Part shown: piece after piece, positions 1 through 64,000 of the stretch
Layout: every line of letters starts with the position of its first letter
Position numbering within the stretch: the first letter of the stretch is position 1
DNA from: Lasiosphaeria ovina
Taxonomy: Eukaryota; Ascomycota; Sordariomycetes; Sordariales; Lasiosphaeriaceae
Reading direction: 5' to 3'
Length of the DNA stretch: 64,000 bases
NCBI GenBank assembly: GCA_033439765.1
Contig: JAULSN010000001.1
Span: forward strand, 6,696,001 to 6,760,000
The notes under the pieces: model-generated
The model's input: the letters and a program-made list of their open reading frames with translations, nothing else
Databases searched by the model: none
What the model was told of the DNA's origin: nothing
Position numbers and translations under genes: made by a program

Positions 1-1699
1 CCCTGCCCAGCCCAGCTGCCCAGGCTCTCCTCCATAATCTCCAGCCGCGCCACCCACTCGGCCTTCATCTTCCTGGGGCTGCGCTTGTACTTGGCGTACT
101 CGGCGCGGGTGAACCAGGTATTCTTCAGCCCGTCGTACTCGAACGAGTTGCCCGACGTGACCTGGATGCGGAAGTCGTGCGCGCAGTACAGCTTGAACGC
201 CTGCGACTGCTCCAGCTCGCGCGCCAGCCTGTTGAGGAAGGCCTTGGCGCTGCTCACGAGCTCGAACTGCGCCGCCCGGGCCTTGGGACTCGCGTCCGTG
301 GGGTCGAACGGGTCGGCCTCGGCGACGATGGTGGGCAGGTACGCCGCCAGCTTCTCGGCCATTAGCGCCTTGATGGCGCGCGCATCGTGGGCGAGGTCGC
401 CCGTTGGGTTGCCCCGACTCGCCGTCATGGCCGCCGCAGCTTGGTGCGATGCCTCGCCGATCACGGCGTGGACGCGTTGCCGTCTGTATGTTTCCCATGG
501 GCTCAGCACCTCGCGCCACCCGAACTGCGCGCCCGACGCATCCACCACCACCGCGCGACCGCACGCCAGCGTGATGCGGAGGACTTGGTGGGGCGTGAAC
601 GGCGCGAAGGTGTGGCAGCCGTTGTCCTCCAGCCACACCGAGCGGTGGCAGTTCTTCACGTAGAATGTGACCTGCTCGACCGACTTGTACGGCAAGTCTA
701 GATGTGGAGCGCCAAAGGTTAGTATAACGAACGGGTTATTGTCGATTAAGAATATATGGGTGAAGTTATAGGATTACCTTTCAGAAAGAAGTCGACCAGC
801 GGTTTGCACTGGTCTACGAACTCGGCGCCGCGACCATGCATGAGGACGGCTTTACCAGCATCGCGAGAAGGGGCCAAGTTGTGTCGAAACTTCCTGGCGA
901 TGTGCTTGCCCAGGAATGCATCACGCTCATCTGCGCCTTTTCGGGCCTTGGCATGGATGAGGCCGTTCTCTTCTGATATCTCGGCCAGCGCGACGCGATA
1001 TGCCGATGCGACGAGGTGCTCGAATATTTCCTGGAATCGTGCCACGGAGATCTGAAGACGCTTCAATTCCCGGCACTCGGACTTGTGCCGGTCCCAGTGC
1101 GCTTTCTGGCACTCCTGGTTGCAGTAAGCCTGGCCGGCTGAGGTATTGCCGGCGCCGAAGACATCGTCACATCCGGAGCAGCTCTGGGTGGCGCCGCTGG
1201 CGTCGCAGTTTCCGCAGGTCGAGGCCCTGGGGCCTTCCTGAAGCACATCGTGCGAAGTCCAGGCCGACTTTGCAAGGAGGGAGGCTGACGATTCGAAGGG
1301 GGAGTCCTCGTCCTTACGGCCCTCTGCCACCCACTTGTAGTAGCGTAGGTGCTTTGCCTCGGTGTCGGTGATGCCTTTGAAAACCGGGCTCTTGAGGGCG
1401 AGGAGGGCAAGGTCGCCGAGAAGGTACACCCCGCTACGCTTCTCGACGGCCTTCTCCAGGATCCCAACCAGGACTGCTTCGTCTGGGTCATCCGAGGGGC
1501 CCAAGTCGGCGGCGGCATCGTAAGACTGGATCAGCCACTTGCGGCCGCTAGTCAAGACATCTACTGCGGCTTTGTGAGGGAATTGATTTTGCCTCTCCAC
1601 CGAGGGCACATGGTAGAAGAAGTCCTCAAAGACGGTGAAGCGAGTAATAGGCTTTGGAAGCGTACCAGTGCTTACGGCAGCCTGGTTGACGTTCTCCAT
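1..1699 (-). CDS. MYND-type zinc finger protein (3' end beyond the window)
   Basis: The start codon is at 1699. Exon 1 is 1699-778, an 80-bp intron (777-698) follows, and exon 2 is open from 697 to the left edge, so the C-terminus is missing. The junction keeps frame (one base carried over, giving Asp). A MYND zinc finger sits at about residues 162-209, with ligands C162, C165, C174, C177, C193, C197, H205 and C209 in the family spacing. The rest matches no domain I can name. At least 540 residues are visible. MYND fingers usually bind proline-rich partner peptides; many fungal MYND proteins have no known role, and no SET domain is visible here. A second, unrelated MYND protein lies at 7902-8849. 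The gene assignment is firm, the function unknown. Confidence 0.85.
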
Positions 1700-1720
1700 C
1701 TTTGCGGTTGGATGTGATGG

Positions 1721-1765
1721 TGATGTGCTTGATATTGATGTGCTTGATAGTGATGTGCTTGACTA
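1721..1765. repeat. Three tandem 15-bp units
   Basis: Three consecutive 15-bp units each begin with TGATGTGCTTGA and vary in the last three bases. They lie 20-65 bp upstream of the MYND gene start codon, so they fall in its promoter or 5' UTR. A regulatory role is possible but not shown. Confidence 0.8.
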
Positions 1766-2811
1766 GAATGCTTGGCTAGAATGAGTAAGGTAAGGTGCCC
1801 GCGATAGAATTTAAGTAAGGTCAGGAAGGTATCTGCGATAAAATTTGGTGCGGCAGTTTGCAGGCTGAAATTTCAGTGCTCTCCTAGCTAGGGCCATGAA
1901 TTTTCCTCCCTCTTTTTCATCCCAACATTCTTTCTTAACAGGGCGTGCCACCCCTCTTGGGAGCATGACCGTGGTAATGGCGAATCCTTATCCCGGCCGC
2001 TTCGGCTGGAAGGGCCCCAGGTAGGAATCTTCGTTGCTGAGACAGCTTACGTCCGCTACCCATCGATGAGGGCGAATATAACGAACAAACTTCACTAGAG
2101 TCATCCGTGAAAGGAGATTCGGGAATCATGTTGTCAGGCGTGCATGCAGCATGGTTAGAAAAGAGTGGTTCTCTACGACGGAGATGCGGGCACAAAGAAG
2201 ATCGCTCTTTGAGAATCTCTACCTGCCAAAGCGTTATGAACCCCTACAGTACGGCATCAAGCGGCTTACTCAGGTCGGCTTTAGCTGACTCAAGATTCGC
2301 GTAAGCCTATAGAACGGCCAAACCTTTTCTAGTCTTTTCCTTTCCATTTCTTACACCGCAGAAGTTTGGCTTCTTCACCGCGCTGGCGTATAACGCTTCA
2401 CCGAATGCAAAACACAGCCAGCTGAGCCTTGTACTGGAGGTAGGGGTGGGGGCACCGGGGAGAGCAATCTTTCTTTTTTCCAATGTCCGTACCTACGTCA
2501 TACCTCTGGGCAGCTGGTGGCAGTTGCGATGGTGCACCCTCCCCGCTGTTTGAAAGGTCAGTGCGGTGACTTTTGCAGGGGATTTTAGCAAGGGATATAA
2601 GCTTGAAATACAGGGGGTTTGAAGTCGCTTTTCTACCAGCAGGTTCTGGCCAAAACGTCACGTAGTGGCTTGAGAGTATCGCACCAACCTTTCAAATCCC
2701 GGGGGGAGGTGTACGAGGGGCCTGGTTCAGGCCGGTAAAACCCTGCGCTACGAGCTCACTGGGATACGCTTACTACACGCCAGCACAGTTGTCCGGGTAA
2801 TGACGTAGAAA

Positions 2812-2880
2812 CCGTCGACCTAGCCGTCAAGCTACGAAAATCTACGAAACGTGCTTCTCAGTCGGTCTCAGGTCTAAGTC
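2812..2880 (+). repeat. Diverged repeat, copy 1 (partner at 6350-6422)
   Basis: This stretch aligns along its length with 6350-6422 in the same orientation. Both contain TTCTCAGTCGGTCTC, preceded by a related GAAAA block and a CCGTC-C-ACT/CCTAGC block. Differences are mostly transitions, as expected for repeat ends that have decayed or been mutated by RIP. The element class cannot be told from this fragment. Confidence 0.6.
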
Positions 2881-3113
2881 TTTCTCTATTTAACGTACAA
2901 ATCTAGGCTTTAGTCAAAGGTTATAGCCGGCGCCTAGTGGAGGACAATGGCGATCGAGAGGCATGTGAACAGGAAGTCGAACACTTCGCGGGCGGAAGCC
3001 ATGATGCCAGCCGATCGGCGTGCTTCTCGCTATGAAAATCCAGAGACTAGCTAATCTTATGTATAGAGACTAGGTTGCTCGGTTGTAATGGTATTTTTCT
3101 GCAACATTTTTGT

Positions 3114-3178
3114 CAGTGATAACCAGTGTCAACCGGGGTGCGGCTGAGTAGCCTGGGAAGGTCTTGAGGTTATCACTG
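3114..3178. repeat. Short element with perfect 11-bp inverted ends
   Basis: CAGTGATAACC at 3114-3124 is matched by its exact reverse complement at 3168-3178, 43 bp apart. It could be a tiny MITE-like remnant or a hairpin. No clear target-site duplication was seen. Confidence 0.5.
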
Positions 3179-3742
3179 GCAGCAAGAGCGGAGTAGGCAC
3201 ACTGCTACCATTCGTGAGGGTTGAGTTAATGGGGATTGGTTGGTTGGTGGCGCTGCGCCCCCGTTGTGGTATGTACACCCACGCCTCACAATCGCGCTCC
3301 GTGAAAACCAGGGGTGATCGGGGGTCAAAGATAATCGCGACCCAAGTTATAAGCTTGATGACGCCACCCTAAAGCTAAAGAGTTAGGTTCACAAAGTTGC
3401 GCCGGAACTTCCTGTAGCCGTATCGAAAGACCCGTTTCCAGGAGTTTAGGGCCAACTGGACGGAGTACTTGTCTGAAAGCATGCCCGAGAATCCTCGTGT
3501 TTATCAGTGCCCTGTAGAGATTAACCAAATCTTAATAGAGTAGAGGTACATCTGCCAATAAGGGCACAGCTACAAAGGCTATAATGTCTTAACCTAGAGG
3601 TAGAATAGACCCAATCCTGGCATGTCATTTACATTACCGAGTACTTTAGCTTAATATAATCCATTGAATTCCAAGTTGAACTAACTCAAGCCAAACACAG
3701 AGCGACGAAATGCAGAAAGATGGGGAAGCTCCAGAGGGACCC

Positions 3743-5526
3743 TCAACGCGCCCTCACCTTCCGGTAGTACAGGTATCCGTAAATCCCGGCACACGACACA
3801 AACAGCGCCACGCCCACGGCGAGATAGACGGTAAAGATCCTCCACGCCGTGTCCCAGGCGTCCTGCGCCGTGCGCAGCATGCCCACGAAGAAGATGACCA
3901 GCAGCGTGACGCAGAAGCCGAGGCCGACCCACCACGCGGTCACGCCGCGCAAGAGCTCGAAGGCCCGGCCGCCCCGCCCGCCGAAGCGCCAGCGCTTGCC
4001 GTACGAGAAGATGGAGAAGGGTCCGCTGAAGACGCGCGACAGCTTGCCCAGCCCGTTGGACCTGAGCCACAGCGCGAGTTGGATCGCGTACAGAATGCAG
4101 ATTGTGGATGTGGCAAGCCAGATGAACACGCCGAAGAAGTCGAACAGCAGGTTGGTGCCGAGAATTAGCAAGGGGTTGCTGGTCTGGTCGCTCGGGACGA
4201 TGGTGTGGGCCACCATGCGGAACGGTGTTTGCATGCCCAGCAGCGTGGCGGAGAGAGATAGCGGCAGGTACAACGAGGCTAGGATGGTGAGGACCTTGAT
4301 CGCCTTGGCTTCGCGGATGGCATGCTTCTTGGTTAGGTAGTCTAGCTGGCGGTTGAGCGCCTCGAGGGCCCGCTGGGCGTTGCTGCGGCGCTCCGAACAC
4401 AGGCCCCCGAGTTCCTGCATGCGCCGCTCAAAGTCTTTGTGGGGGACTCTGTCTGTGGCGGCCGTGTTTTTGGCCTTGAGAGCCTCGACCACGAACTCGA
4501 TCGAGTCCACCAGGTTGTTGACACTCCGGAGGATGCCCTCGGCGTCCTCGATTTCCTTGAAAGCGTCCCTGCTCTTGGCAGACAGCCGAGGCTCAAAGAG
4601 GCCCAGCGGGACTTGAAGATGGGGGTTCTTGGCGAGCGAAAACTTGAGGGCTTCCTTCTCGGCCAGCTTGGGGTAGATGAGGTCTCCGTAGTAGTCGACA
4701 CGCTGCAGGTAGATCGAGGCGAGGAAGAAGTCCAGGATCAAGAGCTTGGCGAACGTGTCGAGCGTCCCGTCCGAGAGCGACGTCCAGCCGGTTCCCGCCA
4801 GCATGGCCGAAATGCCCCGGGGATTCTGGAAGATGATGCCGTCATCGCTGGATTTGTTGACGCTGAAATTCTGCTCGGACCAAACATCGTTCACGATAAT
4901 AACTAAAGGTTGTGAGCAAATGGTCACAGCAACATTTATTGGATAGTCAAACAACACCCACCTATCAACCGGTCATCTGTATCCTGCACACAAGTCAAGT
5001 ACGAGTCTCTCGGGTGGAGGTCGAGGTCCAACGGGTTCTGCTGCAGGCTCGTGCGGTTGACCAGGCGATAGAAATTCACACTGTCGCCGCCCAGGCTCTG
5101 CGACCACTGGGAGGAGATGCTCCCAATGTCGTTCACGAGCAGCGGATCGTTGAGCCACCTGAAGATGCGCCGCTCCTCAAACGGCCGCGTATGCCTCTGC
5201 TTCAGAAAACTGATCAAAAAGTCTCGAGCCGGCCGGGTTGTCTCGGGGCCCCTCGTGTCGCGGAGGCCCGTGATGACGAAGTCGGAGTGGATGGTGATGT
5301 CCAGAATCCGGGCCGTCCCGCCCGTGTGCGGCGGAAGCGTTTCCATCCCCTTGGCGATGTCGTCGCTCGAGCGGAAAGTTTTGAGCACCTGCGGCGTTGT
5401 GCTGCCGCCGAAGTCGGCGTCGATGACTTGGAAGACCACTCGTTCGCCGTTAGAAAGGGACTTGCTCGCCACTTCGAGATCATCTCCCAGAGCCCCGTCC
5501 AGGGCTGCGGGGGGAGAGTTCGACAT
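3743..5526 (-). CDS. CorA-like divalent-cation transporter family membrane protein
   Basis: The start codon is at 5526. Exon 1 is 5526-4962, the intron is 4961-4903 (59 bp), and exon 2 is 4902-3743; the 574-residue product is in phase. The N-terminal half is soluble with a long helical stretch, as in CorA family proteins. Four hydrophobic helices follow at about residues 393-413, 436-466, 512-531 and 544-566. CorA channels carry a Gly-Met-Asn filter motif at the end of the first pore helix. Here the matching place reads GMQ (about 411-413), and there are four helices rather than two, so magnesium transport is doubtful. Fungi have many such CorA-like proteins of unknown role. A possible alternative splice donor at 3757 near the stop would change only the last residues. 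Confidence 0.8.
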
Positions 5527-7050
5527 GGTTCCAGGCGGTCAGTTGGCTGAAATGGATGAGAATATGTCAGGGTCGGTGCCAGGCCGGCAGCACCGTGTTG
5601 CAATGATAACTGGGAGGGTGGATTATGAACCTCGTGGTAGATGTCGGGAATCCCCAAGTTTTTTTATGTCGAAAACGCCAGGTTCTCCCCTCCCCATGGC
5701 ACGCACTGCGCATCCTCCCGCGTGGTCCGCATATTACAAAACCTGAATTGGTACCCCATTGCCCAATCCAGAGCCGGAAATTCACTGCTGCCTACAGCCT
5801 CGTCTCCGTGTCAAAGTGCACCGTTTGCATCCATGCCAATAAAAGCTCAAAAGAGGGTGGGGATCGCATGCAAGCAGGGATTAAAATAGAAAGCTGAAAC
5901 TTATCCTGCCATATGCGGGGGGGACTGCATCGGGGCGTACCATTAGCTGCAACGGCGAGGTAATTAGGAGCCAACGTGTTCGTGGAAGCTGCATGCAGCA
6001 CACCCTCAGGGACGGATTTCGAAATGATCGACGCCTGTCGGTCGACGCAAATTACGTCTCGCTACAACTAAGAATCACAATCGGGAACCATGATGATGCC
6101 GAGTTTCTGCGCCTTCCTCCCGCTGGAGCAAGAAACAGATCAACCGAGGATTGTTAATAGGTTCATGTTAGGTACGATATGTTCCTCGAAAATGTCTATT
6201 CGGACCGTCGGAAATGTCTGTTCAAACCGCCGTCCATACAAAAGGTACAATGGAAGTACATACATTGAGATCTCCGCCAAGCTACTAATTAGCCCAGCCA
6301 AAATCTTGTTTCAGAATCTTGTTTTGCCCGACAAAAAAAGGGGCGGAAGCCGTCCACTTAGCAGCCAAGTTGCGAAAACCCCCCCGAAAACGCGTTTCTC
6401 AGTCGGTCTCGTACTTAGGTCGTTGAGCAACTTGTATAGAGCGACTTAGAAGCATAGATTTAGTATAGACGTTCAATTATTATATAAAACACTCGAAAAG
6501 AAATAGTACAAAGACGATAGATTAAGGGAGTAAGAGAGGAAGATATGAAAGAAGTATTATATTCGTTGTAGTCAATATAGCTGTAGTTGCACAGACTCGC
6601 AGGGAATAAATAGTAGAAAGTCACTACGGCACACATGAGAAGGGAATAATGCATAAAGTAGCAGAGAAGTTAAGCTAAACGTGTGGAATGCATATCTGGA
6701 TACATAATTATCTAGTTAATTGCTCGGTCACAGTGAATTCGCCTGTGTTGCAAGCACTCAGGTCTTGCTTAAGCAAGCACTGATCTGGTTGGGAAAAGGA
6801 CGTACAAACAGACTAACTAACTTAAAAAGTCAGCAACATTCTCACCATCACCTCCGCCATAAAGGAGTCTTTGGATAGATTGACCTTGGCTTCTTTTGTC
6901 GCCACAATCCCTTCATGCGTGCTCGGGGATGCTTGTGGTTTTAACAGGAAAGGCAGGGGCGCCCTGAAACAAAGAAAAATGCAACATGCTGTGACAGTCC
7001 AAGGCAAAATGAAAATGCGTGGGCAACAAGAGCGCCAGCAAAAAGGTAAT
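5527..7050. other. Intergenic region, partly TA-rich
   Basis: No convincing coding sequence. The stretch 6420-6760 is very rich in TA dinucleotides and looks like RIP-worn repeat DNA. It directly follows the repeat fragment at 6350-6422. The first few hundred bases are the promoter side of the CorA-like gene. Confidence 0.55.
6350..6422 (+). repeat. Diverged repeat, copy 2 (partner at 2812-2880)
   Basis: Same-orientation relative of 2812-2880, sharing the block TTCTCAGTCGGTCTC and its flanks with scattered changes. A TA-rich decayed stretch follows it, so it is probably the edge of an old transposon. Confidence 0.6.
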
Positions 7051-7138
7051 TCTCCCCGACCGGAATCGAGCCGGTGACCTTTCGGTATACAAACTAACAT
7101 TTACAGCCGAACGTGATATCCAACTACACCACAGGGAG
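7051..7138 (-). tRNA. tRNA-Tyr (anticodon GTA) with a 14-nt intron
   Basis: Read on the minus strand, the 5' arm CTCCCTG pairs with CGGGGAG (one G-U pair), with discriminator A at 7051. The anticodon stem TTCGG/CCGAA closes a loop C-T-G-T-A-A...A, giving anticodon GTA at 7104-7102. The 14-nt intron (7100-7087) sits one base 3' of the anticodon, the canonical place, and nuclear tRNA-Tyr genes nearly always carry one. The T arm ACCGG/CCGGT is intact. The mature length is 74 nt before CCA. The D-box and T-box regions serve as the internal pol III promoter. Confidence 0.93.
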
Positions 7139-7901
7139 TTGGTTGCTTGATTGTTGAACTATATGCAAGATAGTTTCGGCTTTGTGTGCATGTTGATGCA
7201 GCTTTGCTCCGCCCCTAGCCATACAAACTGTTCGAGACTCCGCCAGCAACTCCGCATCGTGGATACTATGGCTGAATGCTCTCCACTCTACGGGGTATTT
7301 ATGTGGCCCACTGCATGTTATCTATCTTACGAATGACTTAGATATTACTTGCTTATTGCTCTTTGCACGCTGAGCCCCTTGTAAGAAACGTTTTATTTTG
7401 ACACCCTTTAGCCATCCGGAGCTAGAAAGCAAAGCCCATATTTCACATCTAACCGTCTAGCTCGGACCTAACCTGTATTTGCTAGCCACTGATTCTTACC
7501 GCATGCTCTTTGAGCGCTCTTCCACATTTTCTGCACAGTTTTCCGCCATCTTGTAAGAAATATCTACATGAACGACGTCCAAAGGGAGAAAGAGAGGTGT
7601 AATTATCTTAGAACCAGGCAGTGCTTTTGAGCAAAATGCCTTGGGGTACAAGTACCACGTCTGTTTTGGTGGAAGGAAGACGCAGGCAGCGAAATAATGG
7701 TCTCCCCAGTCTAAATGTGCAAAATACGGCGCTAGCGTGCTATTGGCACACAGAGTCCGAACTAGGCAACCTAGTGGTGCCTAACGCAGTCAGCCTTGGG
7801 CAGCCCCATTTGTCTGTCCTCCCTCAAGAATTGCCATCACACAAGGCGGACCCTGATTTTCTCCCCAACATCGCCGCCACCAGGACCCCGGGATCTCAAT
7901 T
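7139..7901. other. Intergenic region between tRNA-Tyr and the MYND gene
   Basis: I see no gene here. The final 200 bp or so before 7902 is probably the promoter and 5' UTR of the MYND protein. Confidence 0.5.
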
Positions 7902-8849
7902 ATGGCGACCGCAGAGATTGTCGTCTGCGCGCTCTGCAACAACCCGCCGACGTCGCCATGCCCCGACTGCCAGGAACTGCTCTACTGCTCTGCCGCCTGC
8001 CAGGCCAACGATGCGCCGGTGCACAGGCTAGTCTGCGCCGAGTTCTCGGCCCTGTCTCTGAAGAAACAGTCCGAGGAGACAGCAGGCGACGGCGATGACG
8101 ACGGTGATGACACGGAACAGAACCACGTCCTTGGCGTGCTCTTTCCCGCGGGCGCCCACACCGCCACCGCCACCGCCACCACCACCAGCAGCACCGCCCC
8201 GACTCCGCCACCGCCGCCCCCGCCAGCACTCGTCCGCGTCCACATCGGCGGGTTCACGGACCCAGACTCGGGCATCTCGTTCCAGGAAGCCGAGGTCGCG
8301 CCCTTCTTTGCCGCTGCCAGCGGCCCGGATGACACGGCCGCCGCCGCAGTCCCAGAACCGCTGCACACGGAGCGCAACCGCGTGCGCAACCGCGACACGC
8401 GGAGCATGTTGGAGGTGTGGCACGTCCCGGCGGCATCCGGCAGCAGCAGCCGCCTCGCGCTGGCGAAGAACGCGTGCGTCCCGTCTCTCGGCTCAGCTGG
8501 TACAGGCGACGCGGCAGGGACGGCCGAAAGCAACGGGACACAGCTGCAGCAACCCGGGCCCTTCTTCGAGTGGCGCGGCCCCGTGCTGGTGCTGGCCATG
8601 ACGCGGCCGACCGGGTTCATGGTCGACCCCGGCGCGTACCGCGACTGCGCGCTGCAGGACTATCGTGATGCTGTCGATTTTGTGCTCGACTACGGGAATG
8701 ACTTGCATGCTAGGCGCACGCAGGAGGTGCTGGCTACGCTAGGCGCTGGCGCGGAGGCGGGTGGTGATGATCACCGTGTTACGGAGGTGGAGGAGGCGGA
8801 GGAGCCGGCGGAGGCGGCGAAGACGGTCGTGATCGAGATGCAGGGGTAG
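7902..8849 (+). CDS. Single-exon MYND-type zinc finger protein
   Basis: A 315-residue protein with no intron and an ATG at 7902. The MYND finger is at the extreme N-terminus: C9, C12, C20, C23, C29, C33, H41 and C45 in the expected spacing. A proline/threonine-rich low-complexity linker follows (about residues 85-108). The C-terminal part (about 220-285) has a compact, conserved-looking block and then an acidic Glu/Ala tail. Codon use is strongly GC-biased. The finger is a protein-interaction module; the rest is not recognisable. It shares only the finger with the MYND protein at 1-1699, so the two are not recent duplicates. Confidence 0.85.
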   Translation: MATAEIVVCALCNNPPTSPCPDCQELLYCSAACQANDAPVHRLVCAEFSALSLKKQSEETAGDGDDDGDDTEQNHVLGVLFPAGAHTATATATTTSSTAPTPPPPPPPALVRVHIGGFTDPDSGISFQEAEVAPFFAAASGPDDTAAAAVPEPLHTERNRVRNRDTRSMLEVWHVPAASGSSSRLALAKNACVPSLGSAGTGDAAGTAESNGTQLQQPGPFFEWRGPVLVLAMTRPTGFMVDPGAYRDCALQDYRDAVDFVLDYGNDLHARRTQEVLATLGAGAEAGGDDHRVTEVEEAEEPAEAAKTVVIEMQG

Positions 8850-10314
8850 GTGTTCAATTAGGAGGCGACGGACGTGCAGAGGGAGACGTGATTGGGACAT
8901 TTTAGGACGGGCATTGGGGGAGGTGCATCTTCACGGCTGCAAGTCTTGGGATTGTTGAGTTGCGTGGTATAGCAACAGTTCCAAAACTATTTTACAGGAG
9001 TTGTCTCGAGATCTAAATCCTTTGAATCACAAGATGACCCGGTTCCAGCACCAAATGAATGGCCGTAAACCCATCACTAATCTTACAGACAGCCCGCTCG
9101 CTGCGTCAAAGCGACTCCAGCCAAAGATCCATCACCATCACGACGCGGCCAAAGCTTAATGTCCGAGGTTGGGAGGAATAGGGTGGGTGATGGGGAGGGC
9201 GAAGAGCATGGTTGCGATTGAGAGAGAGGGCTCGTTCTTCTGCAAGAGATCTTGTTAGAACCGGGTAACCTTGTTAGAACCGAAGACCGAGCTACGATAG
9301 GAATGGGAATATTGCACGTATCAAAAACTGACCGTCACGCAAGGAGCTAGCGAGCTTTTGTCGCCAGCGGCGGTAGCATCTTGCCGCAATGAGTGCTGTG
9401 GGCGGCAGTGCGACGAGAAGGGCTATGAGCTCGACGACGGTGTCGGAACCCATTCCGGACATTTGGGAAGAGGAGATGGCGATGCAGGGGAATTACAAGC
9501 ATTCGATTGGGTGGTGACGAAGTGGGAAAACAATGTTGACAGTCAACAAACACAGCTGCTCAAAAAGAAGATCATTGGCGAGGGTGGACATTATTTATTA
9601 TTAAAACAACGCGAAAATTTTCAGTGTAGTGTCGGTCGCAAATGATGGATTATGGCTTTGGGGGTGGTAGATATCGGCCTCGAAGGCTTCGAAACTCACT
9701 GATAATTAGGTACCGGTATGCATGATGATGGGATTGAGACTGGCGAATGCCCGGAATTGATGGGGTTGGGAGCAGCCAACAGCAAGTGCAGTCCAGACTC
9801 GCAACCTCAGGCTCGTTTCAGTCTCGGAATTTTTTGACGGAACTGAAAATGGGGGGTTGATGAGCTACGCAGATGGTTGATGGATTTGACGAGAGCCAAT
9901 GACACGGCAGTTCACTAGGCTTGATGGCTCTGCTGTCCTCCAATCAAGACCTGCTTGGTCTGGTCGCGTCAGCTTCGTCATTCAGGTTGATGGATATGCA
10001 GCGGGCCAATCAAGAGCTTCCTGGTTGCCTGCGCCAGCTTCTTCCCGCTCTAGTTCCCACCCTTCGGGCCTTCCTTCCCAGTCCCGGATCGGACACTCTC
10101 TCGCTTCGATCCCTTCGCTTCGGCAGCCTCGACATTCCTTTCCTTCCTCAAAGATTTTACGTTCAAATTTATCGGTTCTCTAGCTTCTACGCTCCTTGCC
10201 CCCCTCCAGTCTTGCGCCTTCCATGCAGCTCTCATCGGCTCCTGCACTCCACCCTTCGTCCATTCCACGAGCCCGGAAACCCACAGAGTCAAATTTGGAA
10301 GAGCGGTTGCAGCC
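8850..10314. other. Intergenic region
   Basis: No convincing gene. A 13-base direct repeat (CTTGTTAGAACCG) occurs twice within 9245-9285. The part just before 10315 is pyrimidine-rich, as is common upstream of fungal start sites. Confidence 0.5.
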
Positions 10315-13300
10315 ATGCCAAAGCTCGACTGGGATGCCCACCGCGCCGACATTGAGCGGCTTTATATTGCCGAAGGAAAATGTCTCACCGAGGTAATGGA
10401 CATTATGAAGAGAGACCGGGGATTCCTTGCAAGGTTAGGCCTGTCTAATAGCTCTCATACCGACGTCTTTAACATAAGCAACTTGTGCAGCAAGCCCTCG
10501 TATGAACGGAAAATGAGAGCATGGGGTCTGCAGAAGAACACCATGGGCAAGCAGACTTGGGATGTTGTGGCTTACAAGGTCAACAAGAGAAAGAGACTGG
10601 GGAAGGAGAGCACCGTCTACGAAAAGGGCGTCCGGCTCTCTGCGGAGAAATTGCAGAGGGAAATCCCCCGACACACGTCCCTCACACTCGGTAGCAAGTT
10701 TACCATCAACACAGGTGATTTGTCCCCTGTTTCTGTCCTAACTAGGGCCCATTTACATGTGCTGACTATAATTCCCCGTAGATTTGCCCTCTCCCAAGAC
10801 GCCCGAAGGAATTGTCGTACGCAGCCCCAGTCCTCTACAGCAGCATCTGCCGTGGAATTATGAAAGCCCCTGGTCGCGGTTTATCGGGCTTATTTGGTCT
10901 TCCGGATTTCAAGGTACCTATCAACCTCATCTGCATTGTTTTTGGTAACCTCAAACTTTGGAATCACTAACATGGGGTTTTACAGGATTGTCTCTAGAAA
11001 CCAAACTACCCCAAGCCTCCGATATTACATTGCTCAACCAACAATTGTCCGGGTCTTCTATGCATTCGCTTATGAGATCCTCCACCATGATTCAGGTTCC
11101 CTCATATCCCATGATCTTCCCGACTCCCCAGCAGATCATGCCCGACGCGATTCAACTACGGCCACTGCCCGAGGTCCCCAGGATCTTTCTGACTCAGTTC
11201 TTCCTTCTGTCAAACAACTTCACGGTCATGGAACGTGATGGCGTGTCAGCAAGGGACGTTCGTCTTCATGATGAACATGTGGTTGACATGATAGAACGAC
11301 TGGGATCGGCCGGGTTGGAGCAGATCAACAGTCTATCATTGACCGAGAGTCATACCACCGAGGCAATAAAGGAGCATTGTTTTGTCAGCATCCTCAGGTC
11401 TGGGCGTCTGGACCTTTTGCGAATCATTCTGGAGACTGGCATCGATCTGGACATGGTTATCTACTCAGGAAGTGACGACGCCCTATTGACACCGCTTCAA
11501 TTTGCCGCAGGCATTGCCGACCGGCGAACGTCTCTAAAGACGACTAGGTTGCTTCTTGAATACGGGGCGAAGCCCCTCCGAGCCCAACCCTGTCCGGGAG
11601 AGCAATGTCTCTTGAGCATGGCAACCCGGAAAGGTCACCTCGAAGTAGTCGGTGTGCTCGTGAACGCTGGAGCTTACCCCTGCCAACATGCCACCATCTC
11701 CGCTATCGAAAATGGCTTTGATTCGCTCCTCCAGCAGCTTCTGGACGCCGGTGCAGATGTCAACTTCCGGCTCCTCGTGGATACTCAACTGGACTACGGG
11801 ATGGCTGCTTACAATGTAACACCGATAGGGGTGGCGGCAAAAAAGGGAAATGTGAGAATAGCACGACTCCTGGCGGAAAGGGGGGCCGAGGTGAATGCAA
11901 CACAGTCTTTGGACTGTACCATATTCTTCTCGGGCGCTAATCGGATTTGCCGCCATCAACGTCACACCCTGAACACAACAGCTCTTGGTCTGGCCATTGG
12001 ACATGGCAAATTCGAGGTGGCCCAATTTCTCATACACGAAGCTGGTGCAGCTATCAACAGCCCGATGCCAGCAGCTAGGGAAAGATATCCCCGGGAACTG
12101 GAGATTGATATATGTCTATTGGTGATTGCATGCTATGCAGGAGAAAGCAAATCGATCATTATGCTTTTGGACGCCGACGCGGACTTGGCTAGTGCCGAGG
12201 CCAACAGCCTAGCATTGCCATGTGCGCCCACAACACTGCTTGGAAGATTAACGCTGGACCGACTTCAGCGTCATTATGATGATGACGAGAGCACAGTCAA
12301 CGTGTACAAAAAGCTCGTAGACAAGGGTGCTCGTCTCGATCACTCGTTGCTCGGAGCTACTAGGACAGGCAGCTCCAACCTCGTCTCACTGCTACTTCAT
12401 CATAGAGCGCCACTCAACTGTTTTATAACTAAGAAGAAAAGAGAAATTATTGGCATGCACAAGGTGTGCTGGAGCGAAACGAGGACGACTGCCTTGGGAG
12501 CCGCCATCGAACTTGGATTTGTGGAAATAGCACGGATGCTATACAAAGCTGGAGCCAAGGAGCTTGGCGATCTGGAGCGAATTTCCGGTGAGAAGATGGC
12601 CACATTCTTGGAGGGGACCGACCTAATGTCCGAAATTCTCAGCAAGCGTCTACCCCCGGTTTTGGATAAAGCAATTGACGACGGAGATCAGCTCGTCCCC
12701 AAGATTCTGATCCGATCTGAGGATTTTGGAAGGGCTACAATTCAGACTTCCTCGGCGACAGAACGGCGTGTGTCACATGCACATGTTTATGTGACGCCGT
12801 CGTTCGGCTTCAAAAATGACGGTGGCCGGCGTTTGAAAATAAAGGAAGCAGCCATCTTTGCCGCAGAAAACGGAACCACCCGTCCATTGGACAAGCTGCT
12901 TGAGGTAATGAATTGGGAGCCCAGATTAACTGGTCTTGCGCTCACTGCCGCAATTGCTCGAAGGCGCTACGGCGAATTTTATCTCGTCCAGCATCTGTTA
13001 GAAGCCGGGGCATCGTTTGATGAGCCCTTTGAGGGGCATATTTCAGCTTTGGCCGCAGCTGTGGCCATGGAGGAGGTCCCCCTGGTCAAAACTTTGCTTA
13101 GTTCCGGAGCCGATGCCAACAAGAGCGCAATTGCCGTAGGGAAAACGGCTTTGCAAGCGGCCGCAGATGTTGGTCACTTGGAACTGGTTGACATGCTTCT
13201 GAAAAGGGGCGCTGACGTTAACGGCCCGCCAGCTCCCAGTCGAGGAGCAACAGCGCTGCAGTTTGCTGCGAGCCGAGGCTATCTCAGCATTGCCACCCGG

Positions 13301-13879
13301 CTACTTGACGCCGGGGCTAATGTTAATGCGCCAAAGGCAGAACGGGAGGGAAGAACCGCTCTCATGGGCGCAGCCGAGCACGGCCGCATTGACATGTTGC
13401 ACCTGTTACTTAACAGAGGGGCGAATGTTCATGGCTCCGATAGAACCCAGTTTGTCGAGGCTGTCTTCCTGGCGGAGCAGAGGGGCCGAAGGGCAACGGC
13501 CGGGTTCCTCAAGTCGCATGGCGGTTGGACTGAGTCTGATGATGAACTCAAGGCCTCTCTCCGGTATCGTTCAGGGTATATCTGGGCCTTGAACCCGGAC
13601 GCAAGCAAGACTAGGTTGACGACTGACGATCCTCCCTCGTCACGTTCGGAAAGGCTTGATTCGCAGACAGAAAGTCGCGGCGTGGCGATGGAGGTACCGC
13701 AGAGCTTGGATGCCGAAATTTCGGGCGACGGCCAGAAGACCAGGGGCACGGCCGAACCCGGGGCAGAACTTGTCTCATTCACACAAGAATATCAACAGCC
13801 TAGCTGTGTATGGGAATGGGATGCTCAGGATAATTATCTCGGGGTGGGAGTCTGGTTTGACAACATGGAGACTGGGTAA
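10315..13879 (+). CDS. Clr5-domain ankyrin-repeat protein
   Basis: Exons are 10315-10433, 10491-10714, 10782-10913 and 10986-13879. All phases match and give 1122 residues. The first intron (57 bp) splits the Clr5 domain; removing it restores the family core in which a Ser-Lys-x-x-Tyr-Glu-Arg stretch follows the first helix and leads to Trp-Gly-Leu-x-Lys-Asn (about residues 3-55). Clr5 is a fungal domain first named from fission yeast silencing and is often found at the N-terminus of large ankyrin proteins. From about residue 325 to 990 there are many ankyrin repeats, clearest between 13020 and 13440 in the DNA (about 838-977). The C-terminus is polar and probably disordered. Its role is probably as a scaffold or regulator; the target is unknown. 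Confidence 0.88.
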
Positions 13880-14238
13880 ATTTTGTTGAGACGATAGCAA
13901 GTTTGAAGAGGCGTAGACGCCGATCAGGGCTGGGCCCAGAGCAATTTTGATTGTTTTTGTTGTTGTTTTTTGTGTTTGGGTCCAAGTACCTACCGTACCT
14001 TAGGTTTCCACCGGGTGAGTGCTTGTTAGTGAGCTCCAATCTCCCTGGCGGGTGGTATGGAGATCTGCACTTCACTCTAACTTCAATGACTACCGTTCTA
14101 GCTCAACAAGAGGGTAAAGTATCTAGAAGGCGCGAATGCGTGTGGCCAGTGGTTTTCGGCAGGTGCCACCCCGTCATTTCCAACATGTGGTGCGATTTCT
14201 GCTCACGCGCTACGTCCTCCACCTCCTCAGAATTACTC
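13880..14238. other. Intergenic region between convergent genes
   Basis: This 359-bp gap holds the 3' ends of the Clr5-ankyrin gene and the SesB-like ankyrin gene. No other signal was seen. Confidence 0.6.
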
Positions 14239-17200
14239 CTACCCTTCTTGTTCCGTTCCCGTCCCACCAAACTTCATTTGAAGACTCAGCTCTTGCTTCG
14301 CGCTCTCCAAACCGCGGTTTATCCCGGATAGGTCTAAATCCATAGCCACGGCAAATTTCACAATCCACTCCAATCTTATGCGTGATGCTAGGTCCCGGAC
14401 AGACTCGTCTACATGCCCTAATTCCCCCATCTGCACGGCAATGCCAATGAACTTAAAGTATTCCCTAACCATCTCCTTGGGGTCAGCCTCCTTTAAGTAC
14501 GGGACGAGATCTAGTGGGATGCGCTCAAGTGACACCTCGATCGAGCTGATGAAGCGGTCGCTGACGTAATCTACCCTCGAAAGTTGGCCGTCACTATCCG
14601 AGTTCTAGATTTGCAAAAGGAGGCATCACTATCAGGTTCTACGGTACGAGTGAAACGGCTTGAAAGGAGGGGGAAAGTATGGGGAGATGATACTTACTGC
14701 CTGCGTCATTGTCTTTTTCTGGGCTTTGTTCCTTACCCTTTCTTTCTCAAGACGGTTCTTTTCTCTTTGGGCTAACAGATCCCGGAAAGATTGTCGCATT
14801 TCCGAGAAAAGAAGCATCTGAAGATCATGGGTCGGCAGAGATTTCAGCCGCGCCATCTCGAATTCCAATGTCTCAATCATTCTCTCCTCGGCGATCAAAT
14901 CCCAGAATCTCTCCTCCGTCGTAGTGTGACCGCCCCTTGCAGCGCACTCGCAGCGATGCTGTATCCCGAGCTCGGCCAGCTTGAAGCGTCGAAGAAGCGA
15001 AAGAATGCTCTGTTTCGCCCAATCCGGCCGATCCAGGTCTTGGAATATCGACAGGCACTCGAACAGCCAGAGGACGTTTCTGGGCTGGATAAAACAGACG
15101 TCGCGGAACACGGGCATGAGCGCATCAGCTGGGAGACAGCCGTCTTCTGAGCAAGGGCAGTCACACCCGTCTCCCGAAAGCTCCGTATCACCGTGATTGT
15201 CGCGGGAAGTTTGTGGTAAAAGAGCTCGCAGCGTGCTGAAGATGGCGAAGACCTCTTTCAAACTCGGGTTGAATATGTCAAATTTTCGCAACACTCGGCA
15301 CAAAACCGTGCTACCTCGGTTGTCTCGGACGAGCGGGTCTGCCCCCGCGGCGACGAGGACGACAACTGCTTTGGGCGCGAGATTGGCTGCTACGGAAAAG
15401 AGACAGTGCTCGCCCGAGATATCTTGCCGGTTGAGGGCCGAGAACCCGCCGTCGATGAGCAGCCTTGCTTCATCTGGATGCGTAACCAGGTGAGCGAGCG
15501 TCCTTCCATCGCTGCCAAACACGAAGTTGAGATTTCTAGGCCCGGATGATGCGGAGAAAAGCGTGTCCCAGAACTTTACTTTCCAGTCGTTGCCTCGTTG
15601 TGTGCGGATGTACACGGGCATCACCAACTCCTCGACTTGCTCCGCGAATCGAGCCCAGAGATTGTACGAACAGTTAGATGCATTGCGCTCGAGATCGCCG
15701 AAAAGATCCCATATCATCATCTCGTGACCCCAGATAAAAGCGCAGGAAACAAAGTCGGAACCCTCAGAGCCCCCGTTGTCTGTGCTTTCTGGGCGAGCTC
15801 GCGGCGAGAGATCTGCGCCATGCTGGATAAGCGTGCGGGCGGCGTCCTGATAGCCCATGGCCATTGCGTACATAAGTGGCGTGAAGCCCCATCGGTCTTG
15901 CTTGTCTTTCAAGGCCGGGGCTATCCTCAAGAGAAGGTCAAGGATTGCGCCGGACGATGGGGCGAGAGCCATGTGTAACGCCGACTGGCCAAGAAAGTTG
16001 ACAATTTTGGCAATCCTGCCTTCGCCCCCAAGCTTGGTTATCCATCGTTCGGCTTCCTTAATGTTGTTTCGGAGAACGGCTAAATGCAGTGGGTGCGTTG
16101 TCCCAAAGTCTAGAAGTCACCGACAGTCCCCGGTTAGCTGACACAATTAAGCAGGAAGTGAAATGTCACTGAAGAATACGCACCTGGATTCTGCGACGTT
16201 ATATGCATGAGGAATTCTATGTAGAATGGATCGACTGCTCGTGGAACTGGTTCGCCGAACAAGTCGTATGGAGTTGCCAAGCCTGGGATCGGCCACAAGG
16301 CAAAGCGCGGCTCGTCAGCGTCCTCGAAGCCGTGTCCAATCCGGACCAGGTGTTTGATTACATCCAGATGGCAACCTTCTGAGCTCCACTTGGCGACGTC
16401 GTACATGAATCTGCATATATCGCATTAGCTCTCGGCTTTTGCACAACCACCTGTTTCCGGAGGAGCCTCACTCATCGGTGTCCATGCCCGCCGTGATCTG
16501 CAGTTCCTGCACCAAAAACTCAATCATCTCGAGTTGTCTCTCGTTCCTGTGGCCGTATTCACCCCAGGGCCCATAGTGGACGAGCTCCTGGAGATACGTG
16601 TGTCCCTTTGGATTAACATGGGTCTTGAGAGTTGAGTCGGACCTGTAGAGTTTCCGAAATGAATCTTTGTCCACTTCGGTCCCGATTTTATCCTCCTCCA
16701 ATCTGAAAAAAATCTCAAACCCCGGCGATGTCGCTCGAACTAGCCGGCGGACTTGGAGACTCGGCCGCAGGGCATAGCCCGCCGTCCCGGTGACGAGCTC
16801 CCCGCCGAGCAGAACAGCTACCGGTATGCCGAGCCACGACATATGAACTCGGAGCGCGAGCTGGTACCGGCGAGCGCTGCAGATGTCTTGTTCGCACGGT
16901 CGCAACAACAAAGTCAACGGCGTGTACCTGATAGTCCATCTCTTCCAAGTAATGGACTCGGTGGCATGACAAGAGCAGCAGCAGCGCTTTATGTCGCACC
17001 GCGGCAAACGGGGAGACCGAGAAAGCGGCGGCACAGTTTGCTGACTCGATTCTTTACCGAGGCCGTTGGTGTCATCATCACTGCCCCCGGACTGATTATT
17101 TGCAGAGGCATTATCAGCTCCGTTGGTGGCGAATGTGGAAATCTGTTCCGTCAACGCTGACACCGTGCTGTGCGTCATTGCCCTGATGAAGAGTGAGAAA

Positions 17201-17739
17201 GAGAATCACTTCTCTGGAGTGATGGAAAACATGTGAGACATACATCATTGCCCTGGATGATAAATGAGCATCAAGAACTCACATTCCACACAATTGGCAT
17301 TGAACTCTTACAATATAAAGTGGGTTTGAGCCTCAGATGTAAGCCGGTCAATGGCTTGCAGCTCGCGCAATAGCGAAGAATCGCCCAGGCCCCGGAGCAG
17401 CCTTGTCCTCCTTTTCCCCGGCGCGGAGATCCTGACCTGGAGAGATGCCAGCGCCTGTGAGATTGCGCTGTAACCATCGACGCAAGGCTTGAGGAGAATA
17501 TCGGCGCCGGGGTCCGGAGCGCCGCTGTTAGATAGATCTGCACTACCTGGTCCGGCATTATCGAGCCTCTGTCGAATCTGTTCCAGAACGGCAAGCCGTT
17601 CTTCGATCATTTTCACCGTGTCCGGCAGGTCTTTGGTCTCGGCGACTCTGGCCTTGAGTGCCCTCACGCCCTTGCCAATCTCGATGGAGAGAGAAGCCAG
17701 GCCAGCGATGGAGCTGGCAACGCCTAGGATCTCGGCCAT
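14239..17739 (-). CDS. SesB/NACHT-N-like N-terminal domain plus ankyrin-repeat protein
   Basis: The start codon is at 17739. Exons are 17739-17312, 17182-16472, 16410-16184, 16109-14698 and 14604-14239, all in phase, giving 1047 residues. Residues 1-143 begin with the hydrophobic Met-Ala-Glu-Ile-Leu-Gly-Val-Ala-Ser-Ser type start and helical layout typical of the N-terminal domains of fungal STAND/NLR-like proteins. The middle has a Cys-rich patch and a globular block. Ankyrin repeats lie at about 456-560, with more diverged ones up to about 700. No NACHT or NB-ARC nucleotide-binding motif is visible, so this is NLR-like in its ends only. The first intron (129 bp) contains two similar acceptor sites; only the downstream one at 17183 keeps the main frame. 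The last exon could be modelled otherwise, but its phase fits. Confidence 0.8.
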
Positions 17740-18372
17740 CGCAGCCTTTCGCACGCCTGAGCGGGAAAATAAGAGATCGAGGGTGTCAAAACAGCGGAGA
17801 GATTCCAGGTTCGTCCTCAGGGCACGAGAACTCGAGAGCCGGCTGCCTAGTGTATGACAGAACGGAGGGAAGACGATCAGGCTCTGATCTGATGCCACCC
17901 TCAGGAAATATGCCTTGGCGTTCGCTCTGCAGCTGGGTAGCAAAGAACCGCCAATCATGCTCGCCTCCTCCAAGGCAGCTGCACGACGTCGGGAACAATT
18001 TGCGGGGTAGGCCGAGAGAAGAACACCACTCGCATGGATTCTATCGGAAGACTGCTGTTGGCCGGGAATGACAAGGACGGCAACCGGAAGCTGCCCTGAA
18101 TTCACCCCTCCCCCCCGGCGGCTCCGTGAAGTTTTACAGACAGTTGCTAACTCCATTACATGCCCTACGTGGTTGAACTGACTGGAATTAAGGCAGCAAA
18201 CGTCAACCGAAATTATCACTCCACGTCTATGCCCTCTTCCCAGCTCGTGTATGCTAATGCGGATGCTCTGGCCAAAAACATACTCCGGACAGTATCTTGG
18301 TATTGGCGGCTGGAAGTGTGGGGTTCGTTTATAACATTTTATTTGTGTTATAGACCTACCTACCCACCCTAC
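17740..18372. other. Intergenic region between tandem minus-strand genes
   Basis: A 633-bp gap holding the promoter of the SesB-like ankyrin gene and the 3' end of the RBR ligase. An open frame runs upstream of the 17739 ATG without a better start. No other feature. Confidence 0.5.
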
Positions 18373-19773
18373 CTACCGATGCCCGTCCAACAGCCATATC
18401 CCTTCATCCGCCGAATCGTCGTACCGGCTATCATCCTGCCAGCCCTTGGCATAGTCGGACTTGTCGAGCTCGGCCAGCGTCGTCTTCTTGGTCGCGGCCA
18501 GCGAGCACGTGTTGAGGTGCAGCGGAACCCGGTTCTTCCAAATCACCTTGCACACCCAGCAGAACTCGGTGGTGCAGCCGCGGCACGTCATGTGGCCGCA
18601 GCCCGCGGCGCGCGCGATGCGCAGCCCGCAGTCCTTCTTGGGACACAGCTTGGACGTGCGCGCCAGGTGCTCGCGCGTCGCCGCCGTGTTCTCGCGCTCC
18701 TCGGCCTGCTTCTTCTCGAGTGCCGCCCGCGCCGCCCGCCGCTGCTGTTCTTGCTGGTGCTTGCGCGCCGCGTTGACCGCCCGCAGGTGCGCGCATGTTG
18801 TGACGTCGATGTCGTTGCACACGTAGCAGTTCTGCCGCGGGCAATTGAGGCACTTCCATTCTGGGGATGTTTCGCCGGGAGCGTGGATCTGCCCGCTGCC
18901 GCACTTGCACCACCGGAACTTGGGATTTTTGGAGATGGAGGTCAGGGCAAGTTTCTTGTCGTAGCTGCGAGGTGTGGTCAGCATACAGACCGCGGACATC
19001 TGAGATGATTCCCGGAGAGGGACAGTACTCACATCTTGCGCGTCTCGGGCCCGACCAGCTCGCGGACCCGCTTGCTGGGCACCTCCTTCCGGCAGTCCGG
19101 GTCGAGGCACTTGAGGTCCTTGAGGCGGTTGGCCCGGATCTTACCCTCGAACTCGGTCCGGACGCAGTCGTTGCACACGTTCTGGTCGTGGGCGCACGTC
19201 GGCGCCGGCGGCCCGTCGTCGCTGCACGCCACCTCGTCGCAGTGCACCATGCACTCGAACACCTTGCTCCGTTCTACCAGCGCCGAGAAGCTGCTGCGGC
19301 CAGTGTCAGTTTATATCTAGATATCTGCAGCCGACCTTCACTGACTTTAGAGTCTCTTGGGGCGCGCTGGCGAGCCGCTTCCGGACCATGCCCTCGTTGA
19401 CGCGCACCAGGCGGCGGCAGCCCTTCCGGCGGCAGGCGTGCTTGCCCTTGAGCACGTCGAGCAGGTAGTCCTGGTCGCAGCGGGCGCAGATGCCGGGGGT
19501 GGCGCCGGGCTCGCAGCCGTCGAAGTTGCCCTGGCCGTGGCCGCTCCAGCACCGCACCGACATCCACAGCGTCGACCGGTACACGCCGCCGCCGTAGTCG
19601 TTGGTCTTCCAGCACACGAGGCACGTCTGCGGCCCGCTGGCCACCTCGTAGAAGGCCAAGTTGACCTCCCAGCATATCTTCCACGGCTCGAAGTCGTCCT
19701 GCTCGGCGGATTCGGCTCCTGAGGAGGACGGGGAGCCGCTTGATCGGTCGGCCGCCGACATCTTTTGGCCCAT
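18373..19773 (-). CDS. RBR-type (RING-IBR-RING) E3 ubiquitin ligase
   Basis: The start codon is at 19773. Exons are 19773-19346, 19293-19033 and 18964-18373, giving 426 residues. RING1 lies at about 157-205 (C-x3-C, a Cys-x-His pair, C-x2-C, then C-x4-C). The IBR is at about 249-290 (C249, C251, C268, C271, C276, C279). A Lys/Arg/Glu-rich helix links it to RING2 at about 337-390, which carries the signature Gly-Cys-x-His-Met; C352 is therefore the expected catalytic cysteine that takes ubiquitin as a thioester. The N-terminal 140 residues hold extra Cys pairs. Enzyme class is clear; the substrate is unknown. The second exon has a tandem CAGCAG acceptor that would add or drop one Ser in frame. 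It is divergent from the ubiquitin-like gene at 20280. Confidence 0.9.
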
Positions 19774-20279
19774 GTTAATTGGGCCGGTGTATGTGGGAGG
19801 AACGGTTATGAAATCTCCAGAAAACAGACTGCCATGAAAAAGAGCTAATTCCGTCGCTCAGTAGGATCGAAGCACCGCCAGGCCGCTGCGGGTGGCGTGG
19901 GTTCGGTGACGGGGAGGAACCTGGAAAGGGGCAGTGCACGCCGGTCGGGGAGCCTGCCCGGGCAGCGCCCGCTGAAAGGCGCCTGACAAGCCTGCTATGA
20001 CTGCCACGTTTTTGGCGCTAAGCGTGGCAACTTGAAAGGGAATTGAGCGTCGGTTTTGCGAGCCTCGTCGAGGCGTATTCAGGCACCCCGTCCGATGTGG
20101 GGAGGGGGGTGCGCGACTGACTCTGGATGGAAATTGCTCAGAAATACATAATTACATATCGTCCTACTAAATGGTGAGCCCGATGTCCTTTTTATTCTCC
20201 TTCTCACTTCTTGCGTTTTTGCTGTTTTCGCGTCCATATTGTTTGTCGCATCTCATCCAATTACCTACTGGCTATCATC
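19774..20279. promoter_or_regulatory. Shared divergent promoter region, RBR ligase / ubiquitin-like gene
   Basis: The 506 bp between the two start codons must hold the upstream sequences of both genes. It contains no open frame of note. Bases just before 20280 are pyrimidine-rich. Whether the two genes are co-regulated is inference from the layout. Confidence 0.45.
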
Positions 20280-21200
20280 ATGGCCGCCTCCGACATGTCT
20301 TCGGCTTCGGCAGAGAAGACGTACCTCATGATCGAGGAGATCAACTCGGACTTGAGCGAGCCCCAGCTGCTCAGCCACTTCCCCGTCACCAACACGGTCA
20401 AGGACCTCAAGATGGCTATCGCGAGGATGATGGGCGAAGCGACCGAGTGGGACTCGGTCATGGTGGTGTTTGTGGGCGAGGTGCTCGAGGACAGTGAGTG
20501 CTGCAGATCACGGAGCCTTGCGCTGCCAACCCCCGACTTGTCACTAACCGGAAAAAGACAGCAAGCAGCTCTCGTTTCACAAGGTCCAAAATGTATGAGA
20601 AAGACATCAAATCCCCCAGCCTATCGACAGCCCTGATGGCCCCTTTTATTCTGACCTTGATTTGTTGCTGCAAAACAGGGCGACACCATCTTCTTCGTGC
20701 GCAGCGTCGAGCCGCCGCCGCCCTACGATCCGTCCCGAGACATCAAGGACCCTCTCGCCGAGAAGCCGCCGCTGCAGCAGCAGCCCGCACGGCCGACGCC
20801 GGCGGCGCCAGCCGGCGCAGCGGGGATCGTGCTCAAGACGGTCTTCTTCCGCAACATCGAGGGCCGCTCCATGACGCTCGAGGACCTGTCCATCACCATG
20901 ACCATTGCCGCCGTCAAGGCGAAGCTGGCGGCCGAGAAGAACATGGAGAACAACGACACGATCCGCTTCATCTGGGGCGGCAAGACGCTGGAGAACCGTG
21001 AGTTTTTTCTTTGAGCAATGGACTGGCTTGGTGCTGACTGTGTCGTCCTGTTGCAGACCGGACGCTGATGGACTACAATATCGGCAATGTGAGCTTCCCC
21101 TTCTTCTCCACAAGTCACGCACAGATCGCTAACCTACCTCCCCGGATATCAGAACAGCACCATCGAGATTGTGTGGCGGTTGCCCGGCGGGGCGGAGTGA
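20280..21200 (+). CDS. Tandem ubiquitin-like protein (two UBL domains)
   Basis: Exons are 20280-20493, 20558-20592, 20679-20997, 21057-21088 and 21153-21200; every phase matches, giving 215 residues. UBL1 (about 13-95) has the ubiquitin pattern of Val-Lys-x-Leu-Lys, then Val-x-Phe-x-Gly-x-x-Leu-Glu-Asp and Gly-Asp-Thr-Ile-x-x-Val. A Pro/Ala/Gln-rich linker follows (about 95-132). UBL2 (about 133-213) is close to ubiquitin: it keeps VKAK (ubiquitin K27/K29), a Lys at the K48 place, an Ile at I44, RTL-DYNI, a Val at V70, and a C-terminal RLPGG followed by two residues (AE). Ubiquitin has RLRGG. A two-residue tail after GG suggests that a protease exposes the diglycine, as in ubiquitin precursors. 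Conjugation is inferred, not shown. Small exons make the model splice-sensitive, but the protein match supports each junction. Confidence 0.85.
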
Positions 21201-22005
21201 CGGGGATAATACGGGGTGCAGGCTCGTGCTACATCGGAAGGGCCAGCTTGCCGGGTGCCGAGTTTCCTTTCCTTTTCTCTCTTCTCGCTGTCTGCGGGAT
21301 GAGTCTGTATGAACACACGCGGGACACAAGTTCGTCCGGACAATGTTTTGAGCCAATGACCCTACGCCAAGCCCAAATTCCATCCGTTTGCCCCGCCATC
21401 TTATGCACGGTGTGTTTTTCGCGCGTTTTCGAGCTTCTTGACCAGAGCCTCGTTGGGGGATGAGTCGTCCATGGTGAGTGTGCTATTCTCAGGGTTTAAA
21501 TAGCGCAAGGCTCCCAGATCTGCAGTGACCAGCCCCACAGGATGACTGCGGTACTGAAGTTCCCCAGCCAAGGCGGCTTTGGGTTTCACGCCCAGGTATT
21601 CCTATTTTGGGCTAGTTCACTTGATGACGCCGTTGTCCGTCAGGGGGAAGCTGTTTCCAAGTAACATGACTTCAACTACGAGTTCAATAACGATGCAACC
21701 ATCGATGAATCTATGAAGGACAAGTATCACACCGCCTAGACCATTCTTTAAATCTTTCATAAAACAGTGGCGTCGTTGTCACGAGAATGGCGGAGTCTTG
21801 CACCGTTCAGTTATGTGTTTATATGGGCCATTGCTATCCTTGCTGCTGCAGCATTTAAGAATTATCTTGTGTTGGATACAAACTAATTAGCAGAAAAGAA
21901 CCACTCTTGTTCATATGGAAAAACTTTTCGTCGGAACCCTCAGTTGGTATGTTGCCGCAAAGGTAGGTAAACCAGTCCGTTAATGGCTCCAAACCTTCAC
22001 CCAAG
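21201..22005. other. Intergenic region with weak coding traces
   Basis: An 805-bp gap between the convergent ubiquitin-like gene and the Cys/His duplicated gene. The only hint of coding is the block at 21409-21739, listed separately. Confidence 0.4.
21409..21739. other. Possible small-gene or gene-remnant traces on both strands
   Basis: On the minus strand a frame running to a stop near 21401 reads like ordinary protein but is interrupted upstream by two stops around 21602-21621. On the plus strand a frame from an ATG at 21542 to a TAG near 21739 also reads like protein, with a single TAA in the middle. Neither gives a convincing complete gene, and I recognise no family. It may be a decayed gene. 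Confidence 0.2.
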
Positions 22006-23040
22006 TCATGCGTCGTCGAGATCGTCCCAGTCTGAGTCCACCCGTACCGGGGACGGCGCGACATCGCACCGCGTATAATACTCATTATCGTCATCGTCGT
22101 CATCATCATCATCATCATCATCGTCGTCGTCCTCATCCTCATCCTCATCCTCACCCTCACCACTACTGCTGCTTGAACTAACACCCTCGCCAACAAGCTC
22201 CTCAACGGCCTTGGCAACCAACAGTCCCACCACCCAGCGCCACTCGCCGGTAACCTGGTGCTGGCGCCAGCGGTGGCCGCACGTGCAGCGGCGCGAGAAC
22301 AGCTCCTTTCCATAATCACGATCAAAGTCCCAGCACGGACAGCCGTACTCAACACACGTGTCGACCTGCGCGAGCCTTGTCTTGAGATCCCCGTCGCCAT
22401 CACGATTCTGCAGCCGCGCGTACACATCCTCGGCCATAGCGCGCTGCAGCCACTCGGTGGCCTCCGCAAAATCGCTCTCGAGCCGCGCCTCGCCGATCAC
22501 GCTGTGCCGGTACCCGCCGTGGCCGCACTCGCACAGGTTCGTCACGGCGCCCGCGAGGTGCTCGCGGTCGTAGTCTCTACACTCGCAGCCGTCGACGTCG
22601 CACGGCTCCATCTCGTCGAGCGTGGTTTTCTTGGCGTTGTCGTAGCCCGACGAGTACGACACCCGCTCCAGCGACGCGTAGAAGCCGTCCAGCAGGTGGC
22701 AGAACACTAGCAGGCTGATCAGCTCAGCGCGCTGCTCGTCGGTCAGGCTGGGGTCGGCGACCAGGGACGCCTGCGCGGCCGCGCGCGCGTCGCGTCGCTG
22801 CACGCGGTCGACCTTCTTGGTCAGCTTGTAGCCGGCGCGCGCGCCGTGGTAGAGCGTGCCGGCGGCGCCCGCGGCCGATCCCGTGCCGGCGGCGGTGGCG
22901 ACCACGTTGGTGGCTGCCGCGTGCGCAAAGTGCGCGACGGCCGTGGCGGGCGCGTGGGCGAGGTGGGCCGCCAGCGCGGCCGTCATCTTGCCGCCGATCC
23001 ATTTGATGGCGAGGATCTCGAGCCCGCCAAAGATGACCAT
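22006..23040 (-). CDS. Uncharacterised protein with a duplicated Cys/His unit and acidic tail
   Basis: The start is taken at 23040, the first ATG in the frame; 344 residues, no intron. Residues about 10-80 are Ala/Gly-rich and moderately hydrophobic. Two units with identical spacing, C-x4-C-x-C-x15-C-x-C-G-H-x4-H, lie at about 147-179 and 229-261. Each also has an Asp/Arg-rich stretch after the third Cys. Seven ligand-type residues per unit at the same spacing suggest an internal duplication of a metal-binding module, probably zinc, which I cannot assign to a named family. The C-terminus is a Ser/Glu run and then an Asp run of about 16 residues encoded by GAT/GAC repeats. The role is unknown. 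Confidence 0.75.
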   Translation of the reverse strand: MVIFGGLEILAIKWIGGKMTAALAAHLAHAPATAVAHFAHAAATNVVATAAGTGSAAGAAGTLYHGARAGYKLTKKVDRVQRRDARAAAQASLVADPSLTDEQRAELISLLVFCHLLDGFYASLERVSYSSGYDNAKKTTLDEMEPCDVDGCECRDYDREHLAGAVTNLCECGHGGYRHSVIGEARLESDFAEATEWLQRAMAEDVYARLQNRDGDGDLKTRLAQVDTCVEYGCPCWDFDRDYGKELFSRRCTCGHRWRQHQVTGEWRWVVGLLVAKAVEELVGEGVSSSSSSGEGEDEDEDEDDDDDDDDDDDDDDDNEYYTRCDVAPSPVRVDSDWDDLDDA

Positions 23041-24414
23041 GTTGGGCTGGTTCTGGGCTGGCGTTGGGCGTTTCGAAGTACGGAGAAGGGTGCTCACAGG
23101 AATAAACACAAAGTTGGAGTTTAGATCTGGTTCGCTGGGACGGCTCTGTCATTTATTTCCATATCTATTAGTTCTATATCGTTTTCAGCTATGGCTTCGT
23201 CTTTCTGGCGTTATCTCGAGCTTCCCAAGAGGGACTTGGGGATTGGTGCCTGAGGGGGTGGGCAAGACTTGGCATTGAACAGAGCTGAAGACGGTGGCGC
23301 TCAAAGGCCGCTTCTAGAACGGTCCGGACTCTGGACTTTCAGTTGGATGGGGTGCATGATGGGGTTGCAGCTTCCCGTTTCTCTCAGGCCTTTGCCCCCT
23401 TGCTGCCGTATATTATGTGCATGAGTTGTAACCTGGGGAAAGTCTCTTGTCAGAAATCTAGCAAATAGGAGAGGACAATGGGTCGTCGACTGTTATTGAC
23501 CTTGCTTTCCTCGGGCAATCCTTGCCCCCCCCCTTCATACGATCGACCCGAGTCTGGACCTGCATCCGTTCTACGATCGGGCCTTCACTAGGATCTCGTC
23601 GTTGCTGATTTCGAGAAGAAAATAACGAAGAAAGAAACTCCAATTCAGGTCTGAAGCAAGCTGTCTAGCAATTGCTATCTAGAATGTCACCGCCGGGAAA
23701 CAAGACACACGGGCCGATGCGAACCGACTAATTAGGTCTCGGCCGGAAACCCTAGCTTGATGCCATCACCGGTGACGGTGTGAAGTGATACTTGGACAAT
23801 CTTAGCTCCGGCTTTGCTGCCCGTCGTAGATGCCTGGGTCCCGACGTCGGTAAGGTATCAGCAAAACGTCTGAGCTTGTACCGACTACCGCCTCGGCATC
23901 GATCCCCGATGGGAGGCGCAAGATGTGCACTGCCGGTGCAGCGAGGGACGGTACTGCTAAAGCTTGCGAGGGCTGGGACAAATCAACCCTGTAGGTGTTC
24001 GGCAGGTAGGGCCAATCTTCCCCGTCATATTCCACACGAACGTGGCGATTCGCCGACGTGACTGGAGCCAAATCCAGGCAGCAAGAGGCGGAGGGCTTGG
24101 CGTTTTTCTCGTACTGGACCAATCCGCCTTATTTTCGTTCATTTGGGGTGCCAAAAGGGTGGGGGACACCCAAAATGCCCGCAAGGCTCTGAGTCGTCTC
24201 GCCGAGGAAGCCCGAAATTCCATTCACCCCAACAGGCAAGCGTGTGGCGGGACCTACATGAACGCCTTGGGGGATGTGTATGGACAGCCACGTGCACGCG
24301 CGCTGTTGGACAGACCGAGACCTCACCACCTCTGTCGATCATTCTGCGAGAAATGTCATGAAAAGCAACCCAGGTTGATTGTCAACACGTCTGAGTTCCA
24401 GAACACAACACACA
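23041..24414. other. Intergenic region between divergent genes
   Basis: About 1.4 kb with no gene I can support. It includes a TCACCGGTGA palindrome near 23766. It must hold promoters for both neighbours. Confidence 0.5.
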
Positions 24415-25191
24415 ATGAGCCCGAACGCCAACAACAAGCTAGGCGGCGGGCCGAGCCTGCTCTCGCTGCCGCTGTTCGGCGGGCCGACCAAGAAGGAGAA
24501 GGCGCTCGAGGCCGAGCTGGAAGACCTGAAAAAAGCGCACGCAGCCGAGCTCCGGGCGTCGGCGCAGTCGCTACACCAGCAGCGGACAGCACTACAAGCA
24601 ACGATCCAGACGCAACGGACGGCGGCGGCGACACAGATGGCGACGGTGCGCACACAGCACGACACGATCCGGTCGCAGGCCAACACGATCCAGACGCAGG
24701 GCGACACGATCCGCATCCAGGAGGCGACGCTCGAGACGCAGATTGCGCGCGCGCGCGCGCTCGAGGAGCAGCTACAGGGGCTCGAGTACCAGCACACGCT
24801 GCGCATCTCGCAGATGCAGCACGACCTCGACGAGGCCCACCGGCAGTTGGGCTTGGCGCTGGAGCGGACTGCGAGCCGCGGGGACAGTAAGAGCGACTCG
24901 TCTGCAAAGGACACGCCGCGGACCTCGGCCGGCAGCATCGACCCGCTGCCCGAGCAACTGCAGACGATGCTGGAGAAGGAGAAACGGGGACAAGGATGGG
25001 CGGAAAAGGGACAGGCAGACACAAAGACGTTCGCGCGGCTGGTCGACGAGGTGACGGGCCTCCGGGCGGAGCTGGAGCGCAAGAAGAAGGAGCTCATCGT
25101 CAAGGACAACCGGCTCGAGTGGCTGCAGCAGCGTGCGGCGGCCCTCGCGCGGGGAGACAAGGAGTCGCCGTTTGTGAAGTATTCATGCTAG
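24415..25191 (+). CDS. Coiled-coil protein with 7-residue repeats
   Basis: The start is the ATG at 24415, in good context; an in-frame run extends upstream but has no ATG. The product is 258 residues with no intron. After a Gly/Leu-rich N-terminus, residues about 27-140 are predicted coiled coil. Within it, about 62-110 is a run of 7-residue units built on Thr-Ile/Val/Leu-x-x-Gln, one heptad each. A polar break (about 142-175) separates a second helical part (about 190-245) rich in Lys/Glu. There is no catalytic motif. Likely a structural or adaptor protein; function unknown. A tRNA-Gly follows it by 127 bp. Confidence 0.75.
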   Translation: MSPNANNKLGGGPSLLSLPLFGGPTKKEKALEAELEDLKKAHAAELRASAQSLHQQRTALQATIQTQRTAAATQMATVRTQHDTIRSQANTIQTQGDTIRIQEATLETQIARARALEEQLQGLEYQHTLRISQMQHDLDEAHRQLGLALERTASRGDSKSDSSAKDTPRTSAGSIDPLPEQLQTMLEKEKRGQGWAEKGQADTKTFARLVDEVTGLRAELERKKKELIVKDNRLEWLQQRAAALARGDKESPFVKYSC

Positions 25192-25317
25192 TACCCCTTG
25201 GAAACTAATTGTTTATTGAAAAGGAGAGGTGTAGCTAAAAAGGAAAATGGCGTCCTTGTCCTTGTTCTCAATGTGAATGAATTCGAGAAGATGTTGTCCA
25301 TGGGTGCCAAAAATGAA

Positions 25318-25403
25318 TGCGTCAGCCGCGAATCGAACGCGGGGCCCATCGAATTCACAGCTCTGAATGGCAACGATGGATTTTACCACTAAACCACTGA
25401 CGC
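25318..25403 (-). tRNA. tRNA-Gly (anticodon GCC) with a 15-nt intron
   Basis: On the minus strand, acceptor arms GCGTCAG and CTGACGC pair perfectly, with discriminator A at 25318. The anticodon stem CATCG/CGATG closes loop T-T-G-C-C-A...T, giving GCC at 25371-25369. A 15-nt intron (25367-25353) interrupts the loop one base after the anticodon. The T arm CCGCG/CGCGG is intact. Mature length is 71 nt, usual for tRNA-Gly. Confidence 0.93.
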
Positions 25404-25982
25404 TGGATGTGATTCTCGTTGGCTTGAGTTTTCAATGGAGAGCAGCCAGGTTGTTTGAGACTTTATGTGGGTTTTAGGTATGGATTTGTTGGGAAGGTGC
25501 GGTGAGCATACTCCACAGCCCACACTTTGGTCTTGCATTGCATTGACGTGCTAGGGTTAGGTGTGCAGATGGAGACCTGAGTCGAGGTTTAAGGAGTGGG
25601 TACTCCTGGACATTCAATATTCAATATCAAAGTATCTTCTTCTCGTCTCAGATCTTGGCGACAGTCACACTTTCGCGTTTTTTTTGCTTGTCTGAACCCA
25701 ACCACCCCCAGCCCCCCAACCCCCACCCAATCAGAGTCTAATTTGCTGGGCGCGGGGAAAACTGGACACTAGCTCAATAATTAGGACGGGCTGCCAAACC
25801 AAAGGCGAGATTCTTGTTCTGGTCGCTCCGCTGCCATGTACTAAGTTCATCAATAACCTCTTGCGCGTCTAGTTAAATTTACGTTCCATGAAGCAACACT
25901 CATCCTTATCGTTGTTGTGAGCCTCGGCCACACGCTCCTAGGACTCGTCAGCTTTCTGTTGCCGGTTAATCGGTCAGCGAGA
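25404..25982. other. Intergenic region before the HET gene
   Basis: A 579-bp gap with a C-rich tract near 25700. No gene seen. It holds the promoter of the HET-domain gene. Confidence 0.5.
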
Positions 25983-27776
25983 ATGCGCTTGATTGACACG
26001 AAAACGCTGAAGCTGCGACAGTTCCTCGGCAAACCCCCCCCATACGCGATCCTGTCACACACCTGGGGACGTGGCGAGGTTTCTTTCCACGACTTCCATG
26101 ATGTGTCGAGCCGTCGGCGCCGGAAAGGATTCGCCAAGATCCAGTACGCCTGCCTCCAGGCTCGGAAGGATGCGCTTGACTACGCATGGGTAGACACTTG
26201 CTGCATCGACAAGTCCAGCAGCGCTGAACTCTCCGAAGCAATCAACTCCATGTTCAAGTGGTACCGTCAGTCTGCGGTCTGCTATGCCTATATTGAAGAT
26301 CTTCCGCCCTCTCTGTCGGACTTCGTCGCGTCGGGTATGCCTGGCTCGGCGTTTGCAGCCAGCCGTTGGTTTCGTCGCGGGTGGACACTGCAGGAATTGC
26401 TTGCCCCATCCTCAGTCCGTTTCTTTGATAGTCATTGGGGGGAAATCGGAGAGAGGGGGGCTCTTTCATCAACAATTGAAGCGGCTACTGGGATTGAGAA
26501 AGGTGTTCTGAACGGTGCACCGTTTGCAGATATCAGCGTTGGTCATCGTATGAGCTGGGCGTCTCAGCGTCAAACAACAAGAGTGGAAGACGTTGCTTAC
26601 AGCCTCCTTGGCATCTTTGATGTCAATATGCCGCTTCTCTACGGCGAGGGCCACAAGGCATTCATTCGCCTCCAAGAAGCCATCATGAAGCAATCCGAAG
26701 ACCAGTCCATCTTGGCCTGGCAAGAAGATCCCGAAGCGGCCATCGAGTCTTCCACTAGCGGAATACTTGCCACATCGCCGAAAGCATTCGCCAACTTTCG
26801 CACGGCTAAGCATCCGCCTGGGCACCGCATAGTCCCCTTCCAGGACTACAATGCACCCAAGAACCCGGTAGCCCTAACCAACCGGGGCCTGAGGATAACC
26901 TCTGTCTACGAAGATTTGGATCCCTTGAAGCCGTTGGAATCTCTGGCTCTCGGGTTGAACTGTGCTGAGGAGGACGATCTGTCCAGAGTAACCGCGATCT
27001 ACCTAGAGCGAGTGGGAGGCGATCGCTACGTCAGAGCACGTCCGTCCGAGCTGACGAAGTGTCGGTCCTACGGGTCTCAGACAACAGTCTACGGCTTACC
27101 AACAGTGCCAACGCCCCAAGGAGGCGAAATAAGAGGCCTTTCAAGCTACGCGAACCCGGCGCAGACAAAAGATCAAGCCTCCAAAGACCCTGGACTCTAT
27201 CCAACCGATCGAAAGCTTCTACAATACGCGATTTTCGTCAAAGACAAAAACATCAGCACAAGTCACGGCAACTACAAGATCATGGCTGCAGTGTCTCCCA
27301 AAGCCGGTGAACCGAGCGGTTTGCTGGAATTTCGCCTCCTCGACCCATCTAAAGAGGACCAACCACTTGTTATCCCGACCATCGGGACGGATCGGCATCG
27401 CCATCCGAGATTCAAAGGAGCCGTTCTCCTTGAGAGCCGGCTTTGTTACGTTTTGCTCGTGCTGGGCACGGTGTGGAATCCCGCTACACTCGGATACGAC
27501 TGCTGGTTCAGCGCTGCCGCATTAGGAGTTGACGACGTGCGTCTAACAACAGACAACACGGAGGGCGGCCTGGATCACATGGCCGTCATGGACAAGGTTA
27601 ACGCCACGAAGCGGCCAATCGGTACTGCCGACGGGGACAGCACGGTTGTGTCAATCAAGGATGGGTCGTATTCTCTGTCGATTACTGTTGGCCTTGGAAA
27701 GGTCCAGGGGTTGGATATGTTTTGTGTCGATGTCCGAGAACCGTCGATATTCCCGGACCCCAGAAGGAAGAATTAG
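25983..27776 (+). CDS. HET-domain protein (heterokaryon incompatibility family)
   Basis: A single-exon gene of 597 residues starting at the ATG at 25983, where the family's usual Met-Arg-Leu-x-x-Thr opening is found. The HET domain spans about residues 20-240: YAILSHTW, then Tyr-Ala-Trp-Val-Asp-Thr-Cys-Cys-Ile-Asp, a Glu-Ala-Ile-Asn-Ser-Met block, and Arg-Gly-Trp-Thr-Leu-Gln-Glu-Leu-Leu-Ala-Pro. All are hallmark motifs. The C-terminal half (about 300-597) is a beta-rich region common in HET-E/TOL-type relatives but without WD or NACHT repeats. HET proteins trigger cell death after fusion of unlike strains; which partner this one senses is unknown. The reading frame is intact. Confidence 0.92.
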   Translation: MRLIDTKTLKLRQFLGKPPPYAILSHTWGRGEVSFHDFHDVSSRRRRKGFAKIQYACLQARKDALDYAWVDTCCIDKSSSAELSEAINSMFKWYRQSAVCYAYIEDLPPSLSDFVASGMPGSAFAASRWFRRGWTLQELLAPSSVRFFDSHWGEIGERGALSSTIEAATGIEKGVLNGAPFADISVGHRMSWASQRQTTRVEDVAYSLLGIFDVNMPLLYGEGHKAFIRLQEAIMKQSEDQSILAWQEDPEAAIESSTSGILATSPKAFANFRTAKHPPGHRIVPFQDYNAPKNPVALTNRGLRITSVYEDLDPLKPLESLALGLNCAEEDDLSRVTAIYLERVGGDRYVRARPSELTKCRSYGSQTTVYGLPTVPTPQGGEIRGLSSYANPAQTKDQASKDPGLYPTDRKLLQYAIFVKDKNISTSHGNYKIMAAVSPKAGEPSGLLEFRLLDPSKEDQPLVIPTIGTDRHRHPRFKGAVLLESRLCYVLLVLGTVWNPATLGYDCWFSAAALGVDDVRLTTDNTEGGLDHMAVMDKVNATKRPIGTADGDSTVVSIKDGSYSLSITVGLGKVQGLDMFCVDVREPSIFPDPRRKN

Positions 27777-28048
27777 AGGGTTGAAAAGAGAGTGGAATCA
27801 TGTCATGGTAGTTAAACTCTGGAAAATTTGGACTGGGTGCAACTTGGCATTCTCTTTTTCCCCTGTCGTTGGAGGAAAGTCCCAAAAAACTAGGTTCATG
27901 AATTCCATCCTCGCGACGCCACCGCCATTTCAAACCGTGGCAACCTAGATGGTCCGCCCATTCAACTGCTGCTCAACACAACTCGCCTCCTCGAAAATGA
28001 CAGTCACCGATCGTCCCGGCAAAATCCACACCTGGCCTAATTTGAATG

Positions 28049-29395
28049 TTAGGTCTTGTTGACAGACGACGTGCCGTAGAACGTATACGGCAATTCCCTC
28101 CCCTCCTCGTCCACCGAAGTCTCCTTGTTGAACGTATTGGGGTCAGCCGCCGAGAAGCCGGCCTTTGCCTGGAAGACGGTCACGATGTCGGAGCCGCCAA
28201 ACAGGAAGAAGCCGAATTCGTCGCCTTTCTTGATGCTGTCGCCCGGCTTGACCGTCAGGTTGACCGACGACACCTGCGCCATGCCGATGGGGAGCACTAA
28301 TCATTCGGATCGAAAGGGTTAGCAGTATTCCGCGGATCACGGCGACATGTACGTACCGGCGACGAGACCAATATCGCCGTCGGGGCTGCCGGTCGTGTCG
28401 ATGACGACGCAGCCGCGCGTCTGCAGGAACTGGTAGCCCGACTGGTCCTCCGCCTCAATCTCGGTGCCCACGTCCGGAAGGCTATACGGCGCACGTGCAG
28501 CGCCTCCGACGTCCTTGTGAATCCTGCGGCGCGGGACGAGCGTGTTGCCCGTGGCGATGACGTCGAGGTAAGCCGCGTTCTGGATGACGCGGCTGTCGAC
28601 CACGGTGCCCGAGACGGGCGCGTGGAAGCGGTGGTAGTTGAACGTGCTGAGGAACGAGTGCAGCCAGACGCCGCCGCCGAACGCCGTCGCGTACGGGCTA
28701 TCCTGCAGCAGCGCCTGGATGCTCCACGTCCAGCCTTTGGCCGTCACCTTGCCGGGGTCGTGGTTGGCCAACGTGCCGGCGGGGACCCACGTGTTGGAGT
28801 CGTCGTCGACGCCGTAGCTGTCGGCCCACAGCGAGTCGGCCGGGTACACGGGCGTGTGGTTGTCGCCGGGGCCGGCGACGACGCGGGGCTTCGCGAGCTT
28901 GCGCGAGAAGAAGTCGTTGAAGCTGTGGAACGCGGAGCCATCCGGACTCACGCACTCCCAGACCCGAAACAGCGGGGCCTGTTTGAACGTGTCGAATTTG
29001 TGCGGCGTCAGCGATTCCGGGGTGGCCATGAAGGCCCCCAAGGCCTTGGCGTAGTCGACGATCCACTGCGACAAGGGCGTCAGCGGTTGGTATTCCGAGG
29101 CGGGGGAGATGGCGTTCTGGTACGGTGCCAGGGCCGGCTGGTCGAGCACATAGTAGAAGACGGAGATCTTCTTCAAGACCTCGGTCGACTTGGAATTCTC
29201 CCATGGGACCCAATGGAGAAAGCCAGTCATATACTCGATGAAGCTATCGGCATCGACGATTGGAGGAGTCTCGACAATCATGACCCCCTTGGCGTGCTCG
29301 CTGGCCGACCTGACGGCTTCTTCAAGCGCGGGCTTGCCTCCGATTTGGGGGAGGATGTTATCGACAAAGTCTTGGACGACCTGGGGAGTCGACAT
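28049..29395 (-). CDS. Phosphatidylserine decarboxylase family enzyme, PsiD-like
   Basis: The start is 29395. Exon 1 is 29395-28357, the intron is 28356-28297 (60 bp), and exon 2 is 28296-28049, giving 428 residues. The N-terminal region (about 1-150) fits the extra domain found in the fungal amino-acid-decarboxylase branch of this family, to which Psilocybe PsiD (about 440 residues) belongs. The core has an FFSRKL block, HRFHAPVSG with the expected catalytic His, and Leu-Phe-Gly-Gly-Ser-Asp at about 378-383. The Ser (about 382) is the residue at which these pro-enzymes cut themselves to form a pyruvoyl group; classic PSDs have LGST there and PsiD has GGSS. No transmembrane helix is present. 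It may act on a free amino acid rather than on phosphatidylserine, but the substrate cannot be told from sequence. Confidence 0.85.
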
Positions 29396-29541
29396 CTTGT
29401 CGAAGCTGGGTTGGGGACACTGAGATGAACTGGGGTGTGCTGGGTAATATGAACAAGTGGTCTGAGTGGTTTTGACCGACAAAAGTTTGTGATTAGCAGT
29501 TTGTCTGCTTCAATTCTCGAAACTGCCACCGACTCCAACTC

Positions 29542-29547
29542 TTTATA
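29542..29547 (-). promoter_or_regulatory. TATA-like box upstream of the PsiD-like gene
   Basis: TATAAA on the minus strand, about 147 bp before the start codon at 29395. Placement is plausible for a core promoter with a short 5' UTR. Confidence 0.35.
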
Positions 29548-31672
29548 CCCGTAGACCATGGTCCTGAAACCCAGCCGTAACGAGCGAGTCGACGATTCCG
29601 AAGGTGAGCGCAACCGGCTGGATGTGACGTAAACTCGCGCTTCGGCCGGCGACGGATCCGCGATCAACGATGCGCTGTGTGACGTCGTGCCGGGCTCCGA
29701 TGGCGTACGGGGAGTGGCAGATCTATTCCAACCTCGGCCTAGACTCTGGACCCTGAGGGTTGCAAGAGCATGGTCGTCCTATAACAATTACAGCTTCGGG
29801 TTCCGATCCACTTCCCTTCCGATCCCCCTTCCCGTCCGATCCTCTCCCATTCCGACCCTCCCCCATTCCCCCTCTGTCTACGTATTATCAAGCACTCTCC
29901 GAACTTGCCACCCATCAACCCATTCTGTCCTCCCTCACATTCAGAGACCCTCAGCCAACCCGTCGCATGCAAGCTCAGGCTTCAAACACCGGTCTCGACA
30001 TGAAGTATCTGCCTCTGGTGACTTGGGGATAACACCGCGACCTGGCGAGGTTGCGAGGCCTTCCCCCAGACAAAGCTGGCCAATGGATGCCACCTTTCAA
30101 CTAGAAACTCATTGCAAGGTGGCATTCGACTCGACGAGGTGCGACAGCGTGGCTAGCACTTCGGAAGCCCTGCGAGGTGTCACGTCGGAACTCTCAGTCG
30201 CTCGACATAAACGCGGGGTTGATTTTCCCGATAAACAGCACTAGATAATGCAGAGAAGTACAAGCTATGCGTCAAGGATCACATACAGCTTAGTCTACGC
30301 TGCAGCTCTGGTCAGCTGAGACATGAGCCCTCGAGAAGCTAGAAACTACACATGGCCAGAGCTTACGCGGCCAGTCTTGCACGTGGGCCGTCTATGAAGT
30401 GTGCTATAACGACCAGCTGGTCAATTCAAGCAACTCAAATCAACAATGTGGGCATGGTTTTGGCGGAGGCAAGTTTGCTTGGTGCTTGGGGAAGGGTGGC
30501 CTGACATTGTTGCGGGCTGTGACGTGGCTTGCCATTTTGTATATTGGAAACAGTGCTTCAAATACGGTAAGCTCTGCGTGAAGCCAAGATACACACTGGA
30601 GGTCGAACCTTGTCCATACTCCTGAGAACTGGTTCCGGGAGATTTTGTTCTTTTGCTCGTTGCTCATCCAGCTCTGCAATCGTTAATGTGAGGCAAAACC
30701 AGTGTAGAAGCTCGTACGACGTATGCCGACACGACACCCACGCCGAACTGTAGTCCACTAGGCCTGTTGCGTGTCCTGGATCTCTTACATCATTTCGACG
30801 TTTCCCTTTTTGCTCAACCTGGAGGTCCGCTTGCAGCTGTCAGAATTAATTTTATCAGTTTTGGAGTTCCAAATGAGTTTCATATCATGGACTTGGTTAG
30901 AGTGATCCGGCACGTACAAGACTTGGAAAGACGAGCTGTTAATGTATGTAGCTTTCAAAGCTTCCCATTCCACCGATCATGACCCAAGGTTCATTATTCT
31001 TTGAACTTTTTAAGTTGACAGGAGAATAAGTAAATCGACGAGAAGTTGGGACCGTTGCCGCAATGCATTGAATCCTGGTATGAATTACACGAGTCAATTT
31101 AAAGAAAACCTTTACTGCGCCTCGCCTCTTCCCCTTTTGCGCCCCAACTCGTCGTCGCGAAATGCTATTTGGACTTGTCCCTCTGCGGTAGAAAGACAGA
31201 AAGCCGTGCGCACCCGGAAAGTGGTATCGAACACGCGTCGTTCCTTGGTAGCGGACTCCATCACCAATGCTACGCTCCTCCTTGGCTTCACCCTCTTCCT
31301 AGTTTTGGTCGTCCATTTGAGCCCCACACGTGTTCCTTTAAGTTGAAGCAAACCAACAGCCTGCAAATACGAGCTTTGGCCAGGTGCCGTCGCGTCACGC
31401 ATAACAATTAATATGTTGGGGGCCGCAATACGTGAGGCGCAGTACTGCTCAGATAGAATCGGAGCGGAGCATGTCTCAACCGGGCAGGCCGGATAAACGA
31501 CCCCGGGCGGATTTATGCTGATCAGGGCTACCTTACCCTCGTGTCTGCCTTGACCAATTTCGAGAAGCGATCTGCGGGCCGTTTGGTCCAAAGGATTCAA
31601 TTCCCGGTCGACAAAGCTGCCCCTTGCAGAGAGTGACTTTGGGTTCCGGGTTGTTTGTTGTTGGGTGAGGTG

Positions 31673-31680
31673 TATTTAAA
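31673..31680 (+). promoter_or_regulatory. TATA-like box upstream of the small secreted protein
   Basis: TATTTAAA about 132 bp before the ATG at 31812, followed by a pyrimidine-rich leader. Confidence 0.35.
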
Positions 31681-31811
31681 TCTGACGTCTGCCCTCCCCA
31701 GGCCCGATTCTAACCACGCCTCTCCTCATATCAATCCCGTCTTTCTCGTCGCCCAACTTGTCCTCAAAGCCAATACCGTCTCTCGTTCAATCCCGCCCAC
31801 TGACCGACACC

Positions 31812-32024
31812 ATGAAGCTCGGATTCGCCACCGCCCTCCTGACTCTCGCCGCCACTGCCCTCGGCGCGCCGCTTGCTCCGCGGCAGAGCGAAGGCGATGG
31901 CACGTGCACCGTCGGCAACTACTTCTGCACGGTGGGCACGGCGTTCGGTCCGGCGTGGAGCGTTCCCGGCGTGCCGCTACACTCGTCCGACTGCCCGCTG
32001 CACGCCATTGGGCCCTGCAGGTAG
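31812..32024 (+). CDS. Small secreted protein, 70 residues
   Basis: An intronless 70-residue gene with ATG at 31812. Residues 1-18 are a clear signal peptide (Lys, a hydrophobic core, then Ala-Leu-Gly-Ala). A short stretch ending in Pro-Arg may be a propeptide. The mature part is about 46 residues with four Cys and no Lys. Such genes are common among fungal secreted small proteins and candidate effectors. No family is recognised. A longer spliced form cannot be ruled out, because the last Cys is just before the stop. A TATA-like box and a pyrimidine-rich leader support expression. Confidence 0.65.
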   Translation: MKLGFATALLTLAATALGAPLAPRQSEGDGTCTVGNYFCTVGTAFGPAWSVPGVPLHSSDCPLHAIGPCR

Positions 32025-32456
32025 TTAACTGAGTGGCGGAATGGGTATGTTGGTGTGGGAACCAGTCCTTGAGGTGGTGTCGCCTTTCTCTGACGATTGA
32101 GCATCCAGATTGTGCGTGTCAAACTGAAGGAGGTAATTCGCAGATAAGCAAGACAAGAATCGTATGGCTAGAAGACCGAGCACGTGTGACGAGGTCTCTA
32201 TTGTCTCTGTAACGGTGGACCATCATTAGACAAAAGATCGATGGGACGGAGCATGTTCTTCCAAGGTTTAGGAGGCCAAAAAGAAAGTAATTATCATTCA
32301 TAAAAGACCAATTCAATCTATACCGTGCAGTGGATCCCATTGTCGGCGCCCGCCACGCCTTACACACCAGCCCTAAGCACCAAAGTTGAGTGGCGACGAA
32401 GCCGCACGCCACCCCAAAAACTCCGGCGTCAGAAGACACAAAACACAAAACACATC
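32025..32456. other. Intergenic region between convergent genes
   Basis: A 432-bp gap with the 3' ends of the small secreted protein and the dehydrogenase. Nothing else seen. Confidence 0.5.
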
Positions 32457-33446
32457 TCAGAGGGTATACGCCTGCAGCTCGTTCTCGGTCCACTCCCACA
32501 GCTTCGCAGCGAGCTCATCGTTCGCATACGGCGAGTCCGACCCTTTCCGACCGAGGGGCTTGTAGTACGCACCGCTCTCAATGACATCCGGCGGCTGCGC
32601 GGTCGCCGCCCACAGGGGCCCGCGGACGGCGTCGGCGGGCGACGGGTAGAGGAAGTGCAGGGAATTGACGACGGCGCGCAGCGCGCGCGACTCGAGGTTG
32701 TTGGCGAGGCCGGTGCTCGCGAGCCCGGGGTCGACGGCGGCGACGCGCAGCTGCGCGGGGTAGCGGCGCGCCAGCTCGCGCGCGAACAGCAGGTTGGCCA
32801 GCTTGCTCTGGCCGTAGCGCGGCAGCGCGCCGAGCGCCGCCTGCTCCGTCTTGAGCCCGCTGAACATGATGCCGGCCTCGCCGGGCGCGCCGCCGGCCTT
32901 GGGCGCCTGCGTGTGGCCGACCGAGGAGAGCACGACGACGCGCACGTCGGGGTGCGCGGCGGCGGTTTGGAGGAGCATGGGGAGGAGGAGCTTGGCCAGC
33001 AGCGCGTGGCCGAGGTGGTTGGTGCCGAACTGGATCTCGTAGCCGTCGGCGGTGAGGCCCGGCGGCGTGGACATGATGCCGGCGTTGAGCATGAGGATGT
33101 CGAGGCGCGACCCGGGGGTCTCGGCGGTGACGCGCTGGGCGGCGGCCCGGACCGAGGCGAGTGACGCGAGGTCCAGCTCGACCGTCTTGATGACGGTCCG
33201 GTCGCCGTCCTTGGCGTTGGGCTCGAGGTCGAGCTGCGCGTTGATGTCGGCCAGGGCCTGGGCGGCGCGCTCGGGGCTGCGCGCGGCCAGCCAGATGAAG
33301 GCTGGCCTGCCGTACCGCGCCAGGTCCAGCACCGACTGCTTGCCGAGGCCGTTGTTGGCGCCCGTCACCAGAACGACCTTGCCCGCGAGGGAGGGCACGT
33401 CCTTTGACGGAGTGAACTTGATGCCGCGGCCGAAGAAAAGGTCCAT
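32457..33446 (-). CDS. Short-chain dehydrogenase/reductase (retinol dehydrogenase / WW-oxidoreductase-like)
   Basis: A single-exon gene of 329 residues starting at the ATG at 33446; the open frame extends upstream without a better start. The Rossmann core has the nucleotide-binding motif TGANNGLG near residue 28, Leu-Asn-Ala-Gly-Ile further on, a Ser-Ser-Val catalytic-serine strand, and the Tyr-x3-Lys pair in YGQSK. The Arg of the Ala-Ala-Arg-Ser block after strand 2 suggests NADP(H). This is the classical/extended SDR group that acts on many alcohols and ketones; the substrate cannot be read from sequence. It is strongly GC-rich. No pathway partner is obvious beside it. Confidence 0.9.
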   Translation of the reverse strand: MDLFFGRGIKFTPSKDVPSLAGKVVLVTGANNGLGKQSVLDLARYGRPAFIWLAARSPERAAQALADINAQLDLEPNAKDGDRTVIKTVELDLASLASVRAAAQRVTAETPGSRLDILMLNAGIMSTPPGLTADGYEIQFGTNHLGHALLAKLLLPMLLQTAAAHPDVRVVVLSSVGHTQAPKAGGAPGEAGIMFSGLKTEQAALGALPRYGQSKLANLLFARELARRYPAQLRVAAVDPGLASTGLANNLESRALRAVVNSLHFLYPSPADAVRGPLWAATAQPPDVIESGAYYKPLGRKGSDSPYANDELAAKLWEWTENELQAYTL

Positions 33447-34694
33447 GTTGGCGAGAGGCGCTGGGTTATGCTGCGTGTGGTGTGAGACGCTTTGAGTGCT
33501 GGTGTCAGAAGCGTTTCGGAGGCTGGAAATGTTCAAGAGAGCAAAACTCACAGACACTGAGAGGAGAGGAGGGAGCGAGGTCGTTGAATATGTGCACGGG
33601 ATTGGAGGCACGGAATTGAAGGCCCGGGTGAGATAATATCGCGGGATTCGGAGTTCGACGGGACGTCAGTGCTTTATAAGCCCTATATACGCGCAAGGGC
33701 TTCGTGGACAAAAGCAGCCAATTGGCACCCTCATTCCTCAGAGGGGAGTTCCAACAGTTCATTTTGCTAACACTAGTTGTGGGCTGGGTGTCGGCCGGAC
33801 TGTCGAGCAACCCCTGTCCCGCAGCGGCGGACAGTTGTTGGACTCCGGTTGGATTCAAATTCGGCTTGGCAGTCCACAACAGGATAACAATGTCTAACAG
33901 GACGAGCTACGACGGGGCGAAGCACAATTTCGGGGTCTGCAGAGGCCACGTCGGTGCGTGGGAAGGATCCGTGGTTTATCGTCTGTAGTGCTTTGCATGA
34001 TTAGCTATCTAATTACCCACTCTGAATCATCCTATTTAATCCTTACTACGTTTTTGCCTGTGGATTGGCCAGCTCGCGCCATCTCGAGAACACTACCTTT
34101 GCAACTCCCAACCTGCGACTTTATTGGGTTTGGATTAGGCCGTTACAAAAAAACTCTACAGCCACGCTCGCGATCCTCCGTCACAACACCTCTAATTGTA
34201 GCTACGGCTGGCGGCCCGGGTTGACTACTGGATTTGGCAGCTGTTGGGCGGTTCTAAGACGTGAAACTAGCCACTGGAGTTAGACTGGGCAGGTAGCGCG
34301 GAACTATAACACGAGACAGCCTAGCCGCCGTTGGCTCTCTCCATCAATCGACCTAATCTTCAGCTTTTAGGTCCTGTAAGGACAGGATCCAGTGCAGAAA
34401 GTCATGAATCAGGATGGAGAGGGAATGGCAGCCCTACGCCTCCGCCAGGTTTTGAGACCTATTATTAGTGAGATACAACTAAGCCATCATGTTACTTCCT
34501 GGTGAAAAGCTGCAGGAAAGGTGACTTCCAAGGCCCCTGATTTCTGGTTTATATCCCCTGTCAAAATCCACTGCAAAAGTCACCCACCCAAATCTGAAAC
34601 TCGGTGGAGGTGTAGAGCTCGCCAAGGGCCGCGCAATTGAAGGGACGCCAGCTAGCTCTTTGATAACTAGATCTTATGCGACTACCAAACCACC
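33447..34694. other. Intergenic region
   Basis: About 1.25 kb with no gene I can support. It holds the promoter of the dehydrogenase and the 3' flank of the trypsin-like membrane gene. Confidence 0.5.
33673..33678 (-). promoter_or_regulatory. TATA-like box upstream of the SDR gene
   Basis: TATAAA on the minus strand, about 227 bp before the start codon at 33446, with a second TATATA-like run about 10 bp further upstream. Confidence 0.3.
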
Positions 34695-37600
34695 CTATTC
34701 TAGCTCGCTGACCGGTGCCAATCTCGTTGGACGTTGCGCTGGTGATTCTAGAGCAACGACTTTCAGTCCCGGTTGTTCTAGAAGAGATGGAATATAAGCC
34801 GTCGGGGGGTACGGTTGCGGGGGTTGGTGTGTTGAACCTAGAGAAAGATACGGCGTCCTTAATTGCACGTCGTATGCCTCAGGAGTGCCTCCTCCAGTAT
34901 GATAAGCAGGACTGCTCCCCGTCGACGGCATGCCCATCGGTGATGGTGAATAGGCATAACCGCCACGGCTCCACGTTGACGGCGTCTGACTGCTGGGAGG
35001 GCCGATTGATGAATCTCCAAAGGATGAAGGCCCCGGCGACAGAGGCCGAAGTAACGGGGCTCCCTGAATGGATGGCGCGGCTTGGACCTTGAGGTTTTCC
35101 TTTTCCAATGGGCCGCGAATCCAAGACAAAATGCGTTCCTCATTCATACCATCAGCAGAAGGCTGGGGCGGCAATGGTCCGGAGCGGAACATCTTCCGAC
35201 GTCTGAGAAGTAGGAGAGTGATCATCGGACTTGTAAAGAAAAGCACAGAAATTGGCCAGAAGATGGCAACAGAGTCGAAGATGATGGTCGTCACAACTGC
35301 TGGGACGTATCCAAGCACATCTTGATCTTCGCAAAGATTAGTGAGGGTTACGCACTGAAGTGGCTAGGTTGAAGCGATGGTTGAGAAAAGACATACCGAA
35401 TCTGTGACATACAGCAACATACGTCACTGCTGCAACAAGATCAAATCCAATGATTGGTAGGAGCAAAAGCAACACGGTGGAAAATTCACTAGCTCCCACG
35501 GGGAATGTCCATCGCGTCCATCCACCTCGGATGGATATTATATAATATGAAGAGACAAAGAGCGGGAAAGCGGCCACAGAGGATGCTGCGGATGGCTTTG
35601 TATCTGAAAATGTAGATGGAACGTCAGCTTCAAGGTAACAAGGAACTCATGGTTTGCTTGTGCTTACTGCTAATGTTTGCATGGCCTTCGAGATAGTAAG
35701 CCAAAAGGATTGGTCGTCCGAAAACAACCAGAACAAACAGGGGTATTCCAACGGCTATGTAGAGCAGAGTCCTAGTAATACGGCCCAACAATCGTCGTGG
35801 GTCCTGCAATACAACCTTGTATTGGCGGACGAGGTAGTTAAATAAGACCTCGAGCGACATCGGTGCACCGGAGATGGCGCCTGCAACTGCGCCAATGGAG
35901 ATAGTAATTGGTCCGTCGGGGTCAGCATAGATGGACTCCCATGCATACGCAGCAAGAACACCGCCAAGAACGGTGGAGATGATGATGTACACTGCAAGTA
36001 CAACATGGTGCCAGAACGGTTTCCCGTTGGGCCTTCGATCCACCTTGAAGGGGAATACCTTCAAGATTGAATTATGGATTCGGCCTAACTCTGCAAAGGG
36101 AAACGATCATCAGCACAACAGATACAGCAAAGGACTTCCATTACGATGCAAGTAATGGGTTATACCTTGTGTTGCCTCCATTGTCTCAGGCATATGTGGC
36201 ATGTGAATTATTGCGCTATTTGACAAGGGGTTACCCATGCCGACAGAACCAGGTTCGTTCGGATCCCTGCTGCTACCATCTTCCGGGTTCGAAGGACCTG
36301 ACTTGCCGTGGTTAAATGCCGGGCTGTTTTTGTAGCGACGGTAGAGCTCCCGGAGACGTATAAACTGGCTGGACAACTCGAGCAGGGGTGGACAGGGGTC
36401 GTCAAAAATTGACCTCCCGCATTCCGATAGGAGCTCCGAAAATGACCGAAGGTCTTGAACGCTTGTACTACCGGAAAATTCTTTCACGATGTCGCTCAAA
36501 GCTGTAGCAAAGGGATCGCCGGGAAATCTTGATAGGAATTCTACCGACAGCGCCTCTGCGATGGGATACTGCTCCCTCGAGAAGTTCGATCTTTTGAGAT
36601 AATTTGAATGGTCGAGAAGAGCCAGAAGCGGAGAAGGCAGCCCAACTCGACCAGGCTTTGGAAGAGCTGCACTGATATTTGCGAAGTCTCTGGTCAGCAG
36701 GCTGACGTGTGCCCTCCCTTGAGAGCGGCCTATGATTTGGCCAACAACTTTTGGGTCATTCGGGTCCTCCACGTCCAGAACCCAGGATCCTGAATCGCCT
36801 AAACGAAGACCTGTGAGATGCGCGGCCGTTAGTTGAGTTGCGCAACAGCACTAGGTACCTAAGTAGGGCAGGAATTACCAGGGCCGCTCTTGCTCATGTA
36901 CGTAGTCCAGATCTCTTGCACGATGCCATCTCCAACAAGGAACGATGGACCCAAGGACATGGTCCCGGACTGTGGACGCGTGACTCCGGCGACGACGGCA
37001 ACAGCGCATCCGGACGGCGACTCACATACATTGATGATATATTTCTTGTCCCCATGGGAGGGAAAGAATATGTTCGGCAATTGTCGGCGGTGATCCATGG
37101 GCATCAACTTCCAGTCGTCCCCTTCAATGACCGCTAAAGATCGGTTATTCGGGAAGCTCCGTTCCCTGTACTCGGAAATCTCTTCCGGGGCTCGGTCTAG
37201 AAAGAATCCTTCCCTTGTTTCGGTTGAGATTTCCGAGAAAGCCGAGTAATCATCTTGATCAAAAGTCAACACCCACGCAGGTTCCACGTTTTCCGGAAAG
37301 TCAGACTCCGCGAGATTATCGGCCTGGTTTTCCAAAAGGCTCTTTAACTTTTCCTCTACCACTGGCTGGTATTTATCAGGAAGATGAGATGTCGTCATGG
37401 CGTATATATTGCCGTCGACTTCAACGAGCCCCCCAATCGTTGAAAACTTCTCAGAACCTGTGGAGGGTTCAAGAACTGCTCCGCAGTACGTGTCCCCGTT
37501 CCCTTGGAGTTGGAGAACATGGTGATCAGCGGCTAGGCGAGAAATCTTCATGGCCTCATAACAGAGCCCCCATGGTTCGTAGAGATATCTGTAACGCGTC

Positions 37601-38566
37601 TGTGACATCACCTTATGGAATAATTTGATATCGGCTGTGTTGGTCAGGCCCTCGATACAGATGTAAGCTTTAGAAGCACCTGAGGATTCATGCTGTGGTT
37701 CAAAGTCTACCAAGTGGTGTCTGCATCTCGGAAGCTCCTTGCCAAATAATGTGATTTGGTCTTTGATGGGGCTCAGAAATGCCGAGAAGGCACGTAACTT
37801 GCTAATCTCGGCGTTGCCCACGGGAATAGGCCGTGCTATCAAGTCTTTCTGGCTCACGAGGTTCAGTGTTGCAAGCCTCTGTAGCCTGGTCATCGGAACT
37901 GAAACGGGAATGTTGCTGTCCACATCTCCAGCGGATCGTATTCCCGCGAAAACTTCCTTGCCCTTGGCCTTACTCGAGGTTGAGGGTGGCTGAGCTTCGG
38001 CAACCTCGAGCAAAGGGTCCAGTGCACGAGCAGTCTCTGGTACGGACTGTTCACAAGCACTGCTGGACGACGCGCGTGTTGAGGCGCCCGTCGTTCCTGT
38101 ACTGTGGCTGGACGCTCTTGTGTCGTCATTGACATGGACCCCCGAATCTTGACTATTGTGGGTCTTCTGTAAGTCTATCCCATCCTTGACTGCCGTGTCG
38201 TTTATTGTCGTTATTGTGGGGACTGTTGGTGGATGGGGCTTGTTTGGTTCGGACAAGTGCCCGCTGTCATTCTTGGCCTCTTCGAGTCTCGGTCTTATCC
38301 AAGAGACAGTGCGTCGGGAGGATAGAGACGCGGGCGTTTTGAGGGCGCGGAACTTCAAGATCCAATCTCTCAACTCTTTCGTTTTCGGTGCGCCATCGCG
38401 AATGGCTTGATCTCTCGCGCGGAGGGCTGGGGCGTTCTGCGTGGAGTACGCAGATCAGGTTAGCTGAGTTATAATGCAGCGGTGCCGAGAGCGAAAGAAA
38501 ACGAAAACCGACCTTGATGATGCTTGAAGGGGGCCTGGTGATGGTCAATGTGGACGTTTCCGCCAT
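34695..38566 (-). CDS. Trypsin-like (possibly inactive) segment fused to a multi-pass membrane region
   Basis: The start is 38566. Exons are 38566-38513, 38436-36879, 36810-36166, 36090-35668, 35603-35397 and 35326-34695; all phases match, giving 1172 residues. Residues about 40-200 are Ser/Thr-rich and probably disordered. A segment at about 330-600 resembles chymotrypsin-fold proteases: Thr-Thr-Ser-His near residue 369 and Gly-Asp-Ser-Gly-Ser-Trp at about 542-547. No signal peptide is present, so this part faces the cytosol. The expected Asp is not obvious, so activity is uncertain. Several hydrophobic helices lie between about 770 and 1010, then a polar Pro-rich tail. Comparable trypsin-like modules occur in other fungal proteins of unknown role. 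The gene is divergent from 38978-40263. Confidence 0.8.
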
Positions 38567-38977
38567 TGCGATCGAGAGTTTGCAATCGCCCGATCCATTG
38601 CCCTCAGGCAAATGGAGTTTCGGAGGCTGTGGGAGGGTGTCGAAGACGCGGTAATCCCCGCGCTTCCCCGACAGTCGACATCAGAGCCTTGCGCGAGGGA
38701 AATTGTTGGATTTTTGAGGTCCAGGCCAAGCCCGGAAATCGCCGGCAGTCTGACCTGCAGGCGCATGCGGGCCAACCTTTTGGGTCTAGGCCATGACAAC
38801 CCCTCTTTTTCAGGGTAAAATGGGGTCCCCGGCTGGGAGGTCCCCAGGACTTACCTTAATACTTGACAGACAATCAGACTGTTGCATTGAACGGTATTTT
38901 GGGCCTACTTTGGAGCCAGCTTTCCAACAGAAATCAACTCAGCCGCACAAGTCACATGACGAAGTCCGCTTCTGGAG
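38567..38977. promoter_or_regulatory. Divergent promoter region
   Basis: The 411 bp between the start codons of the trypsin-like membrane gene and the single-pass membrane gene must hold both promoters. No repeat or open gene is seen. Confidence 0.4.
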
Positions 38978-40263
38978 ATGGAATTGGGGGCCGGAGGATA
39001 TAACCTGGGCCGCTGGAAGATAGCAACGGCATCGGGGGAATTGTCGAAAACGTCTGACGTTGTCGACGGCATTCGCAAAACAAATGACTCTGCATGGCAG
39101 AAATATGAGCGCGAGAAGATGACAGACATCGCCGACACGATATGGGGCAGGCTAGCCGACGCGGAAGGGATAAGGAAGCGAGACGAAAGCCTGGAGGGAT
39201 ACTTGAGCTATTGCGAAAGAGAGGTGGAATTTGCACGCAGGGGCACACTCACGGCACGCGAAGATCTGATAGAGGCAATTGAGTGCTTGAAATCACGCCC
39301 CAGCGAGCCCAGAGCCAATTTCAAAGAGGGCAGGAGCGAGCCGCTTCCACTTCCTTTGGCGGTCCGGCTGATGTATGGGACGGCATGTCTGTCGCCTGGC
39401 ACTGTGGGGGGCGACATCTTTCGCCCGATCTGGAAGGAGTCGGAGACACTGGCAAGCTACATGAAACGCATCTACCCGCGCTCGACAGATGCTGTCCTGG
39501 ATTCTAGAACCGTTCGAGTGCACAAGCTGTCGATGAGCTATCTGGCGTCGTTTGCCACTGTCGATTTGAGGTGGACGAACCAGCTGACCGACCACCTCAT
39601 CTTGCTTAAAGGAGATGGCTGGAAGTCGCTCTACCTCTTTCGCCATCCCGCTTTTCTTCGACACTCGCTCCAGCTTCTTGGGGGCAATAACCCGGATCTA
39701 GATTACTCTACGGCCCAGGCACTCTCACTGTACGTTCTGATCTTGACCTCTCAGTCTCCCATAACGCGAGTAGCCAATAACTGATACATCGAAACAGCGG
39801 CTGCCTTCCCCCAGGATTGCTCCGAGAAACCCTCATGACATACGACCTGCTCTTTCCTGACGCGGGAGACGGCCAGTCGCGGTCCATCCTCGAACGAGAA
39901 GTTGCGCGCCACCAACTAGACCCTTCCTTCCTCGAGCCGTCACGCCTCCAAGCCGAGCACCACAACAACTACCGAGACGCCTTAGACCCGGCCGATGTGA
40001 GGAGTCTCTATGAAAAGTACTCCTACTGGGGCGACCGCCTATACGATCTCTGGAAGGAAGCCGACGACCCGACGCCCGTGACGGCAGTCGAGCGCTGGTC
40101 CGAGGCGAGAAGAAACCCCCGCTTTACCTACTGGTGCACCGTTGTCTCGGTCAGCATTGCCATCGCCTTTGGAATGGCTGCGACGGCATTGGGTGCCATC
40201 CAAGTTTGGATCTCTTACTGCGGCTGGGTTGATGATCCCACAAAGCCTCTGTGCCGCACGTAG
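38978..40263 (+). CDS. Uncharacterised fungal protein with one C-terminal membrane helix
   Basis: Exons are 38978-39729 and 39798-40263 with a 68-bp intron; phases match, giving 405 residues. Residues 1-250 are mostly helical and charged. Around 255-275 a Leu-Pro-Pro-Gly-Leu-Leu block leads into Leu-Leu-Phe-Pro. One strongly hydrophobic helix lies at about 364-389, followed by a 16-residue tail with two Cys, so it is likely a tail-anchored-type membrane protein. I recognise no catalytic motif. Its head-to-head pairing with the trypsin-like membrane gene suggests, but does not prove, a shared membrane role. Confidence 0.75.
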
Positions 40264-40434
40264 AGAGTGAGTTCATGCAGCTGAGCTCAATGAGCACAGA
40301 CACTGCCTTTCAGAACTGACCGCACCAAGGCGGTTTCATTGATACTTGTTACTATACTGCTGCCGTGCGCATTCCGTTCAGTCCAGGGCATCCAGGCACC
40401 CACGTCTCCCGCGATAATCGCATACAACACACCC

Positions 40435-40757
40435 CTAGTAGTGGCAGCTGCACACGCACACCCCCTTGTTGGGAGCGCTGGTTTCGTCGCACTTGTTTTT
40501 GATATTAATTAGCTTCACTGGACAGGATATCGAGGAGTACAGAAAGGGGGTGGAGGAACGTGAGTCAGAAATACCCAAGAAGCACTGCAGTTGATCGACT
40601 GCGATCCCGCTGCGCAAGCTGCGGGACAAGGGTTGCCGTGAAGCGGGTTGCAGCTGTACGACCTCGCCTCGAGAGCACGGCCAGGGTCGGGGCTGGGTGC
40701 CGGAGCGGCGAGGGCTGATGTTGCCAGGAGCGAGACGAAAAAGATGGAAGATTTCAT
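40435..40757 (-). CDS. Secreted cysteine-rich peptide, defensin-like layout
   Basis: The start is 40757. Exon 1 is 40757-40575, the intron is 40574-40492 (83 bp), and exon 2 is 40491-40435; phase 0, 79 residues. Residues 1-18 are a signal peptide. A Pro/Ala-rich propeptide ends in Glu-Ala-Arg at about residue 33. The mature part (about 46 residues) has eight Cys in the spacing C-x7-C-x3-C-x8-C-x4-C-x10-C-x-C-x-C, ending His-Tyr. The C-x3-C pair and the late C-x-C are the marks of cysteine-stabilised alpha-beta defensins, and plectasin-type fungal defensins also have a propeptide and end in C-x-C-Tyr. Membership is inference from spacing only. The intron has a GTATTT donor and a GCTAAT branch site; without splicing the frame ends early and loses the last Cys residues. 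Confidence 0.65.
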
Positions 40758-42992
40758 TGTTGCGTTCTTTTCTGCTTGCTCTCGGTGATGGTGTCAAGGC
40801 GTAATGAGATATGCTTGGCTTACTGGCTTTTGGTATTATAATTGCCATGGAGATGGTAGACGCAACGCACCTTTTGTAGGCTTGGAAATCGGTCCAATAC
40901 GGCACCGCAACATACAGCGTCTTACATCTAGAAACAGGGACAGTGTAAAAATTAATAACCAGCGCGGGACCCGGAGCAAAAGGCTTATCCGAGTGGTGGC
41001 GTCGACAATTAATTATTCTCCCGGTCATTTCGTTCTCAGTGATGAGGGGTAGTAAGCAATACGACATTCCATCACACAGCCTCAGACCGCGGTAATGGAT
41101 GCGACGCTGTCTCTACTAGTTCAAACACGCGACTCGAGCCCTGCCAATGCCTGCGGGGGACTCTTTCCGAGACGTCTTGGGATTTTGCCTTCCGGGTTGT
41201 GCCTGAGGAAGTTCGGGATCCTACCTTGCGCCCTCCTTCACACGGTAATATGGTGGCGGTCGCATGTATACCTAACGTACATGGCCCTGCGAAAGAGCGA
41301 TCCTGTGCAGACAGACATTTGGTACGCTTTATGTACCCTGGGCGAAAACTTTGATCTTACATGGCGGCGGTAAGGTTCGTAAGCCGGCCGGTATGACTCT
41401 ATTGGAGCATGGCCGTTCAATTGTTTTGACTTGTTGCTGTACCGCGGCAAATTCCTGTGTCAACCATTAATATGCCCGTAGTGATGGGTATAAGCTATTT
41501 CACTTTTGTGATAAATCTAACTGTGGAAGTCCCTCCTTAAGCCAGCAAGTCTTATTGAAGCAGACGAAATAATACATACCTAACGTACTTAGTGCTACCC
41601 AGCCGCCTACGCCAACCAGCGAAGAGGACGCCGATGGCATCCGCGTTGGTATAAATGTTGTCGGTAACCTTCTCTAGCCTGTCGTAAACCTTATGACGAG
41701 TGTTCATCTATGTATGGGACTTGAGTCTTACTACACGTCACGTAGCATATTGAAGAGAGGATACGTAGATCCCTTAGGGAAGAGGGTTGTTGATTCTCCA
41801 GTAGTGTTCGGTAGAGCCGACTGATGACGCTCCCGACCATATCCTGAATAGAACATTATGACCAATCTCGTTGCTTTGGTGCTGGTTAGATGCTCCTCCT
41901 TACGCTGGTTTCTTTTCACATTGCTAACTATACCCCCGTTCAACATCTTATAGGCACACTTGGCAATATCATTCAAGGAGTCGCGGGTCTAGTTAACGTT
42001 AATATTAGCGGACGTGATGTTTATACCCGTAAGAACGGAACCGCGCGTTGTCGTTGTGATAGCCATGGTGCCGTCGCTGTCCAAGGTATATTCCTCTCCG
42101 CTCTCACTATTTCTAGAAGTGGTATTCACAGTGTCTTATGCGTCGTCTACATGATTATGATCGACGCCTAGGGAGGGTGTGCTTCTTCCATTCGTGATTT
42201 TCAACTTTGTTTTATAGCCCCCCTTGAACCAGGTTAGCCCAAGTAAGCGCCTCCTTAATTACGTGTCCTACTAATAATATTTCCTCCCACGGCTCGCCTT
42301 TGTACTCTTTTGGCGGGCCTGGTGGAAGACGGAACTTCCACCTCCTATTTCTGCATATTTATACAACCAGAGAAGTATCGGATGACCTCGGACGAGTCGG
42401 AGAAGGCATTTAGTTAGAAAACCGTTGCAAAAGGGGGTTGACGAACCAGCTTATCCCCTAAACCTACTTAAGGTATAATAACGGCCAAGAAGAATAACAA
42501 TACTTATTATCCGTTTATAATGGCTTAGTAACCCGCCTCGATGTGTATATCTAGGGTAATTACGCTTATACAGCCTCCTCATTACTCTAAGCTTATTCCG
42601 ACGCCATACTCACTATCTGAGATTCTTTCCCACAAAGGTCTTCCGCCTAAAGTAAATTGCATACCCCTGGTTGGGGTGTTCAATAGCCTGTCGCCCGCCC
42701 GGCGCCATTTTCACGTTTCAGAAAGGAGGCGGGAGCCTAATTAGATTCTCCATCCAACCCGAGTCGCGATCTAGGTTTCCACTGAGCAGCCGACCCACCG
42801 GCATGTCACGGCAGCGACGCACTGGTGGCACGATCAACCTTGTATAACGGAAGTCTCCACGCGATGGCCATCATGTATTTGAGTTTCGCCAGAGCTATCC
42901 CATTACACAAACCATGTCATGACGTGAGACGATACGACAGACCGTCGAGCAGACCACCCTCTCACCACGCATGGCAGGACCTTGGACACATT
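40758..42992. other. Long intergenic region, partly TA-rich
   Basis: About 2.2 kb. From roughly 41400 to 42650 the sequence is rich in TA dinucleotides with only short, unconvincing frames, which fits repeat DNA decayed by RIP. I cannot identify the original element. The start holds the promoter of the cysteine-rich peptide. Confidence 0.5.
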
Positions 42993-44123
42993 CTACTGCA
43001 CCTTCCCCCTAGTATCGACGGGCCAGATCTCCTCAATGACGCCATTGCGGTGGGCATAGTAGACGTCGTGCAGATTCACAGTCGGGTCAATGTGGCTGGG
43101 CACCATGTCGACGCGGTCGCCAATCTTGAGCGGCGGCGTGCCTTCAGAGTCATCCCAGCTCAGCGCGCCATGCTCATCCCCCATGCACGCATACGTATAC
43201 CGCGGGTCCTTGCACTGGGCCAGCCCGCTGTCCGTGGTCAGCGACTTGAGCCCCGTGTCGATCGTCGCCGAGTTCGTCCCCTGCAGGCTCAGCACCGTGG
43301 CCAGGATCGTCAGGCTGTACGCGAACACATCCCCGCCGACGGCCGCGCGGTAGTCCGTGTCCATGAAGATGAACGAGCCCGGCTGCACCTCGGTGACGCC
43401 CAGCACGGACGCGCAGAACTCGGCCGTGCCGGTGCCGCCCGTCGTCACCACGCCTATGTCCAGCCCGGCCCCGCGCAACAGCGCCGCCGTCGCGACCAGG
43501 TCCGCCATCGCCGCGCGGCACGCCGCCTCGCGCTCTGCTCGGCTGTGCACGTGCTGCAGGTGGCCCTCGTAGCCCTGCACGCCGACGATGCGCAGGCGCG
43601 GCAGTGTGTCAGCGACGTGCCGTGCGAGCGCCAGCGCCGGCTCGCCCGGCGGCACGCCCGTGCGGTGCAGTCCGACGTCGACGTCGATCAGCACGGGGAT
43701 CGGCGGCAGGGGCGGGTCTGCAGTGGCCAGCGCGGCGTCGATGGCATCGGCGCCGGCGGCGCTGTCGACGACAATGATGATGCGCCCTGGGTGTGCGGCG
43801 TGCAGCGCGACGAGGCGACGCACTTTAGCTGGACCAATGACCTCGCATGTGATGAGCAGGTCGTCGAAGCCCGCGGCCGCCATGGCCTCGGCCTCGCTCA
43901 GCTTGGCCACGCAGCCGCCCGTGGCGCCCGCTGATGCCATGCGCTTGGCCAGCGCGGCGCTCTTGGTCGTCTTCAGGTGCGGGCGCACGCGCACGCCCGT
44001 CGGCAGCAGGCTACCCATTAGCCGGGCGATGTTGCGCTCCATGATGTCGAGGTCGACAATCATGGACGGCGTGTCGAGCGTTGAGATGCTGTCGCCGACG
44101 CGGGGCGCGTAGGGCGGCGTCAT
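42993..44123 (-). CDS. PLP enzyme of the D-threonine aldolase / D-serine dehydratase type
   Basis: A single-exon gene of 376 residues starting at the ATG at 44123. It has the fold-type III (alanine-racemase-like) barrel. RPHLKTTKS near residue 47-55 carries the lysine (K51) expected to bind PLP, and a Gly-Gly-Thr-Gly-Thr block lies near 226-230. Near the C-terminus Pro-Ser-His-x-Asp precedes Pro-Thr-Val-Asn-Leu, the place where these enzymes hold a metal ion through His and a neighbouring Asp or Cys. Related enzymes either split D-threonine to glycine and acetaldehyde or deaminate D-serine to pyruvate. Sequence alone does not decide which. Likely cytosolic; no targeting signal seen. Confidence 0.88.
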   Translation of the reverse strand: MTPPYAPRVGDSISTLDTPSMIVDLDIMERNIARLMGSLLPTGVRVRPHLKTTKSAALAKRMASAGATGGCVAKLSEAEAMAAAGFDDLLITCEVIGPAKVRRLVALHAAHPGRIIIVVDSAAGADAIDAALATADPPLPPIPVLIDVDVGLHRTGVPPGEPALALARHVADTLPRLRIVGVQGYEGHLQHVHSRAEREAACRAAMADLVATAALLRGAGLDIGVVTTGGTGTAEFCASVLGVTEVQPGSFIFMDTDYRAAVGGDVFAYSLTILATVLSLQGTNSATIDTGLKSLTTDSGLAQCKDPRYTYACMGDEHGALSWDDSEGTPPLKIGDRVDMVPSHIDPTVNLHDVYYAHRNGVIEEIWPVDTRGKVQ

Positions 44124-44594
44124 GGTGCGGGTTGGGGAGGCTGGTCTTGAATTTTGGGTGTAGGTTTTCTGGGGACGGGATGAGACGATATCAGAGCGGG
44201 AAAAGGGGGAAATTTTTGTCCTGTCTTGGTCTGTTTGTGTCGTGACAGTTGCCACGGCGAAAAGGTTGTCGGGTTAATTTTCTGAACTGCAGACCGTTGA
44301 GACTTGGAGTCCGCGGACCGCAGCCAACCGGCGGCACGGGGATGCAACGTCTCGCTCGCTTCCCTGCGGTCTTGATTGACCTAATCCATGAACCTCCTTC
44401 TCCTCGGTGGTTTAAATCTTAGGTAGTCGGTATTGTAAGCTTCGCACTGCTAATAATTTGGACCAGGTCAGTCCAGTGGAAACCCCCAAACGTAATAACC
44501 CGTACCTCAAATACACTGCGAATAATGCAGCTTTTTGGCACACTGCCCGACCCACCCATCAACAGTTGCCCAGTGACGAACCCCAGAAACCCCC

Positions 44595-44629
44595 AAAAAG
44601 CTGCGCTCGCATTGCGAGCGCAGCTTTTT
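44595..44629. repeat. Perfect 16-bp inverted repeat with a 3-bp loop
   Basis: AAAAAGCTGCGCTCGC at 44595-44610 and its exact reverse complement at 44614-44629 are separated by ATT. The word GCAGCTTTTTG also occurs at 44527-44537, and a related GCTCGCATTGCGA block recurs near 44657. It may be the end of a small mobile element, a structured RNA or a cruciform site. No neighbouring gene explains it. Confidence 0.75.
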
Positions 44630-44917
44630 GACGGGCGCACGGACTGTTATCATAGCTCGCATTGCGAACTGGGCTTTTTAGCGCAGTGAGCAAGACCTGG
44701 TCGCCCCATTTTGAGAACCCATCGCGGGCGGAGCGCTCCAGGGCGGCCGCGGTCTGGACGGCTGCAGCATCTCGACGACATCAACGTTTGTCACCATGAA
44801 ATGGAAATGAGAATTGATATCATCAAATGTTTGTGACAGCTCCTAGCAACGAGTCGCGCATAAAGATTCTGTGTTTTCTGATCTTGATCAACAATAGTGA
44901 TTGAGATTCTTTTTCTG

Positions 44918-44950
44918 GATCTTGATCATCGAACATGATAGATCAAGATC
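44918..44950. repeat. 10-bp inverted repeat
   Basis: GATCTTGATC at 44918-44927 and its reverse complement at 44941-44950, 13 bp apart. A further ATCTTGATCA copy lies at 44881. Role unknown. Confidence 0.5.
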
Positions 44951-45589
44951 GAAAATCTCCGGTCCCTGGCAGATACCCCTCGCTCGACATGTCCACTCGA
45001 AAGTGGGCATTCCTTATTTGCCCTTTTTGGTTTAAAGCACATCTCGTCGCCGCATGGTGGGTGTTGTAGATCGGATCTGCTTCAGACACAGTGCGCAGGT
45101 TTTTTGGTCGTGGGTTTAAGCTTTTGGGTGAACTGCGTAGTAGGGGGTGGAGGTGCAGATGAATGAGAGAGCGTGCAGCCATTACCGATCTTTGCGATCG
45201 CAGGGCGAGATGGTGGACATTTCGCAACATGATAGATAGCCCACACCATATTGCCAGAGGACGAAGACGAGAGAATGTTTTAGAAGCGAAATGGAAGCAG
45301 CAGCGGCAAAAGCAAGTACGGGAAGGTGCATTGGATAATTGTGCACGCTAAGGCCAATAGTTGCACCCTCGACGTCACGGTGGATTAATTCTGTCGTGGC
45401 CGCTCAACGATTGCTGCATGATGTTGATCTAATTACTAACGGCGCCTAGACACCAGCGGAGTATATGGACAATATTTTCTCCGAGGATGGGGGGGGAGGC
45501 ATCTCAGCCTTTGACAAAGTGCAGCAATACCCCAATCTCCTTTACTTTATCATCAAGCGATGCTAAGCGTCCACGGTGAATCCTGCATT

Positions 45590-46499
45590 CTGGCGTGATT
45601 CATTGTACCATATCTGTTCTCAGATGCGCTATGGAAACCGTGGCGCTCGCAGCGAAGATGTACCACTTCGCGCTTTCGCCGGATACTCAATCATGCCATA
45701 TACCTGCTCGAGGTTCCCACCTTTGTATTCCTCGTCGAATACAATGCTCCTCTCCATCTCCACTAGGGGTCTTTTCGGACGTGGTGTGGAATCGTTTCCG
45801 GTGTTCTGGGAACTGAGGTGTCTCTTCCGCGACTTGGACTGGTCGCCTGGAAAATCCAAGATGACGGCGCGCTGGGTGCGCACGGCGCGTCGCCTTAATC
45901 CCCTTGGTTCGCTGTCTTCGTAGTCTTCCGGTTCGTTGCATAAGCCAGCTTCGCCTTGTAGGGGACCAATGGTCTGTCGTGGATTGGCAAAGTCGTGTGG
46001 TTCGGGGTTTGGGGTTGACTTGAGATGCTTCTAGATGGGGTTGGGTTGACATGTAAGCCGTGTGTAATAAAGGAGACAGGGACCAAGAGTTGCAATTACG
46101 AAAGGGGAAACTAGCCGAACTGCCCGGCCAAAGTGCAAGCAACTCCGCCTTCTTCCGTTTGAACTCAGCCAGCTTCATGGCATGTTCATCGTTGGCTTGC
46201 TTCAATTTGACAACACCGTCCTCGTCCTCTCTCTTCTACTTCTCCTTCTCCCTCTGAGCTTGCCGCGTCTGTGCGTCGAGATCTTTCTGAGCCCCGGCAA
46301 GCTTAACAAGATTTAGTCTAGCCTCGAGATACTTGTCTCTGGCAGAGCCAATCTCCTGCTGTTGCGACTTCGTCAGTTCCTGAAAGACAGAGATCTCTGT
46401 GCGTTTGTCGGCGGCCAGTCGGCTGAGTTGCCTTTCGATTGTTTGCCTCAGCGATTGTGTTTGAGCTTCAAGCTCGTTGGAAGGTTGCAGTTCCACCAT
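45590..46499 (-). pseudogene. Decayed copy A of the coiled-coil / WY-Cys-His family
   Basis: From an ATG at 46499 the frame encodes a coiled coil rich in Gln, Lys and Glu. It runs into a single in-frame TAG at 46238-46236 and then continues in the same frame for about 35 more coiled-coil residues. Further down, in other frames, come a block reading Ile-Val-Phe-Asp-Glu-Glu-Tyr-Lys-Gly-Gly (about 45740) and a Trp-Tyr-Ile...Cys-Glu-Arg-His trace (about 45665). These align with Asp-Phe-Glu-Glu-Val-Tyr-Gln and Trp-Tyr-Ile...Cys-Glu-Glu-His of the intact copy at 55523-58827. The C-terminal module is missing. Stops and frameshifts mark it as a pseudogene; readthrough of the TAG is the less likely reading. 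Confidence 0.7.
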
Positions 46500-47730
46500 C
46501 TTATCGTCTTGTTGAGAGAGCACTGCAGGGAACGGGAAAACGAGAAGCTCAACAACAGGAAGACGTCGTGCTGCACGCGTGGATGGAGAGGCATGGCACA
46601 GGCGGCGGTAAAGAAAAGGAGAGAACTGGCAGACATTGATGGTGGGCAGAGAATTGTGCTCCAGAGACAAAAAGAACAGTAAAACAAGGAAAAAATGGAG
46701 AGGGCCGATGTTCAGAATCGGAACAATAGGGACTGTTTGGGTTAAGACAGGGAAATAATACAACAGCACTAGATATGAGGTCTCTAACAAGAAAGGGTGC
46801 CGTGATTCACCCAGGTAACCTTGCGCTCAAATCATTCTTCTTTACCACGGATCACCAGCATTACTGACACCTCTTGTACCTGGCAAATTCGCACGCCACC
46901 AGGCTCTTAACAACTAAATCACCGAGTTGCAACGGATCTACGTGCATATCGACGTTAACTGCAAGATCCGGCAGCGTGGGCAGGTAGGTACCTCAGCCAG
47001 CACGCGGTCTGTCAGGCCTGCTGTGAACTGTCTGGCAACGTTGGTTTTGTAATTAGCGTCCTGATTAATTAATTCCCACTACAGCAGCACACCGAATCGG
47101 ACGCCTGGTGCCCAGCATTCTAGACAACCAACACGTTGCTAGCGTGTTGTGGGTGGGCTGCTTGCTTGAACGGGGATCCCGATTCCACCGAAAAGGCGGT
47201 CAAGGATGCCGTATCCACTTGAGCCAGGGTACGGAGCCAACTAGCTCCACCAAGTGCGGATCTTATCGCCTCACACTGTCCGACCCACTGCCATGCGAGC
47301 ACAGTGCATGGAATCCTTACCCTTTCGGGCCTAGTCATAATCACAAAAAAACCTGGCGCGTTGATGCGAGAACCAATTTCCCCAGGCCATAAGCGCTAGA
47401 GGTGGCGCCAGGGCGTAAAGATTCCCAGACCGTCCTGCCCCATCCCCGTCCCCCCCCACAGCGTGACCGGCCCCTTTTCTTTTGTCTCAGCCAAGTGAGC
47501 CCCGGCCTGAAAGATTTTCGAGCGTGCCGTGCTTGACTTGGCCATTTAAATTAATTTATGTAATTTATCAACTCGGCATTACATTCTCGGCGTATTGCTT
47601 TACGTACGTACAATTTGTTTTCTCTCGTTGGTACCTAACTATTGTCTATTGTCGTAATGCAGGGAGAAGTGGCGTAATAAGGAAGAGAAGTCTCATGACG
47701 CTTTACCACCAGCCTACTAGGGAACCACCT
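46500..47730. other. Intergenic region
   Basis: About 1.2 kb with no gene I can support. A CAACACG inverted pair lies near 47130-47155 and a C-run near 47450. Confidence 0.5.
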
Positions 47731-49389
47731 TCATAGAAACCACCGAAACTCCGGCACACCAGGCCCGTCACGCAGGCGCTTGGTCGGCACGTCGCGGGCC
47801 GTGGTCTTGACGCCGGCCTTTCGGTTGCGTCTGTGGTTGTCGAAGGCCATGTAGGAGCCGAGGGCGCCGGCAATGAGGGCTCCAGTGGCGCCAAACACGG
47901 CCGTGGTGACGAGGGCCGTCTCGTACTTTGGCTTCTCTGTGTCGCGGAAGATGTTGCTGGAAACGAGCCCCATGACGTTGGCGCAGGGTACGCCGACGGC
48001 CGTCAGCACGAGCCGCCGGCCCTCGTGCGCGATATTGTTGTTGTACCACGTCGACAGGAGCACCGACGGCGCCGACGTGCCCCACACCATCATGAAGGTC
48101 GCAAAGTAGGCCAGCTGCAAGTGCGCCTGCACGTCGTCGATCGCCGCGTAGATGATGAACCCGATGAAGGTCAGCAAGAAGCCGAGCATGATGAACGGGA
48201 AGCGGATGCGAAGTAGGTCGGAGCTAAAGGCGAGGATCAGCAGGACCGCGGCGCCGCCGACGTTGGGCGCAACCGTGTATAAGTTCGTCTTGAGCGTGTC
48301 GTAGCCGAGCCTCGCGATGATCTGCGGCATGAAGAGCCCGACGGATTGGATCGGAACGCCGAGGCAGATCTCAATCAGTATGAAGCAGTAGGTGGTCGGG
48401 TGGCGGAAGATCTGGAGCGCGTCGCGAATGTCGAGCTTCTCGCCCACGACCGACGACGAGTCCATCTGGATGCGGTAGAAGGCGAGCGACTTCTCCTCTT
48501 CCCCTAGGAACTTGGCCTCGGCAGCACTCCGCGGCAGGTACCATAGGGCGAAGATGGAAAAGAGGACAGAAGCAGCGCCCTCGATGAGGAATAGGTACCG
48601 CCACTTGAGCAGCGACGACTGGATATGGAAGACGGCGAACGCGAGCAGGCCGCTGAAGGCGTTGGCGATGTTCGACGCGGCGTAGAAGATGGCCAGGCGC
48701 CGCGCCAGTTCTCCGCGCCGGTAGAAAGTGGTGAGATAGAAGATGACGAGCGGAAAGAAGCCGGCTTCGGCCATGCCCAGGAGGAAGCGGACCGTGAACA
48801 AACCCCCGAAGTTGGTGGTTGCCGCTGACAACAGCGTCATGGAGCCAAAGGTGAACATGAGAATTGGCAGGACGACGGCGGGACCAAAACGCTTGCCGAT
48901 CATGGCGACGGGCGGAGCGAATACCACGTAAGGCACAAAGAAGATGGAGATGACAAGATTGTACTGGCCGGGTTGGAACCCGAGGTCTAGGTAGACGGCA
49001 GCGTCAGGGGGTATTCCCTCTTAGCGGGGAGCGCTTCAACACTTGCCGTGACTGAGACCGGCAGTTTCGGCGTTGCCCAGGTTGCCTTTGTCGATGGCAT
49101 TGAAAAGATCTGTTTAATCGTCGTTAGTTTTGTCAGCACGAGGTGGCCCCGCGCCATGCAACGCCTCTCCGGGACCGAACTGACACATGACAGCCAGCAC
49201 CGGCAGGATGCGGATGTCAAACTTGCGACACAGCTGCCTCTCGGCGATGCGGTCGACGACCCGGGCCGTCTCGGCTGACTCGGCTGTCTCTTCATCGTGG
49301 ATTGCGATTGCCTGGCCGCCGGCATCGGTGTCTCGTTCCGCGTCGCTGATGACGCTCTCCTCTTTTTCACGGGTTTTGTCGATCTGCAT
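47731..49389 (-). CDS. Major facilitator transporter, Dal5/allantoate permease-like (ACS family)
   Basis: The start is 49389. Exons are 49389-49185, 49109-49047 and 48986-47731, giving 507 residues. The second intron (49046-48987) has GC-AG ends with a GCAAGT donor; no GT donor in reach keeps the frame. After a polar N-terminal tail of about 65 residues come about 12 membrane helices. The loop after helix 1 has Asp-Lys-Gly-Asn-Leu-Gly-Asn-Ala, and the next block has Phe-Phe-Val-Pro-Tyr, both typical of the anion:cation symporter branch that carries allantoate, nicotinate, vitamins and similar organic anions. The exact substrate is unknown. It is divergent from an alpha/beta hydrolase at 50025, so uptake and hydrolysis of one compound is a possible link. 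Confidence 0.88.
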
Positions 49390-50024
49390 TGTGTTTGGCG
49401 ACGATGTTCTGTCCAAGGTTTTTCCGGAGGGAGGACTCGGACGAGAAAGGGGTTGAGGAGAAATCAGGGGTTGGCTGGGAGCCTCAGAGATGCCTAACTC
49501 GATTTTCCCCGGCCGGTGGTAGTTGCAAAATAAATGATAACCGACTTGAACCACTATCTTTTTTTGCTAAACAAATCGCTTTAAGTGCTGCCAGAGCCAT
49601 GTCTTGGATACCGGTCATGCTGCGTGCACCTGCCTATCTCGGTGATAACCTGCTTGGTTCTGGGTATCACGTTACAGCCGGAGGCTGGTAGGACGGCGGT
49701 GGGCCCGCCGATCGCGAACATGTGCCAGCCGCCTATCATTGGGCTCGGTTGGGCGCAAGGGATGCGATACGGGTATGGAGAGCAGGGAGGGGTATCTTGA
49801 TGTGACGCCCCCCATTCCCCAACTTCCGGCTGATAGCTCCCGTTCGGACTTTCTGCCATTGTCGCGGTCGCCGAATCTCGGACTCTTCGAACCTCTTCCG
49901 TTCTTTCGTGGTTTCGGTCAGCCCATCGGTGCAACCTCGTATTACTCCCGCCCCTGCCAGATAGTGATACTGTTGCAGCTTTATAATTGGGTGCTTTCCC
50001 ACGCCCAGCAAAGATATCACAATC
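49390..50024. promoter_or_regulatory. Divergent promoter region, transporter / hydrolase
   Basis: The 635 bp between the two start codons holds both promoters. No coding sequence or clear palindromic factor site was picked out by eye. Confidence 0.4.
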
Positions 50025-51198
50025 ATGGCGCAACCTCCTTATCCCCTCCACGAGACCGTCGTCGGCCGCATCAACCCCGAGTACGCCGCTTTCTACAACC
50101 AGCACATATTTGACAAGCAGCAGGTGCACTTGCAGCCCATCGAGGCATCGAGGAGCAGCGGCATTCTGATTCCCGGTGCCGGCCCCTTGCACCCGGTCGC
50201 CGCCACTGCTGACTACTCAGTCCGCCGGGCCGAGAGCCAAGGCCCCGACGTCAAGATCCGCTGTTTCACCCCTGAGGGTCCCAAACCCGATGCCGGCTGG
50301 CCCGTCTGCGTCTACTTTCACGGCGGAGGCTGGGTTCTTGGCACCATCGACACGGAGAATGTTATAGCGTCTCATCTGTGCGCCCGGGGCCGCTCTGTGG
50401 TGGTTGCGGTAGACTACAGGTATTCAGCTTCATCGATCTGACGATTCATCACCAGTAAGTTACCATGCGCATGCTGATAGAAATAGACTGGCCCCCGAAG
50501 ACCCGTTCCCCGCTGCCGTGGAGGATGCGTGGGAGGCGGTACTATGGGTGCGAGGCCAGGGGCAGCAAATCCTTGGCCTCGACACGAACAGGATGGCAAC
50601 TGGAGGTTCGTCGGCTGGTGCCAACCTGGCGGCTATCATGTGCCAGCGATCGGCGGCCCGCGGGAGACAGTGGTTCTCGCTGCAGCTGCTGTCGGTCCCC
50701 GTCATGGACAACCGGCCCGATGCCGGCGAAGACAGTAACCACGGCCACGCGTCGTGGACCGACAACAGGTACTCGCCGGCTCTCCCGGCGGCAAAGATGC
50801 TCTGGTACCGGCGCCACTACCTGCCCAACGGCCCGCAAGAGTGGGCGCATCCCGAGGCCAGCCCGCTGCTGTGGGAGGGAAACTGGTCGGCTCTGCCGCG
50901 GGCGTGCATGGTCGTCGGCGAGCTGGATGTCTTGCGATCGGAGGGCGAGGCGTTTGCCTGCCGGCTGCGCGACGCCGGGGTGGGTGCTGATGTCACCGTC
51001 ATGCGCGGCCAGCCGCACCCCTTCATCGCCATGGATGCCGTGCTAGAAGATGGTGCCAGAGCCATCACGCTGTTCTGTGAAGCCTTGAGCCACGCCATGT
51101 ACAAAATTCCAACGAAAGACCTGAAAAGCCCGCCGGAGACGGTGGGCATCGAAGTTCAACATTTTGAGGGGATCAGACGAGACACTGACACGTTATGA
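50025..51198 (+). CDS. Alpha/beta hydrolase of the hormone-sensitive lipase family
   Basis: Exons are 50025-50419 and 50487-51198 with a 67-bp intron; phases match and rebuild the Tyr-Arg-Leu-Ala-Pro-Glu motif of the family at the junction. The product is 368 residues. HGGGW at 99-103 forms the oxyanion hole. Gly-Gly-Ser-Ser-Ala-Gly at about 171-176 carries the nucleophile (S174). Gly-Glu-Leu-Asp and Gly-Gln-Pro-His-Pro-Phe supply the likely Asp and His of the triad. There is no signal peptide, so it is probably cytosolic. Members cleave short-chain esters or lactones. Divergent from the MFS transporter. Confidence 0.9.
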
Positions 51199-51500
51199 AT
51201 CAGATGGATCCCTTGCAAGGGTCATGATGGGCTCGTGAAAGGCCACTTACGGCCTCATACCGATTTCGTCACATAGGGGGGTCGAAATTTCGAACAATAC
51301 AATTATAGGGCATTTAGTGATATTCCCTTGTGTTGAGAGATGGCGCCAGGGTCATCACGCTCTTGAGCCAGACAATGTACCCTCGAGGGAGAACTAGTAC
51401 ATGCACCGTCGTACCTGTGCCGCACCCCAAAGTATTGAACTGATCGAATCAATCTCTCCGCCGTTGACCTTCCCTCTTCTGGAATATTTGTAGGGCCGGT
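51199..51500. other. Short intergenic region
   Basis: About 300 bp after the hydrolase. A stretch near 51335-51370 resembles part of the hydrolase 3' end (Gly-Ala-Arg-x-Ile-Thr-Leu), perhaps a small duplication. Confidence 0.3.
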
Positions 51501-53574
51501 TCATGGGCACTGTGGCAGGGAAGAGGGCGTGGGGGAGCCCGGCGCCGCGGGAAGAGGCCAAACAGACGGAGCTGCATTTGGAGCGCAGTGATGTGGCCTA
51601 CCAGGCGAGAGTAGAGCAGGTTTGTCAGGAACGCGATGCCGAGGAAAAAGAGATGGCGTAATCGCCCGAGAACTGGAAAGCTCGAATCCAGTAAGTACTT
51701 GAGGATGAGGCACGTCGGTCTGGTCCCGCGAATATATTGCCTTGACTCTGGTCTTTCGCCCCTACCTACCTATTTTGCATGTCTAACACGGGCTTCCCAC
51801 CCACTGTTTTAGGCTCCGACCTTGTCCGACACAGTCCTTCCACCGAACCCAGTAACAAGTTGGAGGCCGCTGACAGTCCACCGATGCTGCGTCTTTCAAA
51901 TGTGCCCGAGATCATATCTTTGGTCACATCGGACTCGGAAGGCGAAGGGGAGGAACGACCAAACAGACCACCTCGTCCCGTCACCGCATCCCAACCACAG
52001 TCAACCCAGCCTGTGACGCAATCAGACCGGCCGGTGATGCGGTCAGACCAGGCACACGTTCAACATTCTCTGAAGCGACGAGTCACTGATTCGGACATTG
52101 GCGCCCCTCCCAACCCCACGCGACAAAAGCGGCCCAAACACAGTTCTAAAAGAGTCATCGGGTTCGAAGATGTTTACCAGGGAGGCAAAGCCAAGTACAA
52201 ACACTTCATCATCAAGTACCCGAAGAAAGAGGAGGTGAAGTGGTACGTTCTTCGGTGTGACCCAGCATAAGCTTCACTTCAACATGAACCCCCTGCACGA
52301 GGCAGCAAAACACCTTCACGGCAAGGAATATAATCACTTTCCCAAGGAGTAATTATGCTTTGGCAGTCAATAAACTTGGAATCATCATCCAAAACTGCAA
52401 TGCAACCAGCGTCGCACTCAACAACAGGATGTACCGCAAGGCCTGGGACAAGGGGCTACCGACCGTTGACCCACTACCGCCAGTTCCGTGAGATCACCGC
52501 AAACGAAGAGGTGCAGGACTTGCCGAAGGGCCCCAGACGAGTCACCGACCCCGTCGCGGGCAAGGTCTATCTCATGTGGGATGGAAGCACTTATCACCCA
52601 TGACTTCTACTACCTACTAGTTCTAGGAACTTCGAGCCGATTAGCGCGGTGGGTGACCTGTCCGACACAACTCTGGCCGATACCATCCCCCAGTGCTACA
52701 CCAGACTTGGAAAGACCATCACTGGATGGACCGAGGGCTACCAGCAGGAAGGCCGTTTGGTCCACCGCCGCAAATTCCCCATCATGTTCGAAAAATATCT
52801 AGAGGTGCCTCTCGAGGGCGAGTTCGAGATATCCGGAGGCAACAACCGGCTGGAGTGGCTGCTCGGAACGAGTCTGAGGCCCTTCGCCGTGGACGCCGGC
52901 AGATACCAAAGGGCCCGTGGCTACGATACGGCCCGAGATCTCTGCAGGAGGAGCGACCCGGCGCCCACAATTCGGGTAGCAACCGCGCAAGATGCTAGCA
53001 ATGGTCAGTCAGTCCGCTGCATGTCTGTCACATTTGTTTGTTGAGTGTTTGGATGCCGATGGTGTAGTAAGCGCCAGCTAGACAAGGGAGAGAAGTCGTA
53101 GCCGAGGTCCAGCCCAGCGAGCCGGTGTCGCGCGTCACGACGCCGAGCCTGCCAGAGGATCTCCTCGATGGAAATGAGGACTGCTACTTACCGGACGGGC
53201 TCCCGTACTAGCAATCGTGGCCCACAGACAGCACCGTCACCAAGCAACCAAACCTGGCGTGGACCATCGACACCCTGCCGGCGGCCGGGCTCAACATGCG
53301 GCAATGGGACGATACCCATGCGACGAGCAGAGCCGCCAGCAGGAACCATGGCCGTGACGGTCAACTCCAGTTCCTAGACGCAGTTCGGAAAAACGTCTTG
53401 TCCGTTCTTCACGGGCCATCGACGCCACGAGTCAACTCTGCCCCTGTGTTCGCCGAGGCCACCGATCTCGCACCCTCTCTGGGCCACAAAGAGCAGTTGG
53501 AACAACAGGCAGCCACAACAACGAAAGTATCAATGGCAGGCGATCTTGAGGCAGCAGAAACAAGGAGACAGTAA
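51501..53574 (+). pseudogene. Decayed copy B of the coiled-coil / WY-Cys-His family
   Basis: A coiled-coil remnant at 51501-51660 aligns with the end of the coiled coil in the intact copy, but it has an in-frame TAA and no start. An intron with a good GTAAGT donor (51692) and TTTAG acceptor (51812) follows at the family position. The next exon reads through a Val-Ile-Gly-Phe-Glu-Asp-Val-Tyr-Gln block to Trp-Tyr-Val-Leu-Arg-Cys, then is frameshifted at about 52260. It is shifted again near 52350 and near 52620, with homologous blocks resuming in other frames. The tail keeps a Trp-Thr-Ile-Asp-Thr-Leu-Pro...Met-Arg-Gln-Trp-Asp motif at about 53255-53310. At least three frame changes make it a pseudogene. 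Confidence 0.75.
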
Positions 53575-55522
53575 ATGACTGCAGCGAAAGCACCAACAAC
53601 GAATGACGCAAGACCACTAGGAAGTGCAGCGGCAACAACATCAGCAACACAATGAGCGCAGGAGAGGACCATAGTGACCAACTTCCGTCCTTGGAATGTG
53701 TTTACTCTTCATGACCCTCCACTCTCTTTATCCTTACATTTCTTTGGTCCATGACACCCACGGACAAGCATGAGCTTGCTAAGAGGTAACTAGCACTTTG
53801 GCGCTCCATGTTCCCATCACACATTTCTTTAGTTCATAATGCGGTAGATGCAGAATCATCAGACCGGTAATTGTCATTATGGGGTACTTAAAGCGGCGAA
53901 TCTTGTAATTATACTTTGTAGTGGCATTCATATAACACGCGATCGATTATCGCGGCCATACTGATCTATAATTGACTTTCATTTCATTCCCGCTGCTTCA
54001 GCTTTGCTTTTGCCCTTTGACTACCTTAGTTTTTATACAGAGAGGCCGACATTTGTGTTGGCAGAATTGAGATAACTGAGGTGGCAATTATCATTGTTGG
54101 CTTTACGAACCCCTTCATTTTACTTGTTCGGAATCACTACCTCGGGCAAATGGCGGGGATAGGTTCATCCGATACTTGGGTGCTCGACATGTAGCTGCAT
54201 GATATTCTCTCATCTCTTTATCGTAGTATTAAGAATCTGAGAATGCACTTATCGCACCTGAGAGACCCACGAGAATGGTTCTCTACCTTATCTTGGGGTT
54301 CTATTGATTAGTAACTGAGGTCATAGTGCTAATTATGTCCGTCCATCTCAGTTGGAATCCTCTGGCTCCCCCCTTTGAGCATGTGAGCCGTTAACTCTCC
54401 AACTCTCCTCATCATGAACAACTAGGTTAACTCCCTTGTGATTGATAACATTAAGAGTCGGGCGTTTTAAGCCCCACTCAACATCGGGAAATAACGGCAG
54501 AGACCTATTATTATGCTTCGTCCTCGAAGCCCGATTATTGCCATACTTGCCCACTACCACGAAGCCCTACGATAGTCTACTAATCTTCACCAACCATAAG
54601 TCCTGTACAATAGTGAAGGTAAGAGCAAGATTGCTATATATGCTAATAGTGGCCGAAGATGAGAGCGAATTAGTCTGCACCAAGATGCACGAAGGCCGGC
54701 TGGCCGGTTCGGTACTCCATGAGGTATTCAAGGCCAGACGAAGTCGAATGTTCAGCAGGGTTAGGGATCAAACCCTACTAGTGTAAAATCTGCAATCAAA
54801 ATTGAGTGGAGAGAAACTGAATCGGGGATAAGCAAATGAGGAACGAGATAGCCCCTGCTAGTTCAGAGCCTAAAGCCGGACTAACCCCACTAGAGATGCC
54901 TGCTGTCAGCTGGAGCCTGGAACGGTGTGCCACAGCAGTCACAATGGAAGATCACCTCTTCTGCGGCGCGCGTGCACCGAACATCACCAGTACTGACCAT
55001 TTCCTGACACTTTTTATTAGTCGAACAATGGTAGACTGGCTCAAGGATTTCTTTGTTGGCCTCTCCACCTTTTGTTCCCTCTTTGGAAATTCGGTGAATG
55101 ATGGGAGACGCACCGTCACAGATTGGCGGGAAGATAACTGGAGCCCAGGGGGGTGCGATGGCGGCAAGCACAGTGCACGGCTAGTGATCTCCCTCACTCG
55201 TGACAATCAAGGTCTTGTCGACACTGTGCGATATGCGCCACGACCGGGTTCGTTTACGTTGTCGGCGCAACCGTGTACGGCAAGCACGACCCTCTACACG
55301 TGTATTTTAGGAGGGGTTGAGCTTTGCGAGACTAGTCCAATAAAAGTGGGGGCGTGGCACGCGAACTTCCTTGCCCATCGTGGCATAACCCCCTCTTCCT
55401 CCGGCAATCTTGTCGCAGAGAAATCTTTCTCGCCATCACAACACTACGTTGTGCTCCCAAGCCGCTTTCCGGTAAGGCGTGCTCCGTACCCACTCCCCGC
55501 CGCGCTGCGCCGCACCGACAGG
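53575..55522. other. Intergenic region, TA-rich
   Basis: About 1.9 kb. The first 1.2 kb is AT-rich and looks like worn repeat DNA. An open frame from 54836 runs into the start of copy C, but its upstream part has no recognisable protein features and is left out of the gene. Confidence 0.5.
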
Positions 55523-58500
55523 ATGGCCGAACTCGAAAACTATCTCCTTCGGATGGCCCGCGAGGTATCCAGGCGGAATACCCGACTAGAGGAAGAGCTT
55601 CGCGACCTTCGTTCCAACCTCGAAGCAGAAAAGACTGCCCTAGAAACCGAAGGCAAAGCGAAACTCAAGCGACAACAGACCATCAAACGAATGCTGCAGG
55701 ACGGAGAATGCCAGGCAAAAGACCTGGAGATTGAGATACAGCAGCTTCAAGAGTCGCTACGAGAGCGCCAAGACTGGCTCAAAAATGTTCAGCAGTCGAA
55801 CGAGGACCTCGAGCAGGAGCACAGACAATTGGAGCGCAGTATTGAGATACATCGGACAAGAGAAGAGCAGGTGTATCGAAAACACAACACCCAAGAGAAC
55901 GAGTTGAGACGCTCATTCGAAAAGTGGGCAGCGCCATATCAATCGGCGATTGAGCCCTTCGTTCGTCAGCCCCCACCGCCCGATTTACGGTTGTTGCGAG
56001 GCCCCTGCCCTGTATTTTGTGTCTAACCGCTCCCGTGCTACAGGCCTCGACCCTGCCCGAAGCGACCCCAGCTCCAGAACCCCGTAACCCAAACCAAGCT
56101 GCCAACCACCCGCGCATGTCACCTGCTGCACAGGACGACCGCGACGAGACTATAATCTTGCCCCATTCAAACTTGGAGGATGACAACGAGGACTCACAGC
56201 CAAGGCGATCGGACCGACCCACCAGAACTTCCCGACCCGCGAACGAGCCGGACCGGGCAACCTCTAACCAGCATCGTAAGCGAGGGGCCGCTGAAACGGA
56301 CAATAGCGGGCTCACCGAAGACTCCGTCCCGCAAAAGAGGCAACGACTAGGAAGCCAACAAAGGACGATAGACTTTGAAGAAGTTTACCAGAACGGGAGC
56401 GCAGAAGAAAAGCATTTCATTATCGAGTGGCCAAAGGAGACGGGCAAGTGGTACATTCTTCTGTGCGAAGAGCATCACAAGCATTTCCACAAACATCCGC
56501 TACAAGGGGCGGCCAAGCACCTCAGCGGGAGGCAACATGGCAACCTGAACAGAGGTTTCGACAATGCCATCGAGCAGCTCGGCATCCTTGTACAAAACTG
56601 CACCGAGGAAAAGGCCAAACTCAATAACCAAGTGCTCCGCGATTTCTTGCGTGCTTATCAAAGTCAGGACAATTCCCATCAGATCACCCAAGGCGAGGAA
56701 CCACCCCGCGAGTCACATGCCGGATCGCCCCACCTTCAGGACGATACTGGTCGCCAAAGCTCCACTATAGCGGCGCAGGCGGCGCATCCGGATAAACATG
56801 AGAAGGCAAAGGGGAAGCATGAGAAGCCAAAGGCGACGAAGTCGAGAGACTGCCCAGGCATCATTAATCCTGACGCCGGGAAGGTTTACCGCGCGATTCA
56901 TGAGGGAAAGGTATATACATGCCTTATACTGCCCCTGGGCAGCTTCCAGTCCGCCGGCGTGGAGGGCAACCTCTACAACTCTGATCTGGCCCACGAAATC
57001 CCCGTCTGTTACGACAAGTCCGGTGGGACCATTGTTGGATGGGCTGCGGAATACCAAGACCGACGCAAGTCAGTGCGTAACCGCAGGTTCCCCATTCTAT
57101 TCTTCGTCGACCTGGAAGTGCCGGACGAGGGCCACATCAAGATCCCCGAGGACAGAGCGGCTCTCATGTGGATGCGGGCCTCGAAGCTGAGATCGTTTGA
57201 CCTGGATGACCCTGAATGCAGAAATGCCAAAGGGTACGAAGGCGCCCGAAAGTTCTGTAAGAGGATGGGTCTGGTTGGCTCTCAAGCGCCAACGGAGGGC
57301 CCGGGCCGTGATAGTAAGTGACCATGCTCTCATTGTTGTAACGCTGCCACGTCTGTCACCCATGACTTGGACGCTAATGATAAGCAACGGCCAGGCAACC
57401 AGAGTGGCGAGCATTCTTCTGGCAGGGCTACCTCCAATGGCCCTCAACTCGCAGAAGAAGAGCAGGACATGATTATAGTTCTTCCGAGCCCGTCTTCTCC
57501 GTCCTCGACTAACATGGCCAGCGAGGCAGACGAGGAATCGGAGGGCGAGGAATCGGAGGGCGAGGAATCGGAGGGCAAGGAATCGGAGGGCGAGGAATCG
57601 GAGGGCGAGGAATCGGAGGGCGAGGAATTGGAGGGCGAGGAATCGGAGGGCGAGGACCAGATGATTGCCCAACAACAAGACAGTCTTCCCAACGACGGCG
57701 ACTGGGCAAGCGAATTCCTTGAGAACCTCGAACTCCAGACTGACGGCGATAACAACAACGTCCAAAACCAGACGGAGCCGCCCGCAACTGCCGAAAGCAG
57801 CATCCAGACTGAGACTGTCGAACGGAACGCGGCTTCCAAAATACAAACACCAACCCCTGCCCCTCCTCCCATGGTACAGGTACCGCCGGCCACTGTTCCC
57901 AACAATAATCGGCATAGTCAACATTCCTCTCCGGCCTTCGAGGGACGAGCCACGACTACTGCGAGGTTTGTCCCTGTTTCCGCATCAGAGTTGTCAGACA
58001 GGGAACAGTTGAGTGGGACAGTCCCGTCGACAGGCCCCCAGATTCCGCCAACCCATCAGGACCCAGAATCCGTGCACAGTCTCAGTGACGTTGCCATGGA
58101 AGTCACAGTGCATGACCAACCAAGTGAACCGGGGTCGGACGAAAGGACCGGCCGGTCTGGCATCGGCGAATTGCATCTCCCGGACCTCCAAGACGAGACT
58201 CTTGATGGAAACGATAGCTCGCTACCTAGCCAGCTGCTGCGCCAGCAACCTTCGACGGCTGCGAACAGCACCCCGGCCAACCTGTCAAGCCGGGTGTGGA
58301 CCGTTGATACCCTGCCCATGACTGGTCTTGGAATGCGGCAATGGGATACGGTCTCCACGCCCCAGAGTGTTGATCCGAAACAAGTCAATTCTGGGGCTCA
58401 CGGCCCGGAGATGTCACAGCAACCACGAACAGACCCCGTCTCCACTTCCTCCACTTCCGCATCTATTCCCACCCCGGTCTCCGTTAATGTCTTCGCTGCC

Positions 58501-58827
58501 GCAACCTCGACAGTGCCCCCTAACACCGCAGCCCAGAGGCCACCCGTGCGCCCTCTGCGTTTTCCGGTTGTCGGGCCGCTCTCTCAGCAATCACCACCGC
58601 GGTGGCAAAGGGAGAGCCGAAGTGAACGGCCCCGACGACAACTGTACAAGAGACCACCCACGCACCATTCCTCGGATGCGGTATCAACAGCAGGAGCGCC
58701 GCCATCACAACCAATCCCGGCTTCATCCCCAGCCCCAACAAGCAAACCAAGCCGTAGCCGCGGCGGCGACGGCAGCAGGATCGCAAGCAGCGCCCCTGTC
58801 GGAGGGACAGACTCCTATTATCTTTAG
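55523..58827 (+). CDS. Intact copy C of the coiled-coil / WY-Cys-His family, function unknown
   Basis: Start ATG at 55523. Exon 1 ends at 55960 (83-bp intron, weak GTTCGT donor) or 56011 (32-bp intron, unusually short); both are in phase to 56044. Exon 2 is 56044-57313, the intron is 57314-57394, and exon 3 is 57395-58827. The product is 1046 or 1063 residues. Domains in order: a coiled coil (about 1-135); a basic, disordered linker; an Asp-Phe-Glu-Glu-Val-Tyr-Gln block leading to Trp-Tyr-Ile-Leu-Leu-Cys-Glu-Glu-His and a His-rich stretch (a degenerate zinc-finger-like patch); a globular module with Ile-Pro-Val-Cys-Tyr and Phe-Pro-Ile-Leu-Phe-Phe motifs; then a long disordered tail with eight Glu/Ser/Gly units and a Trp-Thr-Val-Asp-Thr-Leu-Pro...Met-Arg-Gln-Trp-Asp motif. 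I do not recognise the family. Two broken relatives lie upstream. Confidence 0.7.
57535..57654 (+). repeat. Coding minisatellite, eight 15-bp units
   Basis: Eight head-to-tail copies of GAATCGGAGGGCGAG, two of them with one change, inside exon 3 of copy C. Each unit encodes Glu-Ser-Glu-Gly-Glu or a close variant and keeps frame, so copy-number change would alter only the length of the acidic run. Confidence 0.95.
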
Positions 58828-59979
58828 TGCGGCATGGGAAAGATTCATGTCGCAAAGGGCTCGGCCATTATTGAACTGCGGAGAGTCCCCATAATACGAA
58901 TAGTCGGGGATGTAGGATTATGAGCCGGCCGCATTACTGCCCATGCCCAGGGCCACCAAGCTCTTGGTCAGGTCCCCCTTCCTTGTCTGTCATCGTCATT
59001 TCCGAGCCCTCGGCTCGCTCGCCCGAAGGCTCAACTTTCGCCCTTGCATTGTTACTGCGGGAGATTGAGCTTTCACCAGGCCGCTCCTCCCTTCTTCACT
59101 ACCGTGTCGTTCTATTCAAACCTACTACCAAGCTGGCGTTGTGCTGGCTACGACAGGTACTTGGTGGTCAAAACCCGCCTTGTTTTATTTATTTCCCTTT
59201 CATAGGATAGTCACCTATGTGTACGAAGGCTGGGGCAAAAAGAAAGGGTCACCCTTCACAGTAGCTAAGTTCTGAACTCCCACAGTGTAGACTGCTTGGC
59301 TAGGTGTCGGCTAAGACCTTGAAAATCGCTAAACTCATTTTAGTAGCCCTGAAGACCCTTCTTGCACTGTGAAAGATTGACTTGTTGACCAGGCAGCTGG
59401 CGTGCGAGGCCTAACAAATTCTGGAACGTGACGTCCTGAACCTGACACTGGGGAAGGTGACCCTTTCTTTCTGCCCCAGCCTTCGTAACCAAGTAGCAAT
59501 ACTCTTCCTTTGCCAGCTTGGATACCTACTCTGGCAGGGAGCATGCCATGAGGACGGCACACGTATTTCCGCCCCTTCGACCTTTCTCGGGTGTTTCTTC
59601 GGCAACTACGTGTGTATAAGGATAGCTGTGTTTATTATTATTTGTATAATTACCAGTAGTAGGATCGGTGTGAGACCCACGTTGCTAATGAAGTGTTTCT
59701 CTTAGTATCTTTCCAGACTTGGTTCAGGACGGGTGACAAGATAACCTAGCAGGATCGAACGATCCTACCTTGTAATAAGCTTCGCGTGCTCATGTCGACG
59801 TCTCATGAAAAGCTACAGAAAGTTCGAGGGGTATCGCTCTACAACTCATTGGGGGAGGCTCGCGTAGTAAGAGATGCCACCCCACCGGAGACAAAGAATC
59901 AGGCGCTTCAAAACCTAAAGGACAGGAACGAGCGATGTTTTCACCCAAACACGCAAAACTACCAAATATTCCACAGAAC
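58828..59979. other. Intergenic region containing a MITE-like element
   Basis: No gene supported. It holds the inverted-repeat element at 59222-59487 and a short AGGATCG/CGATCCT palindrome near 59750. Confidence 0.5.
59222..59487. mobile_element. MITE-like element with 32-bp terminal inverted repeats and TA flanks
   Basis: The left end 59222-59253 and right end 59456-59487 are reverse complements over 32 bases with a single mismatch. The outermost two bases on each side are TA, as expected for the duplicated target of a Tc1/mariner-type transposase; inside them both ends begin CGAAGGCTGGGGCA. The 266-bp element has no coding capacity, so it would have needed a transposase from elsewhere. The well-matched ends suggest it is not very old and has largely escaped RIP. 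Confidence 0.75.
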
Positions 59980-61062
59980 CTACGTCCTGCCCGCCGGCGG
60001 CTCCGAAACCCGCACGACAATCTTGCCCCTCGCCCTCCCCTCGCGCAGCATCTTATACGCAGCCGGCACGTCCTCGAAGGCGACCGTGTGGCCAATGACA
60101 GGCGCGAGCTTGCCCTCGGCGACCCAGCCAGCAAGGCGCGCATACACCTCGGCGTTGCCCTTGTCGGCGGCAAACCCAAACCGGCGACGGGCGATCGCCG
60201 CCTTGGCCATGTTGGCGACGATCTTGCCGATGCCGCCAGCCGTAGGCGCCGCAGCGACCTGCATGTACGTGCCGTCCGGCCTGAGCAGGCTGGCAGTGCG
60301 CTCGTAGAAGTCGGCCGGGGCGCCGGCGCAGTCGACGACGAGATCGAAGGTGCGTTTCTGCAGCGCCAGCTCGCCGGCCACATCCGGCGTCGTCTTGTAG
60401 TCGACGACGTGGTCGGCGCCGAGCGCGCGCACGGCGGCGGCGTTCGCGGTCGACGCGCTGGCTGTCACGGAGGCTGCGCCGAGCAGCTTGGCGAACTGCA
60501 CCGCGTAGCTGCCGACGCCGCCGCTGCCGCCGTGGACGAAGACGTGCGTGTCCGGCTTGGCAGCCGCGCCGAGAGACGCGAGGGCCGTCCACGCGGTGCC
60601 GGCGCTGGTGCCGAGCGCGGCGGCCTGGTCGAGGCTCACGCCGGCGGCAGGCAGGGCGGCGAGCTCGGCCGTGGACGCGACGACGAACTCGCCCAGCGTG
60701 CCGTACCGCGACGCCTTGGCCAGCGAGCCGAACACGAGCTGGCCCTCCTCGAACGGCGATGCAGAGGGCGACAGCGACGGGTGCCGCGCGACGACGCGCC
60801 CGCTAAAGTCCATGCCCGGCTGCGAGTCCTTGCCCAGCCCGAACATGCGCCCGAACCAGTCCGACTCGGGCAGCTTGTAGTCGGCCGGGTTGAGCGCCGC
60901 CGAGATCACCTGGACGAGGAACTGGTCTTTTGCGAGGGACTGCTTGTCGGGTGCTGGTGCGGCCGTGTCCAGCACGATTGAGTCCTCGAGGAGCTTGCCG
61001 GCGAGGGTTTTGGCTGTGGTGCCGTCTGCGTACCGCCAGGCTCGCATCGTGGCTGGGACCAT
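59980..61062 (-). CDS. Zinc-independent MDR oxidoreductase (quinone oxidoreductase-like)
   Basis: A single-exon gene of 360 residues with ATG at 61062. The N-terminal catalytic domain has Ala-Leu-Asn-Pro-Ala-Asp-Tyr-Lys and Gly-Met-Asp-Phe-Ser-Gly, typical of the quinone oxidoreductase/enoyl reductase branch of medium-chain dehydrogenases. The cofactor domain has GGSGGVGSYAVQFAK, the NADP(H)-binding loop. The structural-zinc Cys cluster of alcohol dehydrogenases is absent. Members reduce quinones or activated double bonds, and some act as trans-enoyl reductases beside polyketide synthases; no such synthase is in view here. Cytosolic by sequence. Confidence 0.9.
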   Translation of the reverse strand: MVPATMRAWRYADGTTAKTLAGKLLEDSIVLDTAAPAPDKQSLAKDQFLVQVISAALNPADYKLPESDWFGRMFGLGKDSQPGMDFSGRVVARHPSLSPSASPFEEGQLVFGSLAKASRYGTLGEFVVASTAELAALPAAGVSLDQAAALGTSAGTAWTALASLGAAAKPDTHVFVHGGSGGVGSYAVQFAKLLGAASVTASASTANAAAVRALGADHVVDYKTTPDVAGELALQKRTFDLVVDCAGAPADFYERTASLLRPDGTYMQVAAAPTAGGIGKIVANMAKAAIARRRFGFAADKGNAEVYARLAGWVAEGKLAPVIGHTVAFEDVPAAYKMLREGRARGKIVVRVSEPPAGRT

Positions 61063-62385
61063 TGTGTTGGTGAACGGGGGGGGGGGAGGGTTGAGACTGT
61101 TGTGAAAGGCAATCTTGCGCGTTGCTTGGGTTTCTGGTGGTGTTTGGTAATGTCAAAGGGAGGAAGAAATGAGGTGAAGTTTATGATTCTTCCAACGGGT
61201 GTTCTAATAAGCGCTAGCTCGAGTGAGGCTGAGTGTGGACAAAGAATGCGAGCTCGGACTCTGCGAGCGGCGGGCGGTTCGCATTACCCTCCACGTCAAG
61301 TGGATACAGAGACCGAGCTCAGCCCGTTGCGTCTGGGCGCTGCTTTGATTGAAACAGCAAAGGAAGATATACCATCGACGTGGGAAATGTGTTTCCTTGG
61401 CACGAGTCTTATACCATTGTCGGCGGCCCCCTCGACACTTGGTTCCGCGTACGGAACGCATTTAGGGGCCGCCGGGGGCCAGCCAGCAGCCCTTGAATTG
61501 TCCCGACGTCGGGTTTGGACTCGAAACTTGCCGACATGATCAAGTCAGCACTGGGTGCGGTTCTGCTGCTGTCAAAAAGCCTTTTTGGTCTGGGTGAGTC
61601 CAGAACCAAAGGACCCGAACGGACGATATGTGATTCGCCCGCCTCGCCAATTCCAGACGCAGCAGCCGGAATATCCGTTGCTGGATGGTGTTGTATTACT
61701 CCCATGAAAAGTCAATGCTGGAGATAAGTATTGTTTGAGGTAGAGGTCGTGCGAGGGAGGTCGGAGGAAGGTAGTCAACTATGTCAATATACCTTTGAGG
61801 CTGAGATAGACGTTGGATAGGAGGTCTCCGAGGTAAACATCAGAGCACACTCGACTGTAAGGAAAGTAGTTATCGCCTGCCCTGGTGCAAACGTGTGTTA
61901 GGTAAGGTCTGGCTGGAGCTGCATATAATATCGGCAGACTTATCATTGGCAGGCCACAGGCTTTAGCCGGAGGAATACTCCATGCTCCTCAACTGTAACC
62001 TAAATATGGACATCGATACAGTATCTGGTACCATAATATAGATCTGGCCAAATAGCAGACCAGCCGTGTCCAATAGCAGGACTGCCCGCCCCGTGTCGCT
62101 CACAGCCATGCTCATAACTACACCGCAAATAGGTCGAATGACCGGGTCTTGCACACGTTACACGCGGAATGGCAGCAAATAATGCTGCGTTGTTCTGTTG
62201 TCGGTATAGAAGTCGGTAGGTGTTCTGCCCAGGAATCTATAGGATGCCGATGCAACGGTCGCTCTATCCAGGTGCAGATACACCTTGCCTGCGTAACTTT
62301 ATTCTGTGAGTAATAAAGACCGGGCTCGGTCTGTAGTTCTTGACCTCGAACAGAGCAAGCGACCACGATCAACAACCCACCCAGG
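61063..62385. other. Intergenic region between divergent genes
   Basis: About 1.3 kb with no gene I can support, only short frames. A G-run lies at 61078-61087. It holds promoters for the reductase and the esterase. Confidence 0.5.
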
Positions 62386-62837
62386 ATGAAGTTCCCACCT
62401 TATATGCCGGCTCTTGCTCTGCCGCTGCTACAGCTGGTTCTCCTCGCCCCATTCGCAGCAGGAGTGGCAGGACCTGAGCAGCAACTGACCGTACAGACAG
62501 CCACGGGCACGTACACGGGGCTCATAGACGCCGATGCGTTCCCGGGGGTGCGGCAGTTCCGCAGCATCGCGTACGCGGAGCCGCCGATCGGGGCGCGGCG
62601 GTGGCTGGCGCCCGTAGCAGCGCCAGCGTCGCGGCGGCAGTTCTTCGCGCGCCGCTTCCCGCCGTCGTGCCCGCAGTACCAGTCGCGCAACCTGACGGCC
62701 TGGACCACCAACATCACCGACTTCGCCGTGCGCCTGTACGGCCAGAGCTTCACCGCCGGCGCCATGGCCCAGGCGTCCTCCGAGGACTGCCTGTACCTGG
62801 CCGTGTGGGCGCCGCTGCTCAACTCGTCGTCCGCCGT

Positions 62838-62875
<38 letters not shown>

Positions 62876-64000
62876 GCACGGCTTCGGCAAACACCACGCA
62901 GCCCTCGCTGCTCCCCGTTGCGCTGTTCCTGCCCGGCGGCGACTTCGTCGGCGGCGGCGTCGACGTGCCGTACCAGCGGCCCGCAGGGCTCGTCGCACAC
63001 GCCGCAGCCGCCGGACAGCCCGTCATCGCCGTGACGGCCAACTACCGCGTCAACATCGCGGGGTTCCCGTGGGCGGCGGGCTTGGCGGCGCAGAACGTCG
63101 GCGTGCTCGACATGCGCGCCGCGCTCGAGTGGGTGTACGCCAACATCGCTGCCTTCGGCGGCGACCCGGCCCGCATCACGCTGTGGGGCCAGAGCGCCGG
63201 GGGTGTCGCGGCGGATTTGCTCGCGTATGCGTATCCAGACGATCCGCTCATCGCGGGGCTGTTCTTGCAGTCGGGGACCGCCATGGTGAATATCTCGTAT
63301 CCCGACGCGGGGCATACGAATTTCACGTTCGTGGCGAGGAATGTTGGGTGGTGGGTTACCCCTTTTTTTTTCTTTGGGTCTCTTTGTCCGGCGGTTCGTT
63401 CTTTGTGCGTTTCTGGGTCAACCGAACGGGGGGCGCAAAACACAGCCCCTTTTTGGCTGGCTTTTATTGTCACAAGGCGGCCACAACCTGTCTCCAATCG
63501 TTAGCATGATGAAAAAGTTAACACAGCCAGCGACTTCCCGTCGGACCCGGCCGCGGAACTGGCGTGCATGCGCCAGGTGCCCATGTCGCTGCTGCAGAAC
63601 TTCATCGGGCAGTACAAGGACAACGGTACACGCCCGTCCCTAACCTTCAAGCCCGTCCCGGACGGAGAGCGCGTCTTCTTCGACTACACGGCGCGGACCG
63701 CGGCGGGGCGCATCGCGCGGGTGCCGGCGCTGGTCAGCACGACGTCCAACGAGCAATCCACCCTCTACCGGTACCCAACGACCAACGTCACCGCGGGGCC
63801 GTGGCAGGCGGGGGTCGACGCGGCCACCGTCAGCGTGTTCGTGTGCCTGGCCAGCAACACGACGGCGGCGCGCGCGCGGCAGGGCCTGACGACGTACCGG
63901 TACGAGTACGCGGGCAATTTCAGCAGCCTGACGCCGCTGCCGTGGATGGGCGCCTACCACGCCAGCGACGTGCCCATGCTGTTCGGCACGTATGGCGGCC
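62386..64000 (+). CDS. Secreted type-B carboxylesterase/lipase (3' end beyond the window)
   Basis: Exon 1 is 62386-63350, the intron is 63351-63530 (180 bp), and exon 2 is open from 63531 to the right edge. The junction rebuilds Asn-Val-Gly-Cys, a conserved spot in the family. Residues 1-25 are a signal peptide. The triad is visible: Ser in Gly-Gln-Ser-Ala-Gly-Gly (about 63187-63204), Glu in Thr-Ser-Asn-Glu-Gln (about 63750), and His in Ala-Tyr-His-Ala-Ser-Asp (about 63960). Ser-Glu-Asp-Cys-Leu-Tyr-Leu is the second family signature. A Thr run of 12-13 residues from a 6-bp repeat sits in a surface loop, along with several N-glycosylation sites. It likely hydrolyses extracellular esters; about 480 residues are in view and the C-terminus is missing. 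Confidence 0.88.
62839..62874 (+). repeat. 6-bp microsatellite in the esterase coding region
   Basis: Six copies of ACGACC encode a Thr run in exon 1 of the esterase. Frame is kept, so length changes would be tolerated. Confidence 0.9.

Follow-up and report, generated by a model that had tools for sequence, protein, structure and literature searches.

In the ascomycete Lasiosphaeria ovina, an RBR-type E3 ligase gene and a gene for a tandem ubiquitin-like protein (UBL) lie head to head in the window analysed here, a stretch of 64 kb within a 51.7-Mb genome of 32 contigs. The ligase gene (18373..19773, minus strand) and the UBL gene (20280..21200, plus strand) are both intact, spliced and divergently transcribed. 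Their start codons are separated by 506 bp (19774..20279), which presumably hold either a common promoter or two promoters back to back, and the gene models agree with the spacing and the coordinates in an earlier, sequence-only reading of this DNA. The pair is real and rare, it is adjacent in two lineages, and its UBL carries the end signature of a modifier. The best explanation, to which we give a probability of about 0.42, is that the UBL is a conjugable tandem modifier of the ISG15 kind, restricted to this lineage and served by an RBR E3 of its own. The UBL may thus work like ISG15 although it is no orthologue by sequence.

The UBL gene has five exons (20280-20493, 20558-20592, 20679-20997, 21057-21088 and 21153-21200) and encodes a protein of 215 aa ending in WRLPGG-AE. 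The protein is 100% identical to L. ovina P0001 (B0T24DRAFT_588635), and the Pfam ubiquitin family matches it in two stretches (E 2.3e-18), which bears out its earlier description as a two-domain ubiquitin-like protein. Its best fold matches are linear di-ubiquitin and polyubiquitin, and of its two ubiquitin folds the first lacks a cleavable Gly-Gly. UBL1 (residues ~15-92, exons 1-3, 20280..20700 with an approximate end) is a diverged ubiquitin fold whose sequence resembles ubiquitin only weakly (15 of 54 residues identical). UBL2 (residues ~134-215, exons 3-5, 20820..21200 with an approximate start) has the equivalents of Arg72, Gly75 and Gly76, followed by a two-residue tail. The linker is long and proline-rich. 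It opens with a PPPPY stretch (residues 95-99, approximately 20715..20735), and PPPY is kept in all five family members that cover the site. Polyubiquitin was ruled out as an identity for this gene: UBL1 has neither Arg72 nor Gly-Gly, the proline-rich linker comes after it, and no chain would be cut into monomers.

The ligase gene has three exons (19773-19346, 19293-19033 and 18964-18373). The acceptor of exon 2 is a tandem CAG, so that the exon starts at 19293 or 19290 and the protein has 426 or 425 aa; the 426-aa form was adopted after the annotated L. miniovina homologue P0005, to which the protein is 97% identical. Chance open reading frames were ruled out for both genes, as P0001 matches the UBL model end to end and P0005 covers 422 of the 426 ligase residues. 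Rfam and tRNA scans gave no match. The protein has the RING1-IBR-Rcat arrangement: Pfam IBR matches it in two stretches (E 6.1e-11), profile matches to chains of RNF31 and Cullin-9 extend from RING1 through Rcat, and eight ligands of RING1 can be read by eye. Exon 3 (18373..18964) encodes the IBR and Rcat (RING2) domains, with Cys352 in the motif GCGHMTC. Among solved structures, the Rcat segment aligned best with ARIH1, and next with parkin; in the profile alignment GC352GHM falls on GGCNHM of ARIH1. We take the ARIH1 counterpart of Cys352 to be the catalytic Cys of that Rcat, and Cys352 is presumed, from the alignment, to be the catalytic residue here. The two IBR stretches and the aligned motif agree with the earlier claim of an RBR ligase with a catalytic Cys.

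Exon 1 (19346..19773) encodes a domain upstream of RING1 in which C51, C54, C75, H79, C96, C99, C114 and C119 are invariant in the six aligned members of the RBR family. This Cys/His domain has no Pfam match, and it remains unnamed because the structure model of the ligase is poor (mean pLDDT 48.8) and unfit for a fold search. The fungal ligase is like parkin and ARIH1 in its two IBR-type matches and its Rcat motif, but differs from them in having this N-terminal domain of its own; within it Pfam recognised neither a Ubl nor an Ariadne domain. The protein begins with MGQKMS (19773-19750) and the Rhypophila homologue with MGQNAS, starts that we assume would fit an N-myristoylation pattern. As annotated, P0005, P0007 and P0009 have a different N-terminus, without an MGQ-type start.

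The C-terminus of the UBL is conserved in kind. All four full-length members (P0001, P0002, P0003 and P0011) have W/Y-R-x-P/H-G-G, followed by tails that are short and variable (AE, LVTLT, L and LVG). In all four, UBL1 carries Ser in place of Arg72 and lacks Gly-Gly, and the tandem should therefore stay uncut. In the four UBL2s the Lys48 equivalent is retained, the Lys63 equivalent is Asn, the Ile44 equivalent is Ile in two and Thr in two, and the Arg74 position has Pro or His instead. The UBL thus has the kind of C-terminus that a conjugable modifier needs, a point that is absent from the sequence-only reading; with four sequences at about 50-60% identity, however, there is little basis for regarding the Gly-Gly as selected. 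In phage-display profiling of the NEDD8 E1, with UBA1 for comparison, residue 72 and Gly-Gly proved decisive, and positions 71, 73 and 74 were tolerant of change, with aromatics favoured (PMC3731359). The Trp or Tyr at position 71 of UBL2 fits that aromatic preference. The same source indicates that C-terminal changes can impede onward transfer (PMC3731359).

Known two-domain modifiers offer the closest comparison. ISG15, the classic example, has two UBL domains, its precursor loses eight C-terminal residues, it is poorly conserved, and the RBR enzyme HHARI is among its E3s (PMC9722776). The fungal UBL is alike in having two UBL domains, the first without a cleavage site, in ending with Arg-x-x-Gly-Gly plus a short, presumably removable tail, and in its low conservation; where ISG15 has HHARI/ARIH1 as an E3, the fungal UBL adjoins an RBR gene. 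It differs from ISG15 in ending in WRxPGG or YRLHGG rather than LRLRGG, in its long proline-rich PPPY linker and in the adjacent E3 gene, and a UBA7-like E1 was not seen in the fungal genome. ISG15 is reported from vertebrates only (PMC9722776), which makes common descent with the fungal UBL as a tandem unlikely. Orthology to ISG15 was rejected, the UBL ending in WRLPGG and being found in fungi. FAT10 is likewise built of two UBL domains; its C-terminal Gly-Gly stands in the ending CYCIGG, and its E1 is UBA6 (PMC12355090). The fungal UBL shares the two domains and the Gly-Gly, but it keeps Arg72 and has a tail, and UBA6 was not seen in its genome.

The UBL family is rare. In a database of 5.8 billion proteins, a single-sequence search found four proteins out of 268 candidates, and a profile search gave 11 matches out of 2005 candidates, seven of them in the UBL family: the four full-length members and three fragments (P0004, P0014 and P0015). 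P0004 and P0014, each from a contig of 2126, are probably one gene. The other four matches (P0012, P0013, P0016 and P0017) are polyubiquitin-like. One of these, P0016 (156 aa, from a contig of 6672 bases), has two ubiquitin-like units and ends in NLHGG followed by AKLA; it, too, is di-ubiquitin-like, divergent and tailed. The ligase has at least six relatives (P0005-P0010) among the best 7996 candidates sharing most words, from Lasiosphaeria, Rhypophila and PSN 640, together with the fragment P0009 and two Sporothrix proteins.

Relatives of both proteins occur in the same three named lineages. In PSN 640 (Naviculisporaceae sp., given as Pseudorhypophila sp. in PMC12734299) the UBL (V8F20_001899) and the ligase (V8F20_001900) have consecutive locus tags, and the records of both give 405866 as the longest contig. 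The two proteins share 52% (UBL) and 60% (ligase) identity with their window counterparts, and their genes are adjacent as read from the tags and the shared contig value; divergent orientation is seen in the window only. The expectation that the pair stays adjacent has thus held in the one other genome in which it could be read. Rhypophila has both genes, from different records. Cluster sizes of the UBL and the ligase agree in the three lineages (2/2, 3/3 and 1/1), which is only suggestive of pairing. The dedicated conjugation pair proposed earlier gains from the adjacency in PSN 640 and from the shared lineages, but adjacency has been read in one other genome only, not across the Pezizomycotina. 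Among the literature matches listed, judged by title and the opening of the abstract and mostly excluding subscription papers, none dealt with a tandem UBL in fungi or with an RBR and a UBL as a pair.

The two Sporothrix ligases (37% and 34% identity) have the full architecture, including the N-terminal domain, and are closer to the window ligase than is the nearest paralogue in its own genome (32.5%, RBR module only). No Sporothrix UBL was found in either the single-sequence or the profile search, which suggests that the ligase may manage without the UBL. Two histories would fit: the UBL was added to an older RBR, or Sporothrix has lost it or has it in too diverged a form. A strictly obligate pair is therefore unsupported outside the Sordariales. 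A fused RBR-UBL protein of the Rosetta-stone kind was considered for Sporothrix and rejected: P0008 and P0010 have their extra ~200 residues at the N-terminus, where they look low-complexity by eye.

A conjugation system would require an activating enzyme. Searched exon by exon, the L. ovina genome has one full E1 gene with a UFD domain (contig C29) and a weaker second SCCH match (C5), and no second E1 of the UBA6 or UBA7 type was seen. Such searches can miss relatives, as the window UBL itself is not among the 14 ubiquitin-family matches of one such search. With one full E1 seen, a UBL modifier would in all likelihood depend on the ordinary E1, and its Arg72 would permit this. Searching the genome with the UBL protein gave 11 matches (three for the gene itself, one for a relic on C9, others of ubiquitin type and a weak one at 3.04 Mb on C1), and with the ligase protein five (the gene itself in three, and two other loci). 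By the listed coordinates, the window pair is the only case of an IBR match and a UBL match within 100 kb of each other. The relic of 241 bp, introns included (L029, G000:C9:168000-177900, positions 4792-5032), is 89% identical to 20904-21144 of the window. From gene to relic, 22 of the 27 differences are C>T or G>A, presumably the pattern that repeat-induced point mutation would leave. A reverse-transcriptase-like frame lies directly upstream of the relic, as read by eye.

We propose that the UBL is a tandem modifier with an ISG15- or FAT10-like layout. In this scheme a protease of the deubiquitinase type would remove the few residues beyond Gly-Gly. Activation would fall to the UBA1-type E1 of the genome, acting by way of the Arg72 equivalent, and the UBL would next be loaded on an E2. 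From there it would pass to Cys352 of the divergently transcribed RBR, which would hand it to targets. UBL1, lacking Arg72 and Gly-Gly, would stay attached and serve recognition, and the conserved PPPY linker is a possible docking site. Against this explanation stand the Sporothrix ligases without a UBL, the lack of a UBA6- or UBA7-like E1 in the search, the replaced Arg74 and the Thr at the Ile44 position. If it is true, a convergent counterpart of ISG15 lies beside its ligase, in fungi where gene deletion is probably feasible, and the pair would show how a modifier and the E3 that suits it can emerge jointly while depending on an ordinary E1. The two proteins are in any case a concrete pair open to testing.

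Several other relationships between the two proteins have been weighed. The UBL could be a non-covalent partner that activates, restrains or targets an RBR transferring ordinary ubiquitin, much as RBR ligases are regulated by the Ubl domain of parkin and by NEDD8 on cullins. The recurrent linkage would suit such a partner, as would the failure to see a second UBA6- or UBA7-like E1; the Sporothrix ligases without a UBL add that the enzyme can probably use ubiquitin. Although next in probability to conjugation, this role is in our view unlikely, as it leaves unexplained why Arg72 and Gly-Gly with a free tail occur in all four full-length members. The Gly-Gly end is equally unaccounted for if the UBL is an adaptor that docks through PPPY on Rsp5-type WW ligases, with the RBR in the same route. 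PPxY binds WW domains, the motif is conserved in the five members covering the site, and WW genes are present in the genome, including a frame with three WW matches (C1:6543207-6543764). PPxY is short, however, and here lies within a proline-rich linker, so that binding is putative and the adaptor role improbable.

The RBR might instead ubiquitinate the UBL protein and thereby control it, the two forming an antagonistic pair. The linkage would suit a ligase and its substrate, but no specific sequence evidence points to this arrangement, which again leaves the modifier-like end unexplained, and we regard it as quite improbable. A last possibility, that the two genes sit side by side unconnected in function, their order kept by inertia, is given a similarly slim chance. 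Adjacency has been read in two lineages only and divergent orientation in one, and gene order can last for some time without selection. Yet the pair is adjacent despite divergence of the proteins to 52-60% identity, both genes are rare and occur in the same three named lineages, and chance adjacency would have a probability of ~2 in 10,000 if ~12,000 genes are assumed. A conjugable UBL with its own E3 is the reading that we retain.

What such conjugation would serve is a further matter. L. ovina has 162 NLRs, the most in the Sordariales set of PMC12258605. It is conceivable, though doubtful, that some Sordariales convergently evolved a dedicated ISG15-like system with a head-to-head RBR ligase, possibly for non-self recognition in a very NLR-rich genome. 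The sequence-only reading placed the pair next to ankyrin, SesB-like and HET genes; Pfam recovers the ankyrin and HET neighbours, but nothing SesB-like matched among the 40 larger ORFs scanned in the window. The nearness of HET and ankyrin genes says little, as we expect such genes to be frequent in an NLR-rich genome, and an immunity role drawn from these neighbours is a guess. Beside the ligase gene, 14239-18219 (minus strand) is possibly one gene. It includes ankyrin repeats (14635-16116) and, on the same strand, an ORF (17308-18219) in which the stretch MAEILGVASSIAGLASLSIEIGKGV resembles, by eye, N-terminal domains of fungal NLR-type proteins. This ORF may be what had been called SesB-like; Pfam gave no match over 17311-18372. 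On the other side, a cysteine-rich ORF with an acidic C-terminal run (22009-23148, minus strand) adjoins the UBL gene and matches Pfam FAM221 below the curated cut-off (E 5.6e-4). On the plus strand, a Clr5-domain ORF (10054-10860) is followed by a long ankyrin-repeat ORF (10949-13876), and the two are probably one gene.
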